Part shown: positions 1-41,222 of the stretch, piece by piece
Layout of the letters: each line of letters begins with the position of its first letter
Numbering within the stretch: the stretch's first letter is position 1
Source of the DNA: Flavobacteriales bacterium
Lineage (GTDB): Bacteria; Bacteroidota; Bacteroidia; Flavobacteriales_D; Crocinitomicaceae
Assembly: GCA_947449575.1 (NCBI GenBank)
Contig: CANFRV010000031.1
Coordinates: 1 to 41,222, forward strand
Direction of reading: 5' to 3'
Length of the DNA stretch: 41,222 nucleotides
Program-made: the position numbers and the translations under genes
The notes under the pieces: generated by a model
Databases searched by the model: none
Told to the model about the DNA's origin: nothing
What the model saw: only the letters and a program-made list of their open reading frames with translations

Positions 1-132
1 CAGAATTTCTTTTCAATTCTCTGTAAACAACCGTTTTGTCTACTGAAATAGTATTTGCAATTTCCTTTTTTGATACTCCTTGATTTAATAATACTTCAAT
101 TGTGTATCTTTGTTCATAAGAAAGATGTGACA
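1..132 (-). CDS. IS30-family transposase, N-terminal fragment (cut by window edge)
   Basis: The minus strand from an ATG at 132 stays open for 44 codons to the window edge. It reads MSHLSYEQRYTIEVLL, then an NQGVSKKEIANTI helix and a VYRELKRNS segment. This is the helix-turn-helix start typical of IS30-family transposases, which bind the element's terminal repeats; the catalytic DDE domain would lie beyond the left edge. Whether the element is intact or a remnant cannot be told. The assignment rests on motif recognition of the N-terminus only; IS30-like HTH domains also occur in some resolvase-like proteins, but the YEQRY...RELKRN pattern is characteristic. Confidence 0.85.
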
Positions 133-245
133 TTACAACTTTATTTTTGGCGATTTAACGGGGTAAAATAACTCCTTTCCTAGAAACAGAAAGGGAAATT
201 TCAATATTTCTCTTCTGTTTTGAAGTTTTTAGCCCATCAAAGCTA

Positions 246-270
246 AAAGTTGCATTTGTTATTTGAACTT
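246..270. repeat. candidate terminal inverted repeat of the IS30-like element
   Basis: The sequence AAAGTTGCATTTGTTATTTG begins here, about 115 bases upstream of the transposase start, where an IS30 element would be expected to end. Its GTTGCA...TTTGAACTT character resembles ends I associate with Bacteroidota IS30 elements, but the other end is outside the window, so the match cannot be verified. An imperfect hairpin (about 184-220, AAACAGAA paired with TTCTGTTT) lies between this site and the transposase. Confidence 0.25.
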
Positions 271-316
271 AAGTATTTTTAGAATATGCCACGAATAATA
301 ACTCCCAAATTAGTTT

Positions 317-324
317 TATCTTTG
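317..324 (+). promoter_or_regulatory. candidate -7 box (TATCTTTG) for the OmpA-family gene
   Basis: TATCTTTG matches the Bacteroidota -7 consensus TAnnTTTG and would give a leader of about 60 bases before the ATG at 391. No convincing TTG element was found at the expected -33 distance, so this is a half-supported promoter. Confidence 0.35.
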
Positions 325-390
325 TACGAAAGAAACAAATCAAGATCTAAATGCGTAATTCATTTGATCCTCTCAAACAAATAATCTGAT

Positions 391-2706
391 ATGAAAATTA
401 TTATCCTTTCTATATTTCTCCTTTTATCGCTGATTCCATTTTCGCAACAATCCTATACTGGCATTGTTTCTGATAATTTTGTCAGTTCCAATGTTTCCTC
501 TTACAACCCTTCATCTATTGTGGATTCTAAAAGTAAACTTGCCATCAGTTTTAATTTTAACAATTCTAAAATCAGTAATTTTTGCTCCAATACTTTTTCG
601 CCATATGGTGAGAAATCAAAGTACATTGACACGAAAAATTTAGGCTATATCAAAAGTTATTTAACAACTGATTTAATCAATTTAAAATATGAATTGAACC
701 ACGAAAATGCATTCGCGTATTCCTACAGAATTAAATCGTTTAATTCTTTGCGCGGTGTGCCAACCGTCTGGGCAGAAAACATGGTCAATACATTTCAAAA
801 GAATATTACTGATAAACAGCAAGATATAAAAGGCATGTCCATCACGAGCTTATCTTTTACTGAACATGCTTTTACATACGCACGCACCCTTTTTAATAGG
901 AAAACTTCCTTACTGAAAGCGGGAGCTACAGTAAAAATTCTGAATGGTTTAGATGCAAAATATTTTTATGCGAATGGTGGAAATATTAATTTCAATGCGA
1001 CGCAGCCCGATATGCAATTTAACAATTTAGATGCCGATTTTGGAAAGAGCTATGGCAGCAATAGTCAATTATATTATAAAAATAGAGGTGCCGGTTTAGA
1101 TCTTGGTTTTACGTATGAAATTCGTCCAGATCCATCTGTAGAATTGTATGATATGGATGGCGTGGAAAAAAATGTGCGGTATGATATCAATAAGTATACA
1201 TTAAAATTTACGGGTTCAATAACAGACCTTGGTTGGATTCGATTTATGAAAGATACAACGTACTACAACTTTTCTAGCAATTCTGCCAGTGTTAGCGCAT
1301 CGACTATTTACAATGTCGATGGATTATTTAGTGCCGCATATCCAAATATCAGTAATAATTTAATGTATAATGGACTAAAATCTGCTAAGCAGCAAAGTAA
1401 ATTTCTACTAAATTTGCCAACTACCATTCACCTAAGTGCAGACTATAACATCTTGAAAAACATGTATATCAGCTATAATTTTTCTTTGCCACTAATTGTA
1501 AATAGTTCTGATAAAACGAAGATCCCAAATTTCTTTATTCACACCATTACGCCACGAATTGAAAAAAATAATTATTCTATCATGATGCCTATTTCTCAGA
1601 TGGGGAATGGGAAAGCATACCTTGGGTTGGCTGGTAGATTTGCCTATAAGATGTATTCCGTTTTTCTAGGGTCAAATAATCTAGCCATATTATATGGACA
1701 AAAATCATCTTTAGCGCGCAATTTCTTTTTTGGGATTTCGTACAGCATTCTTTACAAAGTTCCATCAGATAGAGACTTAGACAAGGTTTCTGATTTAATT
1801 GACCAATGTCCAGTGGATCCTGGTAAATTCGAATTTCTTGGTTGTCCTGACATAGACGGGGATAAAATTATAGATAAAGAAGATAATTGTATTTACAACA
1901 AAGGGACTCGCCAAACCAATGGATGCCCGGATACCGATGGCGATGGGTTGATTGATATGAATGATATGTGTCCCACGATTGCAGGCTTGCCAATTCACTA
2001 TGGTTGTCCTGATCGAGATTTTGATGGCGTTATAGATGCGGCAGATAAATGTCCAGATATTCCGGGAATTGAACTGAACAACGGGTGTCCTTTTGAAAAT
2101 CAAGGATGTTGTTCGGACAATGATGGCGATGGTATTACAAATAAAGTGGATAAATGTCCTGAAATTTCTGGGTCTGTTTATAATTTTGGTTGCCCGATTG
2201 ATTCTGCTTCTATCAATTCGATCCATTTAAAAGAGCAAAAAGATAAAAAAGACGCAAATAATACAAATCAACAGATTGATCTTGGAAAGAAAACATTAGA
2301 CCCGAGAAAAGACTTGATTACTTCAAAAGAAGAATATGACAAACTTTTAGTGAAAAAAGAAGTTGTCACTGAGCACACCGTTCATTTTGATATCGATCAA
2401 TCAACGTTAAGTCCTGCAGAACAGAAACTTTTTGAAAAATATGTTAAAACTTTGCCTATAGATGGAAAGTTAACGCTGATGGTGATTGGATATACAGATC
2501 AAGATGGCTCGCTAGATTATAATCTTACACTGTCTAAAAAGCGCGCGGAAACTATAAAACGAAAACTAATTGACGCTGGATTTCCTGAGAAAAATATTAC
2601 CGTATATTATTATGGGGAGAGCAAATTAATTCACAAAGGAGATTATTCGAAAGAAATAAAAGCGCAAGATCGAAAAGTTGAAATTAAATTGATTAAATCA
2701 CGTTAA
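391..2706 (+). CDS. OmpA-family outer-membrane protein with TSP type 3 repeats
   Basis: A 771-residue exported protein. Residues 1-20 form a signal peptide ending at SQQ. Residues about 25-455 are rich in alternating aromatic/polar strands and resemble the DUF5723-type beta-barrel found before OmpA domains in Bacteroidota. Residues about 459-610 hold thrombospondin type 3 calcium-binding repeats (DxDxDG followed by Cys-Pro, for example DTDGDGLIDMNDMCP). Residues about 664-771 are an OmpA peptidoglycan-binding domain, with TVHFDIDQSTL, GYTDQDGS and SKKRAETIKRKL. The likely role is anchoring the outer membrane to the cell wall. It stands alone on the plus strand; the stop codon lies inside the repeat at 2704-2760. 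The domain calls at the C-terminus are firm; the barrel family is less certain. Confidence 0.88.
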   Translation: MKIIILSIFLLLSLIPFSQQSYTGIVSDNFVSSNVSSYNPSSIVDSKSKLAISFNFNNSKISNFCSNTFSPYGEKSKYIDTKNLGYIKSYLTTDLINLKYELNHENAFAYSYRIKSFNSLRGVPTVWAENMVNTFQKNITDKQQDIKGMSITSLSFTEHAFTYARTLFNRKTSLLKAGATVKILNGLDAKYFYANGGNINFNATQPDMQFNNLDADFGKSYGSNSQLYYKNRGAGLDLGFTYEIRPDPSVELYDMDGVEKNVRYDINKYTLKFTGSITDLGWIRFMKDTTYYNFSSNSASVSASTIYNVDGLFSAAYPNISNNLMYNGLKSAKQQSKFLLNLPTTIHLSADYNILKNMYISYNFSLPLIVNSSDKTKIPNFFIHTITPRIEKNNYSIMMPISQMGNGKAYLGLAGRFAYKMYSVFLGSNNLAILYGQKSSLARNFFFGISYSILYKVPSDRDLDKVSDLIDQCPVDPGKFEFLGCPDIDGDKIIDKEDNCIYNKGTRQTNGCPDTDGDGLIDMNDMCPTIAGLPIHYGCPDRDFDGVIDAADKCPDIPGIELNNGCPFENQGCCSDNDGDGITNKVDKCPEISGSVYNFGCPIDSASINSIHLKEQKDKKDANNTNQQIDLGKKTLDPRKDLITSKEEYDKLLVKKEVVTEHTVHFDIDQSTLSPAEQKLFEKYVKTLPIDGKLTLMVIGYTDQDGSLDYNLTLSKKRAETIKRKLIDAGFPEKNITVYYYGESKLIHKGDYSKEIKAQDRKVEIKLIKSR

Positions 2707-2760
2707 TAACCTGAGATTGTGTGAATTTTATATCGAGTAATCGATTTTGGGTTATTTTTT
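2704..2760. repeat. intergenic inverted repeat, copy 1 of the AACCTGAG family
   Basis: AATAACC (2705-2711) pairs with GGTTATT (2750-2756), followed by a T-run, so it may terminate transcription from the OmpA gene. The left arm TAATAACCTGAGATT with TGTG (2704-2723) recurs with one mismatch at 37074-37093. Both copies sit between convergent genes. An inner ATCGAGTAATCGAT segment may also pair. Confidence 0.45.
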
Positions 2761-3525
2761 AGAGATAACGGTATCAAAGACTTTTAAAGTGCTCCCAATT
2801 AATACGCCATTTGCCCAGTAGAAGCCAGTATCTCCTTCAGGAAGAATGTCGAATGTAAAGGGCTCTTCGTAAGAAATATCTGTAATTTTCACAATAGAGA
2901 CACCTTCCAATTTCTCTCCAACATTAAATTCTCCTAAATTTTTGTTAGCAATAGAAGAAGGGTGACCAGGAGAAACCTGCAATTTTCTACCATCTTTTAA
3001 CTCTATCAAAACCATGGAATGTGCCCCTACAATTTCTACTTTATTTACCATTTTAATGCGCATTTCCACTTTTTCTCCTTTACTATTGATCGAAAGCACC
3101 TTGTCATTTTCCTTTAATTGATCAATTGGAACATTTCCTACTGATGTTAAAATTTGAGTTGAACCTGGCAAACATCTGCATCTGTTTGGAGTACCTCTAA
3201 ATTCTCTATCGGAATAAGTATAGAGTAATGTGCCGTCTTCCAAATCTCTAATGACTGGTTGTTCTTTCGCGACAGGTATGCACACATCCTCAATGGGCCA
3301 CGTATAAATGTTTGTTTTTATATAAATTTTCTTTTTATAACCCACTTTCGCCACTTTAACACCTTTTTTTTCAGCCCAACATCTGTTTAGATAACACTGT
3401 TTATCCTTGCCAATAACAGGTGCATAGATTGAAAAACAATCTTCAGAGACTTTCTTTTTGCCGCACGCTATTGCAAAATTTGGTGAGATTGTAATGATAG
3501 AAAATAATAGTATAAGGAGTTTCAT
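2752..3525 (-). CDS. Secreted Hint-domain protein with degenerate Kazal-like N-terminal region
   Basis: A 257-residue exported protein; the signal peptide ends near FAIAC (Cys21, possibly a weak lipobox). Residues about 30-62 resemble a Kazal protease-inhibitor repeat (YAPVxGxDxxxYxNxCxAxxxGV), but the Cys of the usual PVCG is Ile and a Cys sits just before the Tyr. From Cys118 a Hint (hedgehog/intein) domain begins with CLPGSTQILTSVG. It continues with the strand LKDGRKLQVSPGHP (His188) and ends with DILPEGDTGFYWANG and VLIGST. Hint domains catalyse an N-S acyl shift that cleaves or splices the chain. The usual terminal His-Asn pair is replaced by Ala-Asn-Gly, so cleavage seems likelier than splicing. 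Natural substrate and partner are unknown. Confidence 0.8.
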   Translation of the reverse strand: MKLLILLFSIITISPNFAIACGKKKVSEDCFSIYAPVIGKDKQCYLNRCWAEKKGVKVAKVGYKKKIYIKTNIYTWPIEDVCIPVAKEQPVIRDLEDGTLLYTYSDREFRGTPNRCRCLPGSTQILTSVGNVPIDQLKENDKVLSINSKGEKVEMRIKMVNKVEIVGAHSMVLIELKDGRKLQVSPGHPSSIANKNLGEFNVGEKLEGVSIVKITDISYEEPFTFDILPEGDTGFYWANGVLIGSTLKVFDTVISKK

Positions 3526-3549
3526 AGTTCAATTGTTTATAGATACTCT

Positions 3550-3557
3550 CAAAAATA
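3550..3557 (-). promoter_or_regulatory. candidate -7 box (TATTTTTG) for the Hint gene
   Basis: On the minus strand TATTTTTG matches TAnnTTTG, 24 bases before the ATG at 3525. No -33 TTG was found at proper spacing. A single-element match in AT-rich DNA is weak evidence. Confidence 0.3.
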
Positions 3558-3583
3558 ACAAAGAAAACTTAGTTTCCTATTCA

Positions 3584-4513
3584 TTATTCACTTAAAAACT
3601 TAATGTTTCGAACTAATCCGGTGTATTTCGCTCTTTTTACAGCGCTATTTTTAAAAAGTTCACGGAAAATCTCTTCCGAAATATCCTCCCAATCCGCTTT
3701 TGACATTTTTAATAACTGATCATGGGGATTAAATTTTGGCTCCTTGTGAGGAGTAGAAAATCGATTCCACGGACACACATCTTGACAAATATCGCAACCA
3801 AACATCCAGTTTTCTAGTTTCCCTTTAAACTCATTTGGGATCAGTTGTTCTTTCAATTCAATGGTTAAATAAGATATGCATTTGGAACCATCAACCACAT
3901 AAGGTTCAATAATCGCATCTGTTGGACAAGCATCTATACATCGTGTACAAGAACCACAATAATCCTTCATTGGACCATCTGCGGTCAATTCTAAATCAAG
4001 AATCAATTCTGCAATAAAAAAGAAAGAACCCTTTTTAGGATTAACTAAATTGGAATGCTTTCCCACCCAACCTAAACCACTTTTTTTTGCCCAAGCTTTA
4101 TCCATTACAGGAGCCGAATCAACAAAAACCCTGCCACCCACCTCTCCAATTTCTTCTTGAATATAGGAGAAAAATTCCTTCAATTTATTTTTTATAACAA
4201 AATGATAATCTTCACCAAAAGCATATTGAGAAATTTTTGGAGCGTCAATATCTTCTTGCTTTTCGTCGGTATAATAATTAAGGAGCAAAGAAACGACTGA
4301 TTTTGCATTATCAACTAATAAACGAGGATCCAAGCGCATATCAAAATGGTTTTGCATATAATCCATTTTCCCATTTCTCTCCTCCTTCAGCCATTTTTCG
4401 AGTCTTGGAGCTTCCTCTTTTAAAAAATCAGCTTTTGAAATACCACAGAAGAAAAAACCTAGTTCTTTTGCTTTTTCCTTAATTAGTTTTGTATTTCTAT
4501 CTTGGAAGATCAT
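3584..4513 (-). CDS. queG: Epoxyqueuosine reductase QueG
   Basis: A 309-residue cobalamin-dependent iron-sulfur enzyme that reduces epoxyqueuosine to queuosine at position 34 of GUN-anticodon tRNAs, the last step of the pathway. Visible features are [14 protein letters not shown], which carries the Asp proposed as catalytic in the family, [14 protein letters not shown], and two [4Fe-4S] motifs: [16 protein letters not shown] and [11 protein letters not shown], with an additional Cys at [11 protein letters not shown]. The length suits the short form without a HEAT extension. It lies 54 bases downstream of ruvB on the same strand and could share its transcript. queA, which makes its substrate, is at 29391 on the other strand. 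Confidence 0.95.
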
Positions 4514-4524
4514 AGTTATTTAAA

Positions 4525-4560
4525 CACAGAGTTTCGTAGAGTATTTACACAGAGTCTCAC
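4525..4560. repeat. short direct repeat ACACAGAGT between queG and ruvB
   Basis: ACACAGAGTTTC (4525-4536) recurs as ACACAGAGTCTC (4548-4559) in the 54-base gap between queG and ruvB. It resembles degenerate ACAGAG-rich intergenic tracts that I associate with Bacteroidota genomes. No function is implied. Confidence 0.35.
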
Positions 4561-4567
4561 TGATTTT

Positions 4568-5608
4568 TTAGAATAAACCACCTTGTATATACCCAGGTGT
4601 TTTTCCTAAATGTTTAAATGCTTTTTCAGTCGCTTTTCTTCCACGAGCTGTGCGCATTAAATACCCTTCTTGAATTAAAAATGGTTCATATACTTCTTCT
4701 AACGTACCTGCATTTTCGCCAATCGCCGTAGCAATGGTAGTAAGACCAACAGGACCTCCAGCAAACTTTTCAATAATGGCTGAAAGAATGCGATTGTCCA
4801 TTTCATCCAAACCACTCTCATCTACATTTAGCGCCTTTAACGCTGTCTTTGTAATTTCAAGCGTAATCGTTCCATCTCCCTTTATTTGCGCAAAATCACG
4901 CACTCTTCTTAGCAAAGAATTAGCAATTCGAGGTGTTCCACGACTTCTAGTAGCGATCTGATAAGCAGCAGTTTCATCAATAGGAATATCTAATAAACTA
5001 GATGAACGTTCAATAATTGATGTTAATACTTTTGCTCCATAATATTCTAACCTAGAATTAATACCAAATCTGGCTCTTAAAGGACTTGTAAGTAAACCAG
5101 AACGAGTGGTTGCTCCAATAAGCGTAAAAGGATTTAAGGTAATTTGTACAGTTCTAGCATTTGGACCAGAATCAATAATTATATCAATTACATAATCTTC
5201 CATGGCAGAATACAAATATTCTTCGATAACAGGACTTAGCCGATGAATTTCATCAATAAAAAGAACGTCACCCGTATTTAAATTGGTGAGTAGGCCAGCT
5301 AAATCTCCTGCTTTATCTAAAACAGGGCCACTAGTTACTTTAAATCCAACGCCTAACTCATTAGCTATAATATTTGCTAAAGTCGTCTTACCAAGACCTG
5401 GAGGGCCATGAAGAAGAACATGATCGAGAGGTTCACCTCTTAATTTAGCCGCACGAACAAAAATATCTAGATTTTCAACCACATTATCTTGACCAGAAAA
5501 ATCAACAAGTAGTTTTGGCCGAAGAACTTTATCGTATTCCTTCTCACCATTACTTTCTGCCTCCTCTCTATAATCAAATGACTCTTCCAAACGATAAATT
5601 TTACTCAA
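4568..5608 (-). CDS. ruvB: Holliday junction branch migration helicase RuvB
   Basis: A 346-residue AAA+ motor that drives branch migration with RuvA. It shows the Walker A motif GPPGLGKTT, Walker B LFIDEIHR, the sensor 1 region GATTRSGLL, the arginine-finger segment SPLRARFG, and the C-terminal winged helix ending [15 protein letters not shown]. The length is normal for the family. The start is odd: the only sensible initiator is TTG at 5608, and no ATG or GTG precedes the conserved [11 protein letters not shown] segment. That TTG also forms the end of a TATTTTTG promoter-like box (5606-5613), directly after the coxA terminator. The gene could therefore be reached by read-through or start from an unrecognised promoter. 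Confidence 0.96.
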
Positions 5609-5612
5609 AAAT

Positions 5613-5644
5613 ACAAAAGCCCCTCCAAATGGAGAGGCTTTTGT
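5613..5644 (-). terminator. Rho-independent terminator of the act-cox operon
   Basis: ACAAAAGCC and GGCTTTTGT pair over 9 bases, then one C-A mismatch and a further CTCC/GGAG stem close an AAAT loop. On the minus strand it is followed by TATTTTTG. It lies 16 bases after the coxA stop and separates the operon from ruvB. Confidence 0.8.
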
Positions 5645-5659
5645 GAAAATAAATATATA

Positions 5660-7483
5660 TCAATGCTCTACTTCACCTTCCCCTAAAGGAACATCTTGCG
5701 GAATAAAATCATTTTCTGCACCTGGTTTAGAATAATCATAAGGCCATCTGTGCACTGTTGGTAATTCCCCATGCCAGTTTCCATGGATATGTTCAACAGG
5801 TGAAGTCCATTCTAAAGTATTTGAATTCCATGGATTTTGCACCGCTTTTGGTCCCCTAGCAATACTGTAGAAGAAGTTAAATAAGAAGATTAACTGACCT
5901 AATGCCGCAATTATTGCAAAAGTGGTAATAATGATATTCAAATCCATCATCATGTCGCCAGAATTCTGATTGAAATCACCATACACTGAATAATCATAAT
6001 AACGTCTTGGAGCACCTGCTAAACCAACGAAATGCATAGGAAAGAATACGCCATAAGCACCAAAAATAGTAATCCAAAAATGAACATAACCAAGGCGTTT
6101 GTTCATCATCTTACCATACATTTTCGGAAACCAGTGATAAACACCGGCAAACATTCCAAATACAGCAGACATACCCATTACGATATGGAAATGCGCTACA
6201 ACAAAATACGTGTCATGAATTGCGATATCTAGCGCAGAATCAGCAAGAATAATTCCTGTAACACCACCCGTAATAAAAGTTGAAACCAACCCAATAGCAA
6301 ACATCATTGCAGGAGTAAGAACAATCGAACCTCTCCACAACGTAGTTATATAATTAAACACCTTCACTGCCGATGGAATTGCGATCAACAAGGTTGTAAA
6401 AACGAAAACACTACCTAAGAAAGGGTTCATTCCTGTAATAAACATATGGTGACCCCACACAATAAATGAAAGGAAACCAATTGCTAAAATAGAACCGATC
6501 ATTGCTCTGTATCCAAAAATAGGTTTACGAGCGTTGGTAGAAATAATTTCAGAAGAAAGACCTAATGCAGGTAATAAAACGATATATACCTCAGGATGCC
6601 CAAGGAACCAGAATAAATGTTGAAACAAAATTGGAGAACCACCATGATTCGCTAACATTTCACCATTAACAATAATATCAGATAAATAGAAACTTGTACC
6701 AGCTAATCTATCCATCATTAATAACAACACCGCTGAAAACAAAACAGGGAAAGATAAAACCCCAAGAATAGCCGTTACAAAGAATGCCCAAATCGTTAAA
6801 GGCATTCTAGTCATTGCCATACCTTTAGTACGTAAGTTAAGAACAGTAACAATATAATTCAAAGAACCTAATAAAGAAGAAACTACAAATAAAGTCATAG
6901 AAACTAACCAAAGTGTCATTCCCAAACCTGAACCACCGATAGCTTGCGGTAAAGCAGATAATGGCGGGTAAATAGTCCAACCAGCACTAGCAGGTCCTGT
7001 TTCAATAAACAAAGAAACCAACATAATTATCGAAGAGATAAAGAAGAACCAATAGGACAACATGTTTAGAAAACCGGATGCCATATCACGCGCACCAATT
7101 TGAAACGGAATAAGTAAATTGGAAAACGTTCCTGATAAACCACCTGTTAGCAAGAAGAAGACCATAATTGTACCATGAATTGTAACAAGACCAAGGTACA
7201 TATCCTCTTTTAATACTCCTCCTGGCGCCCAAGTTTCACCTAAAAAGAAAGATAAAAAATCTGAACTTTCCCCAGGCCATGCGATTTGAATTCGAAATAG
7301 TATAGAAAGTAACATTGCTACAATACCCATAAAAACAGCAGTTAACAAAAACTGCTTACTAATCATTTTATGATCTTGACTAAAAATATACTTAGAAACA
7401 AAACTTTCTTCATGGTGTCCGTGATCCTCAGAGTGTCCGTGAGAATCGTGATTTCCGTGAGCTTCATGCGCTAATGCCGACAT
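5660..7483 (-). CDS. ctaD: Cytochrome c oxidase subunit I (A-type heme-copper oxidase)
   Basis: A 607-residue integral membrane subunit that reduces oxygen to water and pumps protons. Ligands are visible: His103 (TIHGTIMVFF) and His433 (AHFHIVMG) for the low-spin heme, His431 for the high-spin heme, and His296 with His345/346 for CuB. GHPEVY contains Glu298 and the cross-linked Tyr300, which marks the A1 type. An unusual N-terminal tail of about 28 residues is rich in His (HEAHG, HDSHGHSEDHGHHEE). It is the last gene of the act-cox operon, 31 bases after coxB, and is followed by a terminator. Subunits III and IV are encoded separately at 31.6-34.2 kb. Bacteroidota genomes often call this gene ctaD or coxA. 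Confidence 0.97.
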   Translation of the reverse strand: MSALAHEAHGNHDSHGHSEDHGHHEESFVSKYIFSQDHKMISKQFLLTAVFMGIVAMLLSILFRIQIAWPGESSDFLSFFLGETWAPGGVLKEDMYLGLVTIHGTIMVFFLLTGGLSGTFSNLLIPFQIGARDMASGFLNMLSYWFFFISSIIMLVSLFIETGPASAGWTIYPPLSALPQAIGGSGLGMTLWLVSMTLFVVSSLLGSLNYIVTVLNLRTKGMAMTRMPLTIWAFFVTAILGVLSFPVLFSAVLLLMMDRLAGTSFYLSDIIVNGEMLANHGGSPILFQHLFWFLGHPEVYIVLLPALGLSSEIISTNARKPIFGYRAMIGSILAIGFLSFIVWGHHMFITGMNPFLGSVFVFTTLLIAIPSAVKVFNYITTLWRGSIVLTPAMMFAIGLVSTFITGGVTGIILADSALDIAIHDTYFVVAHFHIVMGMSAVFGMFAGVYHWFPKMYGKMMNKRLGYVHFWITIFGAYGVFFPMHFVGLAGAPRRYYDYSVYGDFNQNSGDMMMDLNIIITTFAIIAALGQLIFLFNFFYSIARGPKAVQNPWNSNTLEWTSPVEHIHGNWHGELPTVHRWPYDYSKPGAENDFIPQDVPLGEGEVEH

Positions 7484-7514
7484 ATTATATCTATTTAATT
7501 TAAAACTGTACTAA

Positions 7515-8753
7515 TTAATTTACTGGAGTTACTGCGACAGAATCCTTAGAAGGAACTGCTGCCGCTACAACAGGAGCATATGTTTGTCTAAAAGTGCTGC
7601 TTTTCACCTTGTTGTCCATCCACTTTTTATATTCATTCTTATTAAGAACAACAACAATCAATTTCATTTTATAATGCGCACTTCCACAAATTTTATTACA
7701 TAATAAAATGAAATTAAATTTATCATTCTTCATTTTAACTCGCATATCCTTCGTTGTAATATCCGGAGTAAATTTAAAGCGAGTAGTCATACCAGGAACT
7801 GTATTCATTTGAGCTCTAAAATGAGGGAAATAAGCAGAGTGTATTACATCTTTTGAACGGAAATTAAACTCATATTCCTGTCCTGCACTTAAATATAAGG
7901 TGTCTTTTTGAATAATATCATCCCAAGCATATGCGTCAATTTTAGAATCATGATGTGCTCTCATTTGATATAAAATACGGATCAAACGCGTTTTTCTTTC
8001 CAGATCTACCATTTTTTTGTCACGATCTTCAGGAACTAACATAATGTTATTATCGTTTAACTCTTTTTCTAAAGCATTGATTCCTGCAACACCATTTTCC
8101 ATTTGAAAAATAGCAGAGTCAATTGTACTTTCAGTCATTAAAGCTAACTCATTATTAGCGGTAGTTAATTTATAATCAAATTTTCCTAATTTATTATCTT
8201 CTCCAGAATAACGAACTGTCCAATCAAATTGCTTCGCAAATAATTCAATTTTAATCGATTTATCACCAGGTTTATCAACTATTGCGTTCCATGTTTTCAA
8301 ACCAAGAATGATAATTGCTGCTAAAACAATAGCTGGAATAATTGTCCATATCAACTCTAATTTATTAGAATGTGAAAAATAGTATGCTTTAACACCCGGC
8401 TTTCTGATATATTTATATGAAAAGCCAAACAACAAAGCATTCATAAGGAAAAATACAACTATAATTATGACAAAATTTAAATTCAATAACCAGTCTAATT
8501 CTCTACCATGAATTGAAGCAGATTCTCCCCTTCCAGTCCATCCGTATACCCGCATCAAATAAATAAAACCAATAAAAAGAAATGCCATAAAAACAAGCAT
8601 CAATTTTGCATTTAAATTATTATCGCGCGTATTTGTTTCGTGCTCTCCTTCTTTTCTAACCTTAGAAGATAATTCATATAATCGCACTAATTGAGCTATC
8701 GCAACAATTCCTAGTACTATAATAATTAATGAAACTAATTTACTTTCCATCAT
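7515..8753 (-). CDS. ctaC: Cytochrome c oxidase subunit II (CuA subunit)
   Basis: A 412-residue subunit that receives electrons at a dinuclear CuA centre. CuA ligands are His305 (DVIHSAYFPHF) and the motif CNKICGSAHYKM, giving Cys352, Cys356, His360 and Met363. The usual Glu between the cysteines is Lys here. Three hydrophobic N-terminal segments are visible (residues 7-25, 50-68 and 88-112), followed by the usual anchor near 135-155, more than in the standard two-helix form. An insertion of roughly 90 mostly charged residues (about 190-280) interrupts the cupredoxin domain. No CxxCH is present, so this is not a caa3-type fusion and electrons probably come from ActE. It lies 26 bases after actF. 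Confidence 0.95.
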   Translation of the reverse strand: MMESKLVSLIIIVLGIVAIAQLVRLYELSSKVRKEGEHETNTRDNNLNAKLMLVFMAFLFIGFIYLMRVYGWTGRGESASIHGRELDWLLNLNFVIIIVVFFLMNALLFGFSYKYIRKPGVKAYYFSHSNKLELIWTIIPAIVLAAIIILGLKTWNAIVDKPGDKSIKIELFAKQFDWTVRYSGEDNKLGKFDYKLTTANNELALMTESTIDSAIFQMENGVAGINALEKELNDNNIMLVPEDRDKKMVDLERKTRLIRILYQMRAHHDSKIDAYAWDDIIQKDTLYLSAGQEYEFNFRSKDVIHSAYFPHFRAQMNTVPGMTTRFKFTPDITTKDMRVKMKNDKFNFILLCNKICGSAHYKMKLIVVVLNKNEYKKWMDNKVKSSTFRQTYAPVVAAAVPSKDSVAVTPVN

Positions 8754-8779
8754 TCTATTTAAACTTTAAAAAAATACTA

Positions 8780-9982
8780 TTATATCTCGTGGTGTATACT
8801 TTCATCCAAAAACGGGTGATTTACTGGTGTCAATGGCGCTTTCGTAAGATTCTTTAAAATCATGCGAATAAAGAAACCTGCAGCCAATAAAGCTAAACCT
8901 ATTTCAAGGAAACCAATACTTGCTTTTGCACCTAGTGAGCCAGCTGAGATTAAGATATAAATATCTAACCAATGACCAACTAAAATAATCAATCCAACCG
9001 TTATTAGAATTCTTGAATTACGTTTTGCATCTCTTGACATCAAAATTAACATCGGAAATCCGAAATTAATAAGAAACATCCCAAAATAAAGAGCTTTAAA
9101 ATGTTCGATTCTAGTCATATAGTACACAACCTCCTCACCAATATTAGCATACCAAATCAACATATATTGACAGAACCATAAATAAGACCACAAAAATGAG
9201 GTAGCAAAAGTCCATTTACCCAAATCATGAATATGACTATCATTTACGTTTGGTAAATACCCTAATTTTTTCAAGTACAAAGTTAAAATAACTAATACTG
9301 TCATAGTAGAACACCACATACCCGCAAAGCAATACCAACCGTATAAAGTTGAGAACCAATGAACATCAATAGACATTAACCAGTCCCACGAAGAAGCTGA
9401 ACTAAAAACAGCGAAAAAAACTAAGAAAACCGCACTCTTTCTATAATTTAGAAAGTGAATTTCTGTTCCACCAACTTTATCTTCAAGAATCGATCTATTT
9501 TTAAATCCTTTCCAGAAAATAAAATAGACGATCATGTAAGTCAAAGTTCTAATCCAGAAAAAAGTCTTATTTAAATACGGTGATTTACCATCGATAATCT
9601 CATCATAATGATGATTACCTACTGTTGTGTAATCAGAATCCATCCATAAATAAATGTGAGCACCATCCATGAAAGTAATAATTAACAAGACTACTGCTAA
9701 AATCCCCATTCCAAAAGGAAGAAAACCTGCCACAGCCTCAATAACGCGTTTAATTGAGGCATACCATCCTGTTTCAGTAGCGTACTGCAAAGCTAAAAAG
9801 AACAGAGCTCCGATACCAAGGGCAAAGAAATAAAAACCATTGATTAACCCATTTGCCATAATACGCTGCACGATGTTCTCGTCACCACTATTAAGGCCAA
9901 TTCCAATTGCGGTAAATAAAACACCGACTATCATAAGGACAGTTGTAAGTGTTTTAGATTTTTTAGTTATTTTAAATTCCAT
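8780..9982 (-). CDS. actF: Alternative complex III membrane subunit ActF
   Basis: A 400-residue polytopic membrane protein with about ten hydrophobic segments, related to the NrfD/PsrC family and to ActC in the same operon. In characterised alternative complex III, ActC and ActF form the membrane module of the quinol:electron-acceptor oxidoreductase. Features include SSWDWLMSIDVHWFSTLYGW and charged or polar residues inside helices (HIYLWMDSDY, WYANIGEE). ActC is thought to hold the quinol site, with ActF proposed to assist proton movement. The position between actE and coxB is the canonical Bacteroidota order and supports the name. Confidence 0.93.
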   Translation of the reverse strand: MEFKITKKSKTLTTVLMIVGVLFTAIGIGLNSGDENIVQRIMANGLINGFYFFALGIGALFFLALQYATETGWYASIKRVIEAVAGFLPFGMGILAVVLLIITFMDGAHIYLWMDSDYTTVGNHHYDEIIDGKSPYLNKTFFWIRTLTYMIVYFIFWKGFKNRSILEDKVGGTEIHFLNYRKSAVFLVFFAVFSSASSWDWLMSIDVHWFSTLYGWYCFAGMWCSTMTVLVILTLYLKKLGYLPNVNDSHIHDLGKWTFATSFLWSYLWFCQYMLIWYANIGEEVVYYMTRIEHFKALYFGMFLINFGFPMLILMSRDAKRNSRILITVGLIILVGHWLDIYILISAGSLGAKASIGFLEIGLALLAAGFFIRMILKNLTKAPLTPVNHPFLDESIHHEI

Positions 9983-10014
9983 CTTCTTTCGTTAATGTGT
10001 TATTTATTTCTAAT

Positions 10015-10752
10015 TTATAGAGGCTTTATTGCAGGTGCTGCTGTCGCAACTGAATCTTTCACAGGAGCACTACTAACAGCAGGATATGAAGGATTTTGAA
10101 ACTTTTTAACAAAGTGCACTAAAGTCCAAATTTCTTTTTTATTCAGGAACGAAGAATGATTTCCCATTGCTCCTTTTCCATAATAAATAGAATAGAACAT
10201 TTGCCCTTCCGTAATCGTTAAATTACTGTAGTTAGGCACACCAGCAAATGCACCACTCGCTACCATTGGTCCATTACCATCTCCTTTTTCACCATGACAA
10301 TGAGCACAATTTGACGTATACAAAGCTTTTCCTTTTTTAAACATCTCTTCTGTATTTTCAGCTGTCAATTTTAATGGATTAACATCCCCAGCAGCCAACA
10401 AATACTCATCACTCACTGAAAGCTCTGCATCATACACTCCATGTGTCAATCGAAACATCTCATTTGCCTTACGATTATATGGCAGCATCAGCCTTACTGT
10501 AGCTGAATCAGTTCCATAATAAGGAATTGTATAACTTGGAGGAACCAATGCGGAAATTTTCATTTTGAGAGCATTATTTTCTCTTCCTCTAATTTCACCA
10601 TAATCAACATATGGTTCAATAGCTGGTGAGCGATACATATCTGGCATATATTCAAATCCTGAACTATCAGCACTTGAACTACATGAGCCTAAAATTAATG
10701 TAGACGCTGCAACTATTGCTAAACTTGCTATTGCCTTAAATTTAATTTTCAT
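10015..10752 (-). CDS. actE: Alternative complex III monoheme cytochrome c lipoprotein ActE
   Basis: A 245-residue lipoprotein. The signal peptide ends in the lipobox LILGSC (Cys24), so it should be attached to the outer face of the inner membrane. One heme c site, CAHCH (Cys149, Cys152, His153), is followed by GEKGDGNGP; Met196 in YYGKGAMGNH is the probable sixth iron ligand. In the known complex, ActE lies between the ActA hemes and the oxidase, making it the likely electron exit to CoxB. The C-terminus is Ala/Pro-rich. It lies between actD (54-base gap) and actF (32-base gap). Confidence 0.94.
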   Translation of the reverse strand: MKIKFKAIASLAIVAASTLILGSCSSSADSSGFEYMPDMYRSPAIEPYVDYGEIRGRENNALKMKISALVPPSYTIPYYGTDSATVRLMLPYNRKANEMFRLTHGVYDAELSVSDEYLLAAGDVNPLKLTAENTEEMFKKGKALYTSNCAHCHGEKGDGNGPMVASGAFAGVPNYSNLTITEGQMFYSIYYGKGAMGNHSSFLNKKEIWTLVHFVKKFQNPSYPAVSSAPVKDSVATAAPAIKPL

Positions 10753-10806
10753 CTGTCTTTATCAGTTTATTTGTCGAGACAACACCTTTCGGAGTTTTAT
10801 GGCAAA

Positions 10807-11343
10807 TTAATTAATTTCCTTTTGATCAATTTCTATTATCCCTGTTTCCTTCAACATCGAATTTAACTCTTCTTCAGAAAACTGAATGTTTTCAGAAAGT
10901 TTTAATTCAATTACAAATTTATCATCTGTCGTTCTTGGATCAGGGTTGAGCGCTGGCATACCAGGTAAAGTTTTGTTTCTCAACAAATAAGTAATAGCCA
11001 TTCCGTGTGCTGCGCAAAATACGGTAAACTCAAATGTTACCGGAATAAATGCAAGCATATTATCCATATACGTTTCATTCGGCTTACCTCCAATATTCAT
11101 TGGCCAATCAGTAATCATAAAGAACCTCATACCATACGTAGCCAGAAGTAATCCTGTGATCCCAAAAAGAAACGCAACAATACCTAATCGTGTATTTTTA
11201 ATACCAATAATAGGATCAATACCATGAATTGGAAAGGGTGAAAACACATCAGAAATTTTAACACCTTTTGCAACTAATAACTTTGCGCCATCTTTTAGAA
11301 CATCGTCATCGTCATACATTGCATAAATAACTTTCTCCGCCAT
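10807..11343 (-). CDS. actD: Alternative complex III subunit ActD (DUF3341)
   Basis: A 178-residue protein with two membrane helices (about residues 55-77 and 98-118) and an N-terminal soluble segment that starts AEKVIYAMYDDDDVL. This is the DUF3341 architecture of ActD, a peripheral membrane subunit with no cofactor. FSPFPIHGID is characteristic of the family. The gene starts 8 bases after actC, so the two are probably translationally linked. The role is structural in known complexes; no catalytic residues are expected. Confidence 0.93.
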   Translation of the reverse strand: MAEKVIYAMYDDDDVLKDGAKLLVAKGVKISDVFSPFPIHGIDPIIGIKNTRLGIVAFLFGITGLLLATYGMRFFMITDWPMNIGGKPNETYMDNMLAFIPVTFEFTVFCAAHGMAITYLLRNKTLPGMPALNPDPRTTDDKFVIELKLSENIQFSEEELNSMLKETGIIEIDQKEIN

Positions 11344-11351
11344 TATCTATA

Positions 11352-12779
11352 TTATTGATTGTTAGTATTTAAATTTTCATGTGAATGTCCATGATCATCA
11401 TGACCATGACTAGGTGCATTTTTATACGATTCCCCAGAAGACTTCAAGATCGTTTTCACCTCATTTAATGCTAGTACAGGGAAGTACCGAGCAAATAATA
11501 AGAAGAATACAAAGAATAATCCTATGGTCCCAATATAAACCCCTATATCAATATGACTTGGAAAGTGCATTGTCCAAGAAGATGGTAAATAATCTCTGTG
11601 TAAAGAAGTTACGATAATCACATAACGCTCAAACCACATTCCTATATTTACAACAATTGAAATAATAAAAGTAAATATTAAACTTCTTCGTAATTTTCTG
11701 AACCACATTAACTGAGGAGAAATAACATTACAAGTCATCATAGAAGCATACGCCCACCAATAAGGACCTGTTGCTCTGTTAATAAAAGCATACTGCTCAT
11801 ATTCTACACCTGAATACCATGAAACAAACAATTCAGTTAAATAAGCAACACCAACGATAGAACCCGTAACCATGATTACAATGTTCATATACTCCACATG
11901 ACGAACGTGAATATATGCTTCCAATCGCATCGCCTTTCTCATGACCAACATTAAGGTTTGTACCATGGCAAATCCTGAGAATACTGCACCACACACAAAG
12001 TAAGGAGGGAAAATTGTAGTATGCCAACCAGGAATAACCGAAGTAGCAAAATCGAAAGATACAATCGAGTGAACAGAAAATACTAAAGGAGTAGCAATAC
12101 CTGCCAACACTAATGAAATCAACTCAAATCGATTCCAATGTTTCGCTCTTCCTGACCATCCAAATGATAAGATACTATACATCTTTTTTGAAACTGCTGT
12201 CTTAGCTCTATCGCGAATTGTAGCAAAGTCAGGAATTAAACCAATGTACCAAAATACAAGTGAAACAGATAAATACGTAGAAATCGCAAAAACGTCCCAC
12301 AGCAATGGCGAGTTAAAGTTAACCCACAAAGAACCAAATTGATTTGGTAAAGGTAAAACCCAATATCCTAACCATAATCTACCCATGTGAATTAGAGGAA
12401 ACATACCTGCCATAAAAACCGCAAATATTGTCATAGCCTCAGCAGATCGATTGATCGCCATTCTCCATTTTTGGCGGAACAAGAGCAGTACAGCGGAGAT
12501 CAACGTACCAGCATGACCAATACCTACCCACCAAACGAAGTTCGTGATATCCCACGCCCATCCTATCGTTTTGTTTAATCCCCAGACTCCAATACCAGTA
12601 CCTAAAAGATACGCGATACATCCGACTCCGTAAAGACCAATGATGAGAGCAATACCGAAAAGTATATACCACATTCTTGGTGCCTTGTCCTCAATTGGTT
12701 TACAAACGTCTACTGTAATATCGTGATACGATTTGTGCCCTAAAATGAGGGGTTCTCTAATTGCCGCTTCCTTATGCAT
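11352..12779 (-). CDS. actC: Alternative complex III quinol-oxidising membrane subunit ActC (NrfD-like)
   Basis: A 475-residue NrfD/PsrC-like membrane protein with about ten helices. The N-terminal REPLILGHKSYHDIT segment and the helix FVWWVGIGHAGTLISAVLLL are typical of ActC, which binds menaquinol at the positive side and passes electrons to the Fe-S clusters of ActB. The C-terminus carries a short His-rich tail (SHGHDDHGHSHEN) similar to tails in ActB and CoxA. It lies 19 bases after actB and 8 bases before actD. Confidence 0.95.
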   Translation of the reverse strand: MHKEAAIREPLILGHKSYHDITVDVCKPIEDKAPRMWYILFGIALIIGLYGVGCIAYLLGTGIGVWGLNKTIGWAWDITNFVWWVGIGHAGTLISAVLLLFRQKWRMAINRSAEAMTIFAVFMAGMFPLIHMGRLWLGYWVLPLPNQFGSLWVNFNSPLLWDVFAISTYLSVSLVFWYIGLIPDFATIRDRAKTAVSKKMYSILSFGWSGRAKHWNRFELISLVLAGIATPLVFSVHSIVSFDFATSVIPGWHTTIFPPYFVCGAVFSGFAMVQTLMLVMRKAMRLEAYIHVRHVEYMNIVIMVTGSIVGVAYLTELFVSWYSGVEYEQYAFINRATGPYWWAYASMMTCNVISPQLMWFRKLRRSLIFTFIISIVVNIGMWFERYVIIVTSLHRDYLPSSWTMHFPSHIDIGVYIGTIGLFFVFFLLFARYFPVLALNEVKTILKSSGESYKNAPSHGHDDHGHSHENLNTNNQ

Positions 12780-12798
12780 TACAATTGTTATTTATCAA

Positions 12799-15700
12799 TT
12801 AATGTTCACTCTTTTTCTCTCCGTGACCTTCAGCCGCATGACCATGTGCTTCGTGATGTTCAGCAACAACTTCTTTTTGTAGCTTATTCAATTCAGCATT
12901 ATGCTCATTTCTAACTTTTACTTTATACCAGATATTTGGTTTCACACCCACTTCTTCCAATGCTTGATAAGCGCGATCATCAGACGAACTCTTACGAACT
13001 TTAGAATTCACATCGTTCCAATCACCTACGATAATTGCATTCGTTGGACATGATTCTGAACAAGCTGTTTTTAAAGCCCCATCTTCTACTGGTGTTCCAT
13101 CTTTTTTCGCTTCCAACTTAGTAGCTTGTATACGTTGAACACAGAAAGAACATTTTTCCATAACTCCACGTGTTCTAACCGTAACGTCAGGATTTAATAC
13201 CATTCGGCCTAAATCATCTTGAGCTGGGTTAACTTCTGTGAATTTTTTATATGAAGGGTAATTAAACCAATTAAATCGACGCACTTTATACGGACAGTTA
13301 TTTGCACAATATCTAGTACCAATACATCTGTTGTATGCCATTTGATTCAATCCTTCATTACTATGATTTGTAGCAGCTACAGGACAAACTGTCTCACAAG
13401 GAGCGTGATTACAGTGGTGACAAAGCATTGGCATATGCACCACTTTCGGATTAACAGAAGCAACTTCAGCTTTGTGATAATCTATTTCCCCCTTACGAGT
13501 TCCAACCGCAGCTTCTTCGTCTGATGCATAATATCTATCAATTCGAATCCAATGCATTTCACGTCCTTTTCTAACTTCATCTTTTCCAACGACAGGAACA
13601 TTGTTTTCTGCTTGACAAGAAACTAAGCAAGATCCGCATCCAATACAAGAAGACAAATCAATTGTCATTCCCCATCTATGACCGATGTTTGCTACCGGAT
13701 GAGAATCCCAAAGATCCGCATCACTAACAGGAATTTTAACGTGTTTACCATCCTTATCAAGAACAGCAACTGTATTTAATGGATTAAAAGCACTTCTATC
13801 TTTTGATTTATACGTTTCATGTGTCGTTTCACGAACAATTGAATAACGCCCCATCACCGTATGGTGAATTTGAGTAGCTGCAATTGGATATAAACCCTCT
13901 ACTTTACTAACAGTTCCAGAAACATTGTAGTTGAATGTTCCATTTTCCATTTTTGCAAAAATGAAAGCATTCGCACCAATCGCTTTAGGCTTTCCATTTT
14001 CCCCAGTTTTATGACCTCCGTATTCTTTTGTTTGAAAAGCAGCTTTACCAATTTTCTCTCCATTAGCTCCTCTTCCGTATCCTAGTGCAATACCGACTGT
14101 TCCTGGAGTTTGACCTGGTGATGGATAAACTGGCAACGTCACTTGGTTTGATCCAATTTTTACGGTAGCCATATTTAAACCTGTTTCTTGATCGAAAATA
14201 GTTTGATATGTAACTACACCTGTTTTTTGATCCTTCATTTCGGAAGGATTCATAGTAATATAATTATCCCAAGTAACTTTAGAAATTGGGTCAGGAAGTT
14301 CTTGTAACCATGGATTATTTGCTTGCGCTCCAGTTCCAATTCCCATTTTTTGATATAAAACAACCTCAACTCCATTTGCTTTAGGCAAAGAACTTGAAAC
14401 TCCAGCTAGTGAACCTTCTATAAATAAAGGCGAAGTTGCTACTGCAGCTGGTATATCAATACAACTATTATGAATAGCCATATTCCAGTAAGTTGTGAAA
14501 TCACTGTATTGATTAGGAAAAGCTAATGTTTCCCAATTTTTCATCATTGCTTTATAAACAACTTTTGAATCTTTTCCGCCACGAGAAGCTAGACCAGCCC
14601 ATACTAATATTGACTCAGTGAAAGAAGCCGTATTAAATAAAGGTCGAATAGTTGGTTGAGCAATCGCGTAATGATTTGCTTTTGGATTGAAATCATTCCA
14701 AGATTCTAGTGCATGATGATCAGGACAAACAAATTTACATTTTGAAGCCGTTTCGTCAGCATGACCAGCAAAAGATACTGTCAATTTCACTTTTGATAAA
14801 GCATCTCCAAATTCTTTACCATTTGATAAAGAATAAACAGGATTTGCTCCCATTATTAACAACGCATCTGGACCTTTTCCAGCAATAACATCTTTTGTTA
14901 ATTTATCCATTTTTTCGTCTTCCGACATGAATAATTTAACAGGATTATTAATATTGATTGTTTTAGTATATGCACCTAAAACACTATTTAATTTATTCAC
15001 TAAAACCTGAACCGATTTATTATTTGATCCACAAACAATAAGTGATTCAGCTTTAGAAGATTTTAACGCTTTAATTGCCTCATCAGCAATCGTCTGAACA
15101 TCTTTGGATAATGTAGAAGAAACTCCCGAATCAACATTAAAAGCCTTTAACAAATATGAAATTACATTCGCTTGTTCAGAAGGTTTAATAGTCGATCTAT
15201 AATCAGCATTTGAACCTGTTAAAGACATCACTGATTCAAACTGAAAATGTCTTGACATTTGTTTTAAATCAGGGTTTCTATTTACTAAATATTCTGACTG
15301 ATATTGCGTTGAAAGTAACCATGAACCGATAAAATCAGCTCCTATACTAACGATTGTTTTAGCAGCAGCAAAATTATAGTCTGGAATTACATTTAATCCA
15401 AAAGAAGCTACATTGGCTTGGCGAATACCTGCATATGAAACCGCATCGTATTGAATGTGTTCAAATGTTGGTGCTTCAACAGTTGATCCAAGTGAAGTAG
15501 CTAAAGAATTTATGCTTGCTTGAATAGTTGGACTAATAACCGTATTCGAAACAAGAACAACTTTTCCTTTTTTCGCAACAATCGCTTTTAATTCGTCTTT
15601 TATAGCAGCATCAATTTGAGACCAATTTTTTTCACTTCCACCCATTGTTGGACCTTGAAGTCTTGCACCTTCATACAATCCTAAAACAGAAGCAATAATT

Positions 15701-16104
15701 TGAGCATTAACAGCTCCTTTAGTCATTCCAAAATCAGAATTTCCTTTGATGTAAATTGGACGTCCCTCTCTTGTTTTTACAACGATGCTTGCATATGAAT
15801 TACCATCGTAATAAGTAGAAGCATACCAAGTGGGCATACCTGGCGTTACATTTTCAGGTTTAATTACATAAGGAATAGCCTTTACAACGGGAGCCTCGCA
15901 AGCTGCCAAAGATGCAGCTGCAACACTAAATCCTAAAAATTTCATGAAATCACGACGATTTGTAGCAGTGCTTCCCAAATTATCATCGCCTAGAAATTCT
16001 TCAACAGATATTTCTTGAGCAAATTCGCTTTTTATAGTTTCGAGGAATTCTGGAGTTTGATTTAACTCTTCGATACCTTTCCAATATTTTCTATTTGTTC
16101 CCAT
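12799..16104 (-). CDS. actB: Alternative complex III iron-sulfur subunit ActB
   Basis: A 1101-residue fusion of a molybdopterin-oxidoreductase-like domain (about residues 80-780; known ActB proteins bind no Mo cofactor) with a four-cluster ferredoxin domain. Cluster cysteines are seen at about 815-830 (CIGCGSCLVSC), 893-935 (CHHCNHAPCETVCP and CANNCP), 983 (CSFC) and 1013 (CSESCP). The N-terminus has a Tat-type twin arginine (Arg50-Arg51, NRRDFMKFLGFS) and ends in SLAAC (Cys69), a lipobox-like site, after an unusually long 49-residue leader. It should therefore be exported folded and perhaps lipid-anchored. The C-terminus is His-rich (HHEAHGHAAEGHGEKK). It lies 30 bases after actA. Confidence 0.96.
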   Translation of the reverse strand: MGTNRKYWKGIEELNQTPEFLETIKSEFAQEISVEEFLGDDNLGSTATNRRDFMKFLGFSVAAASLAACEAPVVKAIPYVIKPENVTPGMPTWYASTYYDGNSYASIVVKTREGRPIYIKGNSDFGMTKGAVNAQIIASVLGLYEGARLQGPTMGGSEKNWSQIDAAIKDELKAIVAKKGKVVLVSNTVISPTIQASINSLATSLGSTVEAPTFEHIQYDAVSYAGIRQANVASFGLNVIPDYNFAAAKTIVSIGADFIGSWLLSTQYQSEYLVNRNPDLKQMSRHFQFESVMSLTGSNADYRSTIKPSEQANVISYLLKAFNVDSGVSSTLSKDVQTIADEAIKALKSSKAESLIVCGSNNKSVQVLVNKLNSVLGAYTKTININNPVKLFMSEDEKMDKLTKDVIAGKGPDALLIMGANPVYSLSNGKEFGDALSKVKLTVSFAGHADETASKCKFVCPDHHALESWNDFNPKANHYAIAQPTIRPLFNTASFTESILVWAGLASRGGKDSKVVYKAMMKNWETLAFPNQYSDFTTYWNMAIHNSCIDIPAAVATSPLFIEGSLAGVSSSLPKANGVEVVLYQKMGIGTGAQANNPWLQELPDPISKVTWDNYITMNPSEMKDQKTGVVTYQTIFDQETGLNMATVKIGSNQVTLPVYPSPGQTPGTVGIALGYGRGANGEKIGKAAFQTKEYGGHKTGENGKPKAIGANAFIFAKMENGTFNYNVSGTVSKVEGLYPIAATQIHHTVMGRYSIVRETTHETYKSKDRSAFNPLNTVAVLDKDGKHVKIPVSDADLWDSHPVANIGHRWGMTIDLSSCIGCGSCLVSCQAENNVPVVGKDEVRKGREMHWIRIDRYYASDEEAAVGTRKGEIDYHKAEVASVNPKVVHMPMLCHHCNHAPCETVCPVAATNHSNEGLNQMAYNRCIGTRYCANNCPYKVRRFNWFNYPSYKKFTEVNPAQDDLGRMVLNPDVTVRTRGVMEKCSFCVQRIQATKLEAKKDGTPVEDGALKTACSESCPTNAIIVGDWNDVNSKVRKSSSDDRAYQALEEVGVKPNIWYKVKVRNEHNAELNKLQKEVVAEHHEAHGHAAEGHGEKKSEH

Positions 16105-16134
16105 GGACTTATTTTAATTTTTTCTATGAGTAAA

Positions 16135-17487
16135 TTAATAGTGACATTTAGCGCATTCCCATCCACCAAGTTCTTTCACAGTTACCTTACCGTCATCTAA
16201 ATATTTACCGTACAATGATTTACCATGTTTTAGTAAACGTTTGTGAATTTCATTGTAATAACCATCTCCTTTAGTATCAATAGGTCCTTTAGAAATTTCT
16301 TTCTCAGCATGACACTCAATACACCAACCCATTGTAAGTGTTGGTTTTTTAAGAACAATGTTTCCTTCGATTTTATTTAATTCAGAAACCGGTTGTACTT
16401 TTGCAGTAGCAGTCATTTTAGTCATGTCTCCATGACATTGTTTACAGTCAACTTGTCCAACCACAACGTGTTGAGCATGATTAAAATAAACATGATCAGG
16501 TAATGCATGCACTTTATTCCAAACAATTTCTTTTGTTTTTCCAGTATATTTCATCCCAACAGCATCCCAACCTGCAGCATCATAAATTTTCGCTATTTGT
16601 TCTTGCTGAGCAGGTGTTCTTCCATTAATTTGTTTGTGACAATTCATACAAACATTAACAGAAGGAATTCCTGCACTTTTTGATTTGGTAACTGAATTGT
16701 GACAATATTTACAATCTATACCATTTACTCCAGTATGAATAGCATGTGGAAAAGCAATTGGTTGAGATGGTTGATAATTCTCAACAACACCAATGGTTGA
16801 CAAACTTATAATACCTGTAACAAGCAATGAAATAAATGAAGCTAAACACATCAACATTACCCATTTTCTGTTTTTCCAGGCCCATGTTCTCAGTTCGTCT
16901 GTGTAGGTTAAACCTTCTTTTACAGTTTCCCCTGACTCCTCAGCAGTTACTTGCTTTAACTGACGACGAACACCTCCAACAGCCATAATAATGGTGATGA
17001 AAATAATTCCAAGCAATACCCACACCCAAGAATTTGAATCTTCTTCAACAGTTCCTCCATCTGCTTTTGACCCTTCAGCCCCAGGAGCTGCTGCTACCAT
17101 CGTCGCAGGATCTGGCTGCTCATCAACCCACGTTAAAATAGCATCGATTTCTTCTTTTTTCAAATCTGGAAAAGCACTCATCGCTGATGGCTTAGTAGCT
17201 GATACTTCTTTTGCATAAGGATCATTTGCTACAGCGGTTTGCCAATTATTTACCCATTGGTAAATAGAACCTTCTTTTGCGCCACCTGCTTCCCATTTTG
17301 CTCTAACTTGAAACAATTTTGGTCCCGTACCATCTTTATGTGGTTGGTGACAAGTAGCACATTTCGCTTTGAAAAGAGCTTCGCCTTGGGCATTCGCATT
17401 GAATGAACCAGCAAAAAGCATTGCTGACACTATACCGAAAAAACCCTTTCTAAAGTTTCTAAACATCTGATTATTAGATATTTTCAT
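16135..17487 (-). CDS. actA: Alternative complex III multiheme cytochrome c subunit ActA with fused monoheme domain
   Basis: Six CxxCH heme sites are visible: CATCH near the N-terminus, then CKYCH, CMNCH, CKQCH, CIECH and a terminal CAKCH. After a signal peptide (MLFAGSFNANAQ), a monoheme cytochrome c domain is followed by one membrane helix, a short soluble linker, a second helix and a pentaheme domain. The pentaheme part is the classic ActA, which carries electrons from ActB to ActE. I place the start at the ATG at 17487, since the upstream ATG at 17523 adds 12 residues lacking signal-peptide character; 17466 is also possible. It is first in the operon. Confidence 0.93.
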   Translation of the reverse strand: MKISNNQMFRNFRKGFFGIVSAMLFAGSFNANAQGEALFKAKCATCHQPHKDGTGPKLFQVRAKWEAGGAKEGSIYQWVNNWQTAVANDPYAKEVSATKPSAMSAFPDLKKEEIDAILTWVDEQPDPATMVAAAPGAEGSKADGGTVEEDSNSWVWVLLGIIFITIIMAVGGVRRQLKQVTAEESGETVKEGLTYTDELRTWAWKNRKWVMLMCLASFISLLVTGIISLSTIGVVENYQPSQPIAFPHAIHTGVNGIDCKYCHNSVTKSKSAGIPSVNVCMNCHKQINGRTPAQQEQIAKIYDAAGWDAVGMKYTGKTKEIVWNKVHALPDHVYFNHAQHVVVGQVDCKQCHGDMTKMTATAKVQPVSELNKIEGNIVLKKPTLTMGWCIECHAEKEISKGPIDTKGDGYYNEIHKRLLKHGKSLYGKYLDDGKVTVKELGGWECAKCHY

Positions 17488-17890
17488 GTAAAAAACTATT
17501 AAACTAGTGCCAAAAAAACACATTTTGACAATCGCAAATTTAGGAGAATACTATTATTACATGACAGTTTTATGACAATTTTATCATTAAAATTATTAAT
17601 TTAAAATCATTCTAAATAAGACTGAGTGTTATTCCAAAGTTATACTTATTGATTTGCAAAGATTTATGAGAGATTATTCTATTTTAACAACTTTTAACTA
17701 GTAAGGCAAAACATTTCACTTTAAATCAAAATTTGGGCGCGCTATTTGAAAAAGAAAAAACGAAAAATATATCCTGATTTATACTTATTTTTGTCCTCAA
17801 ATTAAATTTACATATTATTGGCGGTGATCAGGAACACTAACGTGAGCGAAGATCTAAAAGGCTTATTACAATATAATTAATACAAGAAAT
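17488..17890. promoter_or_regulatory. Divergent regulatory region between actA and the SPOR gene
   Basis: About 400 AT-rich bases separate two divergent genes. Minus-strand TAnnTTTG matches occur at 17535-17542 (TAAATTTG) and 17635-17642 (TAACTTTG); the first would give the respiratory operon a leader of about 40 bases. A plus-strand TATTTTTG lies at 17786-17793, about 100 bases before the SPOR gene. None has a well-spaced -33 TTG. No gene or structured RNA was recognised. Confidence 0.35.
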
Positions 17891-18289
17891 ATGAGAACAT
17901 CTTTATCAAGCATTTTGTTTTTCTTCTTAGCACTAAGTTCAGCAGCACAAAACAAAAATATTGAAACGATCAAAGACCCAAGAATTGATGTGCTCGTGAA
18001 AAAACAAGGCGAGGTGATTCCGCCAGCAACAGTTCCTCAAATTATCGGATTTAGAATTCAATTATTCTTTGATACAGATAAAGAAAAAGTTGATGATGCT
18101 AGGTTATTATTTATTGGGAAATATCCAAAAATTGATACATATGTCTTCTATAACGCACCCAATTATTTTTTGAAAGTTGGTAATTTTAGAACACAGATGG
18201 AAGCCGAAAAAATCAAAAAAGCAATAGACAATGAATTTCCAACAAATTTTATACTAAAAGAGCTAATTAACTTACCGAGGATCGATTAA
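17891..18289 (+). CDS. Secreted SPOR-domain protein
   Basis: A 132-residue protein with a signal peptide (MRTSLSSILFFFLALSSAAQ). Residues about 52-128 look like a SPOR domain: GFRIQLFFDTDKEKVDDARL, then APNYFLKVGNFRTQMEAEKI, which gives the family's beta-alpha-beta repeat pair. SPOR domains bind denuded peptidoglycan glycans, often at division sites. There is no other domain. It is monocistronic and convergent with the next gene. The domain call is based on pattern and length; substrate binding is inferred. Confidence 0.75.
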   Translation: MRTSLSSILFFFLALSSAAQNKNIETIKDPRIDVLVKKQGEVIPPATVPQIIGFRIQLFFDTDKEKVDDARLLFIGKYPKIDTYVFYNAPNYFLKVGNFRTQMEAEKIKKAIDNEFPTNFILKELINLPRID

Positions 18290-18332
18290 GAAGTTTCTTT
18301 TCTCGATTCAAATCAATTAACTAATTTCATAC

Positions 18333-18896
18333 TTAATCATCCGTATCTAAATCGAACTCTCTTAATAAAATTACTATTTCACTCATTATTTGCGCTTTTT
18401 GAACATCTGCTTGAAGTGGAGCTTCCATATATTCTTTTAAGTGCAATTGACATTCTAAAATATGGTGTTCTTCAAATGGGCCGTCCAAATTTTCAAGAAT
18501 AGTAAGACATTCCAAGGCTTCCATAAAATTTCCTTCACACGCAATTTCAACAAACTCTGCAATGTATCCAGAATAATCTACTTTACAATTCCATATTGTT
18601 GACAAAACGTGTTGTCTTTGATTTAAATATTTTTCATCCTTTAAAATTGTAATAATTTCTTCGGCAGCATTTGTAACTTTTAAATCACCTAAAAAAGTCA
18701 GCACTTCAGCTTGTATTTGAGGTGAAATATTAGTCGTTAAAAGTTCAACAATCGGTCTAATTACGGTTATATTACCATTTACCTGAAGAGATTTTAAAGC
18801 ACTTGAAATTTTCGTGTCAACTCCACTATTCAATTCCTGCAACAGTTGTTCAACCTTTTGATTTTGCTGCTTTTCATTATTTTCTAATTCACTCAC
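18333..18896 (-). CDS. HEAT-like helical repeat protein, conserved hypothetical
   Basis: A 187-residue cytoplasmic, acidic, all-helical protein. Repeating units such as VIRPIVELLTTNISPQIQAE and VLTFLGDLKVTNAAEEIITI look like HEAT repeats, which usually serve as protein-binding scaffolds. There is no signal peptide or catalytic motif. The initiator is GTG (18894-18896), since no ATG lies near the N-terminus. It stands apart from its neighbours; its function is unknown to me. Confidence 0.7.
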   Translation of the reverse strand: MSELENNEKQQNQKVEQLLQELNSGVDTKISSALKSLQVNGNITVIRPIVELLTTNISPQIQAEVLTFLGDLKVTNAAEEIITILKDEKYLNQRQHVLSTIWNCKVDYSGYIAEFVEIACEGNFMEALECLTILENLDGPFEEHHILECQLHLKEYMEAPLQADVQKAQIMSEIVILLREFDLDTDD

Positions 18897-19178
18897 CTTT
18901 CAAAAATTTTCCGTAAAAATACACGTTTTATTTAGAAATAAATTGAAAACACTAATTTTCCGGCCTCCCAGATGTATCTTCAACGCTTGTGATAACTTCT
19001 AAACATTTCAAGAAAATACTTTTCCCTGACTATTTCAAGGGATAACCATTACAAAGTGTAACATATGTCTATTTAGCTACTAAAATCAAAACGAACCTAA
19101 AAATAATTCAAATAATTATCTCAGAAAGTTAGGTAATATATTAAGTGATTTATACATTTACCGAATATGCTATGCACT

Positions 19179-22007
19179 ATGAGAAATTTTTATTGTATTA
19201 TTTTATGCCTCTCACTATCACCTAGTTTCATTGCTCAATTATACATAAATGAATACTCTTGCTCCAATATGGCAGGTCCTACGGATGCTTTTGGAGAAAA
19301 CGAAGATTGGATTGAAATTTATAATGCGGGAGGAACAGCCATTGATTTAACGGGTTATTTTTTATCCAATAAAGCGTCAAATCTGACTAAATGGCAAATT
19401 CCAAGTGGTTCTATTGCTGCTAACAGTTTTAAAATGGTTTTTTGCTCAGGGAGAAACACAGTTAGTGGTGCTCAATTACATCCCAATTTTACATTAACAC
19501 AAACAAAAGGCGATTGGATTATTCTTTCAAACAACCTAAGTGTGGTGCAAGATTCTTTTAAAATCGTTCATTTAACAAAAGCAAATCATTCTATAGGCAG
19601 AGCCACCAATGGATCAGCAACTTTTAAACTTTTTATGACGCCTACCCCCAACGCCAACAACTCGGGGGGGATTAATTTTTATACCACAAAACCAGTGATG
19701 AGCTTGCAAGCAGGTTTTTACACAGGAACCCAAACCGTCACAATTTCTTGTGCAGATGCAGGTTCAACTATTAGGTATACTACTAATGGCTCCAATGTGA
19801 CGGCTACATCAACTTTATATAGTGGCCCCATCTCCATTACTTCAACAAAAGTAGTAAGAGCGGTTGCCTTTAGCGCAAATCAGCCAAGTATAGGCGAAAC
19901 TAACACGTATTTTATTGGAGTAACTCATTCAATCCCTGTTGTATCTGTCTGCAGTGCTGAAGTGTTTGATTTAATTGCTAATGGAAATGGTTGGGGTCCA
20001 AATCAGGTTGGGGCATTTGAGCTATTTGAGCAAGATCAAACATTTATAGATGAAGGTGAAGGTGATTTTAATAAACATGGGAATGATTCATGGGCATATG
20101 ATCAACGAGGTTTTGACTTCATTATGAGGGACCAATTTGGACAGAATAATGAAATTGATCATTTCATTTTTCCTGAACGAACGAGACATAAATTTCAGAA
20201 ATTAATCTTAAAACCAGCAGCGAATGATAATTATTCTTTCGAAACGGGAGGAGCTCATATTCGTGATGCCTATGTTCACACCTTAAGTGATAGAGCAAAT
20301 TTAAAATTAGATGAAAGAACTTGGAGACCTTGTATTTTGTATTTAAACGGTCAGTATTGGGGAGTGTATGAAATTCGTGAAAAAGCAAATGATGCGGATT
20401 ACACTAAATATTACTTTGGTCAAAATAAATTTAATTTAGAATACTTAATGACATGGGGTGGAACTTGGGAAGAGTATGGAGCACCAAACGCAATTCCTGA
20501 TTGGGATAATTTAGTAAGCTATATAACCTCCAACAACATGGGGGTTGCTGCTAATTTTAACTATGTTGACAGTCAATTGAGTTGGCATTCATTAATAGAT
20601 TACTTTGTGCTTAATTCATATGTCGTAACACAAGATTGGTTAAATTGGAATACGGCGTGGTATAAAGGTATGGATCCAACAGGGCAAAATAAAAAATGGA
20701 ATTATACCCTGTGGGACATGGATGCAACATTTGGACATTATATTAACTACACAGGCATTCCTGACAACTCTCCTTCAGCTGATCCTTGTAATGTCGAAAA
20801 TTTATCGGATCCAGGCGGGGAAGGACATACTGTTATTTTAAAAAAATTAATTGCTGAAAACCCCGTAGTAAAACAATATTACATTGCCCGCTATGCCGAT
20901 TTACTGAATACGTATTTAAATTGTGATTATATGATTCCTTTATTGGACAGTATGATCAATGAAATTGACCCCGAAATGCAAGGCCAAATTACAAGATGGG
21001 GAGGAACATATGCAGGATGGCAAGCAAATGTGCAAGCTTTAAAAACCTATATTAATACACGATGCATTGCCCTTCAGACTGGATTGGTAGATTGCTATGA
21101 TTTAACAGGACCATTTGCTGTTACATTTGATGTTTCGCCTCCCCTATCAGGAACTATTAAAGTTAATTCAACGATTTCGCCTACGTATCCCTGGTTAACA
21201 AATTACTACGGAGGTATTGAAACATTATTAATAGCATCTCCATTGCCTGGCTATGTTTTCAGTCATTGGGAATATACCACTACGCCAATGAATTTAGGCG
21301 ATTTTGAAGATACTAATGGCATTAATATTGTTGGTGCAGAAAACATTACGGCGATTTTTGTAATTGATAGTGGCGATTTAGATGGTGACGGATTATTAAA
21401 TGACGAGGAAACAACAGGAATAGATGATCCGTCAACTCCTGCTGTCCCAGTTGGTACTTCTGATCCTGCTAACTCATGTGATCCATTTACAGCAGGCCCA
21501 ACTTGTGACCCAGATGGAGATGGTCTTTCCAATGCAGATGAGGCAACAAATGGAACGGATCCTGCTAATCCAGATTCAGATAGTGATGGTTTGTCTGACA
21601 ATGAAGAAGTGACAGGAGTCGATGATCTGTCAACAACACTTGTAGCTTCAGTATCCACAAATCCGAACGATCATTGTGATCCATTTGATACTACACCAGA
21701 ATGTATTGCTCCTCCAATTCCTCCTGTGACTCACGGGATAAATATTCCTACTGGTTTTTCACCAAATGGCGATGGAAAAAATGATTTATTAAAATTAATT
21801 GTCGGATCTGATGTAGAATTTTTCATTCTTTCAATTTTTGACCGATGGGGAAATCGAATAATTCAATCCAGTGATCCCCAATTAGCTTGGAATGGAACAT
21901 ATAAGGATTCGCCAGTTAATGCAGGAGCATATGCGTATATGTTGGAAATTACTTACATAGATGGCGCAACAGAAATAAAATCTGGAAATATTACCGTAAT
22001 TCGATAA
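19179..22007 (+). CDS. T9SS-exported CotH-like kinase with lamin-tail and CHU_C domains
   Basis: A large modular secreted protein. After a signal peptide (MRNFYCIILCLSLSPSFIAQ) come a lamin-tail domain (INEYSCSN...NEDWIEIYN), a chitobiase-like beta sandwich (GSTIRYTTNGSNVTA), and a CotH atypical-kinase domain. The kinase region contains YWGVYEIREKAN and WNYTLWDMDATFG, whose Asp-Met-Asp is the expected metal-binding motif. An InlB-like repeat, DxDGDG calcium-binding repeats and a gliding-motility C-terminal domain (IPTGFSPNGDGKND to the end) follow. That last domain is the type B signal for type IX secretion. I chose the ATG at 19179; 19167 adds four residues. The substrate is unknown; spore CotH phosphorylates coat proteins. 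Confidence 0.9.
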   Translation: MRNFYCIILCLSLSPSFIAQLYINEYSCSNMAGPTDAFGENEDWIEIYNAGGTAIDLTGYFLSNKASNLTKWQIPSGSIAANSFKMVFCSGRNTVSGAQLHPNFTLTQTKGDWIILSNNLSVVQDSFKIVHLTKANHSIGRATNGSATFKLFMTPTPNANNSGGINFYTTKPVMSLQAGFYTGTQTVTISCADAGSTIRYTTNGSNVTATSTLYSGPISITSTKVVRAVAFSANQPSIGETNTYFIGVTHSIPVVSVCSAEVFDLIANGNGWGPNQVGAFELFEQDQTFIDEGEGDFNKHGNDSWAYDQRGFDFIMRDQFGQNNEIDHFIFPERTRHKFQKLILKPAANDNYSFETGGAHIRDAYVHTLSDRANLKLDERTWRPCILYLNGQYWGVYEIREKANDADYTKYYFGQNKFNLEYLMTWGGTWEEYGAPNAIPDWDNLVSYITSNNMGVAANFNYVDSQLSWHSLIDYFVLNSYVVTQDWLNWNTAWYKGMDPTGQNKKWNYTLWDMDATFGHYINYTGIPDNSPSADPCNVENLSDPGGEGHTVILKKLIAENPVVKQYYIARYADLLNTYLNCDYMIPLLDSMINEIDPEMQGQITRWGGTYAGWQANVQALKTYINTRCIALQTGLVDCYDLTGPFAVTFDVSPPLSGTIKVNSTISPTYPWLTNYYGGIETLLIASPLPGYVFSHWEYTTTPMNLGDFEDTNGINIVGAENITAIFVIDSGDLDGDGLLNDEETTGIDDPSTPAVPVGTSDPANSCDPFTAGPTCDPDGDGLSNADEATNGTDPANPDSDSDGLSDNEEVTGVDDLSTTLVASVSTNPNDHCDPFDTTPECIAPPIPPVTHGINIPTGFSPNGDGKNDLLKLIVGSDVEFFILSIFDRWGNRIIQSSDPQLAWNGTYKDSPVNAGAYAYMLEITYIDGATEIKSGNITVIR

Positions 22008-22009
22008 AT

Positions 22010-23044
22010 TTGAAGAACTCTTTTTTCATAGTATTTGTCCTTCAAGTCATTTTTATAAATGCTCAGGATCTCCATTTTTCGCAAACAGCTCAGACACCCT
22101 TATTAATTAATCCAGCGTCTGCTGGCGTTTTTGAAGGATGGCAAAGAGTGATCATAAATCAAAGGACTCAATGGCTAGGTGCAACAACGAGCTTTATGAC
22201 AACTTCATTCGCAGGTGATGTTACCTTATTTAAAAAGGAAAGAGGTAATAAAAGTTACCTTGGATTAGGAGCGATTTTTAATACAGATGTTGGCGGAGAT
22301 GGACGATTTGGTAGTCAATCTGGTACACTTTCATTGAGTGGAATTCTTCCAATAGCCAAAAGTGCTCATACGCTTTCGGTAGGTTTATTGGGAGGATTTG
22401 GCAGCAGAAAAGGAGATATTTCTAAACTAAGTTTTGAAAACCAATGGAATAGTTCCTCGTACGCTTTTGATCCTACTTTACTTTCAGGAGAAAGCGCAAA
22501 CCTCAATAACTTTAGCTATTTAGATGTTGGAACGGGCGTGTATTATCTCTACAATCCAGGTAAATCAACTTTTGCTAGAAACAATGAACTTAAATTTCAA
22601 TTTGGTGCTTCTGTCTATCATCTAAACGAACCATTTTTGAAATACACGAATGGAACAGATGATCGGTTGCACAAAAAAATGGTGATACACTCTGGAATGG
22701 TGAAAGATATTGTTGGTTCTAATGTATCTATTGATGGAAGTATTGTGCAATTTATCCAAGGAGGACATTATGCAACAATTCTAGGAAGTATGATCCGCTA
22801 TCGTTTTCAAGAAGGAACAAAACTTACTGGATTTTCACAAAATGCTTACTTCGGCTTTGGATTATATATGCGCGTCAAAGATGCTATTATCCCTTCTATT
22901 CTTGTAGATTATAAAGGCTTAAAATTTGGGGTTTCGTATGATGTAACCATATCCAACCTAAAAAGAGCTTATGGAGGAGGTTCAGTAGAATTTTCATTGT
23001 CTTTTTCAAATTTGAACAAAGGGTTATTCAAATCCGCTCGCTAA
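22010..23044 (+). CDS. PorP/SprF-family outer-membrane protein
   Basis: A 344-residue beta-barrel-like protein with a signal peptide ending in INAQ, followed by DLHFSQTAQTPLLINPASAG, the hallmark start of PorP/SprF proteins. These assist export or surface attachment of partner proteins carrying type B (CHU_C) sorting domains. The partner is presumably the CotH-like protein, whose stop is only 2 bases upstream. Initiation appears to be at TTG (22010), since no ATG precedes the signal peptide; tight coupling to the upstream gene may compensate. The C-terminus ends in a strand-rich segment, as expected for a barrel. Confidence 0.9.
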   Translation: MKNSFFIVFVLQVIFINAQDLHFSQTAQTPLLINPASAGVFEGWQRVIINQRTQWLGATTSFMTTSFAGDVTLFKKERGNKSYLGLGAIFNTDVGGDGRFGSQSGTLSLSGILPIAKSAHTLSVGLLGGFGSRKGDISKLSFENQWNSSSYAFDPTLLSGESANLNNFSYLDVGTGVYYLYNPGKSTFARNNELKFQFGASVYHLNEPFLKYTNGTDDRLHKKMVIHSGMVKDIVGSNVSIDGSIVQFIQGGHYATILGSMIRYRFQEGTKLTGFSQNAYFGFGLYMRVKDAIIPSILVDYKGLKFGVSYDVTISNLKRAYGGGSVEFSLSFSNLNKGLFKSAR

Positions 23045-23415
23045 AATTTGAGATTAGATCCTACAGATTTAACCAAACCTGATCATCGATTAAAGTCTTT
23101 AATAATATCAATTCTCGCCTAAAAAAATGAAACGATGACACAATTACGTTCCTTTTAAATCAAGCTCTTTAGAATTTTACATTAAGGTGAAAAATTGTAT
23201 TTAAAATGACATCCTCACTGAGTTTAAAAGTATTTCAAGGTATTAGTATTGAAACCTAAACAAACATCGAATAAGATTTTTAAACCCTATAAATTAGTCT
23301 ACAATAACTGTTTATATGTTTTAACAATGGAATTAGAGATTATTAACATTAAATTCGTGATATTAAATTGTTGTATTATTAATCATTTAATTTATTTTTG
23401 TCTTAAAATCAAAAT
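23045..23415. other. Intergenic region of 371 bases
   Basis: AT-rich, with no recognisable gene. A 63-codon open frame at 23249-23440 lacks protein-like composition and overlaps the next gene. AACCTGATCATCGATTA (23079-23095) vaguely resembles the AACCTGAG repeat family but is too diverged to count. A well-formed promoter occupies the right end. Confidence 0.5.
23371..23400 (+). promoter_or_regulatory. Bacteroidota-type promoter for the 23416 gene pair
   Basis: TTG (23371-23373) and TATTTTTG (23393-23400) are separated by 19 bases, matching the -33/-7 consensus TTG and TAnnTTTG. Transcription would start near 23407, only about 9 bases before the ATG, so the mRNA would be almost leaderless. 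Confidence 0.65.
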
Positions 23416-23703
23416 ATGGAAACCAGCAGGTTTGAATTAATAGAAAAAGAATTAGTGCCATCATATCATTTTCCCGAAAGTGAAGTTTTGGTAAATTCTG
23501 ATGAAAAAAAATTACTTAAGAGAGAGTTAGATCGCGCAATTTCTTTAGGGAACGTTGAGCATTTAAAAGTGAAAATTTTTTTCGCTGATGATAAAGGAGA
23601 TAAAATCGTGAATACAACTATTTGGGCGATTACGGATAATGCAATACTTTTGAAAAAAAATGTGGTTATTCCAATAAGAAGAATTATTAAATTAGAAATA
23701 TAA
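23416..23703 (+). CDS. Small conserved hypothetical protein
   Basis: A 95-residue soluble protein with no signal peptide. The N-terminal half is charged and helical (SDEKKLLKRELDRAISLGNV). The C-terminal half is predicted as beta strands: VKIFFADDKGDKIVNTTIW, ITDNAILLKKNVVIPIRRI. The second half looks like a small beta barrel (SH3-like) that could bind nucleic acid or protein, but this is only an impression. It is transcribed from its own promoter and is followed after 10 bases by the Asp-tailed gene, so the two probably work together. I do not recognise a named family. Confidence 0.7.
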   Translation: METSRFELIEKELVPSYHFPESEVLVNSDEKKLLKRELDRAISLGNVEHLKVKIFFADDKGDKIVNTTIWAITDNAILLKKNVVIPIRRIIKLEI

Positions 23704-23713
23704 AATAAAAAGC

Positions 23714-24061
23714 ATGTCTAAAAAACGAGCTATTGTTAGTTATGAAAAGCTAACTATTGAACAAAAAAAAGAATTATTGAAAAGTTTTCCGGAGGGATAT
23801 GGTTCTTCACTTACACTTATTAAAACCCCGGCTGGAGAAACCCTTGAAGCTTTAATTTGGGAAACAGAAGAAATAATTTATCTTGTTAAAGTCAACAAAA
23901 CAATTACAAAAGCATTGGATGACGATGACGATGATGACGATGATGATTTGGAAGAGGATATCTTAAAGCCTGACGACTTAGAAGAAGATGATGACGATGA
24001 TGATGATGATGACGTTTCGAAAGAAGAGGATGTCGAAGATGAAGATGAAGACGAAGATTAA
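23714..24061 (+). CDS. Small protein with a poly-Asp/Glu C-terminal tail
   Basis: A 115-residue protein. Residues 1-67 are an ordinary folded segment (KRAIVSYEKLTIEQKKELLK, then TPAGETLEALIWETEEIIYL). From residue 69 the chain is nearly all Asp and Glu, including runs of ten and nine Asp. Such tails are disordered and often mimic nucleic acid or bind basic proteins or calcium. The tail is encoded by GAT/GAC repeats that could slip during replication. It probably shares a transcript with the 95-residue gene upstream and ends at a strong terminator. Its function is unknown; similar acidic-tailed small proteins occur in Bacteroidota as far as I recall. Confidence 0.72.
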   Translation: MSKKRAIVSYEKLTIEQKKELLKSFPEGYGSSLTLIKTPAGETLEALIWETEEIIYLVKVNKTITKALDDDDDDDDDDLEEDILKPDDLEEDDDDDDDDDVSKEEDVEDEDEDED

Positions 24062-24078
24062 AATTTAATATAGGTTCT

Positions 24079-24108
24079 AAAAAGGCTTCCAAATTTGGAA
24101 GCCTTTTT
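24079..24108. terminator. Bidirectional terminator (perfect 30-base palindrome)
   Basis: AAAAAGGCTTCCAAA is followed directly by its exact complement, giving a GC-containing stem flanked by A-runs and T-runs on both strands. It lies between the convergent 23714 gene and lepA, and should end transcription from both sides. Confidence 0.92.
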
Positions 24109-24155
24109 AATAATTCAAATTTATTCAGTGACCTTACAACCACCTCTATAATTTT

Positions 24156-25952
24156 TTAGTCATTCAATTTCAATATTGCCATGAAGGCATCTTGAGGAAT
24201 TTCAACACTACCTACTTGTCGCATTCGTTTCTTTCCTTCTTTTTGTTTTTCCAATAATTTACGTTTACGTGAAATATCACCACCATAACATTTTGCTGTT
24301 ACATCTTTTCGCAACGCTTTTATTGTTTCTCGGGCAATTATTTTCGCTCCGATAGCCGCTTGAATGGGAATCTCAAATTGCTGCCTTGGGATTAATTCCT
24401 TTAACTTTAGACATAGTTTCTTCCCTAATCCATAGGCATTACTTCTATGTACAAGGGCAGATAAAGCATCGATTTGTTCAGCATTTAAAAGCAAATCCAT
24501 TTTAATTAAATCTGATTCTCTGTATCCGATTGGATGATAATCGAAGGAAGCATATCCTCTAGAAACGGATTTCAAACGATCATAAAAATCAAATACAATT
24601 TCGGCTAAAGGCATTTCAAATGATAATTCAACACGATCTTGCGTCAAATAAACTTGATTTTTAATTTCTCCTCTTTTTTCAATACATAAGGTCATTATTT
24701 GACCTACATATTCCGACTTTGTAATGACTTGTGCTTTTATATACGGTTCTTCGATTCGCTCCATACCAGAAGGATCAGGGAGTTCTGAAGGGTTATTTAC
24801 GATAAGTGCAACCGAAGGATTTTTGCGCATGTACGCATAATAAGAAACGTTAGGAACAGTTGTTATAACTGTCATATTGAATTCCCGTTCTAATCGTTCT
24901 TGAATAATTTCCATGTGCAGCATTCCTAAGAACCCACACCTAAAGCCGAAACCAAGTGCAGCTGAAGATTCTGGTTCAAAGACGAGTGAAGAATCATTCA
25001 ATTGCAATTTTTCCATCGAATATCTTAGCTCTTCGTAGTCTTCCGTATCAACAGGATAAACTCCAGCAAATACCATAGGTTTCACATCTTCAAATCCTTT
25101 AATGGATTCTAAACATGGATTCTCAAACAAGGTAATCGTATCTCCCACTTTTACTTCATTCGCCGCTTTAATACCTGAAATAATATAGCCAACATCTCCT
25201 GCCTTGACCTCATTTTTAGGAGCTAAACCCATTTTTAAAATACCGATTTCATCAGCATTGTATGTTTTACCAGTATTAAAAAATTTAATTTTATCCCCTT
25301 TTTTTATCACCCCATTGCGAATTCTATAATACGCAATTATTCCTCTAAATGGATTAAAAACAGAATCGAAAATCATCGCTTGAAGTGGCGCATTTTCATC
25401 CCCTTTCGGAGCAGGCACTCTATTTATGATCGCATCTAATATTAAATCAACTCCCAAACCTGTTTTTCCGGAGGCTTGAATGATGTCTTCCATTTTGCAA
25501 CCTAAAAGTTCAATGATCTGATCTGAAACTTCTTCTGGCATTGCGCCAGGCAAATCCATTTTATTTAAAATAGGAATTATCTCCAAATCATGTTCTATTG
25601 CTAAATATAGATTGGAAATTGTTTGTGCTTCGATACCTTGAGAAGCATCTACAATCAATAATGCTCCTTCACAAGCAGCGATAGAACGAGAAACTTCGTA
25701 TGAAAAATCGACATGACCAGGAGTATCTATTAAATTTAATTTGTACGCTTGGCCGTCGTGTTTATAGTCCATCTGAATGGCATGACTCTTAATTGTAATA
25801 CCTCTTTCACGCTCCAAATCCATGTCATCAAGCGCTTGTGCTTTCATGTCACGATCTGAAATTGTCCCTGTAGTTTGTAATAACCGGTCAGCTAAAGTGC
25901 TTTTTCCGTGGTCAATATGGGCAATAATGCAAAAATTACGAATATTCTTCAT
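24156..25952 (-). CDS. lepA: Elongation factor 4 (LepA) GTPase
   Basis: A 598-residue translational GTPase that back-translocates or remodels stalled ribosomes. GTPase motifs are [14 protein letters not shown] (G1), [11 protein letters not shown] (G2), DTPGHVDF (G3) and NKMDLP (G4). The LepA-specific C-terminal domain ends with [14 protein letters not shown]-like residues ([16 protein letters not shown]). The length is normal. It is monocistronic, with a terminator 48 bases downstream and a possible -7 box 52 bases upstream. Confidence 0.97.
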
Positions 25953-26003
25953 ATAGTTGAAACAACTGTTGTTAAACCGTCTATAAAAACATCAAACGGA
26001 TTA

Positions 26004-26011
26004 CAAAAATA
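26004..26011 (-). promoter_or_regulatory. candidate lepA -7 box (TATTTTTG)
   Basis: On the minus strand TATTTTTG matches TAnnTTTG, 51 bases before the lepA ATG. There is no well-spaced TTG upstream, so support is partial. Confidence 0.35.
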
Positions 26012-26101
26012 CGCTAAAAAAATGATATTTATACCCCACTGCATTCGCATAATACAGATAAATCGATAATAAAGTGATTTTTTGTTTTTCCTTTATAAAT
26101 C

Positions 26102-26135
26102 AAGAAAGAGAAGGACAGGCATCCTTCTCTTTCTT
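26102..26135. other. Perfect 14-bp hairpin upstream of ftsX
   Basis: AAGAAAGAGAAGGA pairs exactly with TCCTTCTCTTTCTT around the 6-base loop CAGGCA. It lacks a T-run on either strand and has no gene ending next to it, so a simple terminator role is not obvious. It precedes a seven-codon open frame. Confidence 0.6.
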
Positions 26136-26157
26136 CTTACCTAAACCACTACTACTT

Positions 26158-26181
26158 ATGAAAACTTATAAATGGGATTAA
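26158..26181 (+). other. possible leader peptide (7 codons)
   Basis: ATG to TAA would encode MKTYKWD. It is flanked by the strong hairpin at 26102-26135 and a second 8-bp stem (ATTCTTGT with ACAAGAAT) at 26184-26214. A seven-codon frame arises easily by chance; only the placement makes it noteworthy. Confidence 0.2.
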
Positions 26182-26183
26182 TC

Positions 26184-26214
26184 ATTCTTGTTTTTTACTA
26201 AAACGTACAAGAAT
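26184..26214 (+). other. second stem-loop downstream of the mini-ORF
   Basis: ATTCTTGT (26184-26191) and ACAAGAAT (26207-26214) form an 8-bp stem around a 15-base loop, followed by TTT and an A-rich stretch. It is AT-rich and may be a weak terminator of a small transcript. Confidence 0.35.
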
Positions 26215-26476
26215 TTTAAAAATTATATAAAGCAGCTTTAAATTAACATTTTTTTGATTTTATGATCCGAAATCAACGAGCTAAAATTTAAATATTAAAC
26301 TTTATAAATTACACTTAATATTGATTATCAGTTAATTATAATCAAGTTAGAGGAGGTCTAAGTAGAGGGAACTAAAAAGTGAAATAGTCTTAATTTTTAA
26401 AAAATGTTACTTGCCTATCGTTCTTTTTTGATTTTTGATTTTTAACATCAAACTATTATTTCTACTTTCGTGTTCT

Positions 26477-27367
26477 ATGAGTCAAAAAGCAGAGAAATTT
26501 AACAATAGAGGTGTTCGTACTAGTTACGTTTCCACTGTTATTGGCATTTCATTGGTTTTATTCATGATGGGACTAGTAATTGGAGGAATTATAGGGTTGC
26601 GAACGATTCAAAAACAAGCGAAGGAAAGTCTGCAGGTTGATTTATTTTTCAACCCTGATTTAAATGAAGCCGACATTAAGCAGGTTGAGCAAGAGTTAAA
26701 AACCTGGAAAAAATTCAAAGAGGTTTATTTTGTTTCTAAAGAAAGAGCAATTGAGGAGTTTAAAGGAGCTGATCAAGGTAAATTTGCCATCTTAGAAATC
26801 TATGATGGCGAGAACCCATTTCCGCCAACAATCGGATTTAAACCAAAAGCAGAATTTGCAAACAGTGAAGGAATGAAGAAAATTAAAGAAGAGCTGCTTA
26901 AAGCTTTTCCTGATGAAATTGAGGAAGTTAGTTATGAGGAGGCAAGCGTAAATTCAGTCAATCTTGGTTTTAAGCAATTTGTTTTTCTTTTTGGATTAGT
27001 TGCTTTTTTATTAATAATTGTTGCTGTCGCGATGATTAATAATACAATTCGTTTGGCCCTTTATTCGAAGCGATTTACAATTAAAACGATGCAACTAGTG
27101 GGAGCAACTCATTCCCATATTAGAAGGCCCTTTTTGATTCAATCGATTTTGCAAGGGTTTGTTTCTGCAGTTATTGGAATGGCTTTATTAATGACTTTAT
27201 ATTATGCACTAAACAACATACTTGATTCAATTGAAATCAATTATGATATACAAGGTTTATTAATGCTTTTTAGTTCTCTTTTAGCTACAGGAATTATCAT
27301 CACGTTTGTCTCCACTTGGTTTGCATTAAATAAATTTTTACGCATGAAATTGGATGATTTATATTAA
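26477..27367 (+). CDS. ftsX: Cell division protein FtsX (ABC permease-like)
   Basis: A protein of 296 residues from the preferred ATG at 26477. It has one helix near residues 20-42, an extracytoplasmic domain (about 45-165), and three further helices, which is the FtsX topology. The segment ASVNSVNLGFKQFVFLFGLV and the charged KRFTIKTMQLVGATHSHIRR loop are typical. With the ATPase FtsE it transmits signals across the membrane to control peptidoglycan hydrolases at division. A longer frame starts at 26435, but its first 14 residues overlap the promoter-like TACTTTCG (26463-26470). No ftsE is adjacent. It heads the operon ftsX-DUF3098-uppP-truB. Confidence 0.93.
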   Translation: MSQKAEKFNNRGVRTSYVSTVIGISLVLFMMGLVIGGIIGLRTIQKQAKESLQVDLFFNPDLNEADIKQVEQELKTWKKFKEVYFVSKERAIEEFKGADQGKFAILEIYDGENPFPPTIGFKPKAEFANSEGMKKIKEELLKAFPDEIEEVSYEEASVNSVNLGFKQFVFLFGLVAFLLIIVAVAMINNTIRLALYSKRFTIKTMQLVGATHSHIRRPFLIQSILQGFVSAVIGMALLMTLYYALNNILDSIEINYDIQGLLMLFSSLLATGIIITFVSTWFALNKFLRMKLDDLY

Positions 27368-27376
27368 ATAAATAGT

Positions 27377-27628
27377 ATGGAAAATAAAAAACAACTTTTT
27401 GCATTTCAACCTGAAAATTATCGACTATTGCTGATAGGATTAGCGATAAATATTCTTGGTTTTATTCTAATGATTGGTGGAGGGGCTAAATCTGCAAATG
27501 AATTTCGAGCAGATGAATTGTTTAGCCAAGTCAGAATTACTTTGTCTCCCATGCTGATTATTGCAGGATACATTGTTATTTTGTACTCTATTATGCGTAA
27601 GCCAAAAAATAAACAAGAACAAAACTAA
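27377..27628 (+). CDS. DUF3098 small membrane protein
   Basis: An 83-residue protein with two membrane helices (about 17-37 and 54-72). The opening FAFQPENYRLLLIGLAINIL and GFILMIGGGAKS match DUF3098, which is found in Bacteroidota between ftsX and uppP. It begins 9 bases after ftsX and ends 5 bases before uppP, so it is cotranscribed. Its function is undetermined; its conserved position suggests a link to envelope or peptidoglycan synthesis. Confidence 0.88.
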   Translation: MENKKQLFAFQPENYRLLLIGLAINILGFILMIGGGAKSANEFRADELFSQVRITLSPMLIIAGYIVILYSIMRKPKNKQEQN

Positions 27629-27633
27629 TCGTA

Positions 27634-28446
27634 ATGGATATTCTTCAAGCTATTATTCTTGCTTTTATTGAAGGATTAACGGAGTTTTTACCAATTTCAT
27701 CAACAGCTCACATGATTTTTGCGAGCACTATTTTTGGAACAGAAAGTGATGAATTTGTGAAAATGTTTCAAGTTTCAATTCAATTTGGAGCAATTCTATC
27801 CGTTGTGATTCTCTATTGGAAGAAATTTGTTGATTTCAAATCATTTAAATTCTACATTAAATTAGCTTTTGCAGTTATTCCAGCTTTAGTTTTAGGGAAA
27901 CTTTTTGATGATAAAATTGAAGCCGTTTTAGAAAGTCCAATTCCCATTGCAATTACGCTAATTGTAGGAGGAATCGTTCTTTTATTTATTGATAAATTAT
28001 TTAAATACACCACAATCAAAAAAGAAGAAGATATTACTGTCAAAAAAGCGGTTACAATTGGATTTTGGCAATGTTTAGCTATGATGCCTGGGACCAGTCG
28101 ATCAGCTGCTTCAATAATTGGTGGAATGCAACAAGGCTTGACGAGAAGAATGGCTGCGGAATTTAGTTTTTTCTTAGCAGTACCAACCATGCTCGCTGTG
28201 ACAATGTATTCTATCTTCTTAAAAGATTGGAAATACAAGGGGCTTGAGCAGAAAGGATATGAAATGATACTTTCATCCAATGCCAATATTATCAATTTTG
28301 CACTTGGAAATTTGGTTGCTTTTATTATTGCCATAATTGCCATAAAATTCTTTATCGGATTCATTGAAAAATATGGATTTAAAGTGTGGGGATGGTATAG
28401 AATAATAGCAGGAATTATTCTTGTAGCTTATTTCACTTCTAAGTAA
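27634..28446 (+). CDS. uppP: Undecaprenyl-diphosphate phosphatase UppP (BacA)
   Basis: A 270-residue membrane enzyme that dephosphorylates undecaprenyl pyrophosphate to recycle the lipid carrier of peptidoglycan synthesis, and confers some bacitracin tolerance. The two signature motifs are present: EGLTEFLPISSTAHM (residues 13-27) and MMPGTSRSAASI, which face each other in the active site. About eight hydrophobic helices are visible. The last base of its TAA stop is the first base of the truB ATG (TAATG), which indicates translational coupling. Confidence 0.96.
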   Translation: MDILQAIILAFIEGLTEFLPISSTAHMIFASTIFGTESDEFVKMFQVSIQFGAILSVVILYWKKFVDFKSFKFYIKLAFAVIPALVLGKLFDDKIEAVLESPIPIAITLIVGGIVLLFIDKLFKYTTIKKEEDITVKKAVTIGFWQCLAMMPGTSRSAASIIGGMQQGLTRRMAAEFSFFLAVPTMLAVTMYSIFLKDWKYKGLEQKGYEMILSSNANIINFALGNLVAFIIAIIAIKFFIGFIEKYGFKVWGWYRIIAGIILVAYFTSK

Positions 28447-29126
28447 TGGATTTTCTTCAAGGATGCACAATTGTTGTAGATAAACCTTACACATGGACCT
28501 CTTTTGATGTCGTTAATAAAATACGCTGGAATTTAAAACAAGCTTTAGGTATAAAAAACATCAAAGTAGGGCACGCTGGAACATTAGATCCATTAGCAAC
28601 TGGATTGTTAATAATCTGTACCGGAAAAAACACAAAATTAATTGACCAGATTATGGTTGGTGAAAAAACCTATACGGGTACAATCTTACTCGGTAAAACC
28701 ACTCCTTCCTATGACCTCGAGACAGAATACGATCAAGATTTTCCTGTTGAACATATCACAAATGAGTTAGCAGAGCAGGTTAGAAAGACATTTTTAGGAG
28801 AAATTCAACAAGTACCACCTATTTTTTCAGCAAAACAAGTAGATGGAAAGAGAGCCTATGATCTTGCTCGAGCTGGAAAGGAAGTAATTTTAAAATCAAA
28901 TACAATTCACATTTCAGCCTTTACGCTATCAATGGATCGATTTCCAGAAATCGATTTTGAAATTTCTTGTTCGAAAGGAACATATATCCGCTCAATAGCC
29001 TACGATTTTGGTAAGGCATTAAATTCAGGGGGTGTTTTGACTTCTTTAAGAAGAACAAAATCAGGAGATTTTAGTCTTGAAAACTCAAAGTCAGTAGATG
29101 AGTGGATTGAATTTATCCGTCAGTAA
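28446..29126 (+). CDS. truB: tRNA pseudouridine(55) synthase TruB
   Basis: A 226-residue enzyme that makes pseudouridine 55 in the T loop of tRNAs. The catalytic motif GHAGTLDPLATGLL places the nucleophile at Asp48; KPYTWTSFDVVNKI and GTYIRSIAYDFG are further family motifs. It is shorter than the E. coli protein and lacks the C-terminal PUA domain, as commonly seen in Bacteroidota. It is the last gene of the ftsX operon and overlaps uppP by one base. Confidence 0.95.
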   Translation: MDFLQGCTIVVDKPYTWTSFDVVNKIRWNLKQALGIKNIKVGHAGTLDPLATGLLIICTGKNTKLIDQIMVGEKTYTGTILLGKTTPSYDLETEYDQDFPVEHITNELAEQVRKTFLGEIQQVPPIFSAKQVDGKRAYDLARAGKEVILKSNTIHISAFTLSMDRFPEIDFEISCSKGTYIRSIAYDFGKALNSGGVLTSLRRTKSGDFSLENSKSVDEWIEFIRQ

Positions 29127-29338
29127 GATTCCCTTCTGATGTTCTAACTTTTTGGCTCTAGAGATCGAAGGATTTTCTTTGTTCATAGTGTTGCATTAAA
29201 AAGTTGCAAAGATTCTAAAACAAGGAATAAGTATAGTAGAAATTATTCAGTTTGGTCTTTTAGAAAAAAAAACAAGAAATAGTTAGCCAAAGATGAAAAG
29301 ATGTTTGTTTTTGGCGCAATTTATCGAATAATATTTTA

Positions 29339-29346
29339 TAACTTTG
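29339..29346 (+). promoter_or_regulatory. candidate queA -7 box (TAACTTTG)
   Basis: TAACTTTG matches TAnnTTTG 44 bases before the queA ATG. The closest TTG (29311-29313) is 25 bases upstream, longer than the usual 19-21, so this is moderate support. Confidence 0.4.
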
Positions 29347-29390
29347 CACTCTTTTTGAATATTTTTTTTACCCAATAATAGATCAGTTTT

Positions 29391-30449
29391 ATGACAAAAA
29401 TGAAACTTTCAGAGTTTAGTTTTGACTTACCAGAGGAACTTATTGCAGAATATCCTACAGAAAATCGTGATGAGTCACGATTAATGGTTATTCACCGAGA
29501 TACCGGAAAAATCGAACATAAATTATTTAAAGACGTTATCAATTACTTTACAGAAGGCGATACGTTAATAATGAATAACACAAAAGTATTTCCTGCCCGC
29601 ATGTATGGGAATAAAGAAAAAACAGGTGCAAAAATTGAGGTTTTTTTACTTCGTGAATTGAATAGAGAAAGCTTGTTGTGGGATGTTTTAGTAGATCCCG
29701 CTCGTAAGATTCGTATCGGAAATAAATTATATTTTGGAGAAGATGATTCATTAGTTGCTGAAGTCATTGATAATACAACTTCACGAGGCAGAACCCTACG
29801 TTTTCTTTTTGATGGTACTTACGAAGAATTTAAAGCGAAAATTACTGAGCTAGGAGAAACTCCTATTCCAAAATACATCAAACGTGAAGTTGAACCATCT
29901 GACGAAGAAAGATACCAAACGATTTTCGCGAAAGAAGAAGGTGCGGTTGCAGCCCCAACAGCAGGATTGCACTTTTCTCGCCAATTGATGAAACGTTTAG
30001 AATTAAAAGGGGTGAATTTTGCAGAAGTTACCTTGCACATTGGTCTTGGAACTTTCCGTCCTGTTGAAGTAGAAGACCTAACGAAACACAAAATGGACTC
30101 TGAGCAAATGATGGTCTCAAGAGAATGTGCCGACATCGTTAACACGGCAAAGCGTGCAAAAAAACGAGTATGTGCTGTTGGAACTACCTGTATGAGGGCA
30201 ATTGAAACTTCTGTTTCCACGGAAGGTTTGTTGAACCCTTATGATGGTTGGACAAATAAATTTATTTTTCCTCCTTATGATTTTAGTATCGCAGATTGTA
30301 TGATTACTAATTTTCACACTCCATTATCGACATTATTAATGATGATCTCTTCATTTTGTGGACACGATTTAATGGTCGAGGCATACAGACAGGCAGTGGA
30401 AGAAAAATACAGATTTTATTCTTATGGAGACGCAATGTTGATTTTATAA
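29391..30449 (+). CDS. queA: S-adenosylmethionine:tRNA ribosyltransferase-isomerase QueA
   Basis: A 352-residue enzyme that transfers and isomerises the ribosyl part of SAM onto preQ1-tRNA to give epoxyqueuosine, the substrate of QueG. Family landmarks are [45 protein letters not shown] and [12 protein letters not shown]. The length is normal. A second Met four codons in (MKLSEF) could be the real start. It stands alone with its own terminator at 30531-30570. Confidence 0.97.
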
Positions 30450-30520
30450 GATTAAGGTTAAGATTGAGACTGAGGTAAAGGGTTGAGATGAGAATCAAAA
30501 CTAATACTGAGATTGAAATT
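30450..30520 (+). repeat. degenerate purine-rich GATTGAGA-like tract
   Basis: Immediately after the queA stop, the plus strand runs through variants of GATTGAGA, GGTTGAGATGAGA and GAGATTGAAA, almost free of C. It looks like a decayed short tandem repeat in the 3' untranslated region of queA. Confidence 0.4.
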
Positions 30521-30530
30521 TAATATATTA

Positions 30531-30570
30531 AAATAGAGGTTGTCAGTCAGATATGGCACCTCTTTTTTTA
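30531..30570 (+). terminator. queA terminator
   Basis: AGAGGT (30535-30540) pairs with ACCTCT (30558-30563); after a one-base bulge GTCA and TGGC extend the stem through a G-T wobble. A run of seven T follows, giving a standard intrinsic terminator. Confidence 0.75.
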
Positions 30571-30680
30571 TGCAATTTTCACGAAAAATAGTAACTATGA
30601 TTCAAGATCAATAGTCATAATCAAACATTAATCATTAAAAATTCAACATCACTTAGCGTATTCATCAATAATTAATTGAT

Positions 30681-30688
30681 TACATTTG
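30681..30688 (+). promoter_or_regulatory. ctaB -7 box (TACATTTG)
   Basis: TACATTTG matches TAnnTTTG and predicts a start site near 30695, with a leader of about 27 bases. It overlaps the TTG at 30686 that opens the longest reading frame, so translation must begin downstream at 30722. No clear -33 element was seen. Confidence 0.5.
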
Positions 30689-30721
30689 CATCGCAATTTA
30701 ATAAAGGACAGCTCAATTATT

Positions 30722-31606
30722 ATGTCAATAAAAGCGAAAATAAAGTCATACATTACTTTTACGAAATTTCGTTTATCAGCGTTGGTGGTAATATCTGCAG
30801 TATCAGGCTATCTTTTCGCTGATAATTTATCGGACCCAGATGATGGTCTTAAAATTTTTCTACTCATTGTAGGTGGCTTATTAGTTACTGCTGCTTCAAA
30901 TGGGTCGAATCAAATTTGGGAAAAAGATCTTGATATCTTAATGAAGCGCACCGAAAAAAGGCCACTTCCTCAAAATGAAATGTCGGTTGCAGAAGCCTAC
31001 ATTGCCGTAATCGTTTGTTTAGTAGTTGGTACATATATGTTGTATCTAATTAATTTGTATTCTGCACTTTTAGGTTTATTGGCGTTTTTCCTTTATGTCT
31101 TTCTGTATACTCCTCTCAAGAGAATCAGTCCTTGGGCTGTTTTTGTAGGTGCTTTCCCTGGAGCTATTCCTCCTATGTTAGGAGCTGTTGCTGCTACTGG
31201 AAAATTTGACCTTGTGGCGGGTGTTTTGTTTTTTGTGCAATTTATTTGGCAGTTTCCTCATTTCTGGGCCATCGCTTGGGTAGTTTACGATGACTACAAA
31301 GCAGGAGGATTTGCTCTGCTTCCTTCTAAATTGGGGAAATCGAAAAATTCCGCATACTTAATTGCTTTATATTCTTTCATCTTAATTCCATTTAGTTTAT
31401 TGCCTTGGGTATTAGGTTGGACAGGAATAACATCCTTAATCATCGCCACCCTATTTGGAGCTCTATTTTTTATTCAATCATACAAGTTATTATTGAGCTG
31501 TGAGGATAAGGATGCTCGTAAACTGATGTTTGCTTCGTTTATTTATCTACCAATTATTCAATTTTTATATGTTTTTGATAAAATTGAAGTGTCCATACCA
31601 AAATAA
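30722..31606 (+). CDS. ctaB: Heme O synthase (protoheme IX farnesyltransferase)
   Basis: A polytopic prenyltransferase, 294 residues from the ATG at 30722, that attaches a farnesyl group to heme b to give heme O, the precursor of heme A for the aa3 oxidase. The first prenyl-diphosphate/Mg motif is seen in NQIWEKDLDILMKRT with RPLP; the second region contains YDDYKAGGFALLP. About nine helices are visible. A longer frame from 30686 would start inside the promoter box and is rejected. It heads the cluster that supplies oxidase subunits III/IV and assembly proteins; the next gene begins 6 bases downstream. No ctaA (heme A synthase) is in the window. Confidence 0.95.
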   Translation: MSIKAKIKSYITFTKFRLSALVVISAVSGYLFADNLSDPDDGLKIFLLIVGGLLVTAASNGSNQIWEKDLDILMKRTEKRPLPQNEMSVAEAYIAVIVCLVVGTYMLYLINLYSALLGLLAFFLYVFLYTPLKRISPWAVFVGAFPGAIPPMLGAVAATGKFDLVAGVLFFVQFIWQFPHFWAIAWVVYDDYKAGGFALLPSKLGKSKNSAYLIALYSFILIPFSLLPWVLGWTGITSLIIATLFGALFFIQSYKLLLSCEDKDARKLMFASFIYLPIIQFLYVFDKIEVSIPK

Positions 31607-31612
31607 AAAGCA

Positions 31613-32743
31613 ATGAATATAGAAAGCGATTTAAATGAGACTCCCGAAGAAGTAGGGAATAATGCAAAAGTGAACAAGATGGAAATGGACCCATTGGTAA
31701 AGGAGAAAATGAAAAAAAATCTCGTTTATGTAAGCATTTTTAGTGGTGTAATGCTGTTTGCTGGATTAACATCCGCTTACATTGTCTCGATGGGAGATTC
31801 TTTTTGGATCAAATTTCCTTTGCCAACTTCTTTTTGGATAAGCACCGCCGTTATTGCACTAAGTAGCCTTTTTATTCAATTAGGAATTACATTTGCGAAA
31901 AAAGATAAGCAAAAATTATCAAAATTATTTGTTGTTTTGACATTTATTTTTGGGCTTTTATTTGTTTATTTTCAGTACAAAGGGTATGGAGAGCTAGTAG
32001 ATACTGGAAGTCATTTGAGGGGTGATATAATGGTTGTTGATGGTCGCTACGGCGGCATTGGTGATGACGGTAGATACTATGGCTATTATGAAGTAAAATA
32101 CAATGGAAAATTTATAGAAATTGATGGAAACGATTATTTAGTAGATCAAAAAAAATTAACTTCCACTCAATTTTCAGAATTAAAAGGATTTACAAAGCAA
32201 TTTGAAAAAATAGAAAATACGAAAGATTTGGCGGTTTCAAATTATGGAAAATCATTTGTTTTGTATTATAAGCAGCAACCCATTAGTTTGATAAATGGAA
32301 AACTTTGTTTGCCGGACAGTTCGGCTCTGCAATTTGTAGATCTTTTGCGATTAAGAGATTTGGCAATTAATATTCGCGCTGAAAGAGGGGACTTTTTCAT
32401 GCGGGGTAAATTAGGAAAAGATTTTCATATTTATTTTAAAGGAAAAGAGCTAGAATATGAAAATAGAACTTGGAAACACAAAGGAAAACGCTTAGAAGAT
32501 TATTTACAAACAAAACCTTTAGAGTCTCCTGATACTTCTTCTTCCTATTTGTGGATAATTACCTTTCTTCATTTGGGACATATTATCTTTACCTTGCTGT
32601 ATATGATTCGAATTGTAAATAGTTCATTATTAGGTCGTTTTACTAGTTCTGATACACTAAGTTTAAGATTAGGTGCAATTTTCTGGCATTATTTAGCATT
32701 ATTATGGGTATATTTATTGCTTTTTTTACTTTTTATTCACTAA
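31613..32743 (+). CDS. Cytochrome c oxidase subunit III-like protein with large soluble insertion
   Basis: A 376-residue membrane protein of the heme-copper oxidase subunit III family. Helices lie at about residues 37-58, 70-91, 103-121, 311-333 and 350-375. Between helices three and four lies a soluble block of about 185 residues, with Gly/Asp/Tyr-rich strands (GGIGDDGRYYGYYEV) followed by a charged region. Without it the protein would be about 190 residues, the normal size for this five-helix form. LHLGHIIF aligns with the FHGFHVF helix of the next gene. It lies 6 bases after ctaB. Subunit III stabilises proton uptake and assembly and binds no metal. Confidence 0.85.
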   Translation: MNIESDLNETPEEVGNNAKVNKMEMDPLVKEKMKKNLVYVSIFSGVMLFAGLTSAYIVSMGDSFWIKFPLPTSFWISTAVIALSSLFIQLGITFAKKDKQKLSKLFVVLTFIFGLLFVYFQYKGYGELVDTGSHLRGDIMVVDGRYGGIGDDGRYYGYYEVKYNGKFIEIDGNDYLVDQKKLTSTQFSELKGFTKQFEKIENTKDLAVSNYGKSFVLYYKQQPISLINGKLCLPDSSALQFVDLLRLRDLAINIRAERGDFFMRGKLGKDFHIYFKGKELEYENRTWKHKGKRLEDYLQTKPLESPDTSSSYLWIITFLHLGHIIFTLLYMIRIVNSSLLGRFTSSDTLSLRLGAIFWHYLALLWVYLLLFLLFIH

Positions 32744-32764
32744 ACTTGTACAAAATTTATTACA

Positions 32765-33790
32765 ATGGCTGAACACGCTGCACAAAAAATTGATACAAAA
32801 ACAGCATGGGGAGGAAAGATTTCTCCATTTAATGCTAGTTATGGAAAGTTAATGATGTGGTTTTTTCTTGTGTCAGATGCACTGACATTTGGAGGACTAT
32901 TAATTTCCTATGGTTTCACCCGATTTAACGCACAAGATGCTTGGCCGATTGGTGAAGAGACGTTTAATTCGTTACCTTTTTTAGGTCATGGTTACCCATT
33001 AATTTACGTTGCATTAATGACGTTCATCTTGATCGTTTCTTCTGTAACTATGGTACTTGCAGTTGAAGCTGGCCATAGAATGGACAAGAAAGGAGTGACT
33101 AAATGGATGATCGCGACAATTATCGGTGGTTTTTTCTTCGTAGGTTCGCAAGCGTGGGAATGGAGTCATTTTATTCACGGTTCTGAATTTGGTAAAGTTG
33201 AATTAGCAGATGGTTCACAAGCAATTGTAAAAGGGCATTTTGGAGAAATAAAGAACTTTACAGTTACAGTTGCTGGGAAACATCATAAAAAAGGGGAAGT
33301 AATCACGGATGATTTGATGCACCAGTATCATCATGCGGTTGTTGAAGGACATATTGTAAACGGTATGATTACTTTACATGATGGTTCTGTAGCAAAAGTA
33401 AATAAAGAAGCTGATCATGAGATGATGTTAGTGATAAAGAAAGCTGGAAAAAAACATAAATTATCAGACAAAATTAGTGGTGAAGAAGCTTCAAAACTAT
33501 ACTATGGTGCAATAAATAGCGGAGAATCACATAAAGTTATTTATGGAGCAGATTTAAAAGAGAATGAATATGGTCCACAACAATACGGTCAGTTCTTTTT
33601 CTTTATAACTGGATTCCATGGTTTTCACGTATTTTCGGGAGTATGTTTTAATATTATCATTTTATTAGGTGTACTTAAAGGGACATATCAAAAAAGAGGT
33701 CACTATGAAATGGTTGAAAAAACTGGTTTATATTGGCATTTTGTCGATTTAGTTTGGGTATTTGTATTTACCTTCTTCTATCTTGTTTAA
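32765..33790 (+). CDS. ctaE: Cytochrome c oxidase subunit III with soluble insertion
   Basis: A 341-residue subunit III. The N-terminal helices contain MMWFFLVSDALTFGGLLISY and SQAWEWSHFIHG; the C-terminal helices contain FFITGFHGFHVFSGV and GLYWHFVDLVWVFVFTFFYL, the strongest family signature. Residues about 140-268 form an inserted soluble segment, rich in His and Lys (GKHHKKGEVITDDLMHQYHH). It is placed at the same loop as the larger insertion in the preceding gene. With subunits I and II encoded 24 kb away on the other strand, it completes the oxidase. Spacing is 21 bases from the gene before and 22 to the gene after. Confidence 0.94.
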   Translation: MAEHAAQKIDTKTAWGGKISPFNASYGKLMMWFFLVSDALTFGGLLISYGFTRFNAQDAWPIGEETFNSLPFLGHGYPLIYVALMTFILIVSSVTMVLAVEAGHRMDKKGVTKWMIATIIGGFFFVGSQAWEWSHFIHGSEFGKVELADGSQAIVKGHFGEIKNFTVTVAGKHHKKGEVITDDLMHQYHHAVVEGHIVNGMITLHDGSVAKVNKEADHEMMLVIKKAGKKHKLSDKISGEEASKLYYGAINSGESHKVIYGADLKENEYGPQQYGQFFFFITGFHGFHVFSGVCFNIIILLGVLKGTYQKRGHYEMVEKTGLYWHFVDLVWVFVFTFFYLV

Positions 33791-33812
33791 TTAATTTATA
33801 AAAAAATCTATC

Positions 33813-34181
33813 ATGAAAAGAGATGATATTATAGAATATTCTTTAGACGCACATCACAGTGAGGAAGAAGGAGTAAAAATGCGTAAAAAGATTTGGTTCG
33901 TAACTGCGTTATTAACTGTAATTACAATCGTTGAGGTTGCATTAGGTTCTTTAATTAAACAAAGTAGTCCTAGTTGGCCAATTATAAAAGTGTTATTTAT
34001 CATTTTAACCCTTATTAAAGCAGCGTATATTGTATTATCTTTTATGCATTTAGGTCACGAGAAAAAATCTTTGAAGTATATCGTATTAGTTCCTTATATC
34101 TTTTTCATCCTTTATTTACTTGTGTTACTTCTTACAGAGTCTGTCTATGTTGCAGGTGTTTGGGAAAAACACGGATATTAA
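33813..34181 (+). CDS. ctaF: Cytochrome c oxidase subunit IV (prokaryotic type)
   Basis: A 122-residue protein with three membrane helices (about 27-49, 56-80 and 88-112). KAAYIVLSFMHLGHEKKSLK between helices two and three is typical of the prokaryotic cytochrome oxidase subunit IV family, a small structural subunit. The context directly after subunit III supports this. The N-terminal cytoplasmic part is charged (DAHHSEEEGVKMRKK). There are no cofactor ligands. Confidence 0.92.
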   Translation: MKRDDIIEYSLDAHHSEEEGVKMRKKIWFVTALLTVITIVEVALGSLIKQSSPSWPIIKVLFIILTLIKAAYIVLSFMHLGHEKKSLKYIVLVPYIFFILYLLVLLLTESVYVAGVWEKHGY

Positions 34182-34196
34182 TAATTTATAGTAATA

Positions 34197-34898
34197 ATGG
34201 CAATAAAAAAAAATGCCGGTAGAAATAGAATAGTAGCGATACTCATTTTACTTTTACCGGCATCTTTATTAGTTTTTTTATCAACGAGGGGATGTAGCCA
34301 TAAGTTTGAAGAATTACCTGATTATGGTATTGCAAGTGATTATCATTTTATAGATGGGCGTGGAAAATCATTCTCTTCTAAAGATTTTAAAGACAAAATT
34401 GTAGTTATTACAACACTTCAACTCACCTGTCCTGATAGCTGCGCCATTTCTATGTGGCATGTTGACCAAGCAATATATCAACATATTCGCAAAAACAAAA
34501 AGAAATTGAAGCAGGTGAAAATTATTTCATTTGTAACGGATGGTAAAGGAAATCCAATTACAGATTTATCAATGCTCACGGAATCGATGAAGGATAATGT
34601 GGAAGGATTTGACCCTGATATTTGGTTTTTAGCAAGCGGAAATCCTCGTTCTGTTTTTGATTTTAAATTCAATGATCAATCCTTGCTACAAAAAGGCAGC
34701 AATTACTTTGGGGGTGAAGCATTTACAGAATTAATGCTCTTATTAGATAAACAAAATCATCTGCGTATGGTGAATAGGGGAAATGCAGAAGGTACAATTA
34801 GAAGAATGTATCAGCACATCGCTTTATTGCAAAAACAATATGATAAAGCAATGAAAGCAAAAATGATGAAATCAAAAAGTTATAGTAATAGCCAATAG
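34197..34898 (+). CDS. SCO-like thioredoxin-fold protein lacking the copper-ligand histidine
   Basis: A 233-residue membrane-anchored protein: one N-terminal helix (about 11-29), then a thioredoxin-like domain. LTCPDSCAISM keeps the CxxxC copper/thiol motif of SCO proteins (Cys78, Cys82). The third SCO ligand, a His before the final strands, is missing: the neighbour has YAHSEAFTLVD where this protein has YFGGEAFTELM, so Gly172 replaces His. It may act as a thiol-disulfide reductant for CuA or hold copper differently. It lies 15 bases after subunit IV and 6 bases before the canonical SCO gene, probably a duplication. Confidence 0.82.
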   Translation: MAIKKNAGRNRIVAILILLLPASLLVFLSTRGCSHKFEELPDYGIASDYHFIDGRGKSFSSKDFKDKIVVITTLQLTCPDSCAISMWHVDQAIYQHIRKNKKKLKQVKIISFVTDGKGNPITDLSMLTESMKDNVEGFDPDIWFLASGNPRSVFDFKFNDQSLLQKGSNYFGGEAFTELMLLLDKQNHLRMVNRGNAEGTIRRMYQHIALLQKQYDKAMKAKMMKSKSYSNSQ

Positions 34899-34904
34899 TT
34901 TACA

Positions 34905-35558
34905 ATGAAAATTACTTTTTTCTTTCTTTTTATCTTTACACTTTATTCATGTACTGATAAAAATTTAAAACAACAAATATTACCCATTTTAGGACATCCT
35001 GATATTATTTATAAAATGGTAGATGGCAAAGAGGTTGCTGACACAGTTTATCCTAAAATAATTGATTTCTCATACCTCAATCAAGACTCCATCCTTATAA
35101 AATCATCTGATATGAAAGGGAAAATTTGGGTAGCCGATTTCATTTTCACGAACTGTCAGTCGATATGCCCCAAAATGACGAGAGAAATGAAAAGACTAAA
35201 TTCGCAAACAAAGGATTTAAGCAACTATATTCAATACATGTCATTCAGTATTGATCCAAGTAACGATCGTCCAAGTGTGTTAAAAAAATACATTGAAATG
35301 AATGAAATTACTGCAAAGAACTGGTATTTTTTTACAGGTAATGAGGCAAGAACACATGCTTTAGGAATTGACAACTTTTTAATCGTTGCAGAAGAAGACA
35401 AAATGGCTGCTGATGGATATGCACATTCAGAAGCATTTACGCTCGTTGACAGAGAGGGTTATGTGCGAGGGGTATATAAAGTTTCAGACCCAAAAGAGGT
35501 GAATAAATTAGAAAATGACATACGTAAATTATTAAAATATGAGTACTCAATTAACTGA
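34905..35558 (+). CDS. SCO1/SenC-family copper chaperone lipoprotein
   Basis: A 217-residue lipoprotein with lipobox LYSC (Cys16). The thioredoxin-like domain carries CQSIC (Cys84, Cys88) and His174 in YAHSEAFTLVDREGYVRG, the complete copper-binding triad of SCO proteins. These deliver copper to, or reduce, the CuA site of cytochrome oxidase subunit II at the outer face of the membrane. Its end overlaps the next gene by 20 bases, which points to translational coupling. Confidence 0.93.
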   Translation: MKITFFFLFIFTLYSCTDKNLKQQILPILGHPDIIYKMVDGKEVADTVYPKIIDFSYLNQDSILIKSSDMKGKIWVADFIFTNCQSICPKMTREMKRLNSQTKDLSNYIQYMSFSIDPSNDRPSVLKKYIEMNEITAKNWYFFTGNEARTHALGIDNFLIVAEEDKMAADGYAHSEAFTLVDREGYVRGVYKVSDPKEVNKLENDIRKLLKYEYSIN

Positions 35559-36126
35559 TCCGAAAAAATTAAAAAATGCTAAAATTGCAATTTATACGGC
35601 TGCAATCGCCGTTCCATTAGTAGTTGTTTTATTGTTTAACGTTGAAATTACAGGAGTAAATCTTACTTTCCTTCCAAAATTTTATGCAACTATAAATGGT
35701 GTCACGGCAATTTTCTTGGTGTTTGCTCTTATTGCAATTAAAAGAAAAAACATGACTGTTCATAGAAGATACATAAGATTATCCTTGTTATTGTCTATTG
35801 TTTTTCTTGCCTGTTATGTAGCTTACCATATGACGAGCGGAGAAGCTACAAAATATGGTGATCTTGATCACGACAAATTGATTGATTATGATGAAGAGAT
35901 TGCTAGGGCATCCACTTATTTGATTTATCGTTTCATTTTAATTTCTCACATTTTACTAAGTATAATAATCATACCTGTCGTGTTATTTACCTATCTATTT
36001 GCTTGGCAAGGCGATTTTGTAAAGCACAAAAAATGGACTCGTTTTGCATGGCCAATTTGGTTTTATGTGGCCGTTTCAGGGGTTATAGTATATTGGATGA
36101 TATCACCTTATTACTTGCATAGCTAA
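35539..36126 (+). CDS. DUF420 membrane protein, CtaM-like oxidase assembly factor
   Basis: A 195-residue protein with about five helices. HRRYIRLSLLLSIVFLACYV and HKKWTRFAWPIWFYVAVSGV match DUF420. The family includes CtaM, required for maturation of heme A-containing oxidase in Gram-positive bacteria; a similar role here is inferred from the operon. A charged loop of about 25 residues (KYGDLDHDKLIDYDEE) between helices three and four is longer than in typical members. It overlaps the SCO gene by 20 bases and ends the respiratory cluster. Confidence 0.88.
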   Translation: MSTQLTDPKKLKNAKIAIYTAAIAVPLVVVLLFNVEITGVNLTFLPKFYATINGVTAIFLVFALIAIKRKNMTVHRRYIRLSLLLSIVFLACYVAYHMTSGEATKYGDLDHDKLIDYDEEIARASTYLIYRFILISHILLSIIIIPVVLFTYLFAWQGDFVKHKKWTRFAWPIWFYVAVSGVIVYWMISPYYLHS

Positions 36127-36178
36127 AGGGATTTACTTCTACATTTTTACAATTAATTACTACATTTAATTTCTAGGT

Positions 36179-37045
36179 ATGATTAATTACAATCCAAAAA
36201 CTTGGTTACAAATGATTTTCGCTTTCCATAAGAGCGATACATTGCGAATATTGTGGAAAGAAATATGTTACATTGCTATTTTTACATTTCTAATTACTTT
36301 TTTGATTTTACGATTTACCCCTGGTAATCATGATTTGGAAAAATTGATTTCAGTATATTCATTAGTAGGGTTTGTCATTTCTTTACTTTTAATCTTTCGC
36401 ACAAATACAGCCTACGATCGTTGGTGGGAAGGAAGAAAAAAATGGGGGGAATTAGTTAATGATACTAGGAATTTTTCTGTGAAACTCTCAACGATGTTAA
36501 CAGACGCTGAAGATCGTGATTTCTTCATGAGAATGATTCCTAATTTTGTTTTTGCATCAAAAGAAAGTCTTCGAAGTGGCGTAAATATAGATGAATTACA
36601 ATTACTCCCTGATGAATTGGAATTTATTAGCACTAAAAAACACCAACCTTTATCCATAATACAACTCATCTATGGGAAGTTGATTGAAGCGAAAAAAAAT
36701 AATATTATATCTGATCAAGATTTTCTAATTTTAGATAAAAATTGCAACAAATTGATGGATAGTCTTGGTGCATGCGAGCGAATCAGAAATACCCCAATCC
36801 CTTTTTCGTACAGTCTTTTTATAAAAAAGTTTATCTTTATTTATGTGACAACTTTGCCGTTGGCTTTGGTTACTAATTATGGGTATTTTTCAGTATTAAT
36901 TGCGACCTTTATTTTTTATGTATTAGTCAGTATCGAAGTATTAGCAGAAGAAATAGAAGATCCTTTTGGTAATGATGATAATGATTTACCAACGGACTTA
37001 CTCTGTGAAAAAATAAGAAGTACAACAGAAGAAGTTTTTAAGTAG
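36179..37045 (+). CDS. Bestrophin-family anion channel
   Basis: A 288-residue membrane protein of the bestrophin (YneE/UPF0187) family. The signature lies at residues about 73-95: FRTNTAYDRWWEGRKKWGEL followed by VNDTRNFS. Two N-terminal and two C-terminal hydrophobic stretches frame a helical soluble part. Bacterial homologues form pentameric chloride or cation channels. It begins 52 bases after the DUF420 gene and could be read from the same transcript, but has no evident functional link to it. The C-terminus is acidic (EDPFGNDDNDLP), as in the family. Confidence 0.92.
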   Translation: MINYNPKTWLQMIFAFHKSDTLRILWKEICYIAIFTFLITFLILRFTPGNHDLEKLISVYSLVGFVISLLLIFRTNTAYDRWWEGRKKWGELVNDTRNFSVKLSTMLTDAEDRDFFMRMIPNFVFASKESLRSGVNIDELQLLPDELEFISTKKHQPLSIIQLIYGKLIEAKKNNIISDQDFLILDKNCNKLMDSLGACERIRNTPIPFSYSLFIKKFIFIYVTTLPLALVTNYGYFSVLIATFIFYVLVSIEVLAEEIEDPFGNDDNDLPTDLLCEKIRSTTEEVFK

Positions 37046-37073
37046 AACTTTTTCAGCCTTTTTATAGGTAATC

Positions 37074-37128
37074 TAATAACCTGAGATTCTGTGTTAATAA
37101 TAAAAATATAAGTCGAACTCTCAGGTTA
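37074..37128. repeat. intergenic inverted repeat, copy 2 of the AACCTGAG family
   Basis: TAACCTGAGA (37077-37086) and TCTCAGGTTA (37119-37128) form a perfect 10-bp inverted repeat around a 32-base AT-rich loop. The left side repeats 2704-2723 with one mismatch; the right side, read on the minus strand, is TAACCTGAGAGTTCGAC, close to 41072-41086. It lies between convergent genes and may serve as a terminator. Confidence 0.6.
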
Positions 37129-37169
37129 ATATATAGCTAGAACACAGTTAGTTTCCTTCGCCTCCTCCC

Positions 37170-38927
37170 TTAGACTTTTTCATCAAATGATATCCCTTGA
37201 TTTTTTAAAAGTTTCTTAACATATAATGCAAAAAAAGCGAGATATAAAAAACAAATGGTACCAACAATAAAAGAAGGCTGAATCCCTAATACATCTGATA
37301 ATTTTCCTTGAATTGGCGGAATAATTCCTCCTCCTAAAATCATCATCACTAAGAAACCTGAACCTTGGGATTGATATTTCCCTAAACCTGCAAGTGATAA
37401 TGAAAAGATGCAAGGCCACATAATTGAACAAAAAAGACCTGCGCTCAAAAATGCATAAATAGCCGTTATTCCACTTGTCGAGAGCCCAACTATGGTAGCT
37501 GTTGCTCCTAATAATCCAAAAACAAATAAGGTTAATGCAGGTTTATCCTTTGTCGCTAGGAAAGCTAATATCTGAATGAAGACACAACAAATGTACCAAT
37601 ATAAAGGTTGAATAGTATATCCGAAAACTTTAGAAAACCCAAGAACAACAGCAAAGGCAAGAAGTGGAATAATAAAACGTAAAACTTGAGTTGTTGATTT
37701 TTTCAATTCAAAAGCACTTATAGCTCCCGCCCATCTCCCAATCATCAAACTTCCCCAATACATTGCTATAAATGGAGGGATTTGAGAAGAACTATAACCC
37801 CCAAATTTCTTTTGCTTTAAAAGTTCTCCCAAATTACTTCCTATTGCTACTTCTACACCAACATATACGAAAATGGCCAACATTCCTAAAACTAATTGCG
37901 GATGCTGCATTGCTCCCCACCCCTCTTTTTGTGCTTTCCCCCTTGCAAATGCAAATACTAATCCACTTACTATTACTACTAAACCAGAGCTGAGCCAAAG
38001 TAATCTTTCTCTTTCCAAAGGTTTGCGAATTTCTTCGATTTTGATTGAAATTGCCTTTTGTGTAATGACTTGTGGACTTGTTAATTTGGTTATTACTTTT
38101 CCATGATCATCCACTTTCAATTGATCTAAGTCATTGTTTAATTCTACTAATTCTTTTGCCTCTTTTGAGCGATAACTAGCAAATACTGGCGCGAAACATG
38201 CTGCCAATAATCCTGTTATTATTAGCAGTGTGAAAACCGCTTTTTTTGCTTTTTCAGGTTTTTCTTCACTTATTCCAGCGGGTACTTTTTTAGAAAATCC
38301 AAACAGAGCAGCTGTTCCTAAAAATAGTAAACCCACGCAACCATATAATATATTTACTTTAGATAAACTCAAATGTGCTATCATTTCATCGCTCATTGCT
38401 GCAGTAGTTCCAAACAAGGAAAGAGATATTACTAAAGGTCCAATCGACGTCCCAAGACTGTTGATGGATCCACCTAAATTTATTCGATTACTTCCTGTAG
38501 CTTCATCTCCAAGTGAAATCATGAATGGATTTGCGGACGTTTGTTGTAAAGAGAAGCCTAACGCCACAATAAAAAGACCAAATAACATCCCTGAAAAAAC
38601 ATTCAAATACACCGAAATAATCATTGCAACAGCTCCAAGTGTTGAAAAAAGTAAGCCATAAACAATACTTTTTTTATATCCCCACTGAGCAATTAAATCT
38701 TTCCCTGTGCTAGAACCAAAAATAAAAAGAGATAAAGCTCCAAGATAATACGCTCCGTAAAAAGCAAAATCAATTAATTGACTCTGAAACTGATCTAAAT
38801 GAAAATAATGTTTACAAAAAGGAATAAATACACTATTGCCGGCCCCAATAAATCCCCAAAAGAAAAATACAGTTGTCAATGTTGTTAATGCTCCGTAATT
38901 TGTCTTTGTTTTTTGATTGTTTGCCAT
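37170..38927 (-). CDS. FucP-like MFS sugar transporter with extra central segment
   Basis: A 585-residue major facilitator transporter of the fucose/glucose-galactose (FucP) group. It shows FFFWGFIGAGNSVFIPFCK in helix one and LGFSLQQTSANPFM in helix four, a sugar-porter hallmark of this group. Such proteins import sugars with protons. Between the two six-helix halves lies an additional helical hairpin (helices at about 229-251 and 308-328) with a charged 56-residue loop, so the protein is about 150 residues longer than FucP. The substrate cannot be named. It starts 45 bases downstream of dxs and may share its transcript. Confidence 0.88.
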   Translation of the reverse strand: MANNQKTKTNYGALTTLTTVFFFWGFIGAGNSVFIPFCKHYFHLDQFQSQLIDFAFYGAYYLGALSLFIFGSSTGKDLIAQWGYKKSIVYGLLFSTLGAVAMIISVYLNVFSGMLFGLFIVALGFSLQQTSANPFMISLGDEATGSNRINLGGSINSLGTSIGPLVISLSLFGTTAAMSDEMIAHLSLSKVNILYGCVGLLFLGTAALFGFSKKVPAGISEEKPEKAKKAVFTLLIITGLLAACFAPVFASYRSKEAKELVELNNDLDQLKVDDHGKVITKLTSPQVITQKAISIKIEEIRKPLERERLLWLSSGLVVIVSGLVFAFARGKAQKEGWGAMQHPQLVLGMLAIFVYVGVEVAIGSNLGELLKQKKFGGYSSSQIPPFIAMYWGSLMIGRWAGAISAFELKKSTTQVLRFIIPLLAFAVVLGFSKVFGYTIQPLYWYICCVFIQILAFLATKDKPALTLFVFGLLGATATIVGLSTSGITAIYAFLSAGLFCSIMWPCIFSLSLAGLGKYQSQGSGFLVMMILGGGIIPPIQGKLSDVLGIQPSFIVGTICFLYLAFFALYVKKLLKNQGISFDEKV

Positions 38928-38972
38928 GAAAAGAGTTGATAAGAGTGAAAAATAGAAAATGAAAAGAAGTAA

Positions 38973-40928
38973 TTATCCTACTTTTTCACTTAATGAAATG
39001 TCTGAATCTTGAATGTTTAAAAGTGATTTTACGGTAGAAACAATTCCATTAGCATCATATCCACATTCAGCTTGCAGTTCTTCAACTGTTCCATGATGAA
39101 TATATCTGTCTGGGATTCCTAAACGAACCACTTCAACAGCATATTTATTATCGACCATAAATTCAATGACCGCAGAACCAAATCCTCCCATTACTGATCC
39201 ATCTTCCACAGTGATAACCTTCGAAAATTTTGTAAAAACTTCGTGAAGCATGACCTCATCTATTGGTTTCACAAAACGCATATCATAATGTGCAACAGAA
39301 ACTCCTAGTTCCTTTAATTGATTTACAGCAGTTTGAGCATAATTTCCTGGGTGACCAATCGTTAAAATAGCCAAATCCTCCCCGTTCGTAATTTTTCTTC
39401 CTGTCCCGACCGTGATAGGTTTCATGGCTGTTTTCCATTCTGTCATTACACCATTTCCACGTGGGTAACGAATAGAGAATGGGCCCATATTTTCTTGCTG
39501 AGCGGTAAACATTAAGTTACGTAATTCTGACTCATTCATTGGTGAAGAAACAACCATGTTTGGAATACATCTCATATAGGCTAAATCATACGCACCATGA
39601 TGAGTTGCTCCATCTGCTCCTACTAAACCTCCTCGATCTAAACAAAAAACAACGTTCAAATTTTGAAGTGCGACATCATGTAGTACTTGATCGTAAGCAC
39701 GTTGCATAAATGATGAATAAATATTACAAAAGGGAATTAATCCCTGAGTCGCTAAACCTGCTGAGAATGTTACTGCATGTTGTTCAGCTATTCCAACATC
39801 AAATGAGCGATTTGGCATTGCCTCCATCATAATATTTAGAGAACAACCGGAAGGCATAGCAGGAGTCACCCCCATTATTTTGTCATTTTGTTCTGCCAAC
39901 TCTACAATTGTATAGCCAAAAACATCTTGATACTTTGGCGCTTGCGGAGATTGAGGAACAATCTTTACAATTTCACCTGTTTCTTTATTAAACACCCCAG
40001 GAGCATGCCATTTAGTTGGATTACCTTCCTCAGAATATTTATATCCTTTCCCTTTCATTGTCACGATATGCAATAATTTTGGGCCAGGTATATCTTTCAA
40101 ATCCTCCATTACTTTCACCAGTCCAATCACATCATGACCATCAACAGGACCGAAATATCTAAAATTGAATGACTCAAATAAATTACTTTGTTTCAATAAA
40201 GAACCTTTTAAAGCACTTGATATTTTTGAAGCAACTGTTTGTGCATCTGGACCAAATTTTGAAATTTTTCCTAACAATTTCCACACTTCATCTTTCACTT
40301 TGTTGTACGTGTGAGAAGTCGTAATATCAGTTAAATATTCTTTTAAAGCGCCAACAGGTGTATCTATTGACATACAATTATCGTTCAAAACCACTAATAA
40401 ATTTGAATCTTTCTCAAAACCTGCATGATTCAAACCTTCGAAAGCCATACCTGCTGTCATAGCGCCATCACCGATCACTGCTATATGTTGCCGATTTTTT
40501 TCTCCTTTATAATGATTGGCAACAGCCATTCCTAACGCTGCTGAAATTGAAGTAGAAGAATGACCAACTCCAAAAGAGTCGTATTCACTTTCAGAACGTT
40601 TTGGGAAGCCTGAAATTCCGCCTTTTATGCGGTTTGTATGAAAAACATCTCTTCGTCCTGTAAGTATTTTATGCCCATATGCTTGATGTCCAACATCCCA
40701 AACTAACTGATCGGAAGGTGTATTAAAAACATAATGCAAAGCAACAGTCAACTCAACAACACCAAGACTAGCGCCAAAGTGACTGTTCCCAATTTCAGAA
40801 ATAACATCAACTATATATTGACGAACTTCATCAGAAACCTGAGGTAAATCTTCGATCTTAAATTTCGATCTTAAATCACTTGGTATGTTAATCTGCTCTA
40901 AAAAAGGACCTGCTTTATATTCTGCCAT
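38973..40928 (-). CDS. dxs: 1-deoxy-D-xylulose-5-phosphate synthase
   Basis: A 651-residue thiamine-diphosphate enzyme that condenses pyruvate and glyceraldehyde 3-phosphate, the first step of the MEP isoprenoid pathway. The TPP-binding motif runs from GDGAMTAGMAFEGLNHAG to VVLNDN. GNSHFGASLGVVELT is the N-terminal substrate region, VGIAEQHAVTFSAGLA carries the catalytic Glu, and DRGGLVGADGATHHG is characteristic of DXS. Slightly longer than the usual 620 residues. It has a well-formed promoter at 40946-40977. Isoprenoid supply also feeds UppP's lipid carrier, menaquinone and heme O made elsewhere in this window. Confidence 0.97.
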   Translation of the reverse strand: MAEYKAGPFLEQINIPSDLRSKFKIEDLPQVSDEVRQYIVDVISEIGNSHFGASLGVVELTVALHYVFNTPSDQLVWDVGHQAYGHKILTGRRDVFHTNRIKGGISGFPKRSESEYDSFGVGHSSTSISAALGMAVANHYKGEKNRQHIAVIGDGAMTAGMAFEGLNHAGFEKDSNLLVVLNDNCMSIDTPVGALKEYLTDITTSHTYNKVKDEVWKLLGKISKFGPDAQTVASKISSALKGSLLKQSNLFESFNFRYFGPVDGHDVIGLVKVMEDLKDIPGPKLLHIVTMKGKGYKYSEEGNPTKWHAPGVFNKETGEIVKIVPQSPQAPKYQDVFGYTIVELAEQNDKIMGVTPAMPSGCSLNIMMEAMPNRSFDVGIAEQHAVTFSAGLATQGLIPFCNIYSSFMQRAYDQVLHDVALQNLNVVFCLDRGGLVGADGATHHGAYDLAYMRCIPNMVVSSPMNESELRNLMFTAQQENMGPFSIRYPRGNGVMTEWKTAMKPITVGTGRKITNGEDLAILTIGHPGNYAQTAVNQLKELGVSVAHYDMRFVKPIDEVMLHEVFTKFSKVITVEDGSVMGGFGSAVIEFMVDNKYAVEVVRLGIPDRYIHHGTVEELQAECGYDANGIVSTVKSLLNIQDSDISLSEKVG

Positions 40929-40945
40929 AAAATTCTCTTAATTAA

Positions 40946-40977
40946 CAAATTTAAAAAAATTTGATAGCTTTTACAAA
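40946..40977 (-). promoter_or_regulatory. dxs promoter (TTTG-20-TAAATTTG)
   Basis: On the minus strand TTTG (40974-40977) and TAAATTTG (40946-40953) are separated by 20 bases, which matches the Bacteroidota -33/-7 pattern. The -7 box is 17 bases from the ATG, giving a leader of about ten bases. Confidence 0.6.
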
Positions 40978-41030
40978 TAAAGTTGGCTTTTATTTTTTTG
41001 AGAAAAAATAATGGAATAGTAGTCGAAAAA

Positions 41031-41062
41031 AAAGGAGCGATTTCTTCTGAAACCGCTCCTTT
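41031..41062 (-). terminator. Rho-independent terminator for a minus-strand gene to the right
   Basis: AAAGGAGCG pairs with CGCTCCTTT, and after one mismatch TTTC pairs with GAAA around a TTCT loop. On the minus strand the stem is followed by eight T. It must end a leftward transcript entering from beyond the window. Confidence 0.85.
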
Positions 41063-41071
41063 GAAAACCTA

Positions 41072-41086
41072 TAAACCTGAGTTCGA
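41072..41086. repeat. single arm of the AACCTGAG repeat family
   Basis: TAAACCTGAGTTCGA resembles the minus-strand reading of 37112-37128 (TAACCTGAGAGTTCGAC), differing by one substitution and a two-base gap. No second arm is evident nearby. Confidence 0.4.
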
Positions 41087-41133
41087 TTATTAAAACAAAG
41101 TCAAAATTAATTTAGCGACTTGGTTGCTAGGCA

Positions 41134-41170
41134 GATTTTATAAGGGATAACGCGTTATCACGTTAAAATC
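41134..41170. repeat. long interrupted palindrome centred on GATAACGCGTTATC
   Basis: A perfect 14-base palindrome (41146-41159) is flanked almost symmetrically by GATTTTA (41134-41140) and TAAAATC (41164-41170). A minus-strand frame open from the window edge stops with TAG at 41170-41172 (its last residues would read GELAYFLLNLTTCFLR), so the palindrome may lie just after a gene. That frame is too short to identify. Confidence 0.55.
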
Positions 41171-41222
41171 TAACGAAGGAAACAAGTTGTTAAATTAAGC
41201 AAGAAATACGCAAGTTCACCAA

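Follow-up and report, generated by a model that had tools for sequence, protein, structure and literature searches.

The window, that is, the whole 41,222-nucleotide stretch of Flavobacteriales DNA analysed here (contig CANFRV010000031.1), carries on its minus strand, at positions 2752-3525, an open reading frame of 257 amino acids, a single gene in which a Kazal-derived region and a Hint domain are joined. The gene is real, coherent, and rare, and the pairing of its two parts is unusual. On the evidence of its sequence, it is fairly probable that the product is an exported Kazal-derived precursor, which would be cleaved by the Hint domain at Cys118 to release residues 22-117. A sequence-only reading had proposed a Kazal-like and Hint protein at 2752-3525; the coordinates and the protein hold, and the coding strand proves to be the minus strand. 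A plus-strand reading of 2752-3525 was rejected, its frame 1 being full of stops.

Organization of the protein

Numbered from Met1, the landmarks are YAPV at residues 34-37, CLPGSTQI at 118-125, SPGH at 185-188, and YWANGVLIGST at 236-246, and the cysteines stand at 21, 30, 44, 49, 82, 116, and 118. Residues 1-21 (MKLLILLFSIITISPNFAIAC; positions 3463-3525, minus strand, as are all the following) look by inspection like a signal peptide, with a hydrophobic stretch and an Ala-x-Ala end, and from this segment we infer export of the precursor by Sec. A lipoprotein anchor was considered and thought improbable for the family, since nothing corresponds to Cys21 in the alignment with the more distant of the two homologues (L003). 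Residues 22-62 (3340-3462) form the Kazal-derived region, with C30, C44, C49, and the pattern YAPVxGxDxxxYxNxCxAxxxGV, and are recognized by a Kazal HMM, shuffles, hhalign, and a PDB profile search. A conserved segment, residues 63-117 (3175-3339), follows; it is conserved in both homologues, carries C82 and C116, and ends with Arg117, after which cleavage is expected. The Hint domain (residues 118-246; 2788-3174), with the putative nucleophile Cys118, block B Ser185-Pro-Gly-His188, and the end NGVLIGST, is assigned from the NCBIfam model TIGR01445, the fold match, and the invariant residues. A short C-terminal tail (residues 247-257; 2755-2787) is identical at three of 11 positions to L003 and at 11 of 11 to the nearer homologue (L002). 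A scan for promoters and terminators gave six promoter-like sites, against 3.9 expected, and one terminator-like site.

The gene is under purifying selection and hence probably functional. Between the window and L002, the whole gene has a dN of 0.044 and a dS of 0.33 (dN/dS approx. 0.13). Among the three main regions, the Hint domain is the most constrained (dN 0.013, dS 0.217, dN/dS 0.06); the Kazal-like part has a dN/dS of 0.18, and the 11-residue tail shows no amino-acid change. The same comparison for QueG gives a dN of 0.009 and a dS of 0.167.

The Hint domain

The proposal that a Hint domain begins at Cys118 was borne out by a curated model, by the predicted fold, and by conservation. 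TIGR01445, the intein N-terminal model, is passed with 30.6 bits (cut-off 24.5). The Pfam models stay below their cut-offs (Hint 19.7/29.7, Hint_2 15.4/28.4, Intein_splicing 14.5/35.8, and Vint 13.8/27). In an alignment of nine rows (the three full-length members and six other Hint domains), only Cys118, Thr123, and His188 are invariant (9/9); thus, Cys118 is kept in both homologues as well as in all wider Hint rows. The block B motif [S/T]xxH is kept, as S185-P-G-H188 in the window protein and as TAEH in L003.

AlphaFold2 was run on the whole protein and gave two models with mean pLDDT values of 44.0 and 55.3, the second of which used a nine-sequence alignment. In this second model, pLDDT is approx. 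91 for model residues 121-140 and lower further on; by block of ten, the Hint part ranges from 36 to 91. Foldseek, run with the Hint-containing model, returned 48 matches at E <= 0.001, all of them inteins, bacterial intein-like (BIL) domains, or hedgehog. With VIA-align, the same holds for 50 of the 50 matches listed (Z 10.3-13.8), including 6y75_B (Z 13.8, rmsd 2.9, 127 residues), 2lwy (Z 12.2, rmsd 2.8, 124 residues), and the hedgehog structure 1at0 (Z 11.5, rmsd 2.9, 122 residues). Among the structural matches listed, BIL2 of the Tetrahymena BUBL1 locus ranks first, and a C. thermocellum BIL domain and hedgehog also appear, with many inteins between them. The structure prediction suggested for this part therefore matched a Hint fold of the BIL, intein, and hedgehog kind at Z 11.5-13.8. 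The domain thus shows the curated N-terminal model, the Cys1 nucleophile with [T/S]xxH, and, in the model, the horseshoe fold of the Hint superfamily.

The C-terminal His-Asn pair of splicing inteins is missing. The loss of this pair had also been read from the sequence, and in all three members Gly-Ser (IGST) stands in its place. Among BILs, domains of the B type do without the splicing motif at the C-terminal end and are able to cut themselves at the N-terminal one (PMC7765530, in the part drawn on here). By the definition given in that part of PMC7765530, the window Hint domain is alike in having the N-terminal and block B motifs and in missing His-Asn. By the missing motif and the fold, it most resembles the B-type BIL domains.

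Predicted processing and its alternatives

It is reasonable to assume the following course of events. The precursor would be exported by Sec, with a mature N-terminal part (approximately residues 22-117) made up of the Kazal-derived, cysteine-containing domain and the conserved 55-residue segment. A peptide-to-thioester shift would occur at Arg117-Cys118, helped by the [S/T]xxH pair, and the thioester would then be hydrolysed or attacked by a small nucleophile, so that the N-terminal product would be freed and a Hint remnant left. With Gly-Ser in the place of His-Asn, the domain is expected to cut at its N-terminal side and not to splice, and no Asn-driven C-terminal cleavage would take place. 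By this route, we infer, a domain for binding or for interaction with proteases would be set free outside the cytoplasm. Of this course, the domain relationships, the conserved catalytic residues, the Hint fold, and the loss of the splicing residues are established computationally, and export, cleavage, and release are predicted. Several points count against this explanation: residue -1 is Arg, not Gly as in hedgehog, where Gly precedes the Hint nucleophile; block B has Ser in place of Thr in two of the three members; all Pfam Hint and Kazal models stay below their cut-offs; the N-terminal part of the predicted structure is of low confidence; and only three members are known, two of which are 90-91% identical.

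The segment between the two named parts (residues 63-117), which the sequence-only reading had passed over, bears on what would be released. Compared with L003, it is identical at 44 of 55 positions (80%), the Hint domain at 73 of 129 (57%), and residues 22-62 at 27 of 42 aligned columns; compared with L002, the corresponding figures are 50/55 (91%), 125/129 (97%), and 35/42. As this segment is conserved in both homologues, the conserved product is probably the whole of residues 22-117. A profile search of the PDB with residues 63-117, up to E 5, returned a single row (Filamin-A, E 0.91) and no solved relative.

Cys116, likewise passed over in the sequence-only reading, lies at -2 to Cys118; it is invariant in the three members, and none of the six other aligned Hint domains has a cysteine there. 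Cleavage might thus be restrained by a Cys116-Cys118 disulfide until reduction, which would add a redox switch to the preferred explanation. Such a disulfide-caught intein is known, namely 3nzm ('DNAE intein with N-extein in redox trap'), which is among the structural matches. However, C116 may pair with any of C30, C44, C49, and C82, and the confidence of the model is low there, so the switch is best regarded as a doubtful, though conceivable, refinement.

It is also possible, though we consider it unlikely, that the Hint domain is decayed or purely structural and that the protein acts uncut. The Thr of block B is Ser in two of the three members, and conservation between the window protein and L003 is lower in the Hint domain than in the segment preceding it (73/129 vs. 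44/55). Nonetheless, neither Cys118 nor His188 varies across the three members and the six other Hint domains, and it is the Hint domain that shows the strongest constraint of the main regions in the comparison with L002, as given above. The release of residues 22-117 by N-terminal cleavage remains the preferred explanation.

A third reading concerns the fate of the thioester, which might pass the Kazal-derived product to an amine, a lipid, or a surface nucleophile, resulting in covalent attachment as in hedgehog with cholesterol. The top structural matches listed include BUBL1 BIL2, the C. thermocellum BIL domain, and hedgehog, and the residues that form the thioester are kept and those for C-terminal cleavage lost, which is in line with such a transfer. 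The resemblance to the hedgehog layout that had been claimed from the sequence is real in part. As in hedgehog/Hog proteins, an N-terminal domain, here predicted to be secreted, precedes a C-terminal Hint domain, and the fold matches 1at0. Hedgehog, however, has a sterol-recognition region, and the window protein ends 11 residues after its Hint domain, leaving no acceptor-binding region; moreover, Asp46 of hedgehog, the general base, corresponds in the 1at0 alignment to Lys162, a residue invariant in the three members. The Pfam scan gave no sign of a hedgehog N-terminal domain in the window protein. As there is no region after the Hint domain and Lys162 occupies the Asp46 position, sterol transfer appears unlikely. 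There is also no conserved adjacent partner gene, the neighbours differing between the genomes of the window and L002 (G000 and G029) and that of L003 (G079). Taken as a whole, attachment seems distinctly unlikely. A combination of these ideas, in which a hedgehog-like secretion device would consist of an inert exported precursor with a Cys116-Cys118 gate, whose reduction would lead to release or to surface attachment via the Arg117 thioester, must be considered quite improbable.

The Kazal-derived region

The Kazal spacing noticed in the sequence is more than a chance pattern. A Kazal HMM was built from the results of a PF07648 search of the same taxonomic family, which gave 11 places in nine of 100 genomes; it comprises 11 domains from nine of the 11 loci, L035 and L036 being left out. 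The same family model (PF07648), at E <= 0.001, had no match in the window genome. With the HMM, the window protein scores 21.1 bits and its homologues 19.9 and 21.5 bits, and 15,000 composition shuffles (5,000 for each of the three members) do not exceed 11.2. Of 1,016 background ORFs, none appears among the best 15 rows other than six copies of the gene. For the N-terminal part alone, the three members score 22.6, 21.6, and 23.6; among 15,000 shuffles with fixed cysteines, the highest score is 12.6. It should be noted that the three members are mutually related, and their Kazal scores do not amount to three independent tests. A single hhalign comparison of the N-terminal part with Kazal gave an E of 1.5e-5 and a probability of 79.5. 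In a PDB profile search with the three N-terminal parts, silk protease inhibitor 2 is the best row (E 3e-4) and the single one at E <= 0.001; the other ten rows have E values of 0.079-0.84. Ten of these 11 rows up to E 1 are Kazal-type inhibitors, three being named so and seven of the 11 being ones that we take to be such.

On sequence homology, residues 30-62 are thus related to Kazal domains. The cysteine frame is another matter, as six cysteines in the Kazal arrangement are not found. In comparison with related Kazal domains, C30 (before the loop) and C49 (in NxC) are kept, and presumably represent the surviving disulfide pair; missing are the first cysteine and the ones in PVC and GC, C44 is an addition to the Kazal frame, and C82 can be aligned with the last Kazal cysteine only if a gap of 18 columns is allowed. 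Relative to both homologues, the window protein lacks one residue in the loop after C30. In the Pfam scan, Kazal_1 (PF00050) scores 12.5 bits with the full protein and 15.4 with the N-terminal part and misses its cut-off of 21. With most of the disulfide frame gone, the region is, as judged by these comparisons, best termed Kazal-derived and not a Kazal domain. Since that frame is mostly gone and the Pfam cut-off is missed, protease inhibition is a candidate function at most.

The small Kazal proteins of the same family (L026-L036) offer the closest comparison. They share with the window protein the core YxPVxGxDxxxYxNxCxAxxxG and the cysteine before the loop, but their 11 aligned domains carry at least six cysteines. 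In some of their translations nothing follows the Kazal domain and in others a longer tail does; a Hint domain is seen in none. By inspection, four of them (L028:682-1671 and L031:1237-1953, both on the minus strand, L035, and L036) continue C-terminally into a longer stretch that looks like a type IX secretion tail.

Structure prediction adds little to this relationship. In the N-terminal model, blocks of ten between residues 21 and 120 have pLDDT values of 27-63; a strand-strand-helix arrangement at residues 33-53 (counted from Met1) would be in keeping with a Kazal domain, at a confidence too low to count. In the fold searches, with 50 rows listed each, all rows are Hint structures and no Kazal row appears, the Hint domain having filled the list. 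Because confidence in the N-terminal model is low, the case for a Kazal fold is one of sequence. Toxin_30 (Ptu) scores 13.5 bits with the full window protein and 16.3 with its N-terminal part (cut-off 24.5), slightly above Kazal_1, although, at E <= 10, Kazal_1 is matched by all three members and Kazal_2 and Toxin_30 by one each. That the Kazal match is a coincidence and residues 22-117 an unrelated cysteine-containing domain, as might be argued from the missed Kazal_1 cut-off, the slightly better Toxin_30 score, the step in the PDB search from its one row at E <= 0.001 to the next at 0.079, and the unconfident fold model, appears very improbable given that none of the 30,000 shuffles of both kinds reaches the observed scores, that ten of 11 PDB rows are Kazal-type (by name or by our assignment), and that the hhalign E value and the Kazal_1 matches in three of three members, against one for Toxin_30, point the same way.

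Distribution and gene neighbourhood

The gene is found in three of 12 genomes of one genus, and the three members are the window protein, L002 (near), and L003 (distant). Both homologues retain the order of Kazal-derived region, residues 63-117, and Hint domain, so that the domain order suggested for comparison is conserved, within a family of three members. The same three, and none elsewhere, are found in the family sample (3/200 genomes) and, at E <= 1e-6, in the order sample (3/399), and in the phylum sample the window's own genome is the only one of 395 once two matches to TonB-like proteins are set aside; these family, order, and phylum samples overlap and represent parts of the groups, not whole groups. 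The two matches set aside (L006 and L007; E 2.5e-4 and 8.3e-4 for the N-terminal region) were treated as chance by inspection: they lie in frames of 854 and 839 amino acids resembling TonB receptors, and no Kazal core is seen by eye. One further locus (L004), from a scan of a contig collection, was not counted as a separate member.

In a phage collection, 12 Vibrio phage records match with 31.8-33% identity over residues approx. 109-203, mainly the Hint part, and eight of the 12 are annotated as terminase. A plasmid collection gave no match, and none of 20 pattern matches in viral contigs is a relative.

In the window, an OmpA-like gene (DUF5723 and thrombospondin type 3 repeats) points towards the gene, and queG lies on the other side, followed by a gene that we take to be ruvB. 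In both the window and the genome of L002, the gene follows queG and stands between it and the OmpA-like gene; in that of L003, it is located elsewhere, beside a PNGase_F-II_N protein and a gene that, by inspection, resembles one for a cell-wall peptidase. A conserved gene partner was rejected, as the neighbours differ between the window/L002 and L003. A queG match is present in ten of the 12 genus genomes, and the gene occurs in the queG flank in two of these ten (the window genome and G029), the flank covering approx. 1.5 kb, or less at three contig ends. The spot downstream of queG (L018-L025) holds different genes across genus members and looks like a site of gene turnover.

Relation to other terminal Hint proteins

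A secreted domain followed by a C-terminal Hint domain is a layout already described in bacteria. According to the part of Bürglin 2008 drawn on here (PMC2362128), bacterial proteins whose C-terminus is formed by a Hint-like domain occur in Stigmatella, Myxococcus, Reinekea, Photorhabdus, Serratia, and Yersinia (additional files 16-17); for some of them signal peptides are predicted, and two cysteines are conserved upstream. The group had been detected earlier by Dassa and Pietrokovski. Compared by description, these proteins resemble the window protein in layout, i.e., in the signal peptide predicted for some, the cysteine-containing upstream region, and the C-terminal Hint-like domain. The layout proposed from the sequence is thus borne out, and a protease-inhibitor-like character and a released product stay at the level of prediction. 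The same part of PMC7765530 as above names no Kazal-derived partner for B-type BIL domains, and no natural fusion of Kazal with Hint or an intein was found in the literature searched, which consisted of open-licence papers. As far as this literature shows, a Kazal-derived partner for a Hint domain is not in print.

Within Bacteroidota, a search of the 395 genomes of the phylum sample with a Hint profile gave 19 places, distributed over 18 genomes. By inspection, most of them lie inside larger intein-like or repeat-type proteins or have His-Asn (e.g., L039 and L050). Seven of the 19 are Hint domains without His-Asn at or near the protein end: that of the window (L038), L037 (the same as L013), L040, L044, L051, L052, and L054. 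Five of these seven have a signal-like start; L044 has none, and in L040 there is an in-frame stop a short way upstream, so the start of the protein is outside the view. L013 (1231-2538, minus strand) and L014 (730-2016, plus strand) combine NADase_transloc (PF25302) with a C-terminal Hint domain without His-Asn. L040 (339-980, plus strand) has a terminal Hint domain without His-Asn; the residues before it look, by eye, like the last part of L014's NADase_transloc domain, and a transposase-like gene lies downstream. L051 (1336-2400, minus strand), L052 (970-1968, plus strand), and L054 (1333-2325, minus strand) encode three related proteins with a signal-like start by inspection; their Hint domains end in NGVMV[LM]QK, and they make up another, probably secreted, family of Hint proteins within the phylum. 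Like the window protein, L013, L014, L051, L052, and L054 have a signal-like start, a distinct N-terminal domain, and, at or near the C-terminus, a Hint domain without His-Asn. However, their N-terminal domains are different, and L013 and L014 have no cysteine at -2.

The Kazal part may point to contacts with extracellular proteases, although the lost disulfides make this uncertain. The best-known case of a secreted signal being freed by a Hint domain is hedgehog. Together with the other terminal Hint domains of Bacteroidota that are without His-Asn, the gene described here makes up a small set of candidates.
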